From NCBI GenBank assembly GCA_003221035.1, contig QHUB01000018.1, positions 1-64,000 of the forward strand: DNA of 64,000 nucleotides. Direction: 5' to 3'. This document shows positions 1 through 64,000 of this stretch, piece after piece. The notes under the pieces were generated by a model. The model did not search any database. It saw only the letters and a program-made list of their open reading frames with translations, and was not told the origin of the DNA. The DNA is from Gemmatimonadota bacterium (GTDB taxonomy: Bacteria; Gemmatimonadota; Gemmatimonadetes; Gemmatimonadales; GWC2-71-9). The position numbers and the translations under genes are program-made. Each line of letters opens with the position of its first letter. Position 1 is the first letter of the stretch.

Positions 1-540
1 GAAGTCATCGAGTTGATCGGCCCATTTGATAGGGTCGGGCAGATCCTTACCCCGCATCGCCTGGAACTCGAACACGAAACAGCCGGCGTGATCGCGAAAC
101 ACGCGACTGTAGGGCCCCAGCACATTTTCCTTGAACAGCGCCGCGTTGAGAAAATCGGGATTCCGCATCCCGGCGAGACCGGGCTGCGGGGCGTCCTGCC
201 CAAATCGGTTTGCGGTGATCCGCTCCCACACTTTGCTGACGCACGGAAAGCCGGGTGGCAACGCGCGTGCGTACGCTGAGAGCTCTTCTTCCGACGGCGG
301 ATCGTAGAACGCGCTGTCGATTCCCACGGTCCGAAACAGTGGATAGCGCGCATACTCCTCGAGCCGCTTGGCGGGTTGCGGGCCGCCGTAGCGCCGGCGA
401 TAGACGTCGCCAAACCAGCCGTCATAGGTCCATGTAGAAGTGCCAAATCGGATCGCCGGCGGAATGGCTTGGGCTAGCTCGACGATTTCGGGACTCGGTG
501 GAAGAAACGTCTCTGGTCCAAAGAGGTCTGGCTGGGTCAT
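1..540 (-). CDS. DUF72 (YecE-like) protein, 3' end outside window
   Basis: The reading frame starts at the ATG complementary to 538-540 and runs off the left edge without a stop, giving 180 residues. The segment IRFGTSTWTYDGWFGDVYR (about residues 30-48) matches the opening strand of DUF72 proteins, which form a TIM-like barrel. The conserved region around CFVFEFQAMR is also present near the edge. The biochemical function of the family is not settled. The gene is divergent from imuB with about 100 bases between the starts, so the two may share a control region; DUF72 genes are not a standard part of the imuB-dnaE2 cassette. The C-terminal part cannot be assessed because it is missing. Confidence 0.85.
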   Translation of the reverse strand, partial: MTQPDLFGPETFLPPSPEIVELAQAIPPAIRFGTSTWTYDGWFGDVYRRRYGGPQPAKRLEEYARYPLFRTVGIDSAFYDPPSEEELSAYARALPPGFPCVSKVWERITANRFGQDAPQPGLAGMRNPDFLNAALFKENVLGPYSRVFRDHAGCFVFEFQAMRGKDLPDPIKWADQLDDF

Positions 541-585
541 GTGAAAGCTCAAATATACCAATGTCTTAACTCTTTTGGGGATGGC

Positions 586-615
586 TTGCGGCATTGACAG
601 GTTTCGGGATATATT
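586..615 (+). promoter_or_regulatory. Candidate promoter of imuB
   Basis: TTGCGG at 586-591 and TATATT at 610-615 are 18 bases apart, upstream of the imuB ATG at 639. The predicted transcript start lies about 17 bases before the ATG, leaving room for the G-rich stretch at 627-631 as a ribosome site. No recognisable LexA box is visible, although such cassettes are usually SOS-controlled. Confidence 0.4.
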
Positions 616-644
616 CGGGTCCCCTTGGGGGCCTGTCAATGCCG
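589..644. repeat. 13-bp perfect inverted repeat across the imuB start
   Basis: CGGCATTGACAGG at 589-601 is the exact reverse complement of CCTGTCAATGCCG at 632-644, with 30 bases between the arms. The right arm includes the imuB ATG (639-641), and the left arm lies inside the candidate promoter. The self-complementary CCCCTTGGGG sits at 621-630 in the spacer. It could be a paired operator or an RNA hairpin hiding the start codon. Confidence 0.7.
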
Positions 645-1919
645 AATCGTCTATCGAGCTCGCTCGCTGCCTGCGTCTGGATTCCCCTCTTCCCGCTTCG
701 CTGTGAAGAGGCGCGTCATGAGGGCCTGGCCTCCTACCCCACGGCGCTGCTCGCTCCAGATACCGCGCGCAAGCTCTGGCAAGTCTCTTCGCTCGCACGT
801 CATGCCGGTGTGAAACCGGGGATGACGGTCAGCCAGGCGATTGGGCTCTGTCCCACGCTGCGGCTCATCGAGCCCGATCCAGTCCATTACGACGAACAAT
901 TTGCCGCTCTGCTCTCGGCACTGGGCGAAGTGAGTCCCGTCATTGAGCCGGGAGAGTTGGGATTGGCGTACGTGGGGACGGATGGGTTGGAGGGAGTTTT
1001 CGGTTCAGTCGCAAAAATCATTGACGCCATCATGTGCAGCGTGCCACACGCCGCACGTCTGGGTTGGGGAGTCGGGAAATTCACCGCTTGGGTCGCGGCG
1101 AGCCGCGCCAAGCCGAGCGAAGCGATCGTAGTACCTGCCGGTACAGAACAAAAATTTCTCGCTTCCCAACCCATCGCGGTTCTTCCGCTCGATCCCGATA
1201 CGCATCGCCGATTGCGCCAGCTCGGCATCCGCACGCTCGGCGCGCTCGCCGCGCTGCCCGAAGCGGCGGTGACGGCGCAGTTCGGTGCAGCCGGCACACA
1301 GTTATGGAGGCTGGCGGCCGGTCGCATCGCGGAGGCCGTCGAAGGGCGCGTCGCACCGGAGCCGATCGTCGCGGCGCTCACGTTCTTCACGCCGGTCGGA
1401 GAGCGTGAGCTGCTCGTCCATTCCATCGATCAACTGATCGCCCGCGCACTCAAGCATCCGCGCCGCATCGGCTGGCGCGTGCATGCACTGCGACTGCGTG
1501 CCGATTTGGAATCGGGGGCACAGATGCAGGATGTCGCGGGTAGGGGCGCAGCGTGCTGCGCCTCTACACCCCAAACCAATCGATCATGGTTGGTCAATGT
1601 TTTGTTGAAGGACCCGACCGCCGACGCTGCTCGCATCGCGGCACCACTCAAGACTCGACTCGAGCAATCGCCACCGACCGGTGGCGTCGAACGACTCGTC
1701 CTCGAGTTCACGGCGTTCGCGCCCGGGACGACCGAGCTGCAGCTGTTCGCGCGTGATGCCCAGGCCGCCGCGCGGGCGGGGCAGCAGCGCGCGTTACGGC
1801 ACGCCGCGCGCGAAGTCCGGATGCGTGTGAAGCAAGCCAATCTTTTCCATGTCATCGAGGTCCAGCCATGGTCGCGCCTGCCCGAGCGCCGCTACGCACT
1901 GATCGACTTCGAACCGTAA
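639..1919 (+). CDS. imuB: ImuB, Y-family polymerase-like mutasome protein
   Basis: ImuB is a polymerase-dead Y-family relative that links the error-prone polymerase DnaE2 to the sliding clamp during damage-induced mutagenesis. The 426-residue product has the Y-family palm and helix-hairpin region (LGWGVGKFTAW, LGIRTLGALAALP). It lacks the acidic catalytic residues expected near ACVWIPLFPL and GLAYVGTDGLEG, as is typical of ImuB. The C-terminus has clamp-motif-like QLFARD and QANLF and ends PWSRLPERRYALIDFEP, a familiar ImuB tail. ATG 639 was preferred over the TTG at 594, whose extra residues look unrelated to the family. About residues 296-325 are an insertion carrying a palindrome (1540-1567). 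It overlaps the next gene and lies upstream of dnaE2; no imuA is adjacent. Confidence 0.9.
   Translation: MPNRLSSSLAACVWIPLFPLRCEEARHEGLASYPTALLAPDTARKLWQVSSLARHAGVKPGMTVSQAIGLCPTLRLIEPDPVHYDEQFAALLSALGEVSPVIEPGELGLAYVGTDGLEGVFGSVAKIIDAIMCSVPHAARLGWGVGKFTAWVAASRAKPSEAIVVPAGTEQKFLASQPIAVLPLDPDTHRRLRQLGIRTLGALAALPEAAVTAQFGAAGTQLWRLAAGRIAEAVEGRVAPEPIVAALTFFTPVGERELLVHSIDQLIARALKHPRRIGWRVHALRLRADLESGAQMQDVAGRGAACCASTPQTNRSWLVNVLLKDPTADAARIAAPLKTRLEQSPPTGGVERLVLEFTAFAPGTTELQLFARDAQAAARAGQQRALRHAAREVRMRVKQANLFHVIEVQPWSRLPERRYALIDFEP
1540..1567. repeat. Palindromic insert inside imuB
   Basis: GTAGGGGCGCAGC (1540-1552) and GCTGCGCCTCTAC (1555-1567) pair over 13 positions with one G-T wobble and a 2-base loop. 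The following bases up to about 1595 hold a second imperfect inverted repeat. The encoded stretch GRGAACCASTPQTNRS does not look like ImuB and interrupts the conserved VLLKDPTADAARI region, so this looks like an in-frame REP-like insertion. Confidence 0.65.
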
Positions 1920-2176
1920 ACGAACCCCGTCTGGTGACGGTTGAATTGAACGCCGGCGGAGTACCGGCGGCGGTCGAGAACCAACTGCGACGGTCGGGCG
2001 GTCAAGAAGAAAAGGCGGCGGTCATCGAAACAGTTCTCGAGATGTGGAGAATCGACGATGAGTGGTGGAGGCAACTCATCTCACGCCGGTATTTCGCAGT
2101 GATCCTGGACGGTGGTTCTCGTGTGGTTCTCTTTGAGGATCTCGTGACTCATGAATGGTTCATGCAGACCGCCTGA
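1868..2176 (+). CDS. Small conserved protein between imuB and dnaE2 (DUF6504-like)
   Basis: This short frame sits exactly between imuB and dnaE2. Its start region overlaps the end of imuB by 52 bases in another frame; an alternative GTG start is at 1934. The C-terminal half is rich in aromatic residues (WRIDDEWWRQLISRRYF, then VLFEDLVTHEWFMQ). It resembles small proteins that I recall being annotated DUF6504 next to imuB/dnaE2 in actinobacteria; that name is from memory and needs a profile search. The charged stretch before residue 60 and the tryptophan-rich core suggest a small beta-rich domain that may contact the ImuB-DnaE2 complex, which is inference from position only. Product of 102 residues, or 80 from the GTG. 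Confidence 0.7.
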   Translation: MVAPARAPLRTDRLRTVNEPRLVTVELNAGGVPAAVENQLRRSGGQEEKAAVIETVLEMWRIDDEWWRQLISRRYFAVILDGGSRVVLFEDLVTHEWFMQTA

Positions 2177-2219
2177 CCGCCGCAGTTGTCTCTTGACCGC
2201 CGTTGGTGTTTGACCGCCG
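2174..2219 (+). repeat. Three TGACCGCCG direct repeats before dnaE2
   Basis: TGACCGCCG occurs at 2174-2182, 2194-2202 and 2211-2219, spaced 20 and 17 bases apart. The first supplies the stop codon of the upstream small gene and the last lies just inside the dnaE2 frame. This could be a binding array or a slippage product. Confidence 0.5.
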
Positions 2220-5200
2220 GTATCCAGTGTACGCCGAGCTGCACTGCCATTCCGCATACTCGTTCCTCGACGGGGCCTCGCCGCCCGACGAGCTCCTCGC
2301 CGAGGCGCACCGTCTCGGCTATCCCGCGCTTGCGCTCACCGACAAGAACGGCATCTACGGTTCGCTCGCCTTCGCGCATGCCGCACAGCCGCTTGGCATT
2401 CAGGCGATCACGGGAGCGGAAGTCACGCTGACGGACGGCAGTCATATGATTGTGCTCGCCGAGTCCGCACGGGGCTACACCAATCTCTGCCGCTTATTGA
2501 CCGCGGCACACCTCGGCGCCGAGCGTCTCGATCCGCGGCTGCCGCTGACGGCCCTTGCGGAGCGTCAGGACGGATTGATCATCCTCTCAGGAGCACGCCG
2601 TGATGGATTGCTGCCCCGAGCGCTCGAAAAGGATGGCCTGAACGCGGCTCGCTACTTCGCCGCACACTGCAAATCGATGTTCGGTCCGGAGCGGTTTTTT
2701 ATCGAGATCCAGCGCAACCGCGTGCGTGGTGACTTGGCGCTGTCACGGGCGTTGGTGGGGATTGCTCAGGACCTGGGACTCAGCTCTGTAGCCACGAGCA
2801 GCGTCCATTTCCACAAGCGCGAGCTGCATCGGTTGCACGACGTCATGGTCGCGATCCGCCATCGGACCACGCTCGACGGCTCGCATCGGGCCCGAAATCC
2901 GAACAGCGAATTTTACCTGCGGCCACTGGACGAAGTCGTGCCGCTGTACGCTGACTGTCCGGATGCTGTCGCTGCAACGTTGGCCATTGCCGAGCGCTGC
3001 AAGGCATTCGATTTGACGCGCGACCTTGGCTACAGCTTTCCCGACTTTCGCGGCGCTGATCGCGCGCCCGCACCAGAGGCTCTAGCTGAGCTCTGCAATG
3101 CCCGGCTCCAGGATCGCTACCCGTCCGGCTCCGTCTACCACGCGCAGGCCGTCCGCCGGCTCGAAGAAGAGCTGAGGCTCATCGAGCTCCACAAGCTCAG
3201 CGGCTTCTTTCTCGTCTATCACGATCTCTTCGACCTGGCCCGTGAGGTCGCCGCCGACATCCGAAAAGGCTCCCGGCGCGCGCTGGGCAATCTGCTGCCC
3301 GGCCGAGGACGCGGCTCATCGGTCTCTTCAATCGTCTGCTATCTGCTCGGTCTGTCACATATCGATCCGATCGCGAACAAACTCTTCCTCGGCCGCTTCC
3401 TGAACGAGACGCTCGCGTCCGTGCCGGACATCGATCTCGATTTTCCGCGCGAGATCCGCGAGGAGCTGATCCGCCGCGTCTATACACGCTACGGCGCCGA
3501 GCACGCCGGCCTCGTCTGCTCATTTCCGACCTACCGGCTGCGCTCGGCCGTCCGCGAGATCGGCAAGGCGCTCGACCTGCCGCTCGGCGAAATCGAGCTG
3601 GTGGCGAAGTTGGCGGATGGTCGCGCTGATGAGTTGCCCGACGAGATGGAGAATCTTCCGGGATTTCAGGGACGCAAAGACGCGCCGCTCTGGAAAGAGC
3701 TCTGCCAGCTCGCGCACGAGATCCGCGGCTTGCCACGCCACGTGTCGCAGCATCCCGGCGGCATGATCCTCTCGTCGCGCCCGCTCATCGAGCTCGTCCC
3801 GCTCGAGCGCGCCGCGATGGAGGATCGGGTCGTCTGCCAGTGGGACAAGGATTCCTGCGACGACGCGCGCTTCATCAAGATCGATTTTCTCGCGCTCGGC
3901 ATGCTGTCGCTCGTGGAGGAGTGCGTGGAGCTGATCGCGCGCCGCACCGGGACGCCGCCCGATCTCTCGCGCATCGATTTTGAAGACCCCGCGATCTACG
4001 ATCGCATCTGTGCCGGTGACACGATCGGACTCTTTCAGATCGAGAGTCGCGCGCAGATTCAGATGATTCGTCGCAGCCGGCCCCGCAATCTCGAGGACCT
4101 CGCCGTCGAAGTCGCGATCGTGCGACCCGGACCGATCGTCGGCGGTGCGGTGAACCCGTACGTGCGCCGCCGCGAGGAGCAGCGCCGCGCCCACGCCGCC
4201 GGCCAGCCGTACGAGCCGCCCGTCGATCACCCGCTGCTGCGCGAATGCCTCTCCGAAACACTCGGGGTGATTCTGTATCAGGATCAGGTGCTGCAGGTGT
4301 GTCAGGCGCTCGCGGGATTCACCTCGGGTCAGTCCGAAGCGCTGCGGCGCGCGATGAGCCGCCGCCGCTCGCACGATCTGATCGCCGGCTTCTGGGAAGA
4401 ATTCCGCGCCGGCGCTCTCGCCCGCGGCGTGCCCGAAACGACTGCCGAAAAGGTCTTCGGCCAGGTGATCGCCTTCAGTGAATTCGGCTTTCCCAAATCT
4501 CACGCTGCGGCGTTTGGGCTGCTCGCCTATCAGTCGGCATGGCTCAGGCATTATCACCCCGTTGAGTACTACGTCGCGCTGTTCAATAACCAACCCATGG
4601 GCTTCTATTCACTCGACGCGCTGGGCCGCGACGCGATGCGCAATGGCATCGCAATGCGGCTGCCGGATATCAATGTGAGTGACGTGTGGTGCACCGTAGA
4701 AGGAGCCGGGAGACAGGAGTCGGGAGCTGGGGCCGTGCGAATTGGTATTGGCTTTGTTCGTCACTGGAGTGAGAAGACCGCGACAGCGACGGTCGAGGAG
4801 CGAGAGAAAAATGGTCCATTCAAAAGCGTCGGCGATTTCATCCGTCGCGCGCCACCCAAGCTCAAGCGCACAGCGATCGAATCGCTCATGTGGGTCGGTG
4901 GCTGCGACAGCTTCGGCCTGACCCGGCGCGAGCTGCTGTGGCAGGTGGGACTCTGGCTGCCTCCCAAAGCCTCACAGTCGGGCGACGGCCGCGGCCGGCG
5001 GCAGCTCGAGCTCGCCCTGAATCACCCGCACGAACGGCTGCCCTTCCGTGGACTCGCCGCCCACGAGCGCCTTTTGGCCGAGTACGCCACGCTCGGCTTT
5101 TCGGCGAGCGGTCATCCGTTCTCGTTGGTACGCAATGCTTTACCCCATGGCCTTACCCTCAACCGAGACCTCGAAAACCTGAAAGCGGGGGTCAAATGCC

Positions 5201-5544
5201 AAGTGGCCGGGCTCGTGGTCGCCAGGCAGCGACCAGAGACTGCCAAGGGGACCGTGTTCCTGCTGGTCGAAGACGAGACCGGCATGACCAATGTGATCGT
5301 GCGGACCGATGTCTACGACCGCTATCGGGCGGCGGTGCGTGGGGAACCGTTCGTGCTGGTGACCGGTAAGCTGGCGAAAGACGATGGGACGGTGAATGTG
5401 CTGGCGGAGAAAGTGGAAGGGTTGCAAATGCGTGGGGTGAGGGAGGTGGGAAGTGGGAACCACAACCTCCCTTCCTCACCCCACGCCTTTAGTTTCTTGC
5501 GAGCCATGCGTCGCGTCGCGCCTGATTCGAAGGATTGGGGATGA
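2203..5544 (+). CDS. dnaE2: Error-prone DNA polymerase DnaE2
   Basis: DnaE2 is a C-family polymerase alpha subunit that copies damaged templates together with ImuB. The 1113-residue product begins with a PHP domain (ELHCHSAYSFLDGA, about residues 11-24) and carries the catalytic PDIDLDFP (about 407) and the third acidic motif in FIKIDFLALGM (about 560). An OB-fold lies near residues 990-1035 (VAGLVVARQRP, DETGMTNVIV). The start is TTG 2203 or GTG 2206; no ATG is available. Two oddities interrupt conserved regions: heptamer array I (about residues 833-842) and array II within a hairpin (about 1077-1095), which separates VEGLQ from the terminal SKDWG. The stop overlaps the next ATG (ATGA), so the downstream unknown protein is probably translationally coupled. 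Confidence 0.95.
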   Translation: MVFDRRYPVYAELHCHSAYSFLDGASPPDELLAEAHRLGYPALALTDKNGIYGSLAFAHAAQPLGIQAITGAEVTLTDGSHMIVLAESARGYTNLCRLLTAAHLGAERLDPRLPLTALAERQDGLIILSGARRDGLLPRALEKDGLNAARYFAAHCKSMFGPERFFIEIQRNRVRGDLALSRALVGIAQDLGLSSVATSSVHFHKRELHRLHDVMVAIRHRTTLDGSHRARNPNSEFYLRPLDEVVPLYADCPDAVAATLAIAERCKAFDLTRDLGYSFPDFRGADRAPAPEALAELCNARLQDRYPSGSVYHAQAVRRLEEELRLIELHKLSGFFLVYHDLFDLAREVAADIRKGSRRALGNLLPGRGRGSSVSSIVCYLLGLSHIDPIANKLFLGRFLNETLASVPDIDLDFPREIREELIRRVYTRYGAEHAGLVCSFPTYRLRSAVREIGKALDLPLGEIELVAKLADGRADELPDEMENLPGFQGRKDAPLWKELCQLAHEIRGLPRHVSQHPGGMILSSRPLIELVPLERAAMEDRVVCQWDKDSCDDARFIKIDFLALGMLSLVEECVELIARRTGTPPDLSRIDFEDPAIYDRICAGDTIGLFQIESRAQIQMIRRSRPRNLEDLAVEVAIVRPGPIVGGAVNPYVRRREEQRRAHAAGQPYEPPVDHPLLRECLSETLGVILYQDQVLQVCQALAGFTSGQSEALRRAMSRRRSHDLIAGFWEEFRAGALARGVPETTAEKVFGQVIAFSEFGFPKSHAAAFGLLAYQSAWLRHYHPVEYYVALFNNQPMGFYSLDALGRDAMRNGIAMRLPDINVSDVWCTVEGAGRQESGAGAVRIGIGFVRHWSEKTATATVEEREKNGPFKSVGDFIRRAPPKLKRTAIESLMWVGGCDSFGLTRRELLWQVGLWLPPKASQSGDGRGRRQLELALNHPHERLPFRGLAAHERLLAEYATLGFSASGHPFSLVRNALPHGLTLNRDLENLKAGVKCQVAGLVVARQRPETAKGTVFLLVEDETGMTNVIVRTDVYDRYRAAVRGEPFVLVTGKLAKDDGTVNVLAEKVEGLQMRGVREVGSGNHNLPSSPHAFSFLRAMRRVAPDSKDWG
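4701..4728 (+). repeat. Heptamer array I, in dnaE2
   Basis: Four tandem 7-base units: AGGAGCC, GGGAGAC, AGGAGTC, GGGAGCT. The frame reads GAGRQESGAGA, which interrupts the otherwise family-typical CTVEG...VRIGIGFVR region of DnaE2. The consensus matches the array in ispH at 15154-15181. Confidence 0.8.
5431..5485. repeat. Heptamer array II and nested hairpin in the dnaE2 tail
   Basis: Four heptamers (GTGGGGT, GAGGGAG, GTGGGAA, GTGGGAA) occupy 5432-5459. CGTGGGGTGAGG (5431-5442) is the perfect inverse of CCTCACCCCACG (5474-5485). Inside it, GGGAGGT (5441-5447) pairs with ACCTCCC (5465-5471). The RNA should fold into a strong hairpin about 60 bases before the dnaE2 stop. The encoded residues GVREVGSGNHNLPSSPHA look inserted. 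Confidence 0.7.
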
Positions 5545-6101
5545 GCCTCGGCTTTCGCGTGAAGTCCGGCTGGGCAGCGGCGGTCCTGCTCTCGAGCTCC
5601 CGCGCCACGCCTCGTGTCACCGACAGCCGCGTGATCGAATTGGCCGATCCCGCTGTCCCGCACTCACGCCAGCCTTACCACGCCGGCTTCGGAGCAGCGC
5701 AGACCGACACCGGCAAAGTCGACCGGCTCGTGCGCGGGATCGAGGCCTTTTCGCGCAACACCATCGCCGCGATGGTCGACGAGTACCGTGAGCATCACCG
5801 CGTTCGCAACGCGACGGTCATTGTCGCCTCGCTCACAGATCCCGCGAGCATCGCGAACCAGCACATGCGGGCGCATGCGTCTGAAGGACAGCTCTTCCGC
5901 GCCGTCCTCGTCGATGGTCTCCGGCGCTGTGGCCTCAAGGTCAAGATCGTGCTCGAGCGCGAAGTCTATGAGCTCCTCGGCAAAAAACTCCGCGCCTCTC
6001 CGGCCGCCGCAAAACGCAAAGTTGCAGCGCTCGGTGAGACCCAGCGCCGATGGCGAGCGGAGCAAAAGGTGGCTGCCGCGGGGGCGTGGCTGGTCGGCTA
6101 G
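5541..6101 (+). CDS. Conserved-looking unknown protein coupled to dnaE2
   Basis: I do not recognise a named family. The ATG at 5541 overlaps the dnaE2 stop as ATGA, which argues for co-translation and a linked role. The 186-residue product opens with a strand-like FRVKSGWAAAVLL, then PRVTDSRVIELADP and SRQPYHAGFG, followed by a helix (KVDRLVRGIEAFSR). Next come a strand (NATVIVASLTDP), a conserved-looking NQHMRAHASEGQLFR helix and a lysine-rich C-terminus. The alternation of strands and helices recalls an RNase H/RuvC-like fold, but the first strand has lysine where a catalytic aspartate would be expected, so a binding role fits better than catalysis. No signal peptide or membrane segment is visible. 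The gene occupies the place where another mutasome partner could be expected in this imuA-less cassette. Confidence 0.75.
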   Translation: MSLGFRVKSGWAAAVLLSSSRATPRVTDSRVIELADPAVPHSRQPYHAGFGAAQTDTGKVDRLVRGIEAFSRNTIAAMVDEYREHHRVRNATVIVASLTDPASIANQHMRAHASEGQLFRAVLVDGLRRCGLKVKIVLEREVYELLGKKLRASPAAAKRKVAALGETQRRWRAEQKVAAAGAWLVG

Positions 6102-6136
6102 TGGCGTTTCGACGTGCCGTTTCCCATCCTGTAGCC

Positions 6137-7087
6137 ATGCGAATCCCCCTGTGTTGCGCGCTCATCGCTGCCTGTGGCGGAACGCCGACTCCAGAGAACG
6201 CGGCGCCTGCGACCGTTGCGCCTTCAGCCGCGGCTCACGCACCCGTGCCGCCGCCCGCCAACATCACCGACGTCAACGGCACGCGGCTCGCGTACCGGCT
6301 CAGCGGCGACAGCGGCGCGCCGGTCGTCTTTGTCCATGGCAGTCTGGGGGATCTCCGCTCGTGGGCGCGGCAGGAAAACGCCTTCGCACAATACTTTCGC
6401 GTGCTCGTCTACAGCCGGCGCTACCATCCGCCGAACCCGCGCGTCGAAGACAATCAGGCATACTCGCCCAAGCTCCATGCGGAAGACCTCGCCGCGCTGC
6501 TGCTGACGCTCGATATTGCGCCGGCCCATATCGTCGGCTCTGATTACGGCGCTTACACGGCACTGCAGCTGGTTCGCGATCATCCCCAGCTCGTGCGTTC
6601 GCTCGTGCTGGCGGAGCCGCCGATTTTCCCGCTGCTCACCGGATCCGAGGCTGGCGATTCGGCGCGCCGGTTTTTCTATACCAACGGCCTCGATCCCGCG
6701 CGCGCCGCATTTTCCCGCGGCGACTCGCTCACCGGCCTGCGTTACTACGTCGACGCAGTGTCCGGCCGAGGCACATTTGAACGGTTGCCTGCTGCAACCC
6801 GTGCCGACATGTTGGCGCATTCTTTCGAGATGCGCCGTGAGCTGCTGGCCGAGCGTCCCGAGTATCTCCCCACGATCAGCTGCGCTGAGTTGGGCCACAT
6901 CATGACGCCGGTGCTCATCGTTCGCGGCGAACACAGTCCGCGCGCGTTCCAGCTCATCAGCGACGAGCTCGCCCGGTGCTTGCAGAGCGATACGACGGTG
7001 GTGATCCCCGGTGCGGGCCATCCGCCGCAAGCCGGCAATCCGGCGTATTTCAACCAAGTGGTCGCGCGATTTTTTATGACGCATTGA
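6137..7087 (+). CDS. Alpha/beta-hydrolase lipoprotein with Asp at the nucleophile position
   Basis: Start ATG 6137 gives a lipoprotein signal (MRIPLCCALIAACGG, cysteine at the lipobox), a Pro/Ala-rich linker and a complete alpha/beta-hydrolase domain of about 270 residues. The oxyanion strand is VVFVHGSLGD. The nucleophile elbow reads VGSDYGAYTAL, with Asp rather than Ser at the catalytic position. The C-terminal histidine is in GAGHPPQAG and an acidic residue lies in VRGEHSP. Asp nucleophiles occur in epoxide hydrolases and haloalkane dehalogenases, though the closest-looking subfamily usually has Ser. The protein is probably anchored in the outer or inner membrane facing the periplasm. The substrate is unknown. 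The frame can be extended upstream to 6050, but only the 6137 start yields a lipoprotein signal. Confidence 0.85.
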   Translation: MRIPLCCALIAACGGTPTPENAAPATVAPSAAAHAPVPPPANITDVNGTRLAYRLSGDSGAPVVFVHGSLGDLRSWARQENAFAQYFRVLVYSRRYHPPNPRVEDNQAYSPKLHAEDLAALLLTLDIAPAHIVGSDYGAYTALQLVRDHPQLVRSLVLAEPPIFPLLTGSEAGDSARRFFYTNGLDPARAAFSRGDSLTGLRYYVDAVSGRGTFERLPAATRADMLAHSFEMRRELLAERPEYLPTISCAELGHIMTPVLIVRGEHSPRAFQLISDELARCLQSDTTVVIPGAGHPPQAGNPAYFNQVVARFFMTH

Positions 7088-7138
7088 GCGCGGGAGGGGT
7101 TGACGACCCAACGTCTTCCCGGCGAAATAATCGTTACC

Positions 7139-8425
7139 GTGTTGCGCCGCCTCTGTCTCACCGCGTCTCTCATCATCGCCCCGGCCCTCGCCGCCGGCCA
7201 GAATCGTACCGACGCGCGAATTGCCGTCGCCCGCGCGCGCATCAGTTCGCGCGATTTTGCTACGGCCGACACGGAGCTCGGCACGGCGCTCGACTCCGCC
7301 GCATACCTCATGGACAGCGTGCACGTGTTCGTGTGGCGCGCGATTCTCGAGCATCTCCAGGGCAGTGACAGCCTCGCTCGACAGAGCTTTCAGAGCGCGC
7401 TCATGCTGTATCCGGCGCTCCGGGTGAACAATCTCGACCAGGTCGCGCCAGGGCTCGACGCCGTATTTCAGTCCGAGCTTCGCGGCATGCACGTATACTC
7501 AGGCGGCGAAGTGGACGAGCAGGCCACCTGGCGCGCGGGTTCCCCCCTCGTCTACCCAGCCGATCTCCGCCGGCGCAAGGTCGCCGGTCAGGCTGTGGTC
7601 ACTGCTGTGGTCGATACGCTGGGCTACGTCGAGGAGCCGAGCATTCGCGTGATCGACGTGCCCGACTCCGAATTCGTCGAGCCGCTCCGGCGCATGATGT
7701 TGGGCGCGACGTTCACGCCGGGACGCGTGAAGGGGCAGGTCGTTCGCACCAGAGTCGATCTCAAGTTCACGCTGACACCCCCACCCCCGCGAAACCCGAC
7801 GGCGCTCATCGGCGCCGCGCGCGATCAGCTGCGCGCCCATCGCGCCGATAGCGCACTTGCGTTGACCGGGGAGGCACTCGACAGCTTCAACAACGCGACC
7901 GCCGGTGAACGCGTGTACGCGGAACTGGTCCAGGGGCTCGCGTATCGTGCAACGAAGCGGGACAGTTTGGCGGAGCAGTCGTTCACGACCGGGCTCGCCG
8001 GTTACCGCGACTTGACCGCGCACGGCGTTGACCTGGCGCCGTTCCTGAAACGGCTGGCCGACTCGATCCGAACGAGCCGGCGCGGCGCAACGTCCCAGCC
8101 CCCCGTCGCGCGAACATCCCCATTTGGGACCGTGTCGGTTGTCGGTGTAGCCGATGAGCCACCCGCGCTGCTCTCGCACCCCGCCATCCGGTACGCACCC
8201 GAGATGCAGGCGCTGCGCATCGGCGGCACCGTGATCGTGGAAGCGACGCTCGACACGACTGGTCACGTGCTGCCCGCGACGGTGAAGGTCGTACAGACGC
8301 CCAACCCCGTGTTCGACCCTGAAGCAAAGCGCGTGGTCGTCGCGGCGATGTATCGGCCGGCGCGCGTCAATCGCAAGGCGGCGCGCGTGACGATCCGGCA
8401 GCCGATCACGTTTGCCGCCTATTGA
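7139..8425 (+). CDS. TPR protein with two TonB-type C-terminal domains
   Basis: GTG 7139 starts a signal peptide (LRRLCLTASLIIAPALAAGQ); the frame extends to 7100 without adding anything recognisable. Residues about 20-120 look like TPR helices. Two separate segments then resemble the TonB C-terminal fold: LVYPADLRRRKVAGQAVVTAVVD with a TFTPGRVKG strand (about 135-210), and PEMQALRIGGTVIVEATLD with MYRPARVNRK (about 355-425). TPR-like helices lie between them. The product lacks the N-terminal membrane anchor and proline-rich spacer of a true TonB energy transducer, so it is probably an exported protein using the fold for envelope interactions. TTGACG at 7100-7105 and an AT-rich box at 7126-7131 are a possible promoter very close to the start. 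Confidence 0.8.
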   Translation: MLRRLCLTASLIIAPALAAGQNRTDARIAVARARISSRDFATADTELGTALDSAAYLMDSVHVFVWRAILEHLQGSDSLARQSFQSALMLYPALRVNNLDQVAPGLDAVFQSELRGMHVYSGGEVDEQATWRAGSPLVYPADLRRRKVAGQAVVTAVVDTLGYVEEPSIRVIDVPDSEFVEPLRRMMLGATFTPGRVKGQVVRTRVDLKFTLTPPPPRNPTALIGAARDQLRAHRADSALALTGEALDSFNNATAGERVYAELVQGLAYRATKRDSLAEQSFTTGLAGYRDLTAHGVDLAPFLKRLADSIRTSRRGATSQPPVARTSPFGTVSVVGVADEPPALLSHPAIRYAPEMQALRIGGTVIVEATLDTTGHVLPATVKVVQTPNPVFDPEAKRVVVAAMYRPARVNRKAARVTIRQPITFAAY

Positions 8426-8446
8426 CGGCCAGGTGAGAATCAAGGA

Positions 8447-8983
8447 ATGACAACGCAAGTCACGACCCTCGCCGGCGGCTGTTTTTGGTGTCTCGAAGCG
8501 GTGTTTGAACAGCTGCGCGGCGTGACCCAGGTCATGTCGGGCTACTCGGGCGGGCACGTCCCCAATCCGAGTTATCAGGCGGTGTGCACCGGGACGACGG
8601 GCCACGCCGAAGTCACGCAGGTCACGTTCGACCCGGATCAGATCTCGTTCAGCGACCTACTGCGCGTCTTCTTCGCCATCCACGACCCGACGACCCTCGA
8701 TCGCCAGGGCGGCGACGCAGGGACGCAATACCGGTCGGCGATCTTCTACCACGATGAGGAGCAGCGGCGCACGGCCGAGGACGTCATTCGCGAGCTGGAG
8801 GCCGAGCACGTGTTCGATGATCCGATCGTGACGAAGCTCGAGCCGCTGAAGACGTTCTATCCCGCCGAGGAGTATCACCGCGAGTACTACAGAAGGAATC
8901 CGAACCAGGGCTATTGCCGCGCCGTGATCGCACCCAAGGTCGCGAAACTGCGCAGCAAGTATCTCGAGAAGCTGAAGGCCTAA
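8447..8983 (+). CDS. msrA: Peptide-methionine (S)-S-oxide reductase MsrA
   Basis: MsrA reduces the S-epimer of methionine sulfoxide in oxidised proteins. The 178-residue protein has the active-site [10 protein letters not shown] at residues 11-20 with the nucleophilic Cys, and the family motifs [42 protein letters not shown] and [13 protein letters not shown] late cysteine in NQGYCRAV probably resolves the disulfide. AAGGA lies 1-5 bases upstream of the ATG. The stop codon overlaps the stop of the convergent lhr gene (shared CTAA at 8980-8983), so no terminator separates them. Confidence 0.97.
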
Positions 8984-11900
8984 CCGGCCGCCTTGCTCTT
9001 GCCCAGGTAGGTTCGCACGAGCGGCGCGGGGCGGCGCCGCAGCAGTGCACCGCGGAGGATGTCGCGCTCTTCGGCGGGAACGTCCACCAGGAACCGCTCC
9101 TTCCCTTCTCCTTCCTTCACCAGGATCGGCACGCCGTCGCGGTAGAGAATTCGATTGTTGGTGATGGCCGGGACCGCGTCATCGGGTGTGAGAATGCCGA
9201 CGAGGTTCAGCGGATCGGCGCCGCTGACGGCGATCAGCTCATCCCCTCGCGGCTCCTTGCGCGTGGACCGGAGCAGTCCAATCGCCTCCGGCAGCGCGTA
9301 TTGCTCGCCGGAGAACCCGCCCACGAACCGGCCGCCGCGGATCTCGCCGCGGGCCTCGAGCCGCCGGTAGACGCGCAGGACCTCCCGCCAGGGGATGAGC
9401 AGTGCCTCACGCTGCACGACCCGCCGGAATACCACGCCATAGCGTCTGAGCAGTTGCCACGCGATCGCTTCGGCGACTTGCTCCTCCGGAATCGCGGGCT
9501 TGTTGTGCGTTCGAGCCCAGCGTCCCGCCGTCTCCACGCCAAACGGCGCGATCCGGCCACGGCGACGGTACCCACCTCCCAGCGGCCGCCGACGGTCGGA
9601 CGGAACGAGCAGCGCGCGCATGCCGGCAAAGCTGTCGGAGGACACCAACCCCCACGCTACCAGCTCGGCCAATCCTTTCTCGACTTCCGTGCGGAGCAGC
9701 CCCGTCGAGCTGACGAGATCGCCGAAGAACAGCGCGCCGCGCGACTCGAACGCGGCGAGCAGCGCGTTGCCCGTCGACGAGAGCGGCAATGACGCTGGAT
9801 CGACTTCGGCCCTGCCGGCGCGCCATGCTTCGCCGCGCTCCCGGCGGAATAGCGCAATGGGCGTCCCTCGGACCGGGCCGGTCTTCCGATTTTTGGTGTC
9901 CACGGTGAGCCTGCCCCACGCGATCTCACCCGAGAGGCACAGGCCGTCGAGCCAGAGCGGATCGTAATCGGTGAGCCGCGCCGGCAGGACTTCCGACTCC
10001 CACGCTCCCGCGGCCAGCTCGTACCCGTCGAGCAGGTCGAGAACCGCGGCGAGCCCCTCGGGACCTTCGCCGCGCGATCCCGTCGCGAGGCGCTGCCACT
10101 TGAACAGGAACCGCAGAAAATCGGAAGCCGCGACGGGTTCGATTTCCTTCCGAAGCCGGTCGAGCGTATAGCGATGGATACGCGCGAGCAGCCGGCGCTC
10201 GCACCATTCGGTGACCGAGACGCCGCTGGAGAACCGGCCGCGCAGCGCAAATCCTTCGTGCTCGAGCGCCGCGAGAGCGAAATCGACGTCGACGACAGGC
10301 AGGCGCAGCGCGTCCGCGAGATCACTCGGAGTGGTGGGTCCGACGACCTCGAGCCGGCCGCGCACCAGCTCACGGATCGCGTCTTCTCTGCTCCACGCTT
10401 TCGCGGCGTCGCGCTCGGGCGGTGTGACCGCCGGCTCGTTGCTCGCACCGGGAAACGCGGCCCGCACCAGCGGCAGCCGCTCGGTCGCGACCCAGAGCCG
10501 GCCATCGACGACTGTCGCGCGCCCGGCTGCGACGAGCGCGGCAAAGTCTGCGCTCCAGTCGCGCGTCTTCCCGCCTTCGACACTCGGCACGGCGCCCATC
10601 ACGAGCAGCGCTTCGTGTAGCTCGTCGGCATTTTCCGGATCGGGCCAGGCTTGCTCCCGCACGAGGTCGATCGCGGCTTGGTCGAGTTTGCCGAACTCTT
10701 CCGCCGTCTTCACGTCGAGGCCCCGGCGCGTGATCACGGCCTGAGTCCGGCGCTCCTCGAGGGGCGCGTCGTCCAGGAACGCGTACGGCCTTGCGTTCAG
10801 CACCTCGTGACACAGCGGCGAAGGCTCGCTCGTGTCGCGCGCAATCATCGTGAGCTGACCCGCTTCCATCCCTTCCAGGACCTTCTTCAGTCCCGGGAAA
10901 TCCATCGCCTCGCGCAAGCAGTCGGCGATCGTCTGGTTGACCAGGGGATGATCGGGGATCTCCCGATCGCCCACGAGATTCTCGGGACACGCGAGCTGAT
11001 CGGGGAACACCGCGGCTACCAGGTCTTCAGCCTCCATGCGCTGCAGCGGCGTGGGGACTTTTCGGCCGCCGCGGAAGCGGAGCACGGCGAGTGCGCGCGT
11101 CGCATTCCAGCGCCAGCGCGTGCCGAACACCGGCGCGTCGAGCATCGCCTGCACCAGCAGGTGCTCCGCGGTGGCGGGCTTCAGGTACTGGAACACGTCC
11201 TCGAGCGGGAAACTGTGCTGCGGCCCGAGCGAGAGAATGATCGCATCCTCGGTCGCCGCAGCCTGCAGTTCGAAGTTGAAGCTGCGGCAGAACCGTTTGC
11301 GCAGCGCGAGACCCCACGCGCGATTTATGCGGCTGCCGAACGGCGCGTGCAGCACGAGCTGCATGCCGCCCGCTTCGTCAAAGAAGCGCTCGAGCACGAG
11401 CGTCTGCTGGGTGGGGATGGTACCCAGGATGACGCGCGTGGCCGCGAGATATTCGACGATCGTCCGCGCCCCCCCTTCATTCAAGCCGACCGTATCCACG
11501 AGCCAGCGGATCGCGCCGGCCTGGTCGTCGAGCCGATCGGCAATGTCCTGGCGCAGTCTGGACACTTCTTCCGACAGCTCATTGGTGCGTCCCGGCGCCT
11601 CGCCGAGCCAGAAGGGGAGTGTGGGCGGCTGGCCTTTGGCGTCGGCCACGCGCATCTGGCCGGATTCGACCTTGACGACCTGATACGACGTGTTGCCAAG
11701 CTGGAAGATGTCGCCGGGCATGCTCTCGATCGCGAAGTCCTCGTTCAGTGTGCCGACGAACGTCTCCGTCGGCTCGAGAATGACGCGATAGTCGCCCAGG
11801 TCGGGAATCGCCCCGCCCGACGTGATCGCGGCAATACGGGCGCCGCGCCGCCCTTTCAGTTTCTTGTTGATGCCATCGTAATGGATGTGCGCGCTGCGAC

Positions 11901-13284
11901 GTCCCCGCCGGGTCGTGAATCCCTCGGCGAGCATCTGCACGACGTCATCGAATTCCCGGCGGCTCAAGTTGCGGTACGGGTACGCCGAGCGAACGCGTTC
12001 GTAGAGCGCCGCTTCGTCCCATTCTTCGCCGGCCGCGGTCGCGACGATTTGCTGCGCGAGAATATCGAGAGGTTTATCGGGAATCATGAGACGATCGAGC
12101 CGGCCCTCGCGGGTGGCGCGCAGCATCGCCGCGCACTCGATCAGTTCATCCCGCGACAGCGGGAATAGGCGTCCTTTGGGAATTGCCCCGAGGCGGTGCC
12201 CCGCCCTGCCCACCCGCTGAAGCAACGTCGCGATCGATCGGGTCGAACCGACCTGGATGACGAGATCGACGCTGCCGATGTCGATGCCGAGCTCGAGCGA
12301 CGCGGTCGCCACGAGCGCCTGCAGCTCGCCTCCCTTGAGTCGCTCTTCGGCAGCGAGCCGCTTTTCGCGCGACAGGCTGCCGTGATGGCTGGTCACCTTG
12401 TCCGCGCCGAGGCGATCGGACAGATGCATCGTCAGTCGCTCGCACAGCCTGCGGGTGTTGACGAAGACCAGCGTGGTCTTGTGCTGCGTGATCAGCTCGG
12501 CGATCCGGCTGTTGACCTCTTCCCAGACCTCCGCCGACATCACCGCCTCGAGCGGCGATGACGGGATCTCGAGGGCGAGATCCAGCGTGCGGATATGGCC
12601 GGCGTCTACTATGGTCGGCGGCGCCTGGTCGGTGCCCACCAGGAACTGCGCGATTTCTTCGATCGGGCGCTGCGTCGCGGACAACCCGATACGCTGTGCC
12701 CGCCTCCCGGTGAGCGCATCGAGCCGCGCCAAGGAGAGCGCGAGATGGCTGCCCCGCTTGTCCCGCGCCACGGCATGGATCTCGTCCACGATGACCGTCC
12801 GGACCGACCGCAGCATTTCGCGGGCGCGCTCGGACGTCAAAATCAGATAGAGCGATTCCGGCGTGGTGACCAGGATGTGAGGCGGCTGCTTGAGCATCGC
12901 CTGCCGCTGCGACTGGGGCGTGTCACCAGTGCGGACCAGCGTCCGCACCTCGACATCGGGCAGCCCCTCCTCCCGCAAGCGCGCACGGATCTCGGCGAGC
13001 GGCTCAGAGAGGTTTTTCTGGACGTCGTTCGAGAGCGCCTTGAGCGGAGAGACGTAGACGCACTGAATCTCATTCTTCAGTTCGCCGTTGAGCCCCTGGC
13101 GGACGAGAGAATCAATCGCCGAAAGGAACGCCGCAAATGTCTTACCGGACCCGGTGGGCGCGGCGATGAGGACGTCGTCGCCCTTCTGAATGACAGGCCA
13201 CGCCCGCTGTTGCGGCTCGGTGGGCTGCTCGAAGCGCTTGGAGAACCAGTGCTCAATAACCGGATGGAAGCGCGACAGCGACAT
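8980..13284 (-). CDS. lhr: Long ATP-dependent helicase Lhr
   Basis: Lhr is a superfamily-2 3'-to-5' DNA helicase implicated in DNA repair. The 1434-residue length is that of full Lhr with its large C-terminal extension. Residues about 1-200 form RecA domain 1 with the Q-motif region, Walker [17 protein letters not shown], the DEIH box in [14 protein letters not shown], and LSATQRP. Domain 2 follows with [24 protein letters not shown] and [11 protein letters not shown]. The rest contains winged-helix and Lhr-C-terminal segments; related C-terminal domains have been linked to glycosylase activity. The frame starts at ATG 13284, nine bases after a TATATT box, suggesting a leaderless transcript. 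It lies downstream of the patatin gene on the same strand. Confidence 0.95.
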
Positions 13285-13293
13285 AAGGCCCGA

Positions 13294-13322
13294 AATATAC
13301 CCGAACCCGGGGCTCTAGTGAA
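13294..13322 (-). promoter_or_regulatory. Candidate leaderless promoter of lhr
   Basis: On the minus strand TTCACT (13322-13317) and TATATT (13299-13294) are 17 bases apart. Only nine bases separate the -10 box from the lhr ATG, so the predicted transcript starts at or within a few bases of the start codon. The -35 box overlaps the end of the patatin gene. Confidence 0.55.
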
Positions 13323-14550
13323 TCGTCGGGTGCAGTACCTTATCTCGCTCGAGCTTCTCGAAAAACTTCTCTATAACAGGCCACTGTGCGCCGACGTCCT
13401 CGTAGCCCGCTTCCATGAGTAGCGCGGTGTGCTCCGGATGAAACAGCACGAACCCCAGCATCTCCGCGGCCCCCGCTTTGTGCCCGCCAATCGCCCGAAC
13501 CGCATGTCGAATATTGGACGGCAGCAAGTGTGTCTTGCCCGCCGCGAGCGCGCCGAGGTCCCGCGTGGGATGTAACATCAGCAGCTCGACCGCGCGCAAG
13601 TTCGTCGGAACGGGATGCCCTTCCGGGAACGCCGCCAGGATGTGATTGATTCGGTCCAGGCGTTCGGCATCGGCTTCCATTGCGTCCATGAAGATGGCGT
13701 CGAACAGCAACCCCATGGCCTCGGCGGCGCTTGGGGAAACCATCTCCTTCGTGACCTGCCGGGCGGCCCGGGGAACCCGCAGCCCGATCGCGAGAATCGC
13801 GCGAGCGCCCAGATGCAGCGCGGGCGCGAGCGGCGCCATCTGACGCACGCTTCCATCTCCATAAAACTCGTCGCCGATTCGCACAGCCGGGAACACCAGC
13901 GGCAGGGCCGCCGATGCCATGATGTGATCGACCGTGAGCTGCGTGCGCACCGCCAGTCGCTGCACGCGCTCCCACATCGGGATCTCCGGCGCCGCCTGGA
14001 CAAACGAGACGGCGCGCCCGGTTGTGTAGGACGTCGCGTTGATCGCGACCGCCTTGAGGCGCTGGTTTGCGATATTCGCTGCGATCCCACGCAGGTCGGC
14101 GCCGCGCGACAAGAAGTCTCGGAGCGGCTTGGTGTCCGCCAGGCCGCGCATGCCGCCGGGGCCGCCGCCGAGGCCGGTGATGCTCTGCAGTCCCTTGCGC
14201 GCCATCGAAGTGATCAGACCCAACAGCCGGACTTGAAAGACGCCTTCACTGGTGAGACCGGCCCAGGCCTCGCGCATGCCGGCGACGGCCTCGCTGAGGG
14301 CGCCAAGGTGCGCGGCCAGGTAGACGGTGTTGATCGCGCCGACCGACGTTCCGGTTACGATCGGGAAGGCGAGCCCCGGGAGGCGATCGGCCAGCCCAGC
14401 CAGGACGCCCACCTGATACGCGCCGCGCGCGCCCCCTCCTCCCAGAACGAGGGAGAGGTGGGACGAATAGCGCCACGTGCCTGACGGGCGCTCGTCGGCC
14501 TTCGTGAGATCGATGGGTTTTGCAGACGGGATGTGGCGAACAGGACTCAT
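13315..14550 (-). CDS. Patatin-like phospholipase
   Basis: Patatin-family proteins are serine lipid hydrolases with a Ser-Asp dyad. The 411-residue product shows the oxyanion motif LGGGGARGAYQVG (about 34-46), the nucleophile elbow GTSVGAIN (about 65-72) and the second catalytic motif DGSVR (about 230). N-terminal residues 1-30 are polar with no signal peptide, so it is probably cytoplasmic or peripheral to the membrane. The C-terminal part, which includes EADAERLDRINHIL and a long helical tail, is typical of bacterial members. It precedes lhr by 30 bases on the same strand and follows ispH by 30 bases, but lhr seems to have its own promoter. The natural lipid substrate cannot be predicted. 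Confidence 0.92.
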   Translation of the reverse strand: MSPVRHIPSAKPIDLTKADERPSGTWRYSSHLSLVLGGGGARGAYQVGVLAGLADRLPGLAFPIVTGTSVGAINTVYLAAHLGALSEAVAGMREAWAGLTSEGVFQVRLLGLITSMARKGLQSITGLGGGPGGMRGLADTKPLRDFLSRGADLRGIAANIANQRLKAVAINATSYTTGRAVSFVQAAPEIPMWERVQRLAVRTQLTVDHIMASAALPLVFPAVRIGDEFYGDGSVRQMAPLAPALHLGARAILAIGLRVPRAARQVTKEMVSPSAAEAMGLLFDAIFMDAMEADAERLDRINHILAAFPEGHPVPTNLRAVELLMLHPTRDLGALAAGKTHLLPSNIRHAVRAIGGHKAGAAEMLGFVLFHPEHTALLMEAGYEDVGAQWPVIEKFFEKLERDKVLHPTIH

Positions 14551-14580
14551 GCCCGAGCCCGGGTCAAGGGTCCATGAGTC

Positions 14581-15822
14581 CTAGGCCTGTCCGGCCCCCT
14601 TCGCCAGTTGCACTAAAGACAACCCCCGAAGGGCGGCAATTCGCTCGATGGTCTCGCCGATCTTGTTGTTCGGGGTAGAGGCGCCGGCCGTGATGCCGAT
14701 CGTGAGGCGGCCTTCGGGAAACCAATGATCGCGGCGCTCTTCTGTGGAATGGAGCCCAACCGGCCGAAACCGTATGCTCCGCTGCTCCACATCGATGCCG
14801 GTCGCGTCCTCGATGTGATAGGTAGTGACTTTCTCCTGGCAGATGGCGGCGAGGTGGGTCGTATTACTCGAATTGTACCCGCCGATCACGACCATCAAAT
14901 CGAGCGGTGCGGCGATCAATTTGAGCACGGCATCCTGACGCTCTTGGGTCGCCGAGCAAATCGTATCGAAGGTGCGGAAGTGCTCGCTCGCGGCAGCTTC
15001 CCCCCACCGCCGCGCCATGCTCTTCCCTACCTCGCTCGCAATGGCGAGTGACTCACCCGACAGCATCGTGGTCTGATTGGCGACGCCGATCCGCTGCAAG
15101 TCACGATCGGGATCGAAGCCGGGCGTCATCTTCCCCTTGAACTGCGTGAGAAACTGCTCCCTGCTCCCGGCTCCCGGCTCCTTTTGTTCGATGTACTCAC
15201 ACACCATGCGTGCTTCATTCATATCGCGTACAACGAGGTACTTGCCGCCGGAGTATTTGTTCACCTGGCTCGAGGTGGCCTTCGTTTCCTCGTGGAAGTT
15301 CTTGCCGTGAATCAGCGCTGTGAAACCGTCGCGCGCATACGATTCCACGCGCTTCCAGACGTTCAGCACGGAGCCACAGGTCGTATCGACCAGCACACAA
15401 CCGGTTTTGCGCAGCCGCTCGAAGTCCCGCACGGTCACGCCGAACGCCGGCAGGATGACGACATCATCGGCGGTCACCGAGCCGAAGTCGAACTCGCCTT
15501 CTCGGCCCACGGGACGATGCAAAAACTCAACGCCCATCGCCGCGAGCTTCTGGTTGACATGCGGATTATGGATGATCTCGCCGACGAGAAACGTGCGTTT
15601 GCCGGGAAACTTGCTGCGTGTCTCGTACGCATATTCGACGGCGCGATCTACACCGTAGCAAAAGCCGAACTCACCGGCGAGCCGGAACGTCAGATCGCCG
15701 ACCTCGAGCGTGTAGCCGGACGCGCGAATGGCATCGACCACCTGGCTGTGATAGTCGGCCGTGAGCGCGCCTTCGATCGCCCCTTTGAGGCCAAAGCCCT
15801 TGCGGAAGTAGGTCTGTTCCAC
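14581..15822 (-). CDS. ispH: 4-hydroxy-3-methylbut-2-enyl diphosphate reductase IspH
   Basis: IspH makes IPP and DMAPP in the last step of the MEP isoprenoid pathway using a [4Fe-4S] cluster. GTG 15822 was chosen because VEQTYFRKGFGLK begins the recognisable protein and the upstream gene ends six bases earlier; the longer frame is not family-like. Cluster cysteines are visible in GEFGFCYGVDRAV, VDTTCGSVLNVWKRV and FDTICSATQERQD. HNPHVNQKL and FHEETKATSS supply conserved substrate-site residues. The 413-residue length and GFDPDRDLQRIGVANQTTML match the longer cyanobacterial/plant-type IspH rather than the approximately 315-residue E. coli type. KEPGAGSREQ is an inserted loop encoded by heptamer array III. 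It is in an operon after the Gfo/Idh/MocA gene. Confidence 0.95.
   Translation of the reverse strand: MEQTYFRKGFGLKGAIEGALTADYHSQVVDAIRASGYTLEVGDLTFRLAGEFGFCYGVDRAVEYAYETRSKFPGKRTFLVGEIIHNPHVNQKLAAMGVEFLHRPVGREGEFDFGSVTADDVVILPAFGVTVRDFERLRKTGCVLVDTTCGSVLNVWKRVESYARDGFTALIHGKNFHEETKATSSQVNKYSGGKYLVVRDMNEARMVCEYIEQKEPGAGSREQFLTQFKGKMTPGFDPDRDLQRIGVANQTTMLSGESLAIASEVGKSMARRWGEAAASEHFRTFDTICSATQERQDAVLKLIAAPLDLMVVIGGYNSSNTTHLAAICQEKVTTYHIEDATGIDVEQRSIRFRPVGLHSTEERRDHWFPEGRLTIGITAGASTPNNKIGETIERIAALRGLSLVQLAKGAGQA
15154..15181 (-). repeat. Heptamer array III, in ispH
   Basis: Four tandem units on the coding strand: GGAGCCG twice, then GGAGCAG twice. They encode EPGAGSREQ, a low-complexity insertion between CEYIEQK and FLTQFKGK. 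The array has the same unit length, copy number and base pattern as array I in dnaE2. Confidence 0.8.
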
Positions 15823-15827
15823 TGGGC

Positions 15828-16892
15828 TCAATCTAATTGCACGCCACGGCCACCGCGGACGGCATCGAGCACGCGTTGTACCTGCCAGCCGTCGCGAAAC
15901 GTCGCCGGCTCGCCCTGTGGTGTGCCACCACCGATTACGTGAACCATCTCCCGCAGCAGTCTCACGAAGGATCTGGCCCACATGTTGTTCGGCGTCATCG
16001 CTTGCGACAGGTCGTCCGGTGCGGAGATATCCTCGAGCGGCGCGCCGGGTTTGCCAAGCTCGAGCTTGGTCTCGCCGCTGAGCAGCAACGTCCCTTCGCT
16101 TCCGGTCACCTGACCGAAATGCCCCGGACCGTGGTGAGCGACGGTGCTCAACGTGATCGTCGCCACCGTACCGCTCGATGTCCGGAGCACACAGCTCGCG
16201 AAGTCGTCGGCGGTCACGGCGCGCGGCGTGCCGGTCTCATCCTTGCGTTCGGTAACAAACGTCTCGACCAGGCCCGCGACGTAGCTGACCTCATGCCCAC
16301 TCCAGAAACGACAGAGGTCGATGAGGTGCGAACCGACGGCGCCGAGGATGCCGCCGCCTCGCGCGGCGTCGAACCACCAGTTCCAGGGCGCGTCGGACGC
16401 CTGCGGCCGTCCGTCCCCACGGAGGTACGGCTTGAGCGTCAATTCGATGTGGCGCAGCTCGCCGATCGCGTCGGCCCGGATCAGCTCTCGCACGCGGCGG
16501 CGGTTGGGTTCGAACCGTAATTCGTGGTCGATCCAGGCCAACCTGTCGGAATGCTGTTCGGATGCTGTCACCATCTGCGCGGCCTCGAAAGAGTCGAGCG
16601 CCATCGGCTTTTCACACAGGACGTGCTTGCCGGCCTGAAGCGCAGCAATGGCAAAGCGCGCGTGGGTATCGGGCGTCGATGATACGATCACGAGATCCAC
16701 ATCCGGCGACGCCGCGAGCTCCATCCCGTCCGTGAGCACATGCGCCAGACCGAATTCCCGTGCGACCGCTTCGGCGTTGGCGCGGTGGCCGCTCGCGATC
16801 GCCACCGGTTTTGCGCCCGCGACCAAAGCGAGCGCCGGAAACTGCACTCGTCGTGCGAATCCCGAGCCGATAATGCCAATGCGTACGGTCAT
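15828..16892 (-). CDS. Gfo/Idh/MocA-family NAD(P)-dependent oxidoreductase
   Basis: Family members oxidise or reduce sugars, inositols and related compounds. The 354-residue product begins with a Rossmann motif (RIGIIGSGFARRVQFPAL), has the DLVIVSSTPDTHARFAIAAL strand-helix and the signature HVLCEKPMAL, and then the C-terminal alpha/beta domain with GGGILGAVGSHLIDLCRFW. GSHLIDL is the usual catalytic-region histidine motif. The ATG overlaps the stop of the upstream lipoprotein gene (ATGA), and ispH begins six bases after its stop, so these genes are probably co-transcribed. The substrate cannot be inferred; no sugar-transport or inositol genes are nearby. Confidence 0.93.
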   Translation of the reverse strand: MTVRIGIIGSGFARRVQFPALALVAGAKPVAIASGHRANAEAVAREFGLAHVLTDGMELAASPDVDLVIVSSTPDTHARFAIAALQAGKHVLCEKPMALDSFEAAQMVTASEQHSDRLAWIDHELRFEPNRRRVRELIRADAIGELRHIELTLKPYLRGDGRPQASDAPWNWWFDAARGGGILGAVGSHLIDLCRFWSGHEVSYVAGLVETFVTERKDETGTPRAVTADDFASCVLRTSSGTVATITLSTVAHHGPGHFGQVTGSEGTLLLSGETKLELGKPGAPLEDISAPDDLSQAMTPNNMWARSFVRLLREMVHVIGGGTPQGEPATFRDGWQVQRVLDAVRGGRGVQLD

Positions 16893-17404
16893 GGCTGAGC
16901 AGCACAGGACACCGTGTCCCCGCGTGCCGGTGCGGGCACATCGTGGTAGGTGATCCGCGTGGGGGTGCGGATGCCGTTCTCGATCCCGGTGGTCTGGATT
17001 CGACCCGAAAGCTTCCCGCCTTCGAAGTGGACTTCGACCGTTCCGCTGTCGGCCGCGAACGAGTGTGCGGTTTCGCGCAGCTGGTAACGCACCGCGACGA
17101 CCGCCGTCGGTCCTGCCGTATCGCCAGGGATGACGGCGCGGTAGGTGCCGGCCACGACGCTATCGGGATGACGGAATCGGACGAGGACGCCGTAGCCCTC
17201 GGGATTCGACGCCTGGAGCAGCATCTCCGTCGGTCCCTCAGCGCAGCGGTGCGCGTTCGCCGGGACGGCAAACCGCACCGTGTCGCGGGGTGGAAACGCC
17301 ACCATGCCCTCGAGTCTCGTCGGCTCATTCTGCATCGTGCCGCCGTTGGAGCATGCCAGCAGTGCGAGCAGGGCAGGGGTTGAACGGCAGCGTGCCAGTT
17401 TCAA
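16889..17404 (-). CDS. Small lipoprotein of unknown function
   Basis: TTG 17404 overlaps the stop of the thioesterase gene and yields a 171-residue lipoprotein: the signal KLARCRSTPALLALLAC ends in a lipobox followed by SNGG. The rest has strand-rich segments (RLEGMVAFPPRDTVRF, YGVLVRFRHPD, GTYRAVIPG, TVEVHFEGGKLSGRI) suggesting a small beta-sandwich. A few cysteines late in the protein (DTVSCAAQP, AHRCAEG) could form a disulfide in the periplasm. I do not recognise a family. The stop overlaps the following oxidoreductase start. The reading frame extends upstream to 17542, but that part is the antisense shadow of the thioesterase gene. Confidence 0.75.
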   Translation of the reverse strand: MKLARCRSTPALLALLACSNGGTMQNEPTRLEGMVAFPPRDTVRFAVPANAHRCAEGPTEMLLQASNPEGYGVLVRFRHPDSVVAGTYRAVIPGDTAGPTAVVAVRYQLRETAHSFAADSGTVEVHFEGGKLSGRIQTTGIENGIRTPTRITYHDVPAPARGDTVSCAAQP

Positions 17405-17880
17405 CGTGGGGATGGAGAAACTCCGAGGAACTGTCGCGCGGACTCGGGGCTGAGGGTATGTGGGGCGAGCGACGCGATCAATCCAGCCGGCAGGGAGACG
17501 GGCTTCAGCTTTTTGCGATCGACGCAGACCAGGACCATCCATCCCGCGGCATCGAGCGCCGTGGTGTCGGCGCGCAGTACATCGAAGTGCAGCGTCAGCG
17601 ACTTTGTGCCGACCTTGCCGACGTAGGCCGCGATGCGCAGCCGGTCATCCAGCCGGGCCGGCCAATAGAACTCGCTGTGAACGGCTTTGCGCGGGAGAAA
17701 AATGTCGTACGCATCGAACATACGCGCGTACGCCAGTCCGCAATGCCGAAACATCTCGGTCTCGGCAATCTCGAACAGCCGCACGTACGAGCCATAGAAA
17801 ATGATCCCGGCGAAGTCTACGTCCGACCAGCGAACGTATTCCTCAATGACAAACGGCTGCGGCGAAGCGTGGGAGGTCAC
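17401..17880 (-). CDS. Acyl-CoA thioesterase, YbgC/4-hydroxybenzoyl-CoA type
   Basis: Hotdog-fold thioesterases of this group cleave acyl- or aroyl-CoA. The 159-residue product carries the group signature RWSDVDFAGIIFYGSYVRLFE (residues 17-37), in which the Asp of DVDFAG is the usual catalytic position and HSEFYWPARLDDRLRI is the second conserved strand pair. The length is that of YbgC-like proteins, though the usual tol-pal partners of YbgC are not here. It lies between the PAS-Fis regulator and the lipoprotein gene on the same strand, with 20 bases to the regulator stop and a 4-base overlap to the lipoprotein. The substrate is uncertain. Confidence 0.9.
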   Translation of the reverse strand: MTSHASPQPFVIEEYVRWSDVDFAGIIFYGSYVRLFEIAETEMFRHCGLAYARMFDAYDIFLPRKAVHSEFYWPARLDDRLRIAAYVGKVGTKSLTLHFDVLRADTTALDAAGWMVLVCVDRKKLKPVSLPAGLIASLAPHTLSPESARQFLGVSPSPR

Positions 17881-17900
17881 TCCCCGCAGAAGCTAGGAGC

Positions 17901-18398
17901 CTAGGGAGAGGCGCGGAAGCCGTCCACCCCGTAGGACTTGAGGCGCCTCCACAACGTCGTGCGGCTGATCCCGAGCCGCCGCGCTGTCTCGGCCAGTTTG
18001 CCGCTGGTGTCTTGGAGCGTGTCCGTGATCGCCTGGCGCTCGCGTTCGGCCAGCGTGAGCGCGCCGGCGGAAGGAAGGATCGCCGCTTCGCCCAGGCTTT
18101 GGTTGCCATTCCGGAGAGGAGTGAATCGTGCCCCGAGCGAATGCAAACGATTGCGGATGTCGCCGCCGCTTCCCCCGTTTTGACCGTCGACCGCCCGACG
18201 CGCGGACGCGTTGGCGTAGAGCAGACGGCCCTGTTGATCGAAGATGACGACGCCCTCGGTGACCGAATCAATCACTGCGCGCACGAGGGGAGAGAATGTC
18301 GCGGGGGTAGTCCCCGCTGGACTGACGGGTTTGTCGATCATTGGTTGGTCATCCTCATACAAAACTTGCAGGTCCAAGGTTTCATCCGGACGGGACAC
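17901..18398 (-). CDS. PAS-domain transcriptional regulator with Fis-type HTH, no AAA+ domain
   Basis: The product (165 residues from GTG 18398) has a PAS-like sensor core (FSPLVRAVIDSVTEGVVIFD, LLYANASARRAV). A linker leads to a C-terminal Fis-type helix-turn-helix (ERQAITDTLQDTSGKLAE, ARRLGISRTTLWRRLKSYG). NtrC-type activators have an AAA+ sigma-54 domain between these modules; it is absent here, so the protein probably acts as a sigma-54-independent regulator. A 6-bp-arm inverted repeat covers the start codon, which may allow self-control. It is divergent from a TetR gene, and the same-strand genes downstream (thioesterase to ispH) may be its operon. Confidence 0.85.
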   Translation of the reverse strand: MSRPDETLDLQVLYEDDQPMIDKPVSPAGTTPATFSPLVRAVIDSVTEGVVIFDQQGRLLYANASARRAVDGQNGGSGGDIRNRLHSLGARFTPLRNGNQSLGEAAILPSAGALTLAERERQAITDTLQDTSGKLAETARRLGISRTTLWRRLKSYGVDGFRASP

Positions 18399-18415
18399 GT
18401 TGTTAGATTCGTGTC
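18394..18415. promoter_or_regulatory. Inverted repeat over the PAS-Fis regulator start
   Basis: GACACG (18394-18399) and CGTGTC (18410-18415) are exact inverse copies separated by ten bases. The left arm includes the GTG start codon of the regulator. Fis-type HTH dimers bind such spaced palindromes, so this is a candidate autoregulatory operator. Confidence 0.45.
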
Positions 18416-18473
18416 AAGATGAGACTCGCTGATACGGCAAAAGGTTGCTGGTTTGTTTCGGCTTGCGCCTTCC

Positions 18474-18494
18474 TTATTGACTGCCATTATTGAC
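18474..18494 (+). promoter_or_regulatory. Direct repeat TTATTGAC before the TetR gene
   Basis: TTATTGAC occurs at 18474-18481 and again at 18487-18494, a 13-base period, just upstream of the chosen GTG at 18510. Each contains TTGAC and could act as a -35 element or a regulator half-site. Confidence 0.4.
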
Positions 18495-18509
18495 CAGCAA
18501 GACAACATC

Positions 18510-19001
18510 GTGCCCAAAGACGCTTCCTCGACCCGTTCCACGATTCTAACGGCTGCCGTGCAGACATTGCAGCGCGGCGGTATCGAAGGCTTTACCCTCG
18601 AGGCGGTTGCTCGCCGCGCAGGCGTTGTGAAGGGCCTGATCCTCTACCACTACGCATCACGGGCGCGATTGCTGCGAGCCGCCGCATCGCAGGTCGCGAC
18701 CGCCCGCGCGACCGCGCTCGAGCGCGCGCTGAGCGGCGCCTCCGGCGCGGAAGGTCTGGATGCCTGTTGGGAAGAGCTCCGGCGCCAAGCCCAAGACGGC
18801 ACGGCCCGTGCCTGGCTCAGCCTCTGTGCCGCCGGCCTTATTGACCGATCGGACAGGAACCGGGAATTCGAAGATGCGGCGCGCGAGTCGATTCTCGACG
18901 GAGCCACAACCGCGCTCGCCAGCGGCGTGCCGCTCGCGGATGCCCGCGATGCGTATGATGCGCTATGGCTGGCGCTGCTCGAGGTGACTGCAAAAGACTA
19001 G
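18510..19001 (+). CDS. TetR-family transcriptional regulator
   Basis: The N-terminal HTH is clear: RSTILTAAVQTLQRGG, FTLEAVARRAGVVKGLILYHYASRARLL, with the recognition helix in VVKGLILYHY. The rest is a helical ligand/dimer domain of about 110 residues without a recognisable subfamily. GTG 18510 was chosen because it starts just before the HTH; the frame extends to 18453, but those residues overlap the likely control region. The gene is divergent from the PAS-Fis regulator. Its stop is shared with the convergent helicase gene through the palindrome CTAG at 18998-19001. The target genes are unknown, the neighbouring thioesterase/lipoprotein operon being one possibility. Confidence 0.87.
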   Translation: MPKDASSTRSTILTAAVQTLQRGGIEGFTLEAVARRAGVVKGLILYHYASRARLLRAAASQVATARATALERALSGASGAEGLDACWEELRRQAQDGTARAWLSLCAAGLIDRSDRNREFEDAARESILDGATTALASGVPLADARDAYDALWLALLEVTAKD

Positions 19002-21556
19002 CGGCGCCTCGGCCTTCTGCCGCCACGCATCACGCGACCGCGATGCGCGCTTCCCAAGCCTCGTAATCCCTTCCTTAATTCGTCCAACGAGCTCGCGCGC
19101 ACAGCCTCGTGCTTGCCACGTGTCACGGTAAAGCGCATCGGCCGATCGAATGTCGGCAAATCACCAAGATCCAGGCGCCTGGCCTGGCCTTCCTTCAAGC
19201 GCAGTCGCACCACGCCGACGCCTTGCTCGACGTCATAATCGACCGGCACGCGATCACCGTAGAGGAAGACCGAAGAGGGAAGCGCGTCCAGCGTCTGCCG
19301 TTCGCGTTCGGGAATGGCGGCGTCGGGATCCAGTGAAATACGGGCGGCAATGAAGTCATCCCACGAGTTGACGCCCCCAAGCTGGCCCGCGACCTGCGCG
19401 GCGATATTCTCACGCGCTGCCTGTTCGAGTCGGCCGCCGGAGCGCCGCCAGTAATGACCAAACCGCTCCAATGCGCGCCGAACCTTGCCTTGGTCGGGAT
19501 GCGGCGTCTCCCCAGCCAATACCGCGCTGACGAGCGCACCCCGCGCCGCATCCGCGAGCTCAGGCGGGAATGAGCCGGTCAACGGCTCGACCTCGCGGTC
19601 GAGCATAAACCCGAAATAGTCGACCGTCCTGACCTCCATGAGCCCCTCGCGGCGGCGTTGGCGCTCGAACACGACCTGGGGGCGGCCGCGACGCGCATAC
19701 CGCCGAATAGCACGCTCCGGCACCTGCGTCCCTTCGATGCTCGCGCGAGGAACGCCGAACCGATCCGCGAAATACCTCAGTGTTCCGGCTATCGCTCCCC
19801 AGCTGCCGCATACAGAGCTCCGACTAACTCGGGCCTCCCGACCATCCGCCGTTTGCTCGTCGATAACCAAGTCGAAAGGCATGATCTTGGCCAAAAGGTC
19901 AGCAAAAAGCTCCAGCGTCTTGCGGTCACCGTATGGGAGTCGCGCCGGGAGCGCTAGTTCCAGCTGTCGGTATACCGACGCGGTTCCGAGAGCGATGTCT
20001 TCGATGGCCTTCACGAGCACACCCCGTTCCTCGGCCCAGCGCTCGATGTCGGCTTCGCGAAAAAGGTGGCGGGGCAGTCCGTAAACCTCACCCAGGTAGC
20101 CGTGCTTGTTCACCGCCTCAGCGTAGACGTTATACGCCGTGATGTGGTCGGAACCCGGGACGATCAACCCACCGAGTTGTCGTTCCTCGCGCGTCATGCG
20201 ATGCAGCGATTCGATGTTGGAGGCGACCGCGACCACTGGTACCAGCGCAGGCTCGGCGTGGTAGAGCAGCTCACCCCACGGCCGCTCGACGGGCATCGCC
20301 TCTACCTGTCGCCCGTAAGTCGTTAACCTGCCTTGTTCTATAAGCCCACGCTCGATGAGCCGTTCTACGCTGTCGCGGTAAGCGCGCCGGTCGAGGGGAA
20401 CGGGCAAATCCAGGTCTGTCGCATCCACGCCGATGGCGGCGCAGGTTATCGCGACCCGTTCCGCATCACCGGCGAGCTGGAATTCGGGAGCGGTAGGCCG
20501 CAGGTCATCGAACTCGAGGTCGCGGTCGCTGAGGATGTAGACCTCGCCCTGCTGCACGCGCCCGTGGACACGACCAGCCATCTGGAGGATTTCGTTCGCC
20601 CCAAGGTACGCACGGGTGAGCACGTTCTTGCCACGCTCCACCACGTTCGTGTACCGGGCGTCGTAGATCACCACCGTGTCCAGGCCGCGGATGTTGAGCG
20701 CGGACTGTCCCGCCGCAGTCATAGCCAGCAGGAAGGGGCGTTTGACCAAACCGTCAAGAAAAGGCCTGATTACGCGGATGGGCTCGCCGCCGTGGTAGAA
20801 AGCCGTCGCCAGATTAGGCCAGCGGTCCCCGAGCTCGTTGGCGATCTGCTCTACCTCAGCACGCGTGGGCACAAAAACCGCGACGCCGCGACGTTCCCGC
20901 ATAACCCGCTTTATGAAACGATCGTTCAAGAACTCGAGCGGCTGCTCGGCAATCACATTCACCTGAGCCGCTTTCGCGGGATCAAAGGCGCGGGTCTCGA
21001 GGACCTCGGCGGAAGCCAGATAGTCGGCGTAGAAGCTCGGATCCACGGTCGCGGACAGCCAGATGAACCGGCACCGCGCCCGCTTGCCCAGGGCGAGGCA
21101 GAGCTCCATCTCCGCCGACGTCTGATGAATCTCGTCGACGACGAGAGTGTCTTGCGCGCTGATCAGTCCGTCCTGGAACCAGCGGCGAGCGATGCCGGTC
21201 GTGATGATGACGACGTTCCACGACGGCGTCTCGGGGGTGGCTTCGCGTTCGCGATTGACGACGCCCACCTTGAGCGGCGCCTTGAGGATTGTCTCCGCCA
21301 TGCTCCGGATCGCCAGCGTCTTGCCCGTACCGGTACCCGCCACGACGCCAAAACCCTGTCCCGAGCCTGCGAGTCGGCGGATGTCGTCGCCATGTTCTCG
21401 CTCGAGCAGCGTCTCGAGCTGGAGGCCGAGCGCGAGCTCGATCGTTTCGCAAGCAGCACGTGTCGGAGCGATGACGATGACGCGACCGGTCGACGGCTCG
21501 GCTGCGAGAAATGCCTGGGGATCGAGAGGGAGGGAATGGTCGCGAGGGGTACGCAC
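18998..21556 (-). CDS. DEAH-box helicase, HrpA/HrpB-like
   Basis: The 852-residue product has the DEAH helicase order: Walker A GTGTGKTLAI (about 72-81), DEIH box VVDEIHQTSAEMEL, LSATVDPSFY (SAT), VFVPTRAEVEQI, and QMAGRVHGRVQ in place of the usual QRxGRxGR. The C-terminal half resembles the HrpB extension, ending in RLDLGDLPTFDRPMRF and a basic RGGRRPRRR tail that may bind nucleic acid. It may act as an RNA helicase in RNA processing; DNA substrates are not excluded. The GTG start at 21556 is preceded by TATATT with only six bases between, so the mRNA is probably leaderless. pfkA lies upstream on the same strand, separated by a hairpin. Confidence 0.82.
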   Translation of the reverse strand: MRTPRDHSLPLDPQAFLAAEPSTGRVIVIAPTRAACETIELALGLQLETLLEREHGDDIRRLAGSGQGFGVVAGTGTGKTLAIRSMAETILKAPLKVGVVNREREATPETPSWNVVIITTGIARRWFQDGLISAQDTLVVDEIHQTSAEMELCLALGKRARCRFIWLSATVDPSFYADYLASAEVLETRAFDPAKAAQVNVIAEQPLEFLNDRFIKRVMRERRGVAVFVPTRAEVEQIANELGDRWPNLATAFYHGGEPIRVIRPFLDGLVKRPFLLAMTAAGQSALNIRGLDTVVIYDARYTNVVERGKNVLTRAYLGANEILQMAGRVHGRVQQGEVYILSDRDLEFDDLRPTAPEFQLAGDAERVAITCAAIGVDATDLDLPVPLDRRAYRDSVERLIERGLIEQGRLTTYGRQVEAMPVERPWGELLYHAEPALVPVVAVASNIESLHRMTREERQLGGLIVPGSDHITAYNVYAEAVNKHGYLGEVYGLPRHLFREADIERWAEERGVLVKAIEDIALGTASVYRQLELALPARLPYGDRKTLELFADLLAKIMPFDLVIDEQTADGREARVSRSSVCGSWGAIAGTLRYFADRFGVPRASIEGTQVPERAIRRYARRGRPQVVFERQRRREGLMEVRTVDYFGFMLDREVEPLTGSFPPELADAARGALVSAVLAGETPHPDQGKVRRALERFGHYWRRSGGRLEQAARENIAAQVAGQLGGVNSWDDFIAARISLDPDAAIPERERQTLDALPSSVFLYGDRVPVDYDVEQGVGVVRLRLKEGQARRLDLGDLPTFDRPMRFTVTRGKHEAVRASSLDELRKGLRGLGSAHRGRVMRGGRRPRRR

Positions 21557-21562
21557 TACGGG

Positions 21563-21568
21563 AATATA
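21563..21568 (-). promoter_or_regulatory. -10 box of a leaderless transcript (HrpB-like helicase)
   Basis: TATATT on the minus strand, six bases before the GTG start codon. The expected transcription start coincides with the start codon. No good -35 match is visible because a hairpin occupies that position. Confidence 0.45.
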
Positions 21569-21598
21569 GGAGGGGGGACTAGAACGAAGTCCCTCTCC
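21569..21598 (-). terminator. Hairpin after pfkA
   Basis: On the minus strand GGGACT (21593-21588) pairs with AGTCCC (21580-21575) around a 7-base loop, and flanking G/C runs extend the stem with wobbles toward 21598 and 21569. The stem is followed by TATATT. It probably ends the selenoprotein-pfkA transcript just before the helicase promoter. Confidence 0.5.
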
Positions 21599-21630
21599 GA
21601 ACTGCCGAGCGTTGGGCGATGGCGTCCAGT

Positions 21631-22698
21631 CTAGTCGCCGAAACTGACGCCGAGGTCCCTGGCGGTGGCAACGCTGTCGGAGTCCACGGGGACTCGGCGC
21701 GGCGTTGCCAACGCTTCCGCGATCGGTACCGACACGATCCGCGGCGGCTGCAGCGCAACCATCATCCCGAACCGTTGTTCGGCGACCAGACGGACAGCGG
21801 CTGCGCCAAACCGCAGGGCCAGCAGCCGGTCGAACGTCGTGGGGCCGCCGCCGCGCTGCAAATGTCCGAGCACCAGCGACCGGGTTTCTTTTCCAGTCAT
21901 CTGCTCGATCGAGTGCGCGATTTTGTCCGCGATTCCGCCCAGCCGCTCATGAGCCGGATCGACGAGCGACACGGTGCCTCCCTTCGCCACCGCTCCCTCC
22001 GCGACGACGACGATGCTGAAATGCCGGCCTTCGGCCTCGCGCCGCCGAATCTTGTCGCAGACCTTGTCGATATCGAACGGGATTTCCGGAATCAGAATCA
22101 CGTCGGCCGATCCGGCGAGTCCGGAGTTGAGGGCGATGAAGCCGGCATTACGACCCATGACCTCGACCACGATGACCCGCTCGTGACTTTCCGCCGTCGA
22201 ATGCAGCTTGTCAATCGCATCCGTCGCGGTGGAGACCGCGGTGTCGAACCCGAACGTCGCGACCGTCGCGCCGACGTCGTTGTCGATCGTTTTGGGCACC
22301 CCGACGACGGGCAGCCCCTTCTTCCAGAGCTGCAAGGCGATTCCGAGCGTCCCGTCGCCGCCGATGGCAATGAGTGCGTCCAGCCGGTTGTCCCGAAATG
22401 CGTCGAGCAACTCCTGCGTGCGGTCGCGCTCTTCCCAGCTGCCGTCCGGGCGCTGCATCCGCCACTTGAGCGGGTTGCCGCGGCTCGATGTGCCAAGAAT
22501 GGTACCGCCGAGGTGCGTGATGCCGCGGACTTCGTTGGGGCCGAGCGGCATCAATTCGCCTTCGCCGAGCAGGCTGCCGAAGCCTCGTTTGATCCCCAGG
22601 CATTCCCAGCCGCGATGCACCGCGCTGAGGACGGCGGCGCGAATGACGGCGTTCAAGCCGGGCGCGTCGCCGCCGCCCGTGGAGATCGCGAGCCTCAC
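21631..22698 (-). CDS. pfkA: 6-phosphofructokinase
   Basis: Phosphofructokinase makes fructose 1,6-bisphosphate in glycolysis. The 355-residue protein begins with the nucleotide strand RLAISTGGGDAPGLNAVIRA and contains ALIAIGGDGTLGIA, VGVPKTIDNDVG, VVEVMGRNAGFIAL and GHLQRGGGPTTFDR. GGDG (rather than GGDD) points to ATP use, whereas the Lys in PKTIDND is shared with pyrophosphate-dependent enzymes. This mixed signature is known from the group III ATP-dependent class. GTG 22698 overlaps the stop of the upstream selenoprotein gene as GTGA, so the two are translationally coupled. A hairpin at 21569-21598 probably terminates the transcript. Confidence 0.95.
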   Translation of the reverse strand: MRLAISTGGGDAPGLNAVIRAAVLSAVHRGWECLGIKRGFGSLLGEGELMPLGPNEVRGITHLGGTILGTSSRGNPLKWRMQRPDGSWEERDRTQELLDAFRDNRLDALIAIGGDGTLGIALQLWKKGLPVVGVPKTIDNDVGATVATFGFDTAVSTATDAIDKLHSTAESHERVIVVEVMGRNAGFIALNSGLAGSADVILIPEIPFDIDKVCDKIRRREAEGRHFSIVVVAEGAVAKGGTVSLVDPAHERLGGIADKIAHSIEQMTGKETRSLVLGHLQRGGGPTTFDRLLALRFGAAAVRLVAEQRFGMMVALQPPRIVSVPIAEALATPRRVPVDSDSVATARDLGVSFGD

Positions 22699-22934
22699 TT
22701 TTTGCCGGCGGTCCCCTCGCGAATCAGGCGCACGACCTCTCCCGGTTCCGCGTGACGCTTCGTGCTTTTCTTGGAGAAGACGCGACGTCCATCGACATCC
22801 ACTTCAAAGACGCCGCCGGACGACTGGATCAGGCGCACTTCTGCGTGCGGGTACGCATCACGGATTTCGGCCGCCAGACCGGTGGCCCGAGGCTCGTAGT
22901 TTCAGACGACGCAGTATTCGATTGTGACCGTCAT
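22695..22934 (-). CDS. SelW/Rdx-family selenoprotein with in-frame UGA (Sec11)
   Basis: Rdx proteins (SelW, SelT, SelH and bacterial relatives) are small thioredoxin-fold redox proteins with a CxxC or CxxU centre. From ATG 22934 the frame reads MTVTIEYCVV, then TGA (22904-22902), then NYEPRATGLAAEIRD and onward to a TGA stop at 22697-22695, for 79 residues in all. Both sides of the UGA are family-like: strand TVTIEYC, motif C8-V-V-U11, YEPRA helix, then GGVFEVDVDGRRVFSKK and HAEPGEVVRLI. If the UGA is read as selenocysteine the product is complete; if not, only ten residues are made. A SECIS-like hairpin follows the UGA. The stop overlaps the pfkA start. Automatic gene calling would miss this gene. 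Confidence 0.9.
22867..22904 (-). promoter_or_regulatory. SECIS-like element after the UGA codon
   Basis: Counting U of UGA (22904) as 1, UCGG (15-18) pairs with CCGA (35-38). Above it CC (20-21) pairs with GG (33-34), or alternatively GCC (19-21) with GGC (30-32). The apical loop carries GGUCU at 25-29 (22880-22876). Bacterial SECIS elements lie directly after the UGA and need a G-U at the top of the loop for SelB; the E. coli fdhF element has the same GGUCU, about three bases nearer to its UGA. Confidence 0.75.
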
Positions 22935-22994
22935 GGCGTGAACGATAGTCGCGCTTGACACACCGCGCCACGGCGCCGACCTTCGCGACAGGTC

Positions 22995-25091
22995 ATGCGG
23001 CCCGCGCTGATTGTTCGTATCCTCATTGCCATCGCCGCGCTCCTCAGCTTCGGCGCAGGGCTGATCGCCTACGCCACCGGTCGAGTGCCAGGCGCCGAAA
23101 ACCTCCCGCTCGCCGGCGCACTGCTGGTGCTCGTCGCTGCCTTCACGCGGCGCAACGGCATTCCGCTTCCCGGTAACGGATTCTCCTCGTACGTGCTTGG
23201 CGTCATGCTGTTCGCCATTCTCGATCGCGGCTGGGCGTTCGCAGCGATCGTGGCGCCGTTTGCGATGCTGGTCGGCGACGTGCTCCTGCGGCGCCTGACC
23301 TTCCGGACGGCGCTCGGCAATGCCGCGCATCTTACCGCGGGGTCGACCTTCGTCGGGCTGATGTATGCGCGTCTCTCCGGTGCGGCCGGCGCCGCAGCGC
23401 TGACGGCGGACAATGCCTGGGTCGTCGCGCTGACCATCGTGCTGCTGCCGGTAATCGTGAACGGCACCTTCTATCTCGAGCTCGCGCTCGGCCGGACGAT
23501 CGCATGGGTGGACGCACGCCTCACGCTGCGCTGGGAATCGACCGTCTATTTCGTGTCGGCCGCGCTCGCGCTGGGATGGCTGGGCGCTGTGGAGGCGAGC
23601 ATCCCCGTCGGAACACGCGCGTTGCTGTTCGCGGCGCTCGCGCTCGGCACTGTCGGGAGCCTCCGTGTGCTGCGTCTGGGCGTTCGTTCCGATGAGCTGC
23701 AGCTCGTGCAGCGGCTCGCGCAAGTGATCGCCGCGGAGTTGACGCTGAGTCACAGTTTCCAGCGCGTGCAGGAGCTCACGCGGCAACTGGTGCCGTGGGA
23801 GCAGATGGGGTTCGCGCGCTACGATGCCCGGACCCGTCAGATGGAGCTCGTCGCCGACACCGCCGCGCAGCCGGGCAGCACGTTTCGCTTCGATGCCGAA
23901 GCGGGGCTCACGGGGGAAGCGCTGCGCTCGCGTCGCCCGGTCGTGGCACACGGCTTGGCCCGGGATCAGGTCGTCGTGCCGGGAGGGGAGACGCCCGGAT
24001 CGGAGATGCTCGTGCCACTGTACCATGCCGGCCAGCTGGTGGGGCTGTGGAGCGTCCGGCATTCCGATCCCACGATGTACCGTCAGTCTGACGGCGATCT
24101 CCTCGAGCTCCTCGCGCCGCAGCTCGCCCTGATGGTCGCGATCGACGGATCGTTGCGACCGGTGACCGGGGCGTCGGACCGGACGATGCAGTACGTGCAG
24201 ACGCTCACCGCTACGACCGAAGAAATCCACGCCTCGAGTCAGGAGGTCGCGGCCTCGGCACAGCGCGCGAGTCGCGGCGCAGGACAAGCGGCGTCGCTTG
24301 TCAGCACCGCATCCCGTGAAGCAGGCCAGTTGAAGGACAGCGCCACCGAGTTGGCCACGGCCGGCGACCGGACGCGCGAGGCCGGCGCGCAAATGGAGAA
24401 GACCGCGGAACGCGTGCGGACCGCGACCCAGGGCGCGGTGCGTCAACTGACCGACCTCGGTGCGACGACTGACGAAAGCGCGACCGAAGTCGGGAGACTG
24501 CGAGAGGTAGCGGCGCAGGTCGAGAGATTTTCCGAGACGATTGGATTCGTCGCCAATCAGACCAATCTGCTCGCACTGAACGCGACGATCGAGGCGGCGC
24601 GCGCCGGAATTCACGGCCGTGGATTTGCCGTCGTCGCGGATGAAGTGCACAAACTCGCCGAAGCGAGCGGGCGCGAGGCGCGCAACGTCGGGAGAGCGGT
24701 ACAAGACACGCGCCGCGCGCTGGATCGGGCCGCGCAGCTGATCGAGCGGATCCGCGGCGACCTGAGTCAGGTCGTGGAGGGCTCGGCGGCGTGGGTGAAG
24801 GACCTCGACCGCATCGGGGAAGTGGCTGCCGATACCGCGCGGGCCGGAAAACAGGTGGCCGAGATCAGTCGCCAGAGCGCCCAGCTGGCGATGCGAATGA
24901 CCGAGTCGCTCGGGCAGGCGCGCACGGCGGCGCAGAGCTCCGCTCAGGAAGCGGAATCAGTTGCCGCGGCGGCCGCGGAACAGCTGCGTGCCATCCAGGA
25001 CCTCGCCCAGGGCGCGCAGGAGTTATCGGGCCTCGCCGAAGAGCTTGCCCGGGCGCTACGCTTCATTCGCGGCGGCAACGGGCACCCCTAA
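22995..25091 (+). CDS. Methyl-accepting chemotaxis-type sensor with membrane and GAF domains
   Basis: The 698-residue protein starts with about seven hydrophobic segments (residues 5-235, resembling an integral-membrane sensor domain). A GAF-like domain follows (about 240-385; [40 protein letters not shown]). The C-terminus is a long helical MA signalling region with the hairpin [20 protein letters not shown] and [20 protein letters not shown] (about 520-565), which contacts CheA/CheW arrays. The other helices are Ala/Gln/Glu-rich coiled coil. A HAMP domain is not obvious. The ligand is unknown, and no other chemotaxis gene is in the window. It is divergent from the selenoprotein gene with 60 bases between the starts. 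Confidence 0.9.
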
Positions 25092-25121
25092 GCGCCCTTC
25101 TGAGTAGATGTGATGTGGGAT

Positions 25122-25141
25122 ACGGCGGCGCCAGCCGCCGT
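25122..25141. terminator. 8-bp palindrome after the chemotaxis sensor gene
   Basis: ACGGCGGC (25122-25129), loop GCCA, GCCGCCGT (25134-25141): a perfect hairpin in the 128-base gap before the first OmpA gene. No T-run follows, so it may be a factor-independent stop of low efficiency or a REP-like palindrome rather than a classical terminator. Confidence 0.45.
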
Positions 25142-25166
25142 GCAAGATCATTCACCCCAACGAGTT

Positions 25167-25194
25167 TTGAGAATAACTGGCTGATTATTAAAGT
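25167..25194 (+). promoter_or_regulatory. Promoter of the first OmpA/TSP3 gene
   Basis: TTGAGA (25167-25172) and TAAAGT (25189-25194) are 16 bases apart in an unusually AT-rich patch (25164-25198) of this GC-rich window. The ATG lies 26 bases after the -10 box, with GAGGGA as ribosome site at 25211-25216. Confidence 0.5.
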
Positions 25195-25219
25195 GTAGCG
25201 CCGCCAACCCGAGGGAACC

Positions 25220-26665
25220 ATGCGCGCGCCTCTCGTTCCGGTCTTGCTCTGTCTCGCGGTCGTTCCCGCGATCAGCGACGCACAGCACACTCACCAATTC
25301 GAATTTGGCGCGTTTGGCTCGTTCACGCGCTACGACCGGGCGTTTGGGCTCGACAACCAGCTCGGTGGCGGTGGCCGGTTCGGGTATTTCTTCAGTCCGG
25401 CCATCGGCGTCGAAGTCGACGCCGGCTATCAGCAACCCTCACTCACCACCGGTGGCACCACGGCGGCGCTCGCACTGGGAGCTGCCAGCCTGGTCGTCAA
25501 CCTCGGCGGCGATAACAATCTCTTCTATATCCTCGGCGGCTATTCGCGCCTGCGGTTCACCGACAACCCCAGCTACATGTTCACCGATAACGGTGTTCAT
25601 GGCGGAATCGGCGACAGAATCTTTCTGGGCGAGCGCATTGCGCTCCGTCTTGAAGCGCGGGGGATTTACTCGCCGAACACCGGACTTCCCGGCGGCGCCT
25701 GGGCCGGCCACATCGTCGGGTCCGCCGGCCTTTCGGTTTTCACCGGGCCGAGTGCCTTACACGACGCCGATGGGGACGGCATAGCCGACAAGAAGGATGG
25801 GTGCCCCGGCACACCCGGCGGCGCGATCGTGGACACCCACGGCTGTCCCAACGACTCTGATCGCGACGGCGTCTATAACGGCCTCGACGCGTGCCCCAAC
25901 ACTGTCGAACACGCCGAAGTCGACGCCAGCGGCTGTCCGAAGGACACCGACCACGACGGCGTCTACGACGGGCTCGATAAGTGTCCGGGCTCGATGACGG
26001 GCGCGCGTGTCGATGCCCAGGGCTGTCCGACGGACGCCGACGCCGATGGCGTCCCCGACGGTCCGGACCAGTGCCCGAACTCACCGGCCGGCGCCATGGT
26101 GGACACGACGGGCTGCCCGGTGGACAGCGATCATGACCGCGTGCCCGACGGGCTCGACAAATGTCCCAACACGCCGGCGGGCGTGGAAGTCGATACCGTG
26201 GGCTGTCAACGCGCGATCGACAGCGACGGCGACGGGATCGACGACATCAGAGACAAGTGTCCCGCGACGGCCGCGGGAACGCACGTGGACTCGGCCGGTT
26301 GCCCGATCCTCTTCACCGAAACGCGCAAAGAGGTCGTGCTGCGCGGGGTGACGTTCGAGACGGGCCGCTCAGCGCTGAAGCCTGATTCGTACACGATTCT
26401 CGACATCGTGGCGGCGTCACTCATCGCCAACCCCGACATCACGATCGAAATCGCCGGCCACACCGACAACACCGGAGCGGCGCCGACCAATACGCGTCTC
26501 TCACAGGCGCGTGCGGATGCGGTCCGGACCTATCTGGCGAGCAAAGGCGTCGCGCCCGGGCGGATGGTCGCCAGAGGCTACGGCCCGTCGGACCCGATCG
26601 CGCCCAACACCACCGCCTCAGGTCGCGCGCTGAACCGTCGCGTCGAGCTGCGGCAGACGAACTGA
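25220..26665 (+). CDS. OmpA-family outer-membrane protein with six thrombospondin type 3 repeats
   Basis: Signal peptide MRAPLVPVLLCLAVVPAISDA is followed by a beta-barrel-like N-terminal domain (HQFEFGAFGSFTRYDRAFGLD, GGGRFGYFFSPAIGVEV; about 23-180). Six calcium-binding TSP3 repeats follow (about 181-355), each with D-x-D-x-DG acidic loops and CPxT/VDxxGC cysteines, such as DADGDGIADKKDGCP and DSDGDGIDDIRDKCP. The C-terminal OmpA domain (about 375-481) contains EIAGHTDNTG and LSQARADAVRTYLASKGV, the peptidoglycan-binding fold. The protein probably anchors the outer membrane to the wall. It is a tandem paralogue of the next gene, which has eight repeats. AT-rich promoter just upstream. Confidence 0.92.
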   Translation: MRAPLVPVLLCLAVVPAISDAQHTHQFEFGAFGSFTRYDRAFGLDNQLGGGGRFGYFFSPAIGVEVDAGYQQPSLTTGGTTAALALGAASLVVNLGGDNNLFYILGGYSRLRFTDNPSYMFTDNGVHGGIGDRIFLGERIALRLEARGIYSPNTGLPGGAWAGHIVGSAGLSVFTGPSALHDADGDGIADKKDGCPGTPGGAIVDTHGCPNDSDRDGVYNGLDACPNTVEHAEVDASGCPKDTDHDGVYDGLDKCPGSMTGARVDAQGCPTDADADGVPDGPDQCPNSPAGAMVDTTGCPVDSDHDRVPDGLDKCPNTPAGVEVDTVGCQRAIDSDGDGIDDIRDKCPATAAGTHVDSAGCPILFTETRKEVVLRGVTFETGRSALKPDSYTILDIVAASLIANPDITIEIAGHTDNTGAAPTNTRLSQARADAVRTYLASKGVAPGRMVARGYGPSDPIAPNTTASGRALNRRVELRQTN

Positions 26666-26693
26666 GGACAGCAGGGAAGGGGGAGGTAGTCTC

Positions 26694-28382
26694 GTGAAGA
26701 AACTTGCGGCAGTGTGCGTGATACTGGCTCTGGGCGGCAGCAGTCGCCTCGCGGCGCAGTACGATCGTCGCTACGAGGTCGGGCTGTTCGGGGCGTACAC
26801 GAAATATGACCCGACATTCGGCCTCGCGAACAAGGCGGGCGGCGGTGCGCGATTCTCCTACGCGCTGAACCCGAAGCTCGGCCTCGAGGTCGAAGCGATC
26901 TTCCAATCGCCGCAGGACATCACGTCGACGACCCAGATCGAGCCGATGATTGGATCGGGGAGCCTGATCGTCAACGTGCTGAACCAGAAGCGCGCGACGT
27001 TCTTCATTCTCGGCGGCTACTCGCGACTGGACTTTGGCGGCACCGATCCCTATCGCTTCACCGATGGCGGGTGGCACGGCGGCGCCGGCGCGAAGCTCTA
27101 TGTGAGCTCGCGGCTTGCGCTGCGTCTCGACGCCCGCGCGATCTACTCGCCGAATTCCACGAGCGGCTTCACGGACAAGGCGACGCACTACGTCGGTTCG
27201 GCCGGATTGTCGTTCTTCCAGGCCGGCAGCGGCACGCCGTCAAAGGACACGGACCGCGACGGCGTCGCCGACAAGAAAGACACCTGCCCCGATACCCCGC
27301 TCGGCGCGACGGTCGATGGCCACGGTTGCCCGAGCGATCAGGACGGCGACGCCGTGTTGAACGGCATCGACCACTGTCCCGACACGCCGAGCGGCGCCAC
27401 CGTGGACGCGCGCGGCTGCCCGAGCGACCAGGACGGCGACAAGGTGTTCGACGGCATCGATCAGTGCCCGAATACCGCGGCCGGCGTCTCGGTGGACGCA
27501 AAGGGATGCCCGCCGGCGGTCGTACCGCTTGGCCCTGGTGACGCCGATGCCGACGGTGTAAATGATCTGCTCGACAAGTGCCCGGCGACTCCCGCGGGTG
27601 CGGCTGTGGACGCGAACGGTTGCCCGCTCGACTCTGATCGCGACAACGTCTGGGACGGGCTCGACAAGTGCCCCGACACGCCGCTGGGTGCGACCGTCGA
27701 CGCGAATGGATGCCCGTCGGACAGTGATGGTGACAAGGTTTTTGACGGCATCGATCGTTGCCCCGACACCCAGGCCGGGACGCCGGTGGATTCATTCGGC
27801 TGTCCGGCCGACAGCGACAAAGACGGTGTGGGCGACGGGTTCGACAAGTGCCCGAATACCCCCGCCGGGATTCAGGTTGACGCCACGGGCTGTCCGATGG
27901 CGCACGACACCGACGGCGACGGCGTCGTCGACACGCAGGATCGCTGCCCCAATACTCCCGCGGGCCAGCGCGTCGATCAGTACGGGTGCTTGATCCTGTT
28001 CGAGGAGCACACCGTCGTCCCGCCGGGCGCTCCGCCGGCGCGTCCGACGCTCATTTTGCAGGGCGTGAACTTCCAGACCGGCAGCTCGGTGCTCACACGC
28101 GATTCGTACGCGGTGCTCGACCAGGTCGCGGCGTCTCTCGTCGCGAATCCGGAAATTCGAATCGAGGTCGCCGGGTATACCGATTCGACCGGCGCGAAGC
28201 TGACGAACCTGCATCTCTCGATGGGTCGAGCCGGCGCCGTGCGCTACTATCTCGCGCGGAAAGGCGTGGCCCCGTATCGCATGCGCGCGCAAGGATACGG
28301 CGCATCGCACTACATCGCCTCGAATACGACGTCCGATGGACGGGCGCAGAACAGGCGTGTCGCGCTGCACAAGTTGAACTAG
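26694..28382 (+). CDS. OmpA-family protein with eight thrombospondin type 3 repeats
   Basis: GTG 26694 follows a GGGAGG site and starts a signal peptide (KKLAAVCVILALGGSSRLAAQ). It has the same architecture as the gene before it: a barrel-like domain (YEVGLFGAYTKYDPTFGLAN), eight TSP3 repeats with alternating D-x-D-G loops and paired cysteines (about residues 185-430), then an OmpA domain with EVAGYTDSTGAKLTN and VRYYLARKGVAPYRMRAQGYG. The product is 562 residues versus 481 for its neighbour, mostly because of two extra repeats. The pair probably arose by tandem duplication with later gain or loss of repeats. Spacing to the upstream gene is only 28 bases, so they may be co-transcribed; a strong terminator hairpin follows. 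Confidence 0.92.
   Translation: MKKLAAVCVILALGGSSRLAAQYDRRYEVGLFGAYTKYDPTFGLANKAGGGARFSYALNPKLGLEVEAIFQSPQDITSTTQIEPMIGSGSLIVNVLNQKRATFFILGGYSRLDFGGTDPYRFTDGGWHGGAGAKLYVSSRLALRLDARAIYSPNSTSGFTDKATHYVGSAGLSFFQAGSGTPSKDTDRDGVADKKDTCPDTPLGATVDGHGCPSDQDGDAVLNGIDHCPDTPSGATVDARGCPSDQDGDKVFDGIDQCPNTAAGVSVDAKGCPPAVVPLGPGDADADGVNDLLDKCPATPAGAAVDANGCPLDSDRDNVWDGLDKCPDTPLGATVDANGCPSDSDGDKVFDGIDRCPDTQAGTPVDSFGCPADSDKDGVGDGFDKCPNTPAGIQVDATGCPMAHDTDGDGVVDTQDRCPNTPAGQRVDQYGCLILFEEHTVVPPGAPPARPTLILQGVNFQTGSSVLTRDSYAVLDQVAASLVANPEIRIEVAGYTDSTGAKLTNLHLSMGRAGAVRYYLARKGVAPYRMRAQGYGASHYIASNTTSDGRAQNRRVALHKLN
27246..27990 (+). repeat. Tandem TSP3-coding repeats, about 70-80 bases each
   Basis: Eight degenerate direct repeats encode D-x-D-x-D-x-V-x-D-G-x-D-x-CP-x-T followed by VDxxGCP. 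Several neighbours are near-identical (DQDGDKVFDGIDQCP and DSDGDKVFDGIDRCP), indicating recent copying. A related six-copy array lies at about 25766-26310 in the preceding gene. Confidence 0.75.
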
Positions 28383-28400
28383 ACTGGCGCTGGAATCTTG

Positions 28401-28442
28401 GGGGGCCGGGGCGAGCAAAGCGTCCCGGCCTCCTGTATTTTC
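28401..28442 (+). terminator. Terminator after the second OmpA/TSP3 gene
   Basis: A 13-pair stem (28401-28413 with 28421-28433, two wobbles) around the loop AGCAAAG, core GGCCGGGGCG / CGTCCCGGCC, is followed by TGTATTTTC. This is the best rho-independent-like terminator in the window. Confidence 0.7.
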
Positions 28443-28468
28443 ATCCGCCCCGACAATTCGAGCGACGT

Positions 28469-30571
28469 ATGCGTTTGCAACATGCCGTCCTGGGTCTTCT
28501 TCTCGTCCCACGACTTCTTCACGGGCAGCAGCCGCCGCCCCAGTCCGCGCCCCGTCCCTGGCAATCGACCGACTACTATCGCCTGACCGTCGTCAGCAAT
28601 CCCGCGCTTTCGCCTGACGGGAAGCGCGTCGCGTTCGTCGTCACCACCGTCGTCGAAGACAAGGACCGCCGCCACAACGAGATCTGGATGGCGGCGGCCG
28701 ACGGCTCGTCCCCCGCGTTCCGGTACACGAGTCCCTCCACGGAGGCGACGAATCCGACCTGGATGCCGGATGGCTCGATGCTCGCGTTCTCGAGCAAGCG
28801 CGAAGGCTCGGACGATGACATCTGGTTCATCCGAACCACCGCTCCGGGCGGCGAAGCCTTCCAGATCAAGGGCGTGCACGCGATGCCGGCGTTCTCGCCG
28901 GCCGGGCTGTCGCTCGTGTATTCGTGGCGCGGCGAGGACCCCGACAGTCTCAAGAAGGACACGTCGCGCAATCGCGTCTCTCCCACGGCGATCACACGCG
29001 GTCCAGATCCCAAGCGCTTCGACGGACGGGTGTACACATCGATCCCGATCGTCGCCGATGAGCGGGGCTACCTGTCACCGCGCGAGACGCGGCGCCCCAG
29101 CCATCTCTATCTCGTGCCGCGCTCCGGCGGAACTCCACGCCAGCTCACCAGCGGCGAGCTGAGCCAGACGTCGCCCGGGTGGTCTCCCGATGGCAACACC
29201 ATCGTTTTCGAGCAGGACTCCACGGAGAACCGGGAAATTCGCGATGATGCGATGCCCGCGCTGTATCTGGTCAACGTCTCGGACGGTAGCGTTCGGCCAC
29301 TGCCAACCGGGTTCGCGCAAAGCAGCTCGCCCGCATGGTCACCGGACGGCCGGAGCGTGGCATTCGTCTGTTCGAAGGGTCGCGGGATGGACAATGACGT
29401 CTGTGTCGTCCCCGGGACTGGAGGAACTGCCAGGAATCTCACGGCGGGTTGGAATCTCGACCCGACCCACCCCAGCTGGTCTGTCGACGGCAGCACCATT
29501 TACTTCGAGGCCGAAGTCAAAGGCAACGTGCATTGCTTCGCGGTGGCGTCCGCGGGTGGCGCGGTTCGCCAGATCACGACCGGTGAGCGCCAGCTGCGTG
29601 GCTTCACGTTCAGCGCGGATGGACGCGCGCTCGCGTACGCGGCGAGCGACATCACTCACGGCACCGAGCTGTACATCGACGTGCTCAGCCGCAACACGGA
29701 CAAGAGGCTCACGAGCTTCAACGACTCACTCTTCAAACAAGTCGCCGCGATCCCCGCCGACACGTTCTGGTTCACGGGCGTCGGAGGACTGAAGATCCAG
29801 GGCTGGCTGATGAAACCCTACGGTTATCAGCCCGGCAAGAGCTATCCACTGGTGTTGTCGATCCACGGGGGACCGCACTCGAACTACGGCAACGTGCTGT
29901 TTCCCGAATTCCAGATGCTCGCGGGTCAAGGCTACTGGATGCTGTTCACCAATCCGCGCGGGTCGACCGGCTACGGCCACGACTTCACGTACGCGACGCG
30001 CGGTCGTTGGGGGATGGAAGACTACCAGGACCTGATGCAGGCCGTGGACATGGCAATCACGCGCGCGAAAGGCGGCGTCGACACGACGCGCATGGCGGTG
30101 CTCGGCGGATCGTACGGCGGCTTCATGACGAACTGGATCGTGGGACACACAAACCGCTTCCGCGTCGCCCAAACCGACCGCTCGATTTACAACTGGTACT
30201 CCTGGTATGGCTCCTCGGACGCCCAGGGTCTCACGGAATACGAGTTCAACGGCGCGCCGTGGGAAAGCGATTCGCTGTACCGCGTGCTCTCACCGATGGA
30301 ATACGCGAACAACATGCGGACCCCGATGTTGATCGTCCATTCCGAAGATGACAAGCGGGTGCCAATCACGGACGCGGAGCAGCTGTTCGTCTCGCTGCGC
30401 AAGCGCGGTATTCCGGCCGAGTTCGTGCGCTATCCGCGTTCGTTCCATGGGCTGTCGCGCACCGGCCCGCCCTGGCTGCTGGTCGACCGGTTGGAGCGGA
30501 TCCGGACATGGTTCGCCCACTGGATCGGGACGGGCGACACGACGCCGGCGGCGACGTCGAGCGAGCGTTGA
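28469..30571 (+). CDS. Secreted S9-family prolyl oligopeptidase / dipeptidyl aminopeptidase
   Basis: ATG 28469 begins a signal peptide (MRLQHAVLGLLLVPRLLHGQ); the frame extends far upstream through the OmpA gene, but that part is shadow. Residues about 30-420 are a WD40-like/TolB-type beta-propeller (SPDGKRVAFV, WMPDGSMLAF, WSPDGNTIVF, WSPDGRSVAFV). The C-terminal catalytic alpha/beta-hydrolase domain has LSIHGGPHSNYG, the nucleophile elbow LGGSYGGFMTN, the acid region HSEDDKRVP and the catalytic His in RSFHGLSRTG. Enzymes of this group remove dipeptides or cleave short peptides in the periplasm. The stop overlaps the ATG of the following M14 peptidase (TGATG), suggesting a peptide-scavenging operon. 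Confidence 0.95.
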   Translation: MRLQHAVLGLLLVPRLLHGQQPPPQSAPRPWQSTDYYRLTVVSNPALSPDGKRVAFVVTTVVEDKDRRHNEIWMAAADGSSPAFRYTSPSTEATNPTWMPDGSMLAFSSKREGSDDDIWFIRTTAPGGEAFQIKGVHAMPAFSPAGLSLVYSWRGEDPDSLKKDTSRNRVSPTAITRGPDPKRFDGRVYTSIPIVADERGYLSPRETRRPSHLYLVPRSGGTPRQLTSGELSQTSPGWSPDGNTIVFEQDSTENREIRDDAMPALYLVNVSDGSVRPLPTGFAQSSSPAWSPDGRSVAFVCSKGRGMDNDVCVVPGTGGTARNLTAGWNLDPTHPSWSVDGSTIYFEAEVKGNVHCFAVASAGGAVRQITTGERQLRGFTFSADGRALAYAASDITHGTELYIDVLSRNTDKRLTSFNDSLFKQVAAIPADTFWFTGVGGLKIQGWLMKPYGYQPGKSYPLVLSIHGGPHSNYGNVLFPEFQMLAGQGYWMLFTNPRGSTGYGHDFTYATRGRWGMEDYQDLMQAVDMAITRAKGGVDTTRMAVLGGSYGGFMTNWIVGHTNRFRVAQTDRSIYNWYSWYGSSDAQGLTEYEFNGAPWESDSLYRVLSPMEYANNMRTPMLIVHSEDDKRVPITDAEQLFVSLRKRGIPAEFVRYPRSFHGLSRTGPPWLLVDRLERIRTWFAHWIGTGDTTPAATSSER

Positions 30572-32907
30572 TGCGGCGGACGGGGATCTTGTTCGCGCTG
30601 GCAGGCACACTGCTGGCGGCACGGGCACACACACAGCAACGGCATCCGCGGCCGGCGGCCCCTCCTCCCGCCGCCGCAGTCATTCCCACGCCGCGCTCTA
30701 TCCTTGGCTTCGAACCAGGAGACGACCGCAAGCTGGTCGAATGGCCGGTCCTGGTGCGCTACTTCGACGCGCTGGCCAAGGCGAGCGACCGCGTGGATTA
30801 CCGCGAGCTCGGCAAGACGACGCTGGGTGCCCCGTTGATCGCCCTGGTCATTTCGAGCCCGCAGAATCTGCGGAAGCTCGAATCGTACCGGCAAATCAAT
30901 GCCAGCCTCGCCGATCCGAGAGCGTTGCGCACGAGCAAGGCGGCACGGGACGCGCTCCAGAACGGCAGGGCCGTGGTCCTGATCACGTCGAGCATCCATT
31001 CGACGGAGGTCGGCGGTCACTTGTCGCCGGTGCTCCTGGCCTACCGCCTTGCAACCGACACGAGCGCAACCACGCGCGCGATTCTCGACAACGTGATTCT
31101 CTGGCTGGTGCCGTCGCTGAACCCCGACGGCGTGACGATCGTCGCCAAGTGGTACAACCGCACCTTGGGCACGACGGCCGAAGGAACATCACCGCCGGAG
31201 CTGTACCACCATTACGCCGGCCACGACAACAACCGCGACTGGTACGCGTTCACCCAGATCGAAACGCAGCTGACCGTCGACTCCCTGTACAACCTCTGGC
31301 ACCCGCAGATCGTCCACGACATTCACCAGATGGAGACGAACGGCGCTCGACTGTTCTTGCCGCCCTACCTCGATCCCGTCGAGCCCAACGTTGACCCGCT
31401 GCTGATCGATGGCGTCAACGCGCTCGGGAGTGCGATGGCGTGGGAGCTCGCCGGACAGGGCAAGACCGGCATTTCAATCAACTCGACGTACGACGCGTGG
31501 ACGCCGGCGCGTGCCTATCAGCATTACCACGGCGGCGTGCGCATTCTGTCCGAGACCGCAAGCGCCGAGCTCGCCTCACCGGTCGACATCCCGTTCGACC
31601 GGCTGCAGGCGCGCGAGCGCGGCTACAACCCGCGGGAGCGGTCGTGGAACTTCACGAACCCCTGGCGCGGAGGCCGCTGGTCGCTGCGCGACATCGTCTC
31701 GTATCAGACCGAGGGCGCGTACGCGCTCCTCAACCATGCGGCGCGCAACCGCGAACGCTGGCTGACCAACTTCTTCACGGTAGAAACGCGCGCAGTCCGT
31801 GGGTGGCGCGAATGGCCGTACGCGTACGTGATCCCGGCGCGCCAGGACTCCGTGGCGCTCAGCGCGCTGCTGAGGATCTTGCACCGCGGCGCTGTCGAAA
31901 TCCGAACGGCGACACAGTCGTTCACGGCCCAGGGCCAGCGCCATGCCGCGGGAACGTACGTCGTCGTGCTGCGGCAGCCGTACGCGGCGTTCGCCAAGAC
32001 GCTGCTCGAGCCGCAACATTATCCTGATCGCCGTCAGTACCCGGGCGGACCGCCCGAGCGGCCCTACGATGTCACCGCACACACGTTGCCGATGCTCATG
32101 GGCATCACGGCCGCTCCCGTGAACGATTCGATCCGCGTGCCGCTCTCCGCGCCCATCACGCCGCGCGCGGTGAGTCCAGCTCCTCCGCTCGCGGGGGATT
32201 CGGTCCGCATTGGTCTCTACAAGTCGTACGACCCAGCGCTCGATGAGGGCTGGACGCGCTGGGTGTTCGACAACTGGAAAGTGCAGTACACGTCGCTCGT
32301 CGATTCGGTCGTCCGCGCGGGCAAGCTGCACGATCAGTTCGATGTGATTATCCTCCCCGATCAGCCGCCAGGCGAGATTCTGGAGGGGTTGGCGCCGCGC
32401 TATCCCGCGCCGTACGCGGGCGGCATGGGTACCGATGGCAGCGAGGCGCTCCGGCAGTTCGTCAACGACGGCGGCACGCTGATCGCGCTGAACGAAGCGA
32501 GCCGCTTCGCTATCCAGGCGCTGCTACTGCCGGTGCGCAACGTGCTGGAAGCGGTGAGCGACGAGGATTTCTACGCACCCGGCTCGATCTTCCGGCTTTC
32601 ACTCGACACGACGACCGCCATCGCGCGGGGGATGCCACGCGAAACCGTCGGCTGGTTTCAGGGCGGGCCCGCGTTCGAGGTGCTCGACTCGACAGTCACA
32701 CGCGTGATCGGCAGATGGCCGGTGGATCCCGATCGCGTCCTCTTGTCAGGCTGGGTGCTTCATCCCGACCGGATCGCCGGGAAGGCCGCGATTCTCGAGG
32801 TCCAACAGGGCGCGGGGCGCGTGATCCTGTTTGGAATCCGGCCCCAGTACCGCGGGCAGAGCATCGCGTCTTACGCCTTGCTGTTCAATAGTTTACGTAG
32901 TCGGTGA
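30571..32907 (+). CDS. M14-family zinc carboxypeptidase, secreted
   Basis: The 778-residue product starts with a signal peptide (MRRTGILFALAGTLLAARAHTQ) and a Pro/Ala linker. The peptidase M14 domain (about 60-370) has the zinc ligands in SSIHSTEVGG (HxxE), the substrate Asn/Arg region GHDNNRDW and the third ligand in HPQIVHDIHQ. About residues 430-778 form an additional C-terminal region seen in large bacterial M14 proteins, with strand-rich DSVRIGLYKSYDP and the DJ-1/glutaminase-like segment FVNDGGTLIALNEASRFA. It starts within the stop of the S9 peptidase gene. It resembles the M14 gene at 42302-45055 in both domain order and motif choice, suggesting ancient paralogy. Confidence 0.93.
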   Translation: MRRTGILFALAGTLLAARAHTQQRHPRPAAPPPAAAVIPTPRSILGFEPGDDRKLVEWPVLVRYFDALAKASDRVDYRELGKTTLGAPLIALVISSPQNLRKLESYRQINASLADPRALRTSKAARDALQNGRAVVLITSSIHSTEVGGHLSPVLLAYRLATDTSATTRAILDNVILWLVPSLNPDGVTIVAKWYNRTLGTTAEGTSPPELYHHYAGHDNNRDWYAFTQIETQLTVDSLYNLWHPQIVHDIHQMETNGARLFLPPYLDPVEPNVDPLLIDGVNALGSAMAWELAGQGKTGISINSTYDAWTPARAYQHYHGGVRILSETASAELASPVDIPFDRLQARERGYNPRERSWNFTNPWRGGRWSLRDIVSYQTEGAYALLNHAARNRERWLTNFFTVETRAVRGWREWPYAYVIPARQDSVALSALLRILHRGAVEIRTATQSFTAQGQRHAAGTYVVVLRQPYAAFAKTLLEPQHYPDRRQYPGGPPERPYDVTAHTLPMLMGITAAPVNDSIRVPLSAPITPRAVSPAPPLAGDSVRIGLYKSYDPALDEGWTRWVFDNWKVQYTSLVDSVVRAGKLHDQFDVIILPDQPPGEILEGLAPRYPAPYAGGMGTDGSEALRQFVNDGGTLIALNEASRFAIQALLLPVRNVLEAVSDEDFYAPGSIFRLSLDTTTAIARGMPRETVGWFQGGPAFEVLDSTVTRVIGRWPVDPDRVLLSGWVLHPDRIAGKAAILEVQQGAGRVILFGIRPQYRGQSIASYALLFNSLRSR

Positions 32908-32918
32908 GAGCTTAATCC

Positions 32919-32948
32919 TTGCCCCGCTGAGGGTCAGTTTCCTATGTT
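32919..32948 (+). promoter_or_regulatory. Promoter of the DUF4015 gene, probably leaderless
   Basis: TTGCCC (32919-32924) and TATGTT (32943-32948) with an 18-base spacer. The chosen ATG at 32959 follows ten bases later, which places the transcript start at or next to it. Confidence 0.5.
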
Positions 32949-32958
32949 GTGGGCCCCT

Positions 32959-34149
32959 ATGAAGTTGGCCCCGGTAGCCGCTTTCGTGATCGGGGCCGCG
33001 ACTTTGAGTCGCGGCCTGTTTGGACAGCAACTACCCACGTCGCCCCAGAATCTGCAGATGCGCGGCGTGGAGCTACGCTACGTCCTGCCCGGGTCATTCT
33101 CCGACAGCGCGCAGGAAGCGCAGCCGATCAAGGCATTGTACGTCAACGCCTGGGCCTTCGGCGGCGGCAAGCTCGCGTCGCTCGTTCGCCTGGCCGATTC
33201 TACGGAGATCAATGCCTTCGTCGTCGACGTCAAGGACGACACGGGTTGCCTGCTCTATCCCTCTGATGTCCAGGTCGCGCAGGAGATCGGCGCCACGAAG
33301 TGCGTGCGCACAAAGGACGTTCGGTCGCGGCTCGACACGCTGCGCGCGCACGACATCTACGCGATCGCGCGCATCGTCGTCGCCAAAGATCCGTTGCTCG
33401 CGGAGCGCAAGCCGCAATGGTCGGTCCAGCGCCGCGATGGCTCGGGCTTGTGGCGCGACCGGATCAACATCGCGTGGGTCGACGCGTTCAACGACTCGGT
33501 GTGGATCTACGCGGCTCAGCTCGCTGAAGAGGCCGTGCGTCTCGGCTTCAATGAAGTGCAGTTCGACTACGTCCGCTTCCCGGACGAGCCGAAAGAAGCA
33601 ATGGCGGAGGCGGTGTTTGCCGCGCGGAAATCCGGCGAGACACAGCGCGAAGGCGTGCAGGCCGGCATCGGGATTCTCACCACGCGCCTGCAGCCGCTCG
33701 GGATCCCGGTCACGTTCGACATCTTCGGTTTGACTTCCTCGGCGACGGGCGATCTCGGCATCGGGCAGGTGTGGGAGGACTTCGTCAGGGTCGCGGATGT
33801 CGTGTTGCCGATGGTCTATCCCAGCCATTACTACAAGGGCAGTTACGGTCTTGCGTGGCCCAATGGCGAGCCCTATCGCGTCGTGCGCACCGCCCTGAGC
33901 GAAGCGCTCGAGCGCTCACGGCCGCTCGCTAAAGCCGCGACGATTCGCCCGTATCTACAAGCCTTCACGCTCGGCCGCCGCAAGCCGCGCTACACGCCGC
34001 ACGAAATCCGCGAGCAGATCCGCGCGGCTGAAGAGCTCGGCATCGACACCTGGGTGCTCTGGAATCCTCGCAGCGTGTATCAGCGGGACTCTCTCCGTCC
34101 GTATCGGGATACGATCGTAACCGGTATAGGTGGCGGAGACGAACACTAG
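32959..34149 (+). CDS. Putative glycoside hydrolase, DUF4015 type
   Basis: ATG 32959 was chosen over the upstream ATG at 32944, which overlaps the -10 box. MKLAPVAAFVIGAATLSRGLFGQ is a signal peptide. The 396-residue protein has the DUF4015 pattern of a TIM-barrel glycosidase: IKALYVNAWAFGGGKLASL, INAFVVDVKDDTGCLLYP, LGFNEVQFDYVRFPDEP, VADVVLPMVYPSHYYKG and an IDTWVLWNPRSVY terminus. DYVRFPDE carries acidic residues likely to be catalytic. The family has been proposed to act on polysaccharides, but no substrate is established. The neighbours are secreted peptidases and a lipoprotein, fitting an extracellular degradation or envelope role. Confidence 0.87.
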   Translation: MKLAPVAAFVIGAATLSRGLFGQQLPTSPQNLQMRGVELRYVLPGSFSDSAQEAQPIKALYVNAWAFGGGKLASLVRLADSTEINAFVVDVKDDTGCLLYPSDVQVAQEIGATKCVRTKDVRSRLDTLRAHDIYAIARIVVAKDPLLAERKPQWSVQRRDGSGLWRDRINIAWVDAFNDSVWIYAAQLAEEAVRLGFNEVQFDYVRFPDEPKEAMAEAVFAARKSGETQREGVQAGIGILTTRLQPLGIPVTFDIFGLTSSATGDLGIGQVWEDFVRVADVVLPMVYPSHYYKGSYGLAWPNGEPYRVVRTALSEALERSRPLAKAATIRPYLQAFTLGRRKPRYTPHEIREQIRAAEELGIDTWVLWNPRSVYQRDSLRPYRDTIVTGIGGGDEH

Positions 34150-34165
34150 CGATATTTTCCCGACC

Positions 34166-34885
34166 ATGAAAAGACTGTTACCCTACCTGGCCTGTGCCGG
34201 GCTTCTGGCTGCGTGCTCCGACGCCGGCAGCGTGAACCCCGATGCGATTCCGGCCGAAGAAATCGTGGCCGTGCGCATGGCGCTGGACTCCGCATTCCTC
34301 CATGACACCACGCTCGACGCGTCATTTACCGGCGACTCCGGACTCTATGCGCTCATGTCGGCACTGGTGTTCCCGTTCGTCGACCGCGCGACGCGAGTCG
34401 TACAGGGAGCGGATACGATGCGGGTGGTAGGAATCGAATTCGACATCGACGCGACGCAGGGCGGCGCGCACGTCGTCAGCAATTTGACGGCGGTGCTCGC
34501 CTGGAAGGGTTACAACGCGACATCGCGCACGATGGACTCGGTCTTTTTCTTGATAGGATCGGGGCGTGCCCCCGTCAGCGATACACTCTGGGAGCGTTTC
34601 ACGCTCGACACCGCCGGCACGGGAACGGGGTTCGTCATCCATCAGGCCTCAGATTCGACGGTGACGAAATGGCTGACGCGTGGTGGGCATCTGCATACCA
34701 CCTCGAGCAGCTACGGCTCCAGCCAGGGCAACTCGAGCTTCAGCGTCGCGCACGGCACGTTGAGTGGCGAATACATGCTGACCGCGAAGCTGGTCCCCGA
34801 TTCGTCCACCATGGTGACGACAGCGCTCGATTTCGGGAGCGGGACTCAGGCCATCAAAGAAAAGATTCGGGGGACGATCCCCTAG
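34166..34885 (+). CDS. Lipoprotein of unknown function
   Basis: Start ATG 34166 gives a classic lipoprotein signal (MKRLLPYLACAGLLAAC, then SDAGS). GATATT at 34151-34156, nine bases upstream, suggests another leaderless mRNA. The 239-residue product has alternating strand patterns with Ser/Thr-rich stretches (HLHTTSSSYGSSQGNSSFSV) and no recognised motif. A possible internal helix is RMALDSAFLHD near the N-terminus. Located after the DUF4015 gene on the same strand, and its stop is shared with the convergent aconitase-family gene through CTAG at 34882-34885. An envelope-structural role is possible but nothing in the sequence shows it. Confidence 0.75.
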   Translation: MKRLLPYLACAGLLAACSDAGSVNPDAIPAEEIVAVRMALDSAFLHDTTLDASFTGDSGLYALMSALVFPFVDRATRVVQGADTMRVVGIEFDIDATQGGAHVVSNLTAVLAWKGYNATSRTMDSVFFLIGSGRAPVSDTLWERFTLDTAGTGTGFVIHQASDSTVTKWLTRGGHLHTTSSSYGSSQGNSSFSVAHGTLSGEYMLTAKLVPDSSTMVTTALDFGSGTQAIKEKIRGTIP

Positions 34886-36900
34886 CGAACGGTTTCCAGC
34901 ACCATCCCCGGGGACCACGCGGTGATGTATCCCGCGATGGCTGATGCGGCGACTGTATAGGGATTGGCGAGATACAGTTGCCCCGGACCTGACCGGCCCG
35001 GGAAATTGCGGTTGATCGCGCTGATGGTGACTTCCTCGCGCGTCTTCGAAACACCCGGCCCCGCGTTGATGCAGGCGCCGCACGACGGCTCGAGAAACGT
35101 GGCGCCCACCTGTCGGAAGACGTCCAGATAGCCGCGCTGTTCACAGTAGCGCTTCACATCCTGCGAGCCGCATTGAATGAAGAAGCGCACCCAGGGTGCT
35201 ACCCGCTCTCCGCGCCCGGCCGCCTCGGCGAGCACGCGCGCGTACATGTCCATGTCTTCCTTCTTCCCCGCCGTGCACGAGCCCGCGTAGGCGATGTCGA
35301 CTTTGATCTTTTGGGCGACGTCGTCGATATAGAGCCCATTTCCAGGATCGCCCGGTAGCGCCATCATCGGCCGTATGGCCGCCGCGTCGATTGCGATCAC
35401 TTCGCAGTATTCGGCGTCCGGATCGCTGAACAACCCTTCGCACAGCCGCTCTGCCGCGGCGCGCGCCATCTGGCGGTAGTCCATCAGGTACTCGACCGTC
35501 TTCTCGTCGGGCGCGACGTAGCCCGTAAACCCGCCGACTTCCGCCGTCATGTTGGTCATCGTCGCCCGCTCATCGACGGACAGCGACTCGACAGCCTCGC
35601 CACAGTACTCCACCAGTTTGCCGATGGCCTTGCCGCTTTTGACGTACGGATGGCGCAGCACTTCCAGCATGAAGTCTTTCGCGGTGACGTTTTCCGGCTT
35701 CTCACCGCGAATCACGACCTTCACTGTCTCGGGGACCTGCAGGCGGACGTCCTTGGTGATCCACGAATTGAAGATCGCGGTCGTCCCGACTCCAAACGCG
35801 ATGCAGCCGACGGCGCCGGCGTGCGGCGTGTGGGAATCGGAGCCGATGATGACCTGGCCCGGCAGCGCATGGGCCTCGAGAATCTTCGAGTGACAGATCG
35901 CTTCAGAGCCGTGGTGGCCGAGGCGCAGCTCGCCATACAACTTGATTCCCTGCGCGGTCGCGAACTCACGCTGCTTCTTCTCGAGCTGGAGTGCGACGTC
36001 GAGCAATCCTTCTTTGATTCGTTCCGGCGTCATCGCCTCGGGAAGGAAGGTGAGGTGATCGCGGAACATGAGGATCGACCCGGGATCGTTGACCTTCGCA
36101 TCTTTCCCCACGAGCTGCTCGAAGAAGATCGCCGCCATCGGCGTGACGTATTCATGGCTGAACCGAATGTCGGTGAGGACGAAGCCCTCATCGCCCGGCT
36201 TTACGGCGGGAACACCGATCTCCCCTTTCGCGGGATCGACGACCCAGCGGCGCGCGAGAATCTTCTCGCCCAGCGTCATCGGGCGGCGCGGCGTCTGTGG
36301 AGGGTGGAGCACCACCTCGCCGCGCAGGCGCGCCATGTTGTAGTTGAACAGCCCGCCGTGCTCGATGATGCCGCGCGTGATTTCACCCTCGCCTGCCGTG
36401 AAGACCGAAAGCGGGATGTCTTCACCGCGACGCACGCGGTCGAGAATCGAGAAGTCGGTGGTCGTCAGGATGCCGAGGTTCTGACAATTCTCGCGATAGA
36501 TCCGCTCGATGCTTTCCGCGACCACGAGCTTGATGCCCGCGCACATCTCCGCGTACGGCGACTGCTCGCGCGAGGAGCCCTTGCCCCGCCGCTTGCCGCT
36601 CACGGCGGCGACGAACCCTCCCTGCTTCACCGACCCGCGCGTCATCGGGAATTCGTCGCGGCACTTCAGGCCGAGGTAGGGGAATTCACCGAGTGTTTCG
36701 TCGTAGTAGTAGCAGATGTAGGCGGGAGTGATTTCGTCGGTCGAGATATCGTCACGCAGCTTGATCGACGGCGACCACTTCGGATCCTCCCCGGCCAGTT
36801 GGGCGCGAACGAGGGCGGGGTCCTCGGTGAGATAGAGAATCCGCCCCTGCAAACGAACCGTCGCGTCGCGCATGCGCGAAGTATCTTCTTGGAGGCTCAT
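34882..36900 (-). CDS. Aconitase-family [4Fe-4S] hydro-lyase with swivel domain first
   Basis: The product (672 residues from ATG 36900, or 663 from ATG 36873) combines an N-terminal swivel/LeuD-like domain (about 40-200; DDISTDEITPAYICYYY, RDEFPMTRGSVKQGG) with a C-terminal LeuC/aconitase catalytic domain (about 240-672). This is the reverse of the usual order in AcnA and of the LeuC-LeuD pair, and resembles AcnB without its HEAT-like domain. Cluster cysteines are GSCTAGKKED and PSCGACIN; the canonical CTN reads CTA. Substrate-loop features QVIIGSDSHTPHAGAVG and EVGGFTGYVAPDEKT are present. It could be an aconitase, homoaconitase or isopropylmalate dehydratase. Divergent start nearly shared with the next gene (CATG at 36898-36901). 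Confidence 0.87.
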   Translation of the reverse strand: MSLQEDTSRMRDATVRLQGRILYLTEDPALVRAQLAGEDPKWSPSIKLRDDISTDEITPAYICYYYDETLGEFPYLGLKCRDEFPMTRGSVKQGGFVAAVSGKRRGKGSSREQSPYAEMCAGIKLVVAESIERIYRENCQNLGILTTTDFSILDRVRRGEDIPLSVFTAGEGEITRGIIEHGGLFNYNMARLRGEVVLHPPQTPRRPMTLGEKILARRWVVDPAKGEIGVPAVKPGDEGFVLTDIRFSHEYVTPMAAIFFEQLVGKDAKVNDPGSILMFRDHLTFLPEAMTPERIKEGLLDVALQLEKKQREFATAQGIKLYGELRLGHHGSEAICHSKILEAHALPGQVIIGSDSHTPHAGAVGCIAFGVGTTAIFNSWITKDVRLQVPETVKVVIRGEKPENVTAKDFMLEVLRHPYVKSGKAIGKLVEYCGEAVESLSVDERATMTNMTAEVGGFTGYVAPDEKTVEYLMDYRQMARAAAERLCEGLFSDPDAEYCEVIAIDAAAIRPMMALPGDPGNGLYIDDVAQKIKVDIAYAGSCTAGKKEDMDMYARVLAEAAGRGERVAPWVRFFIQCGSQDVKRYCEQRGYLDVFRQVGATFLEPSCGACINAGPGVSKTREEVTISAINRNFPGRSGPGQLYLANPYTVAASAIAGYITAWSPGMVLETVR

Positions 36901-37768
36901 GTTCGCAACCGCGTTGCTCCTTCTGCAAGCGATGTTTCAAAGCCCGCGAGTCGTCGAAAGCTCCGGCGTCGCGGTGAGTCGCGCGCATCCGGATGTGCTG
37001 TGGACCCACAATGACTCCGGCGACGGGCCGTACATCTACGCGACCGACCTTCGCGGAACGGATCGTGGCGCCTTGTTGGTGCCCGGCGCACAGGCGATCG
37101 ACTGGGAAGACATCTCGCTGGGTCCCTGTCCGTTCGCGGTCCGAGCGCAGCCGCGTGCGAGCTGCCTCTACCTCGCCGACACAGGCGACAATCTGGAGTT
37201 CCGTCCCTTTGTCACCGTCTACGCGATTCCCGAGCCATCACCACCGGAGCGCGCGAGCGACACACTGGGCGTAACGAACGCCCCCGCGGTGCTGAACCTG
37301 CGCTACCCCGACGGCTCGCACGACGTCGAGGCGGTCTACGTCTCACCGCGCGACACGGCCGTCTATTTCGTCAGCAAGGGCGCCCGCCACGGGAGTGCAA
37401 TTCGCCTGTACCGCGTCGACCGCACGGCGTGGCGACCACCGTCCGACACCGCGACCAGCATGGTCGTGGCGTCCCTGGTCCAGACCCTCGACATTCAACC
37501 CGATCCGGAGGAGGGCCGCGTGGTGACGGCAGCGGCTGCGCGGCCCGACGGCCGTCTCGTCGCGGTGCGGACCTACTCGGAGATCTACCTGTTCTATCCC
37601 GGAGTCGGCGGGCGGCTGCTTCCAGCCCGTGCGCAGCCGTGCGACATCGGGGGGCTCGAAATCGGCGGCGAGGCCATCGACTTCTTGAACGACTCCACCT
37701 TCGTGTTGACGAGTGAAGCCGGCAGGCACCGGCCCGGCACTATCGACACCGTGAAATGCCTGATTTGA
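36899..37768 (+). CDS. Secreted propeller-like protein of unknown function
   Basis: ATG 36899 has GGAGG three bases upstream, a short spacing, and begins a signal-like segment (FATALLLLQAMFQ). The 289-residue product shows the pattern of integrin-like or NHL-type propellers: DVLWTHNDSGDGPYIYATD, AIDWEDISLGPC, CLYLADTGDN, HDVEAVYVSPRDTAVYFVSKG. WTHNDSG and YLADTGDN occur in a family of secreted hypothetical proteins that I know only as such. The acidic loops could bind calcium. Two cysteine-containing segments lie in the first and last thirds. The M28 peptidase gene follows eight bases after its stop, so they are probably co-expressed. Confidence 0.8.
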   Translation: MFATALLLLQAMFQSPRVVESSGVAVSRAHPDVLWTHNDSGDGPYIYATDLRGTDRGALLVPGAQAIDWEDISLGPCPFAVRAQPRASCLYLADTGDNLEFRPFVTVYAIPEPSPPERASDTLGVTNAPAVLNLRYPDGSHDVEAVYVSPRDTAVYFVSKGARHGSAIRLYRVDRTAWRPPSDTATSMVVASLVQTLDIQPDPEEGRVVTAAAARPDGRLVAVRTYSEIYLFYPGVGGRLLPARAQPCDIGGLEIGGEAIDFLNDSTFVLTSEAGRHRPGTIDTVKCLI

Positions 37769-37775
37769 GAGGACT

Positions 37776-39386
37776 ATGATCATCAAGTGTTGCCTTGCTG
37801 TCGCGATGCTGGTGCTTGGAACAACCACCGCAACGGCGCAACAAAACGCGCCAATTCCGGTCGATACGGCGGCGATGGACGCTCACCTCCGGTTTCTCGC
37901 CAGCGATCTCCTGGAAGGTCGTGCGCCCGCGACGCGCGGCGGCCGGCTCGCGACTGCATACATCGCTGCTCAGTTCCAGGCGCTTGGCCTGGAGCCGGCA
38001 GGCGCGAATGGCTCGTACTTCCAGCCGGTTTCTCTGGTCGGAATGACCCCGCAGCCAACCTTCGCCTGGGGCAAGAGCGGCAGCCCTCCCGAGCCACTCG
38101 CCTACCGCGACGACTTTGTCGCGTGGGCGGAGCGTCCCGAAGCCGACATCTCGGCGACCGGCGATGTGGTGTTCGTTGGTTACGGCATTCACGCACCGGA
38201 ATGGCAGTGGGATGATTACAAAGGCATTGATCTGCACGGCAAAATCCTGCTCATGCTGGTCAACGACCCGGGACTCGTCGATACGACCGTATTTCTCGGG
38301 AAGATCCTCACCTACTACGGACGCTGGACGTACAAGCTCGAAGAAGCCGCGCGGCAAGGCGCAGCGGGCGCCATCCTGATTCACACGACCGAGAGCGCGA
38401 CCTACCCCTGGGAGGTCGTCCGCGGCTCTTGGTCGGTCGAGCAGTTCAAGCTCGACCAGCCGCGCTCGCCGAGTCTCGCGGTTGCCGGGTGGGTCCAGGA
38501 GTCTGTCGCGCGCGCGGCGCTCTCCACGGGAGGCCTCAATCTCGATTCGCTGGCACGCGCGGCAGCGCGCCGCGACTTTCGTCCCGTTGTCACCGGCCTG
38601 CAGGCGCAGCTTCACGTCCAGAGTGCGCTGCGGCACGTGGCCTCGGAAAACGTGGCGGCCCGTCTGCCCGGGCGCGACGCGCATCTGGCAAGTCAGGTCG
38701 TGTTGATCACCGCACATTGGGATCACAAGGGGATTGGACCCGCGATCCGCGGCGACTCGATCTACAACGGCGCCGAGGACAATGCGTCCGGCGTCGCCGC
38801 AATCCTAGGCGTGGCGAAGACATTGACACAGATGCCGCGCGCCGCGCGCTCGATTCTGTTCGTCGCAACGACAGCGGAGGAGAGTGGCTTGCTCGGCAGC
38901 GAGGCCTACGTACAGCAGCCCCTCGTGGCGCTCGCGAACACGGCGGCGGTGCTCAACCTCGACGTCACGAATGTGCGCGGCGCGACGCGAGACATCGGTG
39001 CGCGCGGCTCGGATCGCTCCACGCTGGGCGCGGTGCTCGAAGCCGCCGCGCGCGCCGAGGCGATGACGGTGGAATCGGAGCCCGATCTCCGTGGCACGTT
39101 CTTCCGCTCGGACCATTTTCCGCTGGCTCGCGCCGGTGTGCCGGGCCTGTCTATCTACGCCGGCGACGATTTCGTCGGGCGCCCGAAAGGGTGGGGGCAA
39201 GAACAGGAGAACATCTACAACCAGCAGCGCTATCACCAACCGAGTGACGAGTATCAGCCGACCTTCCGCTATGCAGGGATGGCACAGGAGGTGCGCGTGA
39301 CGGTGCGCGCCGCGCGCGCGATCGCGAACGATCCGGCAATGCCGCGGTGGTTGCGATCGTCGGAGTTCCAGCGGCCCCAATCCTGA
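37776..39386 (+). CDS. M28-family zinc aminopeptidase, secreted
   Basis: The 536-residue product has a signal peptide (MIIKCCLAVAMLVLGTTTATAQ), then an N-terminal region with a PA-type insertion (about 100-290; GDVVFVGYGIHAPEWQWDDYKG). The M28 catalytic domain (about 290-500) has the zinc ligands in ITAHWDHKG (His), NGAEDNASG (Asp), FVATTAEESGLLGSEAY (Glu pair) and FFRSDHFPLARAG (final ligand region). NQQRYHQPSDEY holds the last His. The enzyme removes N-terminal residues from peptides in the periplasm. GAGGAC at 37768-37773 precedes the ATG. Together with the S9 and M14 genes this window encodes four secreted peptidases. Confidence 0.94.
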   Translation: MIIKCCLAVAMLVLGTTTATAQQNAPIPVDTAAMDAHLRFLASDLLEGRAPATRGGRLATAYIAAQFQALGLEPAGANGSYFQPVSLVGMTPQPTFAWGKSGSPPEPLAYRDDFVAWAERPEADISATGDVVFVGYGIHAPEWQWDDYKGIDLHGKILLMLVNDPGLVDTTVFLGKILTYYGRWTYKLEEAARQGAAGAILIHTTESATYPWEVVRGSWSVEQFKLDQPRSPSLAVAGWVQESVARAALSTGGLNLDSLARAAARRDFRPVVTGLQAQLHVQSALRHVASENVAARLPGRDAHLASQVVLITAHWDHKGIGPAIRGDSIYNGAEDNASGVAAILGVAKTLTQMPRAARSILFVATTAEESGLLGSEAYVQQPLVALANTAAVLNLDVTNVRGATRDIGARGSDRSTLGAVLEAAARAEAMTVESEPDLRGTFFRSDHFPLARAGVPGLSIYAGDDFVGRPKGWGQEQENIYNQQRYHQPSDEYQPTFRYAGMAQEVRVTVRAARAIANDPAMPRWLRSSEFQRPQS

Positions 39387-39387
39387 T

Positions 39388-39407
39388 GAGTGCAGAAAGT
39401 TGCACTC
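39388..39407. repeat. Hairpin after the M28 gene
   Basis: GAGTGCA (39388-39394), loop GAAAGT, TGCACTC (39401-39407): a perfect 7-base inverted repeat directly after the M28 stop and before a possible promoter (TTGAGT at 39408 and GATAAT at 39434). It could be a weak terminator or an operator for the next gene. Confidence 0.45.
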
Positions 39408-39456
39408 TTGAGTGGTACCGGAACACGTTGGCTGATAATGGGTTACTCCGCGCCGA

Positions 39457-40653
39457 TTGCCTAATGGCTGGGTCGCGGGTAAGTTTGCGCCCGTTTTTCA
39501 ACCCGGCAGTACCAGCTGGTCCGGCCTCCTACGATTGGAGCGGCGGTTGGAGATTCCCTCCACGCATACGGTGCCTCTGTCGTGGCTGTACGAGGCGGCC
39601 AGTCTTCCCATTCAGTATCGGACTCTCATCGAAGTCGTGCCGGAACCGGCGCGCGACCTCGAGCGTGTCACTGCGCTCCGCGAAGAGATTCTCCGCTACA
39701 AGGAAGCACTCGCGATCGTGCGCAAGCAGAAGGACACGGGGCTGTGGGGCGGAAATTTGCTCGCGCCCGAGCCGGCGGCCGCGATGGGATGGAAAGAAGT
39801 CGGGACACTCCTCCAGTACCGGCGCTTGCTCGAGCTGGGCTGGCCGGCCGACGCACGGGTATTCCGGTTCGCCGATCGTTTCCTCTTCCGGCTGCTCTCG
39901 CGCGACGATGATCCGACGCTGCTAGTCGAATTCCAGCGCGCAGCGAAAACCGATCCGGGTCTCGGACTCTGGGCGCGCGGTATGGGCAGCCAGGGAGCGG
40001 CCGCGGCGCTTGCCCGCGGAGCGCACCAGGACGACCCGCGTCTGCGCGGCGCCGCGCATCGAATCGCCAGCGACATCTCGATGTATCTGCGCAGCGAGCT
40101 GGCGCAAAAGCCCTTCAAAAAAGCCCAGGGAAAGACCGTTCTCGACCCCCTGACCTATCCGCCGACGGTATTCTCCATCGAGATGCTGGCGTTCATGCCC
40201 GCGGTGCAGCGCGAGCGGGCCGGGTTCCTGGAACGCCTGGCCGCCTATTTCTCGACCGCAACGCCTCGGCGCGAGTTCTCCATTCTGGCCGGAAAGAAGA
40301 TCTTCCGGCCCCTGTTCGAGATCCTGGGCGATCCCCTGCACGCCGACGCTCAGGGCCGCGTCGATGACGTACCATTCGCGCTCTACTGGCTCGAGTTACT
40401 CACCCGCCTTGGGATCGTACGACAGGTGCCCAGCGCCGCGAAGGTCCTCGCCCGGCTGTTCAGTGAGACGGACGAGCAAGGTATTTGGGCGCCAGCCGGC
40501 CTCCGGGGTATTCCAAAATCCGATAACCCCGTGGTATTTCATTACTTCCCATTGGAAGGGCCCGGCAAGAGTCCCGCCCAACGGCAGACGGATGTGACGT
40601 TCCGCCTCGCTTTGATCGCGAGACTGCTCGGCCTCCCGTTGAGCATCGCCTAA
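39457..40653 (+). CDS. Conserved-looking cytoplasmic protein of unknown function
   Basis: No motif I recognise. The frame from TTG 39457 encodes 398 residues; a later TTG at 39547 (LEIPSTHTVPLSWLY) could be the true start, because the first 30 residues look atypical. The product has no signal peptide, is rich in helices (DLERVTALREEILRYKEALAIVRKQ) and contains aromatic/proline motifs (DTGLWGGNLLAPE, GKKIFRPLFEILGDPL, GIWAPAGLRGIPKSDNPVV) that look like a conserved all-alpha fold. The repeating helical pattern may be an alpha-alpha barrel similar to prenyltransferase or terpene-cyclase-like proteins, which is a guess. A TrmB regulator follows 42 bases later, and a possible promoter with GATAAT lies at 39434-39439. 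Confidence 0.7.
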   Translation: MPNGWVAGKFAPVFQPGSTSWSGLLRLERRLEIPSTHTVPLSWLYEAASLPIQYRTLIEVVPEPARDLERVTALREEILRYKEALAIVRKQKDTGLWGGNLLAPEPAAAMGWKEVGTLLQYRRLLELGWPADARVFRFADRFLFRLLSRDDDPTLLVEFQRAAKTDPGLGLWARGMGSQGAAAALARGAHQDDPRLRGAAHRIASDISMYLRSELAQKPFKKAQGKTVLDPLTYPPTVFSIEMLAFMPAVQRERAGFLERLAAYFSTATPRREFSILAGKKIFRPLFEILGDPLHADAQGRVDDVPFALYWLELLTRLGIVRQVPSAAKVLARLFSETDEQGIWAPAGLRGIPKSDNPVVFHYFPLEGPGKSPAQRQTDVTFRLALIARLLGLPLSIA

Positions 40654-40674
40654 GATCGCCATTTGGTGCCATAC

Positions 40675-40694
40675 GTAGTAGCTTTTGCTACTAC
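40675..40694. promoter_or_regulatory. Perfect palindrome before the TrmB gene (operator)
   Basis: GTAGTAGC (40675-40682), TTTT, GCTACTAC (40687-40694): 8-base arms ending one base before the TrmB ATG at 40696. TrmB-type proteins are known to bind TACT/AGTA-like palindromes, and this site is rich in that pattern, so autoregulation is likely. In RNA the hairpin would also abut the start codon. Confidence 0.65.
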
Positions 40695-40695
40695 A

Positions 40696-41367
40696 ATGGC
40701 GATCGATCTGACACCGTTCGGCTTCACGCCGACGGAATCACTGGTCTATGCCACCCTCCTGAAGCTTGGCCCGGCGACAGGCTATTCAGTCGCGCGGAGC
40801 GCGCATCTCGCGCGTGCCAATGCCTATAGCGCGCTCGAAGGACTGACCGCGCGCGGCGCCGCGTCACGAACGCCACCGCCGGAGCGACCTGCTCGCTATC
40901 GGCCGACCGATCCGCAGACGCTGCTCGCTCATCTTGCAACGCTTCAGGGCGAGGCACTCGACCGGCTGGGGCGCGACTTGCGCGACGCGACGCGGCCCAG
41001 CGAGCCCGTTACACGAGAAGTCGCCGGGAGCCGCGCCGTGGCGAATCTCCTGATGCAGCTCGTCGCGCGCGCAGCGCGGAGTGTACAAGGAGTGATGGCT
41101 CTCGAGCTGTGGCGACCGACGTTGCCGGCGTGGCGCCGCGCCGGCGAGCGCGCCACGCTGACCGTGCGAATGCGCGGCGGCATGCCGGCAGACCCGCCCG
41201 CGTGGCTCGAGCCTGCCGGCACGGACGCGCCCAATTCGACGGTGCTGCTCATCGACGACGCGCAACTCCTGCTCATCTCGGGAGAAGGAGATGGACTGGC
41301 CGGTCTGTGGTCCTCGCACCCGCTGATCCTGCTGATCGCGCAGCGCGCCATGCCGGCGATCTTGTGA
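40696..41367 (+). CDS. TrmB-family transcriptional regulator
   Basis: ATG 40696 follows an operator-like palindrome; a longer frame begins at 40663 inside it. The N-terminus is a TrmB winged HTH (FGFTPTESLVYATLLKLGPATGYSVARSAHLARANAYSALEGL), a family best known from archaea where it senses sugars. The remaining 150 residues include a coiled region and LELWRPTLPAWRR, then strand-rich LTVRMRGGMPADPPAWLEP and STVLLIDDAQLLLIS, a possible effector domain of the type seen in bacterial TrmB proteins. The downstream hydrolase lipoprotein begins at the overlapping GTG (GTGA, 41364), so the two genes form one unit, and the regulator probably controls it and itself. Confidence 0.87.
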   Translation: MAIDLTPFGFTPTESLVYATLLKLGPATGYSVARSAHLARANAYSALEGLTARGAASRTPPPERPARYRPTDPQTLLAHLATLQGEALDRLGRDLRDATRPSEPVTREVAGSRAVANLLMQLVARAARSVQGVMALELWRPTLPAWRRAGERATLTVRMRGGMPADPPAWLEPAGTDAPNSTVLLIDDAQLLLISGEGDGLAGLWSSHPLILLIAQRAMPAIL

Positions 41368-42301
41368 CTTCACGCACGGCGCTCATCTCTGTCCTGCTGC
41401 TCGGCACGGCCTGCCGCGCGGCGCCGATTCCGGAGGCGCGAGCGTATCCCGCCGGCACTTCGTTTCACGCGCGATACCGAATGATCGACGGCACGCGACT
41501 CCGCCTCATCGACTCGGGAGCCGCTGGGGCCGTTGCGGTCGTGTTCATCCACGGCATTGGAGCATCGCTGTACGCGTGGCGCAACCAGCTGCCCTCGATT
41601 GCGGGCGCGGGGTACAGAGTCGTCGCCTTCGACAATCGCGGTTTTGGATTCTCCGACAAACCGGCGCACGGCTACACCACCGCAGCCTTCGCGCATCTCC
41701 TCGTCGCGCTCCTCGACTCGCTCCACATCTCGAGTGCGGTGCTGGTCGGGCACTCCATGGGCGGTGCAATCGCCGCCGAAGTTGCGGCGGCGCATCCGGA
41801 CCGAGTGCGCGGGATGGTATTAATCGACGCCGCGGGGTACGGCATACGCTGGCCCGGCGTCCTCAAGATCGCGCGCTGGCCGTTCGTGGGCGCATTCGCG
41901 ACAATGTTTCGCGGACGCTGGGTCACCGGACGGATTCTGCGCTCGACGTTCGCAGACCCCCGCAAGGTGAGCGAGGCCGACGTCGACCAGTACTACGCGC
42001 CCGTCCCCGAGTCGGACTACGGCCGCGCCTTGCGAGGCGTGCTACGAGAGTTCGGGTTCGACACCTTCGGCGGCGGCCGGCTCGCGGCCGTGCAGACACC
42101 GACGCTCGTCCTGTGGGGAGATGCTGATCGATGGATCCCGTTGCGCGACGGCACCAGGTTCGCGCAGGAGCTGCCGCGCAGCGAGTTCGTGTTAGTGGAG
42201 CGCGCCGGGCACAATACACACGAGGAATCGCCCGACGAGGTGAATCGTCTCTTGCTCGATTTTCTCAAGTCAGGTCTGTCCCGCATTCCGGAGAACGTCG
42301 C

Positions 42302-45054
<2,753 letters not shown>

Positions 45055-45055
<1 letters not shown>

Positions 45056-45084
45056 ATTTCGTCAACCAGATGGTTGACGAAATC
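45055..45084. promoter_or_regulatory. 13-bp palindromic operator before the TetR gene
   Basis: GATTTCGTCAACC (45055-45067), AGAT, GGTTGACGAAATC (45072-45084): perfect arms ending five bases before the TetR ATG. The core CAACC-agat-GGTTG is typical of TetR-family sites, and a TAGATT -10-like box (45053-45058) overlaps it. The upstream arm begins at the last base of the M14 stop codon. Confidence 0.7.
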
Positions 45085-45089
45085 GGGCC

Positions 45090-45680
45090 ATGCCTCCTAA
45101 ACTGAGCAATAACAGGGCATTACGCATCGTAGCCGCGGCACGGGAAGAGTTCGCGAAGCGCGGTTACGCGGGCGCGCGGGTAGACCAGATCGCCCAGCGC
45201 GCGGGCGTCAACAAACAACTGCTGTTTTACTACTACCACTCCAAGCGCGGGCTCTTTCAGGCCGTGCTCTCTGAGACCGCCGGCGAGCTCGAGAATGCGC
45301 TGGCCGGCATCAGGCAGCCGGCAGGAGGTCCACTCGACCGGCTTCGCCTCACGCTCGCCGCGCAGTTCGAATTCCTCGCTCGAAATCCGCAGGTGGTCGC
45401 GCTCATCGCGCAGGGAAACCGGTCGGGGATGGCCTTTCAGCCCGCGATCAATCGACTGGTCGTATTGCTGGCGGAAGGCCAGGGCCTGGGCCAGGTGCGG
45501 GACGATGTAGACCCGCATCTGACCGCCGCTCAGGCGCTGATTCTGATGGTCGGCTATCTCAATATGGAAGGCGTGGTGGCGACCAGTGCGCGGCCACTGG
45601 CCGTCGACGAGCCATCGCTCAGAGAGCGATGGCGCGCGGCGGCTGTCGACTTAGTGGTGGCGGGAGTGAGCGCGCGCTAG
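45090..45680 (+). CDS. TetR-family transcriptional regulator
   Basis: The 196-residue product has a clear N-terminal HTH (RALRIVAAAREEFAKRGYAG, ARVDQIAQRAGVNKQLLFYYYHSKRGLFQAVL) with the recognition helix in NKQLLFYYYHS. The C-terminal all-helical domain (about 60-196) has a weakly conserved pattern (ELENALAGI, QFEFLARNPQVVALIAQ). A 13-bp-arm palindrome directly upstream is a strong autoregulatory operator candidate. The last 30 bases overlap the 3' end of the convergent lon gene. Other target genes are not visible; there is no efflux pump or fatty-acid operon beside it. Confidence 0.93.
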   Translation: MPPKLSNNRALRIVAAAREEFAKRGYAGARVDQIAQRAGVNKQLLFYYYHSKRGLFQAVLSETAGELENALAGIRQPAGGPLDRLRLTLAAQFEFLARNPQVVALIAQGNRSGMAFQPAINRLVVLLAEGQGLGQVRDDVDPHLTAAQALILMVGYLNMEGVVATSARPLAVDEPSLRERWRAAAVDLVVAGVSAR

Positions 45681-48101
45681 GCTGATTGGCGCTTCCGTTT
45701 CGAAAATCAGGTGACCCGCTTCGAAACGCGCCCCGCGCAGCGACAGGCTGAGCACGTCTCCCAGATCTTCCACCAGGTGCACGTCGAGTGTCTTGCGCAC
45801 CTCGTCAGGCAAGTCCTCGAGATCGCGCTCGTTCTCCTTCGGCAGGATCACGGATGTGATGCCCGCACGGACGGCGCCCAAGATCTTCTCCTTGACGCCG
45901 CCGATTGGAAGCACGCGCCCGCGCAGGGTGATCTCACCCGTCATCGCGATATCGTGCCGCGCCGGTCGCCGAGACAATGCGGAGACAAGCGCAGTAGCCA
46001 TCGTGATGCCGGCAGACGGTCCGTCCTTGGGGATCGCGCCCGCGGGAACGTGCACGTGGACATCGGTATCGATAAACGCGCCCTCGGGGATTCCCAACAG
46101 GTCGGCGTGTGACTTGGCGTACGTCAGCGCGGCGCGCGCCGACTCTTTCATCACGTCGCCCAACTGACCGGTCAGGACGAGGTCGCCCTTGCCGTGCATG
46201 ACGCTCGCTTCGACGAACATGATGTCGCCGCCGACCGGCGTGTAATACATCCCCGTCGAGACGCCGACCTCATCTTCGCCGGCCATGCGCTCCGGATGGA
46301 CCTTCGGCCGTCCGATCAGGTCCGGAATGTCCTTCTCGCTGACCGTCACGTGCTTCGCCTCACCATCGGCGATCTTGCGCGCGACTTTACGGCCGAGCTT
46401 GCCGATTTCACGCTCGAGCTGGCGGACGCCGGCTTCGCGCGTGTAGCTCGCGATGATCTCCTCCAGCGCATCCTCGCCGAGGGCGAGCTGATCGTCCCGC
46501 AGCCCGTTCTCCCGAAGCTGGCGCGGCACCAGGTACCGCTTGGCGATCTCCAGCTTCTCGCGCTCGGTGTATCCCGCGAAGTTGACCGTTTCGAGGCGGT
46601 CGAGCAGTGGCCCGGGAATGTTCTGGATGAAGTTCGCGGTCGCGATGAACAGCACCTCGGACAGATCGAACGGGACGCCGAGGTAATGATCGGTGAACGA
46701 ATCGTTCTGCGCCGGATCGAGCACTTCGAGGAGGGCCGCGGCCGGATCGCCCTGGAACGAGATGCCCAGCTTGTCCACTTCGTCGAGCAGGAAGATCGGG
46801 TTCTTCGCTCCCGCCTGCTTCATGCCCTGAATGATCCGTCCGGGCATGGCACCCACATACGTCCGCCGGTGGCCGCGGATATCGGCCTCATCCCGCGCCC
46901 CGCCCAGTGAAATCCGGACATACGGCCGCCCCATCGCCCGCGCGATCGACTTCGCAATGGACGTCTTGCCGACGCCGGGAGGTCCGACGAAAAGCAAGGT
47001 CGGGGCGCGTGCGGCGCGATCGTCGTCATTACCGAGCTCCGCTTCAGTCGCCTTGCCTTCTTCCTTCGCCTGTTGCTGGCGCAACTGACGCACCGCCAGG
47101 AACTCGAGAACCTGATCTTTGACGTCCTGGAGACCGTAGTGATCCTCCTCGAGAATCTTCGCGGCCTGCTTGAGATCGAGCGACTCCTCAACGCGCGTAT
47201 TCCACGGCAGCTCCGCGATCGTCTCGAGGTAGGTGCGAATTACCTGGGCTTCCATGGATTCCCGACCAGCGCGTTCCAAGCGCGCCAGCTCGCGATCCAC
47301 TTCCTTGCGCGCCGCTTCCGGCAGCTCGAGCGCATCGAGCCGCTTCTTCAGATCGTCCGCCTCGGCCGCCTCTTCTTCTTCGCCGAGCTCCTTGCGGATA
47401 GCCTTCATCTGCTCGCGCAGCAGCATCTCGCGCTGACGCTCGCCCAATTCTTCCTGGACCTGAGTCTTAATGTCTTCCTGAGCGTCGAGCACCGCGATTT
47501 GGCGCTGCACGTGGACGAGCACCCGACGCAGCCGGTCTTCGACCGGAATGGTTTCGAGCAGCTGCTGGCGCTCGCTCGATTGGATGTCGAGATGTCCCGC
47601 GACGAGATCCGCCAGGGCACCCGGGTCCGTAACGCCCTGCAGCACCTGCTGCACGACCTCATTGGGTAGTCCCGATTTCTGCCCCAACTCCGCCGCGCGC
47701 TCACGCACTTCCCGGTGCAACCCTACGAAGGCAGGGTCCTTCTCATTCAGGGGAGCGAGGTCGGGCGCTTCCCGGACCGTCGCCTCGAGATAGCCGTTGG
47801 TCTCGGTATAATGGACCGCCGTCCCGCGGCCTTCGCCGTGCAGGATCAGCTGCACTCCACCGAGATTGCGCTGTACTTGGCTGATGCGCGCGATCGTGCC
47901 GGTGGTATAGAGCACCCCGGGGGAGACCTGATCGATGTTTTCTCTCTGGGCGACCGCGAAGACCTTGCGATCAGCCTGCTTGAGGGCGGCTTCTATGGCA
48001 CGCAATGTCGCAGGACGGCCCGCGCCGATCGGCGTCGCAACGCCGGGGAACAGCACGGCATCGCGCAGCGGCAGGACGGGCAAAGTCATCCGGTCTGACA
48101 T
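45651..48101 (-). CDS. lon: ATP-dependent protease Lon
   Basis: Lon degrades misfolded and short-lived regulatory proteins. The 816-residue chain has the N-terminal substrate domain ([15 protein letters not shown]), a coiled middle ([24 protein letters not shown]), the AAA+ domain with Walker [22 protein letters not shown] and Walker [13 protein letters not shown], and the protease domain with Ser in [17 protein letters not shown] and Lys in [14 protein letters not shown]. The fold and length are those of LonA. A hairpin of 51 bases lies 17 bases upstream of the ATG and may control translation. Its 3' end overlaps the TetR gene by 30 bases. No classical heat-shock promoter or CIRCE element was recognised. 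Confidence 0.97.
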
Positions 48102-48307
48102 GGAATCTCCGATAGTAGGTTTCGTGACACTGGATCAGGACGTCAGATGCAGCGTCCGTGCCACGAAACAACGTCGTCTACGGCAGGTCCGTTCCGAAAG
48201 GAGCCGCCAAAGCGGCGCTCGGCTGCCAACTCTACGGTGTCGCGAGTGTGTTGCACCCCCGCATTTCAGCGGCTAAATCTTAGTGCTCGAATGCATTGCA
48301 AAACGGC
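48102..48307. other. Intergenic region between divergent lon and kinase genes
   Basis: Longest gene-free stretch in the window, about 206 bases. It holds the lon leader hairpin (48119-48169) and a second hairpin, GCCGC (48203-48207), loop CAAA, GCGGC (48212-48216). The 48260-48300 part is relatively AT-rich and is the likely promoter zone of the kinase. No tRNA or CIRCE element was recognised. Confidence 0.5.
48119..48169 (-). promoter_or_regulatory. Structured leader of lon
   Basis: GTTTCGTGACAC (48119-48130) pairs with GTGCCACGAAAC (48158-48169) at 11 of 12 positions. Inside, GGACG (48138-48142) pairs with CGTCC (48153-48157), leaving a 7-base bulge on one side. The element lies 17 bases from the lon ATG with a GGAGA site between, so it could be an RNA thermometer, attenuator or operator. 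Confidence 0.5.
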
Positions 48308-50230
48308 ATGAACGATCGGTTGGCGGAGCGGCTGAGCCAGGCCCTTGGCTCTTCCTTCACGCTCGAGGGGGAGATCGGCCGCGGCGGCATGGGCGTCGTC
48401 TATCACGCGCGCGATGAGCGGCTGAAGCGAAAGGTGGCGGTCAAGGTTTTACCGCCAGAGCTCGCGTTTCGCGAGGAAATCCGCATCCGGTTCCTGCGCG
48501 AGGCGGAAACCGCCGCCCGGTTGTCGCATCCTCACATCGTGCCGATCCACTCGGTCGGGGAAGGTCCCGACGGGCTCGTCTATTTCGTCATGGCATACGT
48601 GGATGGTGAGTCGCTCGCGGCGCGCCTGAAGCGCCGCGAGCGACTCCCACCTGAAGAAGCCCGCCGAATCATGATGGAAACCGCCGACGCTCTTGGCGCC
48701 GGCCATGCCCTCGGCATCATCCATCGCGACGTCAAACCCGACAACATCCTGCTGGAAGGCAGTCGCGGGCGGACCGTGCTGACGGACTTTGGCATCGCCA
48801 AGGCGCTGACGTCCACGACCGGTCCCGGCACGCTCACGGCCACGGGCGTTGCGATCGGTACGCCCCACTACATGAGTCCGGAGCAAGCCGCCGGCGACCG
48901 AGAGATTGATGGTCGTTCCGACATCTACAGTCTCGGTGTGGTGGGCTACCAGATGCTCGCGGGAGAGTTGCCGTTTTCAGCGCCGACGGTGCCGGGTATC
49001 CTGTTGAAGCAGATCACCGAGCAGGCGCCGAATCTGCAAGACAAGTCCCCGACATGCCCCGACGATCTGTCCGCGTGCGTCATGCGCTCGCTCGAGAAAG
49101 AGCCCGAGGCGCGCTGGCCGACGGCCGACGCGCTGCGGCGTGCCCTCGAATCGCGCAGCGCGCCACCGTACCGGCCGTCGCGCCGCACGAGTGGCGGCGG
49201 TGTCGGTCTCCGAGCTGCGGCCGACACGCGACTCGGCGCACCGCCCGCGCGGATGTCGGGTGGCGGACGACCCGAGCGTCGCCGCGCATCGCGACCGGCA
49301 CCGCGAAAAGATCCGAAGAGCGAGCTCACGCCGAGCGGCGAATCGCGCATGGTCGCGAAATTCCGGGACGGCTTCGTTTCCTGGGCCTCCGTCTGCGGTG
49401 GCCTGATGTTCATCGATGCGCTGATGGGTGGCGGACTGGGGTGGTCGCTGTTCCCGACGGCGATCTGGGGCGGTTTCGGCCTGCTGCCGCAATACATGAA
49501 GCTGTGGCAGAACGGCTACTCGTGGCGTGATGTCCTGAACCGGCCCGCGGCACCCGATGCGCACGGTGCGGTGCTCGGTCCGCGGCGCGACCTGCCGGCG
49601 CCCCGGGCCGACGAGTTCGGCCGTCACGTTGACACGATTCGCATGGCCCGGAACGATCGCGACGCGATCCTCAAGATCATGGAGCGCGTGCCGACGTCGG
49701 AGCAGAAGCTGCTGCCTGACGTCGTGCTGACGGTGGACGGTCTACTGAAGCGCGCCGAGGACCTCGCCCGGATGCTGCACGGGATGAGCGCGGACGTGGA
49801 CGAGGGCGCACTCGCCCGCATCGAGGTGCGGCTTGAGGCGGTGAAGCTTCATGAAGAGGGAACGGAGCGCGAGCGGCAGCTCAATCTGCTGGAGCGCCAG
49901 CGGCAGGCGCTGAGCGATCTGCTCGTGCGCCGCAAACGGGTGGAGGAACAGATCGAATCGTGCGTGCTGGCGATGCAGAACGTTCGGTTCGACTTGCTGC
50001 GGTTACGCTCGGCGGGTGTTGCGGCAGTACTCAGCGATCTGACCAACGCGACGCAACAGGCACGCGCGCTGTCGCGGGATGTCGATCACGCCATTGCCGC
50101 CGCGGGCGAGATCCGGGACGTGCTCAGTGCCTCCCCGGCCCCTGCGTCGCCCCCGCCCCCGCCCCCGCCGCAGCCCCCCGCGTCCCCGGTGCCCCCCGCC
50201 CCCGGCCAGCGCCCCCGGTCCGCGCGCTAG
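48308..50230 (+). CDS. Ser/Thr protein kinase with 2TM domain and Pro-rich tail
   Basis: ATG 48308 is preferred over TTG 48296. The Hanks-type kinase domain (about 15-285) shows the Gly loop GEIGRGGMGVVYHARD, the Lys in VAVKVLPPE, the catalytic HRDVKPDNILL, DFGIAKAL and GTPHYMSPEQAAGD, so it is expected to be active. A Pro/Arg-rich linker leads to a hydrophobic pair (about 365-400, VSWASVCGGLMFIDALMGGG, WSLFPTAIWGGFGLLPQYM) that may be a 2TM anchor. A coiled-coil rich in Glu/Arg (about 500-585) follows, and the C-terminus is Pro-rich. Target proteins are unknown. Its last 107 bases overlap the convergent membrane synthase gene, the longest overlap in the window. Confidence 0.9.
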   Translation: MNDRLAERLSQALGSSFTLEGEIGRGGMGVVYHARDERLKRKVAVKVLPPELAFREEIRIRFLREAETAARLSHPHIVPIHSVGEGPDGLVYFVMAYVDGESLAARLKRRERLPPEEARRIMMETADALGAGHALGIIHRDVKPDNILLEGSRGRTVLTDFGIAKALTSTTGPGTLTATGVAIGTPHYMSPEQAAGDREIDGRSDIYSLGVVGYQMLAGELPFSAPTVPGILLKQITEQAPNLQDKSPTCPDDLSACVMRSLEKEPEARWPTADALRRALESRSAPPYRPSRRTSGGGVGLRAAADTRLGAPPARMSGGGRPERRRASRPAPRKDPKSELTPSGESRMVAKFRDGFVSWASVCGGLMFIDALMGGGLGWSLFPTAIWGGFGLLPQYMKLWQNGYSWRDVLNRPAAPDAHGAVLGPRRDLPAPRADEFGRHVDTIRMARNDRDAILKIMERVPTSEQKLLPDVVLTVDGLLKRAEDLARMLHGMSADVDEGALARIEVRLEAVKLHEEGTERERQLNLLERQRQALSDLLVRRKRVEEQIESCVLAMQNVRFDLLRLRSAGVAAVLSDLTNATQQARALSRDVDHAIAAAGEIRDVLSASPAPASPPPPPPPQPPASPVPPAPGQRPRSAR

Positions 50231-53200
50231 AGTCCTGCGCGATCCAGCATTCACGAACGAGAGCCGGTCCGTTGTCCCGTCGCAGCGCGAAGTCCAGGAG
50301 CTCGACGAAGCTCGCCGCTGCCGCCTCGCAGTGTCCCGCCCGAAGCGCCGCAACGGCTGCCAGCTCGCGGTAGCGCGCCGAGCCCGGTCGCCGGTCGGCG
50401 GCGTAACTCAGTAAGCTGTCCGCCATTTGTGGCGGTGCATCCAGCGCAATCTGGCCGAGCGCCTGCGTGAGGAATTCACCGGGGAAGGGGTGGCGGAACG
50501 TGCCGCGCGCGGACTCCAGCGCGCTGCGCGCCTGCGACACGGCTTCCTCCCATCGCGACCCGCGGACCGCGAGCAAGGACATGGCCGCTCGGATCTGCCC
50601 GGTATCGGCGCCTCCGGCGAGCGCTTCTCGCAGCGCCATCGCCGCCAGCGGTTTGCTCCTCGCTGCCGCGAGCAGGCCGCGCAGCTGGAGCGCGTCCGCG
50701 TTGCCACCTCGTCTCATGACCGTGGCCAATACAGAATCGGCCTGGACCGTGTCTCCCATCGCCAGACGAATGCCGGCGCTGCGCACGGCCCACTCCGTCA
50801 CGTCGGGTTGCGCACGCCGCGCCGAATCCAGATAGGGCAGCATGTCGGTATCGCTGCGCCGGGCACCGAGGATACGTAGTCTCGCGTACGGCGAGGTGCC
50901 GGCGTCGCCCTCGCCCAGCTGGATCAGCGAATCGAACACCGCGTACGTGGAGCCGCGTGGATCGAGAAAGCGGCGCGCCGCCACGAACTCGAGCCGTGGC
51001 CGGTTGTCGTCATGGGTGAAGGTCGCGCGGGCGATTAGTCGCACCACGCCCGAATCGCCCAACAGCAGTCTGCCGAAGTAGTCGTCCGGCGCATCGAGGC
51101 TCAGCCATTCCCGGCTCAGCTCGTGCATCGGACCGCCGGCGCTCAGCAACTCATTCAGCCAGCGGCGGTCGTAGGCGAGCGGCCGTGGGGACGCGAGCAC
51201 GAGGAGATCGGCCGTGCCGCCGAACCACACGTTCACGTACGGAAAGACCGTCCGCAGACTCCGCACGATGCCGGCGACGACGGGCAATGGAAGCTGATAG
51301 AGCTGAATCCACTGGCAAAAGACGCCGCTATCGGCCAGTCTGCTTCGCGCGATGGTGAAGAACTCCGGCGTGTACAGCGTTGCGATCCCGGCGACCCAGG
51401 GATTCGACGGCTCGGACACGATCACGTCGTAGCGGGTGTGATCGAGCTGCAGTGCGCTGCGCGCGTCGTCGAGCGCAACGCGAACACCGGGTCGAGCGAG
51501 GACAGACTCATTCACGCCCGTGAACAAGGAATCCATCGCGATGACCGCGGGCTCGATCTCGACGATCTTCAACTGCTGCATGCCGGGCGTCAGCGCCAAG
51601 ACGTGAGCGGTCGCACCGGTGCCATAACCAATGACGAGCGCGGATGATGCATGCGGCCGCGCCACGACCGGGGCCAGGCCGAGCATGACCTGAGTATCCA
51701 TGTCGCCGCGATCGGATCCGTCGACCTTCCCATTCACGCGCAGCGACCGCCCCGTCTCACTTTCCCAAACGCTGACAGTCGCGTTGCGGCCTTCCCGAAA
51801 GGCCAGCTGGCGCACACCGCGGTGTGCCAGAAACCGTTCGCGCGCGGCCCGATCCATCGGCTGGCGCGCGTAGATCGTCGGTCCCAAGTCGATCAGCCGG
51901 GTGCTCCAGCCGGGAGCGGCGGCCGCCGCGAGCAATGCGAGCGTTCCAAATCCTCCAGCCATGAGCACGCGTGGCCGAATGCGCCGCTCGTCTGCCGAGC
52001 CTTCGGCGATGCCCCGCGAGGCGAGCACGGCAAGGGCCAGCGCCGCAACGCCGTTGATGATCAATCCGAAACGCAGCGTCGCCTGCGTTCCAAATGCCGC
52101 GACGAGCACAAATCCGGTGAGCACGGCTCCCAGGATGCTGCCGATCGTATTCAGTGCGTACGCGCCGCCGACGTCGGAACCGCGGGCGGCATCACGGCGC
52201 GCGGTGAGATCGGTGAGCAGTGGGAACGTCATCCCCATCCCGACCGCCGGGATGAGCACCACGGCGCCGACGGCGACACCCATCAACAGCAGCCGCGAGG
52301 CGGCGCTCATGCCATCGACCTGGAAGACGGAGATGATATACGACGGTAAAAAGCCAAAGAACGCGAACAGCAGTGCGGCCCCGACTCCCGTAATGCCCTG
52401 AGCGAGTCCCGCGGTCGCCGCCGTGTCGATGCGAGGCTCGCTCCGGCGACCCACGATCATGCTGCCCAGACCAATGCCCAGGAGAAAGACGAGCAGGATC
52501 AACGTAAACGCGTACGTCGATCCTCCCACGATCATGATGAGGACGCGGGTCCAGGCGATCTCGTCGAGCAGCGAGGCGAAGGCGGTGATGCCCAGCAGAG
52601 CAAGAGCGACGTAGTGGAGGCGATCGAAGGTTGGTGGAGCGTGCTGGAGGTTCTGCTGAGATGCTTCCTGTCCAGAACCAAGTCGAATAGCCGCGACGCC
52701 GATCGCGAGGTTCAGCGCGGCTGTGGCCCAGAGTGACGCGCGCACGCCGACAAACTCGATCAAGAAGAAACCGGCGAGCGCGGTGCCCGTCATCGCGCCG
52801 AGCGTGTTCAGTCCGTAGAGGCGTCCGAGCGACGGCTTGAGTAGCTCGCGGTTTTCACCGGTGAGCGCGCGGGTCAGAATGGGCAGCGTGCCGCCCATCA
52901 GCGTGGTCGGGATCAGGAGCACCAGCGCAGCGAGGCCAAAGCGCAGCGCGACACTGGCGCCGCCGCCCAACGCCAGCGCCCCGGCGGTCCCGAGGTAGAT
53001 CCGATGCATGAGGCCGAGCACGAAGGGCGAGAGAATCCCAAAGATCCCGATCGCGATCTCGAGCTTGCCGTACAACTCGGCGGGCCGTGCCGAGCGATCG
53101 GCGCGGCGACCGAACAGCCACGCACCCAGCCCCAGCCCGCCCATGTACGCGGCAACGACGGTGGCAACTGATTGAATTGTGGAGCCGAACGACTGATACA

Positions 53201-53291
53201 GGACGCGGACCCAGAGCAGCTCATAAATCAGGCCGGTCGCACCTGACAGAAAAAACAAAACTCCATATGTGCGGCTCGGCTTAAAACGCAT
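50124..53291 (-). CDS. Membrane protein with spermidine-synthase-like and TPR domains
   Basis: ATG 53291 overlaps the stop of the E1 gene by 11 bases; a longer frame is an antisense artefact. The 1055-residue product has about 12 membrane helices in two halves (about 1-470) beginning [19 protein letters not shown], a hallmark of membrane-fused spermidine synthases. A soluble SpeE-like Rossmann domain (about 480-790) follows with [17 protein letters not shown] and [19 protein letters not shown]. The C-terminal 260 residues are TPR-like helices. SpeE homologues of this kind may lack polyamine activity, and the actual role is unknown. The last 30 residues are Gly/Ala/Arg-rich because they are read antisense to the kinase Pro tail; this tail is probably unstructured. 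Confidence 0.85.
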
Positions 53292-55422
53292 GCAGCTCGC
53301 GCATTGCCCGCGCGAGATCCTCCACCTGGGGCAGGATGTAATCTTCGAGGTCGGGTGCATACGCCACGAACGTGTCGGTGGAGGCGACGCGCTTGACGGG
53401 CGCGTCGAGCCACGGGAAGCACTGATCGGCGATCCGCGCGGCGATCTCCGCACCGTAGCCCCATGACCGGGCGTCTTCGTACGCGATGATCACCTTGTTC
53501 GTCTTCCGCACCGACGTCTCGATCGTCGCCCAATCAACCGGGGACAGCGAGCGCAGGTCGATGATCTCGACGCTGACGCCGTCCTTCTCCTCGACTTCCT
53601 TGGCGGCGACGAGTGCGCGCTGCACCACCGCGCCGTAGGCAACGACGGTGACCCCGCTTCCTTCCCGTACGACCTTGGCCTTGCCGAACGGGATCATGAA
53701 GTTGGGACCGGGATTGGGCGCTTTGTTGTAGGTCTGGCGGTAGAGGTGCTTGTGTTCGAGGAAGAGGACCGGGTCGTCGCAACGAATCGCGGTACGAAGC
53801 AGCCCGTTCGCGTCGAGCGCGGTCGCCGGGCAAATGACGCGCAGGCCAGGAACGGACGTGAACACCACGGCGCCGGTTTGCGAATGGTAGACCGAGCCGC
53901 CCTTGAGATAGCCGCCGTACGTAACGCGAACCACGACGGGCGCGCTGAACGCATTGCTCGAGCGCCACCGCATCGTGGCCAGCTCGTTCCGGAGCTGGTG
54001 ATAGGCCGGCCAGATGTAATCGAAGAACTGGATCTCGACGACCGGTTTCAGGCCGCGCGTCGCCAGCCCGATCGCCCGGCCTACGATGTTGGCTTCGGCG
54101 AGCGGAGAATTGTAGACGCGGTCGCTTCCGAATTGGCGCTGCAAGCCCCACGTCACCTTGAAGACGCCGCCCTTGCCCTTCACTTCCTTCAGATACTGAT
54201 CTCGGCTCACGTCGGCGACGTCTTCGCCGAACACCACGATGCGCGGATCTCGGCCCATCTCGTCCTTCATGCAGGCGTTGAGCAGATCCACCATCGTCGT
54301 GGGCTCGCCGGTGAAATGCGGATCGTCTTCCGTATCGAACTGCTCCGACGACGGATCGACGTCAGGCGAATAGACCCACTGCATCGCTGTTTCAGGCTTG
54401 GGCTGCGGCGAGACCAGCGCCATGTCGGCCGCGACCTGGATATCCTCGTCCACCTGCGCTTTTATGGCCTCGAGCTCGGCCTGGGTAGCGACGCCCTCCT
54501 CGATCAACCGTTTGGGGAAGGTCGTCACCGGGTCACGCTTGGCCTCTTCCTCGCGCTCGCGTGACGGCTTGTAGAGGACTTCATCGTCGGACAGGGAGTG
54601 CGAGTACGGCCGCGTGACGTGCGCGTGCACGAGCGCCGGCCCTTTCCGCTGCCGGCACCATTCGGCGGCGCGCGTCAATGCGGCATACGACACGACAGGG
54701 TCGCACCCGTCCACTTCCTCGACGAGGAGGTTTGGGAAATTCGAGACCAGCTTCGACACCGATCCGCCGGCCGTCTGCACTTCGATCGGCACCGAGATCG
54801 CGTATTTGTTGTCTTCGATGAGAAACAAGACCGGGAGCTTGAGATTGCTGGCGCTGTTCAGGGCTTCCCACCACTCGCCTTCGCTGGTCGTGCCGTCGCC
54901 GGCCGAGCAGTAGACGATCTCATCGCCGTGAATCGGCTTGTCCTTGAGATCGGCGATCCGATGGTAGCGCAGCCATGCCTCCGCGCAGCCGACGGCCTGG
55001 AGAAACTGGGTTCCCGTCGGGCTCGACTGGCTGACGATGTTGAGCTCCTTGTGTCCCCAGTGCGACGGCATCTGGCGTCCACCCGAACTTGGATCGTCCG
55101 CCGCGCCGACCGCGGCGAGGAACATTTCCGTCGGGGTCATGCCGAGGGTGAGGCAGAGCGCGCGATCGCGATAATAGGGATAGAACCAGTCGTACGCGGG
55201 GCGGAGGGCTTTGCCGGCGGCGACGAGCACGCCTTCATGACCGGCGCCCGAAATCTGGAAATAGATCTTGTTCTGGCGCTTGAGCTGGATCTCGCGGTCG
55301 TCGATGCGGCGCGAGGTCAGCATCAGCCGGTACATGTCGAGCAGATCGGCCTTGGCCAGCGTCGCGGGCGCCTTGGCCGGTCGTGCGCGCGAGGCGGAGG
55401 TCGAGGGAGAGCGTGTCGCCAT
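53281..55422 (-). CDS. 2-oxoacid dehydrogenase E1 component, fused alpha and beta subunits
   Basis: E1 decarboxylates pyruvate or branched-chain 2-oxoacids with thiamine diphosphate. The 713-residue protein joins an alpha part (about 1-370) with ThDP motif [20 protein letters not shown] and [16 protein letters not shown] to a beta part (about 380-713) with [37 protein letters not shown] and [25 protein letters not shown] and the branched-chain-like pattern favour a branched-chain or mixed 2-oxoacid enzyme; the partner E2/E3 genes are not in the window. TATTTT nine bases before the ATG suggests a leaderless transcript. The stop is inside the start region of the membrane synthase gene. Confidence 0.92.
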
Positions 55423-55431
55423 TATAGCTGC

Positions 55432-55437
55432 AAAATA
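55432..55437 (-). promoter_or_regulatory. -10 box of a leaderless transcript (E1)
   Basis: TATTTT on the minus strand, nine bases before the ATG at 55422. A TATAAT also overlaps the start codon itself. No -35 box matches well. Confidence 0.4.
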
Positions 55438-55455
55438 GCCTGGATTTTCAGCAAG

Positions 55456-57102
55456 TCACGGTTTGCTATACACCACCTTGCCTCCGACGATCGTGTACCG
55501 CGGTTTGATCGTGCCGAGCGATTCCGGCGGCACGGCAAAGGGATCGTGGTCGAGGACCACGACATCGGCAAGCCGGCCCGGCGCCAGCGTGCCCCACTTC
55601 TGCTCGTTGAACGTCGCCCAGGCGTTCCCAGAGGTGTAGGCGCGGAGCGCTTCTCCCACGCTGATCTTCTGCTCCGGCACCCAGCCGCCCGGATTCTTGT
55701 CGTCGAGCGTCCGGCGCGTGACGGCGGCGTAGACGCCCATCATCGGATTGAGCGAAGCGACGGTCCAATCCGAGCCAAACGCGAGCGGTGCATCCGTATC
55801 GAGCAACGTGCGGAACGCGTACGTGGTCTTGATGCGCTCGGGTCCGATGCGTTGCTCGACCCAGCGGCCATCGTCGATCGCGTGGTAGGGCTGCATCGAG
55901 GCGACGACGCGCCGCTGCCCGAAGAGCGGGATTTCCTGCGGCCGGAGATGCTGCGCGTGTTCCACGCGGAAGCGCCGGTCGCGCGCGCCATGGGCATGCG
56001 TGACGCTGTCGTAGATCGCGAGAATGATCGCGTTGGCGCGATCGCCGATGGCGTGCACGGCGATCTGCAGCCCCGCCGAGTCGGCCGCGCCGACCCAGGC
56101 ACGCATCTGCGATTCGGGCTGCCGCATCAGTCCGCGGTAGCCGGCCGAGTCGGAGAACGGCTCGAAGAAGTACGCCGTGCGTGAGCCGGCCGAGCCATCC
56201 ATGTAGCCTTTGACGCCGTTGATGCGCACCCAATCATCTCCGGCTCCGCGGCCAACACTGTCGGCGACCGCTTTCCAGCCATCGATGGGGAGATACAGGA
56301 AGACGCGCGCGGTCATGCGGCCCGCGCGCTGCATGCGCTTGTACGCGGCGAGATTGGCCCACGATGCCGACATGTTCGACGTGGCCGTGACCCCGAGCGA
56401 CGCCGCGTACGCGAGCGCGCGCGCGACCGCCGAATCCTCCTGCTCCGCCGTCGGCGCGGGGATGACCGCGTCGATCACATCTTCCGCGTTGTCCTTGAAG
56501 ATTCCGATGGGCGCACCGTGCGTGTCACGCGGGATTTCGCCACCGACGGGATCGCGGGTCTCGCGCGTCACTTTGCCCGCGCGCATCGCGGCGGCATTCG
56601 CGAGTGACATGTGGCCGTCGACCCGGCTGAGGAACACGGGATTATTCGGAGTGACCGAATCGATCCACTCGTGATGCGGCAGCGGTGCGCCGCGCCACAG
56701 CGTGTGGTCCCAGTCGCCGCCCAGCATCCATTCGCCGGGCTTCATTTTGGCCGCGTACTCCTTGATGCGCCGTACGAATTCCTGCGGCGTGGCGGCATGG
56801 CGGAGATCGATCGAGGCGAGCTGGAAACCGCCGTCGACGAAATGGGTATGCCCGTCCGCGAAGCCCGGCATGATCAAGCCGCCCCGGGCCTGAATCACCC
56901 GCGTCTTCGATCCGACGTAGCGGGCGATCTGCGCCGAATCGCCGACGGCCAGGATCTTGCCGCGGCGGATCGCGACCGCACCGGGCTGCCCGCGGCCGGT
57001 CGAGAGCCCGGTCCAGAGTGGGCCACCCTGGATGACGATGTCGGCGTTGGATCCACACGCGCTGAGCAGTGCCAGCAGGGCGACGCACGACGCACGACGC
57101 AC
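55456..57102 (-). CDS. Amidohydrolase lipoprotein (YtcJ-like)
   Basis: GTG 57102 has AGGAGC seven bases upstream and opens a lipoprotein signal (RRASCVALLALLSAC, then GSN). The 548-residue protein is an amidohydrolase of the YtcJ/N-substituted formamide deformylase type: GFADGHTHFVDGG (metal HxH), VDGHMSLANAAAMRAG, IAVHAIGDRANAI, FRVEHAQHLRP, and LAFGSDWTVASLNPMMGVY near the C-terminus. The metal-bound active site is likely intact. Substrates of this family are not well defined (amides or related C-N bonds). It follows a small coiled-coil gene by ten bases and precedes the E1 gene, apparently without functional relation. Confidence 0.9.
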   Translation of the reverse strand: MRRASCVALLALLSACGSNADIVIQGGPLWTGLSTGRGQPGAVAIRRGKILAVGDSAQIARYVGSKTRVIQARGGLIMPGFADGHTHFVDGGFQLASIDLRHAATPQEFVRRIKEYAAKMKPGEWMLGGDWDHTLWRGAPLPHHEWIDSVTPNNPVFLSRVDGHMSLANAAAMRAGKVTRETRDPVGGEIPRDTHGAPIGIFKDNAEDVIDAVIPAPTAEQEDSAVARALAYAASLGVTATSNMSASWANLAAYKRMQRAGRMTARVFLYLPIDGWKAVADSVGRGAGDDWVRINGVKGYMDGSAGSRTAYFFEPFSDSAGYRGLMRQPESQMRAWVGAADSAGLQIAVHAIGDRANAIILAIYDSVTHAHGARDRRFRVEHAQHLRPQEIPLFGQRRVVASMQPYHAIDDGRWVEQRIGPERIKTTYAFRTLLDTDAPLAFGSDWTVASLNPMMGVYAAVTRRTLDDKNPGGWVPEQKISVGEALRAYTSGNAWATFNEQKWGTLAPGRLADVVVLDHDPFAVPPESLGTIKPRYTIVGGKVVYSKP

Positions 57103-57112
57103 GAGATTGCTC

Positions 57113-57364
57113 CTAGCGAAGTTTGGTGATGCGGCGAAGGGTATCGAGGGCGGCGATGGGGCTGGTTCCCGTCTCCTGCTTCGGAGCCGGAGGCGGCCGC
57201 AAGCCGTCACGAATATCGAGCAGCACCTCGAGCAACAGTTGCTCGCGTTGGTACGCCGCGTCGAGGTCGGCCATGCGACGATCGTCGCCGGCCTTCTTGG
57301 CGCGATCGTATGCTTCGCGATAGACGGCGTCGAGATTATCGAGAATCTGCTGGCGTGGTCTCAC
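57113..57364 (-). CDS. Small helical protein
   Basis: GTG 57364 starts an 83-residue product with heptad-like helices (QILDNLDAVYREAYDRAKKAGDDRRMADLDAAY, then REQLLLEVLLDIRDGL) and a Pro-rich middle (RPPPAPKQETGTSP). No family recognised. It is probably a coiled-coil or helical hairpin. TAGTTT seven bases before the GTG suggests a leaderless start, and a palindrome lies at 57390-57402. It is followed by the amidohydrolase gene on the same strand. Confidence 0.65.
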   Translation of the reverse strand: MRPRQQILDNLDAVYREAYDRAKKAGDDRRMADLDAAYQREQLLLEVLLDIRDGLRPPPAPKQETGTSPIAALDTLRRITKLR

Positions 57365-57389
57365 CGCAGCAAAACTATCAACGCGTCGG

Positions 57390-57402
57390 ACTGTCGGACA
57401 GT
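57390..57402. promoter_or_regulatory. Palindrome ACTGTC-G-GACAGT
   Basis: Perfect 6-base arms with one central base, between the DJ-1 gene and the small coiled-coil gene. It is a possible operator or a weak end of the DJ-1 transcript. Confidence 0.35.
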
Positions 57403-57427
57403 AACGTGCCGGCAGCGGGAGAGCCTA

Positions 57428-57958
57428 TCAGTCGTGTGGACCACCCTCCAGCGCCCGAATGAGCGCTCGACAAAACTGTGGCAAGTCGGCCGGCGTCCGA
57501 GAGGATATCAGGTTGCCGTCGACAACCACGGGGCTGTCTTCCCAGAGCACCCCGGCATTCTCCATGTCGTCCTTGATGGCGCGGACGCTGGTCGCGCGCT
57601 TGCCTTTGACGATTCTTGCGGAAATGGGTACCCATCCCGCGTGGCAGATGAAAGCCACCGGCTTGCCCGCCTGATATATCTCACGCGTCAATTGCAACAC
57701 CTTTTCGAAGCGACGAAGCTGGTCGGGAGCAAAGCCACCCGGGATCACGAGTCCGTCGTAATCGGATGAGGAAAGATCGGTCACCTGTGTGTCTACCGTG
57801 ACGGGATATCCTCGCTTGCCGTTGTAGGTCTTTTCACCAATTCCCGCGACGACGGTCCGTGCACCTTCTTCCTCCAGCCTGATTTTCGGATACCAGAGTT
57901 CGAGATCCTCATAAAGAGGACCCGCAAAAAAGAGAACCGTCTTTCCTTGTAATGACAT
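57428..57958 (-). CDS. DJ-1/PfpI family protein
   Basis: DJ-1/PfpI members include glyoxalases, chaperones and peptidases. The 176-residue protein has the family nucleophile elbow VAFICHAGW (catalytic Cys with His), an N-terminal VLFFAGPLYEDLELWYP with the conserved Glu, and the Rossmann-like IPGGFAPDQLRRF. The size and motif set match the PfpI type. GGGAGG lies just before the ATG at 57958. It is on the same strand as and immediately downstream of the DUF1015 gene (25-base gap), and could be part of its transcript. The actual activity cannot be read from sequence. Confidence 0.93.
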   Translation of the reverse strand: MSLQGKTVLFFAGPLYEDLELWYPKIRLEEEGARTVVAGIGEKTYNGKRGYPVTVDTQVTDLSSSDYDGLVIPGGFAPDQLRRFEKVLQLTREIYQAGKPVAFICHAGWVPISARIVKGKRATSVRAIKDDMENAGVLWEDSPVVVDGNLISSRTPADLPQFCRALIRALEGGPHD

Positions 57959-57982
57959 GTGAGCCTCCCAAAGCTCCGACCG

Positions 57983-59221
57983 TCAGACGGTCAAAGGCCG
58001 CAAGACGAGCCCGCTCGGCACCTTCGGAATGAAGTAGGTGGATTTCGGCGGCATCACGTCGCCCGCGTCCGCTACCGCAAATACCTGCTCCACCTTCGTC
58101 GGATTGAGCAGTACCGCGACCGCGGCTCCGCCGTGCCGCACCATGTCGAGCGCGTCCTTGGCATTCGGCACGTATCGGACAATGGGCGTCGAGGTCCCGG
58201 CCGCGAGGACTTCCTTGACCACGAGCGACTCGACGCGCGCGACGTCGAGGTCGCGCACGGCCTGGCTTTGAACGAGGCTCGGCAGCCGATCGGGCAAGGC
58301 CCCGGGCTTGAGCTGCAGCACCAGCGTCCGGCCGCGATCCGCCACGATACATGCGGTGCGCTCGCGCCCCAGCGTGGCGAGAGTTGCTGCCGGATCCCGG
58401 CCCACCGCGAGTGGCTGGATATCGAACCATTCGCGCCAACGGGGCAAGAGCCGCTCGAGATCGCGATCGGGGCCAAAGATCACCCGGTGCGTGGGCAGCA
58501 CGGCGAGACCAGAATCCCGCGCCGACACGATCAACGCGAGCACGCGATCGGCGGCGGGATTCTCGAGCGCGTACGCGCTCGCCGTTTCGTAGCGGTGATG
58601 GCCGTCCGCGATGTACAGCGGAGACGGGGGGAGCGGGAAGCGCGATGGGTCGCGCACGATCCACAGACGAATGCCGACCCCATTCAGCTCGGCCAGCGCG
58701 TCGGGTTTTGCGTCGGACGCCCGGGCAAGAGCGTTGGCCAGCGTGCGATCGGCGTCAGGCGCGAGCAGAAAGATGGACTCGATGTTTGTCCGCGTCGCCT
58801 GCATCAACGCCAGGCGATCGGCTTTGGGGCCGGCATGCGTGTGTTCATGGGGTCGAATCCGGCGCGGCTCGTACCCTTCCGCCGCCACCGCCGCGAATAC
58901 GCCGCGGCGCGTGAGTCGCTCACCCGTGGGCAGCGTGAAATCCTGCGCCAGGACGTACAAGACCGGACGCGGATCGCGCGCCAGCACGGCGCGCGCGCGC
59001 CACGTGCTCAACAGCTGCGCAGCGACGCGGTACCGCTCCTCCTCCGGTCTCCCGGGCGGAGCTTCCGGCAGCATCACGTGGACGATATTGTCCGGATCGA
59101 GTGCCGCGTATCGCGCGCGCTCCGCCGGATCGATCACGTCGTACGGCGGTGCGATCAAGACGCTGAGCCGATCTACCGCGGCGTACCGCTCACCCTGGAA
59201 GGGCGCGACGAGGTCAGCCAT
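57983..59221 (-). CDS. DUF1015 protein
   Basis: The 412-residue product carries the DUF1015 pattern: N-terminal LIAPPYDVIDPAERARYAAL, central VAAEGYEPRRIRPHEHTHAG, GPKADRL, and IADGHHRYETASAYA (about 215-230). HEHTHAG and ADGHHRYET hold conserved acidic and His residues suggesting a metal-dependent or phosphate-dependent enzyme, but its reaction is not established; members are sometimes found near serine-metabolism genes, of which none is here. The start codon shares the palindrome CATG (59219-59222) with the divergent mazG gene, so the 5' ends are back to back with no spacer. Confidence 0.9.
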   Translation of the reverse strand: MADLVAPFQGERYAAVDRLSVLIAPPYDVIDPAERARYAALDPDNIVHVMLPEAPPGRPEEERYRVAAQLLSTWRARAVLARDPRPVLYVLAQDFTLPTGERLTRRGVFAAVAAEGYEPRRIRPHEHTHAGPKADRLALMQATRTNIESIFLLAPDADRTLANALARASDAKPDALAELNGVGIRLWIVRDPSRFPLPPSPLYIADGHHRYETASAYALENPAADRVLALIVSARDSGLAVLPTHRVIFGPDRDLERLLPRWREWFDIQPLAVGRDPAATLATLGRERTACIVADRGRTLVLQLKPGALPDRLPSLVQSQAVRDLDVARVESLVVKEVLAAGTSTPIVRYVPNAKDALDMVRHGGAAVAVLLNPTKVEQVFAVADAGDVMPPKSTYFIPKVPSGLVLRPLTV

Positions 59222-59540
59222 GAGCTTTCGCGAGGCGCAAGCAGCCGTCGATCAGTGGGTCGGACAGTTCGAGCAGGGCTACTTTCCGCCGCTCGTGAAC
59301 GTGGCGCGGCTCGCGGAGGAAGTGGGAGAGTTGGCCCGCGAAGTCAATCACCAGTTCGGTCCCAAAAAAAAGAAAGCCGAGGAGCCGCCCGGCTCGATGT
59401 CGATGGAGCTGGCCGATATCCTGTTCGTCGTAATCTGCATGGCGAATTCGCAGCAGATCGACCTCGACGAGGCCTTCGGACAAATGATGGCCAAGGTCAC
59501 CTCCCGCGACGCCGACCGCTGGACCAGGAAGGCTCGCTGA
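59220..59540 (+). CDS. MazG-like nucleotide pyrophosphohydrolase
   Basis: The 106-residue protein fits the single-domain MazG/dUTPase-like all-alpha fold. Metal-binding acids are in VARLAEEVGELAREVNH (EExxE) and MELADILFVVICMAN (ExxD). QFGPKKKKAEEPPG is a loop insertion. Such enzymes hydrolyse noncanonical nucleoside triphosphates to monophosphates. GAGG lies six bases before the ATG. The start shares CATG with the divergent DUF1015 gene, and the last 44 bases overlap the rsgA end, so the mazG gene lies wholly between two opposing genes. A role in nucleotide cleansing is likely. Confidence 0.9.
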   Translation: MSFREAQAAVDQWVGQFEQGYFPPLVNVARLAEEVGELAREVNHQFGPKKKKAEEPPGSMSMELADILFVVICMANSQQIDLDEAFGQMMAKVTSRDADRWTRKAR

Positions 59541-60432
59541 CCTCTTCATAGATCCGCTCGTACGACCACAGGCGATCGGGATCGATGGCGCCGGGAGCCG
59601 CGGCCCGTACGGCGCATCCAGGCTCTGTCAGGTGGCGGCAGTTGTCGAAGCGACATTGATCGAGATAGGGCCGGAATTCTGGAAAGCATCCGCCCAGCTC
59701 GTTGGGATCGATCCCCCATGCGCCCACTTCGCGCAGACCAGGAGTGTCCACGACGTAACCGACCCCCGCCACCGGCACGAGCTCCGCGGCCGTCGTGGTG
59801 TGCTTGCCGGTGCGCCACTTCTCGCTGATCGCGCCGACGCGCAGCTTGAGGCCCGGTTCGAGTGCGTTGAGCAGGCTCGACTTGCCGGCGCCGGAGGCGC
59901 CAGTGAACACCGAGTGCCGGCCGCGCAACAGGTCCCGGAGCGCCGGAAGCCCTTCGTCCGCCTTCACCGAAGTCGGCAGCACCTGATATTCGGCCGGACC
60001 GAAGCGCCGGCGCAGCGTCTCGGCGACTCCCGGATCGAGCTCATGCTTGTTCACCACGATCGCAGCGGGCAGGCCGTTCGCCTCTGCGATGACCAGGATC
60101 CGGTCCATCATCCGCGGATTGGCCTCGGGATCCTTGGCCGACGTGACGACAATGACCTGATCGACGTTCGCGGCGACCGGCTGCGCGCGGCGTTGTCCCG
60201 ATCCCGCCTGGCGCCGCGCAAGCACCGACCGACGCGGCTTGATGCTCACAATCGTCGGTCCGTCGAGCACCACGACGTCTCCCGGAACGACGCGATCGGT
60301 GTCCTGGTACTTGAGCTTGCCGCGCAGCGAGACCGTGATCTCACCGTCATCGGTGTGGACGCGGTAGCCTCCGGCCGTGCGCGCGAGTACCACGCCGCTG
60401 GTCGCGCTCACGTTCGCGCTCGCGCGACGCAT
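59497..60432 (-). CDS. rsgA: Ribosome small-subunit GTPase RsgA
   Basis: RsgA is a late 30S ribosome assembly factor. The 311-residue protein has an N-terminal OB fold (GVVLARTAGGYRVHTDD), the circularly permuted GTPase order G4-G1-G3 with VNKHELD, TGASGAGKSSLLNALEP and VDTPGLREV, and a C-terminal zinc knuckle (CRFDNCRHLTEPGCAV). ATG 60432 begins the domain; the gene starts 25 bases inside the end of the upstream small gene. Its last 44 bases overlap the convergent mazG. It belongs to the minus-strand transcript with proline dehydrogenase and FadJ. Confidence 0.95.
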   Translation of the reverse strand: MRRASANVSATSGVVLARTAGGYRVHTDDGEITVSLRGKLKYQDTDRVVPGDVVVLDGPTIVSIKPRRSVLARRQAGSGQRRAQPVAANVDQVIVVTSAKDPEANPRMMDRILVIAEANGLPAAIVVNKHELDPGVAETLRRRFGPAEYQVLPTSVKADEGLPALRDLLRGRHSVFTGASGAGKSSLLNALEPGLKLRVGAISEKWRTGKHTTTAAELVPVAGVGYVVDTPGLREVGAWGIDPNELGGCFPEFRPYLDQCRFDNCRHLTEPGCAVRAAAPGAIDPDRLWSYERIYEEVSEPSWSSGRRRGR

Positions 60433-60713
60433 TGGTCGAGATGCGCCTTCACTTGCTCGAGCGTGAGCGCCAGAACGGGCGCCAGCGCCTCGGCAGGGGT
60501 GGATCCAAAGGCGAGATAGTCGGTTTCAAGATGTCCTACCGGCGAGCTGTCACCCCAGCGCACGAACAGCAGCGCGGCGCCGTAGCGGCCGTGCCCGTTG
60601 CCGGTTGTATCGTCGGCAAACGTGTCGACGGAGTATGCCTGGCCGTCGGCCGCACCGAACGCCGGCGGACGTCCATGCGCCTCCTGGTAGCCACCCAACG
60701 TCGTGTCGTCCAT
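60408..60713 (-). CDS. Small protein of unknown function between PRODH and rsgA
   Basis: ATG 60713 overlaps the proline dehydrogenase stop (TGATG), and the stop lies 25 bases inside rsgA. The 101-residue product has no recognisable motif; it has aspartate-rich and Thr/Gly-rich segments (MDDTTLGGYQEAHG, VDTFADDTTGNGHG) and a helix (EALAPVLALTLEQVKAHL). The frame extends upstream to 60812, but that extension only overlaps the proline dehydrogenase. It may be a small beta-alpha protein. Coupling on both sides suggests it is translated from the same mRNA. Confidence 0.7.
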   Translation of the reverse strand: MDDTTLGGYQEAHGRPPAFGAADGQAYSVDTFADDTTGNGHGRYGAALLFVRWGDSSPVGHLETDYLAFGSTPAEALAPVLALTLEQVKAHLDQCVARART

Positions 60714-61648
60714 CAGCGACGCCGGTGCACGGACTCTTTGAGGATGTTCGTCGTAATGAACGCGATGTTTGCGGGGCGCTCCGCCAGACGGCGCATGAGG
60801 TACGGATACCAATGCGTCCCGAATGGGACATAGACGCGCATGTTGTAGCCTTCGCGGCGCAGCCGGTACTGGAGATCGCGCCGCACACCGTACAACATCT
60901 GGAACTCGTACCGCGCGTTGGAAACTGTCTTCTGTTTGGTGAACGCGTTCGCGTGATCGATGATGTCCACGTCATGTGTCGCTATGCCGGGATAGTTGCC
61001 GCGCTCGAGCAGCCGCTCCATGCATTTGATGTAATTGGCGTCGACGTCGCGCTTATCCGGGAAGGCGACGTCCTCCGGTTCCTTGTACGCACCTTTGCAG
61101 AGCCGCACACGGGCGCCGAGCTGGATCATGTCGTCCACGTCCGTCGCGGTGCGCCGGAGGTAGGATTGCAGCACGACGCCGACCGCGTTGCCGAATTCCG
61201 GATAGAAGACGTCCTTGAACAGCTGGAGCGTCCTGGCGGTATAGCTCGACTGCTCCATGTCGATGCGCACGAACGACTGATGTTGCTTTGCCCTGCCGAT
61301 GACGGCGCGCATGTTGTCGATGCACAGCTTCTCGTCGATGTCGAGCCCCATCTGCGTAAGCTTGACGGAGACATTGGCGTTGGCTTGGGCGGCGTGAATG
61401 CGGTCGAGCAGATCGAGATAGGTGCGACAGGCGCGCCGGGCTTCCTCGACATGCAGGACGGATTCCCCGAGGAGATCGAGCGACGCCGACAGGTTGCTAC
61501 CGTTCAGGTCGCGAACGGTGGTGATCGCCTCGTCGAGCGTTTCGCCGGCGACGAACCGCGAGGCCAGCTTGCGGGCGAGCCGGTTCTTCCGCACGAAGCC
61601 AAAGATTCCCGGCTGTTCGCTCAACCACAGGAACGCGGCGCGCAGCAT
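60713..61648 (-). CDS. Proline dehydrogenase
   Basis: The 311-residue product is the single-domain (monofunctional) PRODH that oxidises proline to pyrroline-5-carboxylate with FAD. Motifs include VSVKLTQMGLDID, VRIDMEQSSYTARTL, RLCKGAYKEPEDVAF (FAD site) and YVPFGTHWYPYLMRRLAERPAN (conserved C-terminal). The start overlaps the fadJ stop (TGATG). The accompanying 1-pyrroline-5-carboxylate dehydrogenase is not in the window. It is located in an operon with fadJ and the thiolase, which fits degradation of proline and fatty acids as carbon and electron sources. Confidence 0.95.
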   Translation of the reverse strand: MLRAAFLWLSEQPGIFGFVRKNRLARKLASRFVAGETLDEAITTVRDLNGSNLSASLDLLGESVLHVEEARRACRTYLDLLDRIHAAQANANVSVKLTQMGLDIDEKLCIDNMRAVIGRAKQHQSFVRIDMEQSSYTARTLQLFKDVFYPEFGNAVGVVLQSYLRRTATDVDDMIQLGARVRLCKGAYKEPEDVAFPDKRDVDANYIKCMERLLERGNYPGIATHDVDIIDHANAFTKQKTVSNARYEFQMLYGVRRDLQYRLRREGYNMRVYVPFGTHWYPYLMRRLAERPANIAFITTNILKESVHRRR

Positions 61649-63813
61649 CAGGCGTAGAATTTCGTCCCATCGTGGGCCTGCTCCCGCAGCAGGTCCGCCG
61701 GCGCAAACCGCGCGCCGTGCCGCTCGGCCAGGCGCTCGAGATCGGTCACGATCCGCTCCGCACCCAGATCGTCCGCGTAGCGCAGCGGTCCGCCGCGAAA
61801 CGGCGGGAAGCCGAATCCGAAGATGGCGCCGATGTCACCGTCGCGCGGGTTGTGCACGACGCCCTCTCCGACCGCACGCGCCGCTTCGTTGACCATGGGG
61901 AGCACGAGGCGCTGCAGGATTTCGGCGGGCCTCGGGCCGCCGTTGGGATGGACGCCGAGCAGTTCGTAGACGCTCGGGTCCACGCCACGCTTCTTGCCGC
62001 CCTTATAGATGTAGAAGCCGCGTCCCGACTTACGGCCCAAACGGCCGGCTTTCACGAGGGCGGCGACGCCTGCACCGTTCGAGGGCGGTATGATGTGATC
62101 GCCGTAGGCTTCCTGCATCACTCCCGCGACTTTCACCGCCACATCCAAGCCGACCTCATCGAGCAACGTCACCGGCCCCACGGGAAAGCCGAAACGGACC
62201 GCGAGGCTGTCGATCTCCTCGATCGATGCGCCTTCGGCCAGGAGATGGCCGATTTCGTTGCCGTATGGCGCCAGAATCCGGTTCACCCAGAAGCCGGGGC
62301 TGTCGCGCACCACGATGACGGTCTTCCCCATGCGGCGCCCGAACGCGACCGCCGTGCTGACCGTCTGCGGCTCGGTGCGCGCGCCGGGAATCACCTCGAG
62401 CAACGGCATCTTGGCAACTGGCGAGAAAAAGTGCATCCCGATCACGCGTTCGGGTGCCTGCGCGGCCTCGGCGATACGCGTGATCGGAATGGTCGAGGTG
62501 TTGGAGGCGAACACGCCATCGGATGGCAACACCGGCTCGATCTCGCGCAGCACCTGCTGCTTCACGCCAAGATCTTCGAACACGGCCTCGATCGTCAGCT
62601 CGGCGCGTCCGAAGCCCGCGTAATTGTCGCCACCTGAGAGCAGCGCCACGAGCCGCGCGTATTCGTATTTGGTGATGCGCCGGCGCTTCAGGCGATCATC
62701 GAGAATCGCACGCGCGGCGAGGATTCCCTGCGCGACGCGCGCGACATCGGCGTCCTTCATGCGCACGTCCACTTCCGCCTGCACGACTGCCGTGCCCGCG
62801 ATCCCCGAGCCCATAAAACCCGATCCAACGATGCCGAGACGTTGCACGCGGACGGGCGGGGGCGCGTTGGCGACGCCGGGGTCCTTCTTGAGTTGATTGG
62901 TCGCGAAAAAGATCTGAACGAGCTTGCGCGAGACGTCGGTCACCGCGAGCTGGCCGAACAGCTGCGCCTCGCGCTTCAGTCCCTCGTCGATTCCGTGCTT
63001 CAGCCCGTATTCGACCGCCTCGAGCGCGGCGAGCGGCGCGGGAAAGTGTCCGCCAGTCCGTTCGAGGACCTGCTTGCGCGCCGTTCGAAAGACGATGCGA
63101 CGGCCGAGCGGATTGCCGTCGAGCAGAAAGCCGATGAAGCCACCGGGCCGTTTGCGCTTGGGCCGCCACCCGCCTGCCATCCGCTTGGCGGCGGCGATCG
63201 TCACCTCGCGCAGAATCGGCTGCGGAACGAGCTCATCCACCATCCCGAGCCGGAACGCCTTCGCCGCGCGCTCACTCTTGCCGGCGAGGATCATGTCCAG
63301 GGCCGCGCGCGCGCCTGCGAGCCGGGGGAGACGCTGGCAGCCACCAGCTCCCGGCAGGATGCCGAGTTGAACTTCCGGCAATCCGATCTGGGTCTTGGGG
63401 TGATCGGTGGCCACCCGGTAGTGACAGGCGAGCGCAAACTCGAACCCGCCGCCCAGGCACGCGCCGTGGATGCCGACCGCGATCGGTTTTGAAAAGCGCG
63501 CGACGCGATCGAGCATTTCCTGCCCGCCCGCTGACAGCCGCTCGGCCTCGGCCGCCGACTCGAGCTGCACGAACTCCTCGATGTCGGCGCCGGCGATGAA
63601 GTTTTCCGGTTTACCCGAGAAGAACGCGACCGTCTGCACGCGAGAGTCATCCGCGAGCGCCGCAAAGCAGGCGAGGAATTCATCCTTCACCGCCCGCGAG
63701 ATGACGTTGACCGGCTGGCCTGTGAGATCGAGCACAACCACCGCGACGCCTTCCTGCACGTCCCACGTGACGGCGGGAGCGACGCGGCTCGAAGGCGGCG
63801 CGATCGTGGCCAC
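61648..63813 (-). CDS. fadJ: Fatty-acid oxidation multifunctional enzyme FadJ-like
   Basis: The 721-residue protein is the beta-oxidation alpha subunit: an enoyl-CoA hydratase/isomerase domain (about 10-200; NFIAGADIEEFVQL, GIHGACLGGGFEFALAC, LPEVQLGILPGAGG) followed by a 3-hydroxyacyl-CoA dehydrogenase NAD domain (about 315-500; LGIVGSGFMGSGIAG) and a C-terminal domain (DEVGLDVAVKVAGVM). It converts enoyl-CoA to 3-ketoacyl-CoA. GTG 63813 overlaps the stop of the upstream thiolase gene (TAGTG), giving the normal fadI-fadJ-like order. The thiolase completes the pathway. Confidence 0.95.
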   Translation of the reverse strand: MATIAPPSSRVAPAVTWDVQEGVAVVVLDLTGQPVNVISRAVKDEFLACFAALADDSRVQTVAFFSGKPENFIAGADIEEFVQLESAAEAERLSAGGQEMLDRVARFSKPIAVGIHGACLGGGFEFALACHYRVATDHPKTQIGLPEVQLGILPGAGGCQRLPRLAGARAALDMILAGKSERAAKAFRLGMVDELVPQPILREVTIAAAKRMAGGWRPKRKRPGGFIGFLLDGNPLGRRIVFRTARKQVLERTGGHFPAPLAALEAVEYGLKHGIDEGLKREAQLFGQLAVTDVSRKLVQIFFATNQLKKDPGVANAPPPVRVQRLGIVGSGFMGSGIAGTAVVQAEVDVRMKDADVARVAQGILAARAILDDRLKRRRITKYEYARLVALLSGGDNYAGFGRAELTIEAVFEDLGVKQQVLREIEPVLPSDGVFASNTSTIPITRIAEAAQAPERVIGMHFFSPVAKMPLLEVIPGARTEPQTVSTAVAFGRRMGKTVIVVRDSPGFWVNRILAPYGNEIGHLLAEGASIEEIDSLAVRFGFPVGPVTLLDEVGLDVAVKVAGVMQEAYGDHIIPPSNGAGVAALVKAGRLGRKSGRGFYIYKGGKKRGVDPSVYELLGVHPNGGPRPAEILQRLVLPMVNEAARAVGEGVVHNPRDGDIGAIFGFGFPPFRGGPLRYADDLGAERIVTDLERLAERHGARFAPADLLREQAHDGTKFYA

Positions 63814-64000
63814 TAGCGGCGCTCCAGTACCATGGCAAAGCCCATCCCGCCCTGCGCGCAGACGGAGATGAGGCCGAACTGCACATCGCGCCGTCGCATT
63901 TCATTCGAGAGCGTCGTGACGAGCCGGCCGCCGGTCGCGCCGAATGGATGACCAATCGCGATCGAGCCGCCCATCACGTTGATGATGTCCTCATTGATCT
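63813..64000 (-). CDS. Acetyl-CoA acyltransferase (thiolase), C-terminal end only
   Basis: Only the last 62 residues are in the window. They contain the thiolase active-site motifs NVMGGSIAIGHPFGATG (catalytic His) and ISVCAQGGMGFAMVLE (catalytic Cys). Its stop overlaps the fadJ start, which fits a thiolase (FadI/FadA) of beta-oxidation, whose 5' part lies beyond the right edge. Confidence 0.9.
   Translation of the reverse strand, partial: INEDIINVMGGSIAIGHPFGATGGRLVTTLSNEMRRRDVQFGLISVCAQGGMGFAMVLERR

Follow-up and report, generated by a model that had tools for sequence, protein, structure and literature searches.

The window, a 64,000-nucleotide stretch of Gemmatimonadota DNA, contains a short reading frame that runs up to pfkA and carries a UGA as its eleventh codon, which raises the question of whether this codon closes the frame or is read as selenocysteine. 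The first-pass annotation had proposed a SelW/Rdx selenoprotein, with use of selenocysteine (Sec) as an inference, and this proposal now has the support of the Sec machinery of the genome, of covariation in the selenocysteine insertion element (SECIS), and of conservation among homologues. We put the probability at about 0.96 that selW, as we call the gene, is a functional SelW-like selenoprotein gene of the Rdx family, with selenocysteine predicted at UGA 11, an expected role as a thiol/selenol oxidoreductase, and probable expression together with pfkA. SelW-like selenoproteins are a known class, of which the window gene is a further member. The features of the locus are collected in Table 1.

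Table 1. Coordinates in the window of the selW locus and the evidence for each feature.
Feature	Position	Strand	Evidence
pfkA, 6-phosphofructokinase, 355 aa	21631..22698	-	PF00365 338 bits; TIGR02483 430.9 bits, at its cut-off
GTGA, overlap of selW stop and pfkA GTG start	22695..22698	-	sequence; same offset in 30/91 linked homologues
selW-like (Rdx, PF10262) predicted selenoprotein gene; 79 residues, Sec at position 11, TGA stop included	22695..22934	-	translation, profile matches, purifying selection
Bacterial SECIS hairpin	22869..22887	-	pair counts and slid controls, covarying pairs, synonymous constraint, GGUCU loop shared with the fdnG and selD genes of this genome
In-frame UGA, codon 11, predicted to be read as selenocysteine	22902..22904	-	TGA at same codon in 127/127 non-identical homologues
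Cys8 codon, Sec partner in CxxU redox motif	22911..22913	-	Cys in 127/127

The gene is encoded on the minus strand, with its ATG at 22934-22932 and its TGA stop at 22697-22695, and translates as MTVTIEYCVV-U-NYEPRATGLAAEIRDAYPHAEVRLIQSSGGVFEVDVDGRRVFSKKSTKRHAEPGEVVRLIREGTAGKK-stop. The translation first given for it was exact but came with no strand; the plus-strand reading of 22695-22934 yields no Rdx protein and was rejected. When Cys is written for U, the protein scores 77.5 bits against Pfam Rdx (cut-off 22.6) and 103.3 bits against NCBIfam NF041051, 'SelT/SelW/SelH family (seleno)protein' (cut-off 88), and profile searches also match solved SelW-like relatives, with 2fa8 at 3.9e-16. The C8-V-V-U11 near the N-terminus aligns with the Cys pair of 2fa8 and makes up the CxxU that had been pointed out for C8 and the UGA. 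Searched in full, the 3.36-Mb genome yielded a single Rdx copy, this one, with one internal TGA (69.5 bits), and no Cys homologue. Within the genus of the window, the codons after the UGA evolve under purifying selection (pN/pS = 0.147), so that the situation named beforehand as fatal to the proposal, a Cys homologue elsewhere alongside a decaying copy, is not what this genome holds. Because the Rdx match runs straight through the UGA, 127 homologues carry the same UGA, and selection continues beyond it, UGA 11 is not a chance reading.

A bacterial selenoprotein requires tRNA-Sec, SelA, SelB and SelD, and the genome encodes all four. The tRNA-Sec scores 77.4 bits against a cut-off of 47 bits and is given the anticodon TCA (UCA) by ARAGORN, while the next candidates reach at most 46.6 bits, the top ones reading as tRNA-Ser; SelA is found at 540.7 bits, SelB at 359 bits summed, and SelD at 393.3 bits. 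The first-pass annotation had named selA, selB, selC and selD as the genes to look for, and with the full set present, a lack of machinery does not count against it. We also checked SelD and the formate dehydrogenases of the genome for in-frame UGA codons. The SelD gene has one at its catalytic position (HGAG-U-ACK; G000:C70:45326-46258, L048), and the gene for an FdnG-like formate dehydrogenase alpha subunit also contains an in-frame UGA (ENQARI-U-HSSSV; G000:C96:17592-20546, L159). Downstream of the UGA, selW, fdnG and selD share the apical loop GGUCU, which is held by GGCCACC-GGUCU-GGCGGCC in selW, by the perfect stem of GUCCCC-GGUCU-GGGGAC in fdnG, and by GCGCA-GGUCU-UGCGC in selD.

In selW, this hairpin lies 21 nt after the UGA and pairs positions 22887-22881 with 22875-22869, with one A.C mismatch, around the loop at 22880-22876. 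The bSECIS model calls for a loop of 3-9 nt with a G in its first two positions, a stem of 4-16 bp, a distance of 16-37 nt from the UGA, and a minimum free energy (MFE) at or below -7.5 (PMC13188914). The window element falls within every one of these limits, having a 5-nt loop, a 7-position stem with one mismatch, the 21-nt spacing, and an MFE of -11.1 kcal/mol, and among the 127 homologues the loop G is present in all and the MFE limit is satisfied by 126. The Rfam search matched no SECIS family, and the folding energy of the single sequence is no better than that of shuffles (z -0.36 to 0.46), which means that the hairpin is established by comparative data alone.

These comparative data come from two directions, the first being constraint at synonymous sites. 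The third base of codon +7 is C in 127/127 genes (53 expected), though the codon encodes Ala, Val, Thr or Ser; that of codon +8 is T in 107/127 (12 expected) and never C (63 expected), the codon being GGT, AGT or AGG in nearly all of the 127; and that of codon +9 is G in 126/127 (75 expected). Within the genus of the window, synonymous divergence (pS) is 0.198 over the first 14 codons after the UGA, which hold the SECIS, against 0.609 further on. The second is covariation between the arms of the stem. Mutual information was calculated between every two columns of a 90-nt alignment that begins with the U of the UGA as nt1, and the three highest corrected values belonged to nt18-36, 21-33 and 22-32, all in one stem. 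Pair counts taken on one gene per genus (n=62), with shuffles and slid partners as controls, gave pairing in 92.9% of stem cells, compared with 85.5% in shuffles, and 27 double-change cells, compared with 5.7, with compensation at four pairs; sliding the partner by one column lowered pairing to about 40%. The hairpin that had been noticed after the UGA is thus real: it is a bacterial SECIS whose stem covaries and whose synonymous sites hardly change, and these data supply a strong comparative model of it.

Across the phylum, an Rdx match is present in 193/395 genomes, nearly all with exactly one TGA, which makes a SelW-type selenoprotein gene widespread in Gemmatimonadota, with an Rdx gene in about half of the genomes; a gene caller for which UGA is nothing but a stop would overlook selW. 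Read at the DNA level, every one of the 127 non-identical UGA-type genes, from 62 genera, shows C-x-x-UGA with the UGA at this codon, within the motif EYCxx-U-NYEPRAxxLAAE. If UGA 11 were an ordinary stop, and the gene a decaying Rdx pseudogene whose Cys codon had mutated to TGA, the protein would be cut at 10 residues, and the unremarkable folding energy of the hairpin would be in keeping with this. However, the same UGA recurs in 127 homologues from 62 genera, pN/pS stays low after it, the SECIS covaries, and the genome holds the full Sec machinery. Since the frame beyond the UGA is conserved throughout the phylum, the pseudogene reading is refuted, and we give it next to no weight.

SelA and Rdx also occur together, SelA being found in 175 of the 193 genomes with an Rdx match as against 108 of the 202 others (Fisher p 4e-17). 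Fifteen genomes have the UGA-type gene and no intact SelA match, and in 13 of these SelA is probably missing only from the assembly, because tRNA-Sec is still found there, at 66-82 bits. Two draft genomes (MAGs), G348 and G037, carry the UGA-type gene with neither a convincing SelA nor a convincing tRNA-Sec; incomplete assembly is the simplest reason, with recent loss as the alternative. More distant UGA homologues were found in Acidobacteria, in Krumholzibacteriota, and in one MAG labelled Deltaproteobacteria. Among the close relatives, which are Gemmatimonadetes MAGs, scaffold names that refer to soil depth are frequent, and from these we infer a soil habitat for the host. As a separate observation, G145 has a second Rdx copy (G145:C55:638-853) with two in-frame TGA codons, possibly a decaying duplicate.

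A natural experiment on the identity of the residue is offered by G128, whose genome is a single, 100%-complete contig. Homologues had been proposed as a check for Cys or Sec at position 11, and within the UGA-type clade G128 holds the one Cys version, its Rdx gene (L078, G128:C1:2897000-2898300) having TGC in place of TGA. SelA is absent from this genome, as is tRNA-Sec, for which the best candidate reaches 43.9 bits, and the SECIS is in decay, with a loop codon that is now GCG and two broken stem pairs. Its congeners in g35 carry the UGA, intact stems, and tRNA-Sec, which makes this a case, within one genus, of a single species that lacks the Sec machinery, the Sec codon and the SECIS alike. 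The frame by itself does not name the residue, and the UGA might in principle be read as another amino acid, such as Trp through a reassigned code or a suppressor. Against this, a tRNA-Sec with a UCA anticodon is present together with SelA, SelB and SelD, the SECIS is conserved, the surrounding genes, selW included, end normally in TGA, and where the machinery is lost the UGA has given way to TGC, for Cys, the residue that usually replaces Sec. We regard decoding as another amino acid as very improbable, if slightly less so than a pseudogene. Selenocysteine use at UGA 11 is very well supported by sequence, because the machinery, the UGA in 127/127 homologues, the SECIS and the G128 case all favour it.

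The course that we propose, from selenocysteine insertion through redox activity and operon transcription to any link with glycolysis, would run as follows. SelB carrying Sec-tRNA-Sec would bind the hairpin at 22887-22869, and UGA 11 would then be decoded as selenocysteine. Profile similarity between the 79-residue product and members of solved structure leads us to expect the thioredoxin-like Rdx fold, and SelW would work as a thiol/selenol oxidoreductase, with Cys8-x-x-Sec11 as its redox centre. Expression would be shared with pfkA, whose start overlaps the selW stop; the overlap claimed for this locus is the GTGA that includes the pfkA GTG start at 22698, an arrangement that looks compatible with translational coupling.

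The position of the gene before pfkA had been presented as a novelty of this copy; the pairing is real, but it is kept across four families and so is not peculiar to the window. Among the 127 genomes, pfkA lies directly downstream of selW in 91, representing 47/62 genera, with linkage in 48/60 cases in family f1, 33/38 in f2, 5/5 in f3, and 5/5 in f4, and in none in f5, f7, f8 or f9. The two genes overlap or touch in 35 cases and lie within 50 nt of each other in 74, with gaps of up to 164 nt. In the 49 loci with enough sequence for a comparison of neighbours, the gene upstream in the window has a homologue in 9, compared with pfkA in 37 of the same loci, and the adjacency of selW and pfkA is therefore conserved beyond general gene order. 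A literature search for a link between SelW and phosphofructokinase returned only unrelated papers and no description of the pairing. G128 keeps pfkA beside its Cys version, which suggests that it is the protein, rather than the UGA, that matters in this position.

This last case bears on the idea of a selenium switch, in which ribosomes that stop at UGA 11 would miss the overlapping pfkA start and phosphofructokinase would be lowered when selenium is scarce. The GTGA overlap, at the same offset in about a third of the linked homologues, and the retention of the pairing in most genera would fit such a switch, but most linked homologues have gaps and no overlap, and G128 has kept the two genes together despite the change from UGA to Cys, which leaves the switch unlikely. 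A shade more doubtful still is the broader proposal that Sec insertion in selW is a selenium-dependent gate on pfkA, which would make glycolytic flux depend, by way of translational coupling or polarity, on the supply of selenium. Alternatively, SelW might regulate or repair PfkA directly through a PfkA cysteine, as the close gene linkage and a Cys214 conserved in 34/37 linked PfkA proteins would allow. However, Cys214 is also present in 12/16 PfkA proteins of relatives that have no linked SelW; conserved whether or not selW is linked, it does not single out a redox target and lends the idea no specific support. We hold this explanation to be as unlikely as the switch. The pairing itself is a concrete lead to the role of bacterial SelW, and, if functional, it may place the task of SelW near the upper steps of glycolysis or their redox control.

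Two further observations concern the surroundings of the locus. Just upstream of the selW ATG, positions 22935-22994 form a block that is strongly conserved in the genus, GTGTCAAGCGCGACTATCGTT, with no clear Shine-Dalgarno; it may be a promoter, either with a leaderless start or in common with a divergent gene at 22995. The neighbouring genes at 25220-26665 and 26694-28382 have, when their translations are read by eye, an OmpA-type outer-membrane look and calcium-binding-like DxDxDG repeats.

Among known systems, selW resembles the bacterial SelW-like (SELENOW-like) selenoproteins in its Rdx domain and N-terminal CxxU, in its UGA with a downstream bSECIS, and in the scarcity of Cys homologues among Sec users; the searched texts make no mention of Gemmatimonadota (PMC1088965, PMC1794560, PMC13188914). 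SELENOW-like genes cluster with Prx genes (PMC13188914), whereas the partner here is pfkA. The NF041051 model (SelTWH_Campy) matches over nearly the whole protein, but the window copy has predicted Sec, not Cys, and its phylum differs from the group to which the short name of the model refers. The Cys-type SelT/SelW/SelH proteins (L019-L023; Atu0228, PDB 2fa8) belong to the same family and share the CxxC/CxxU position. In Gemmatimonadota, however, L019-L023 (YCPRCRWLLRAAW...) form a second, distinct Rdx clade that is free of the UGA and scores 104-112 bits on Rdx, compared with the 69.5 bits of the window gene with its stop, and some genomes hold both the Cys-type and the UGA-type gene.
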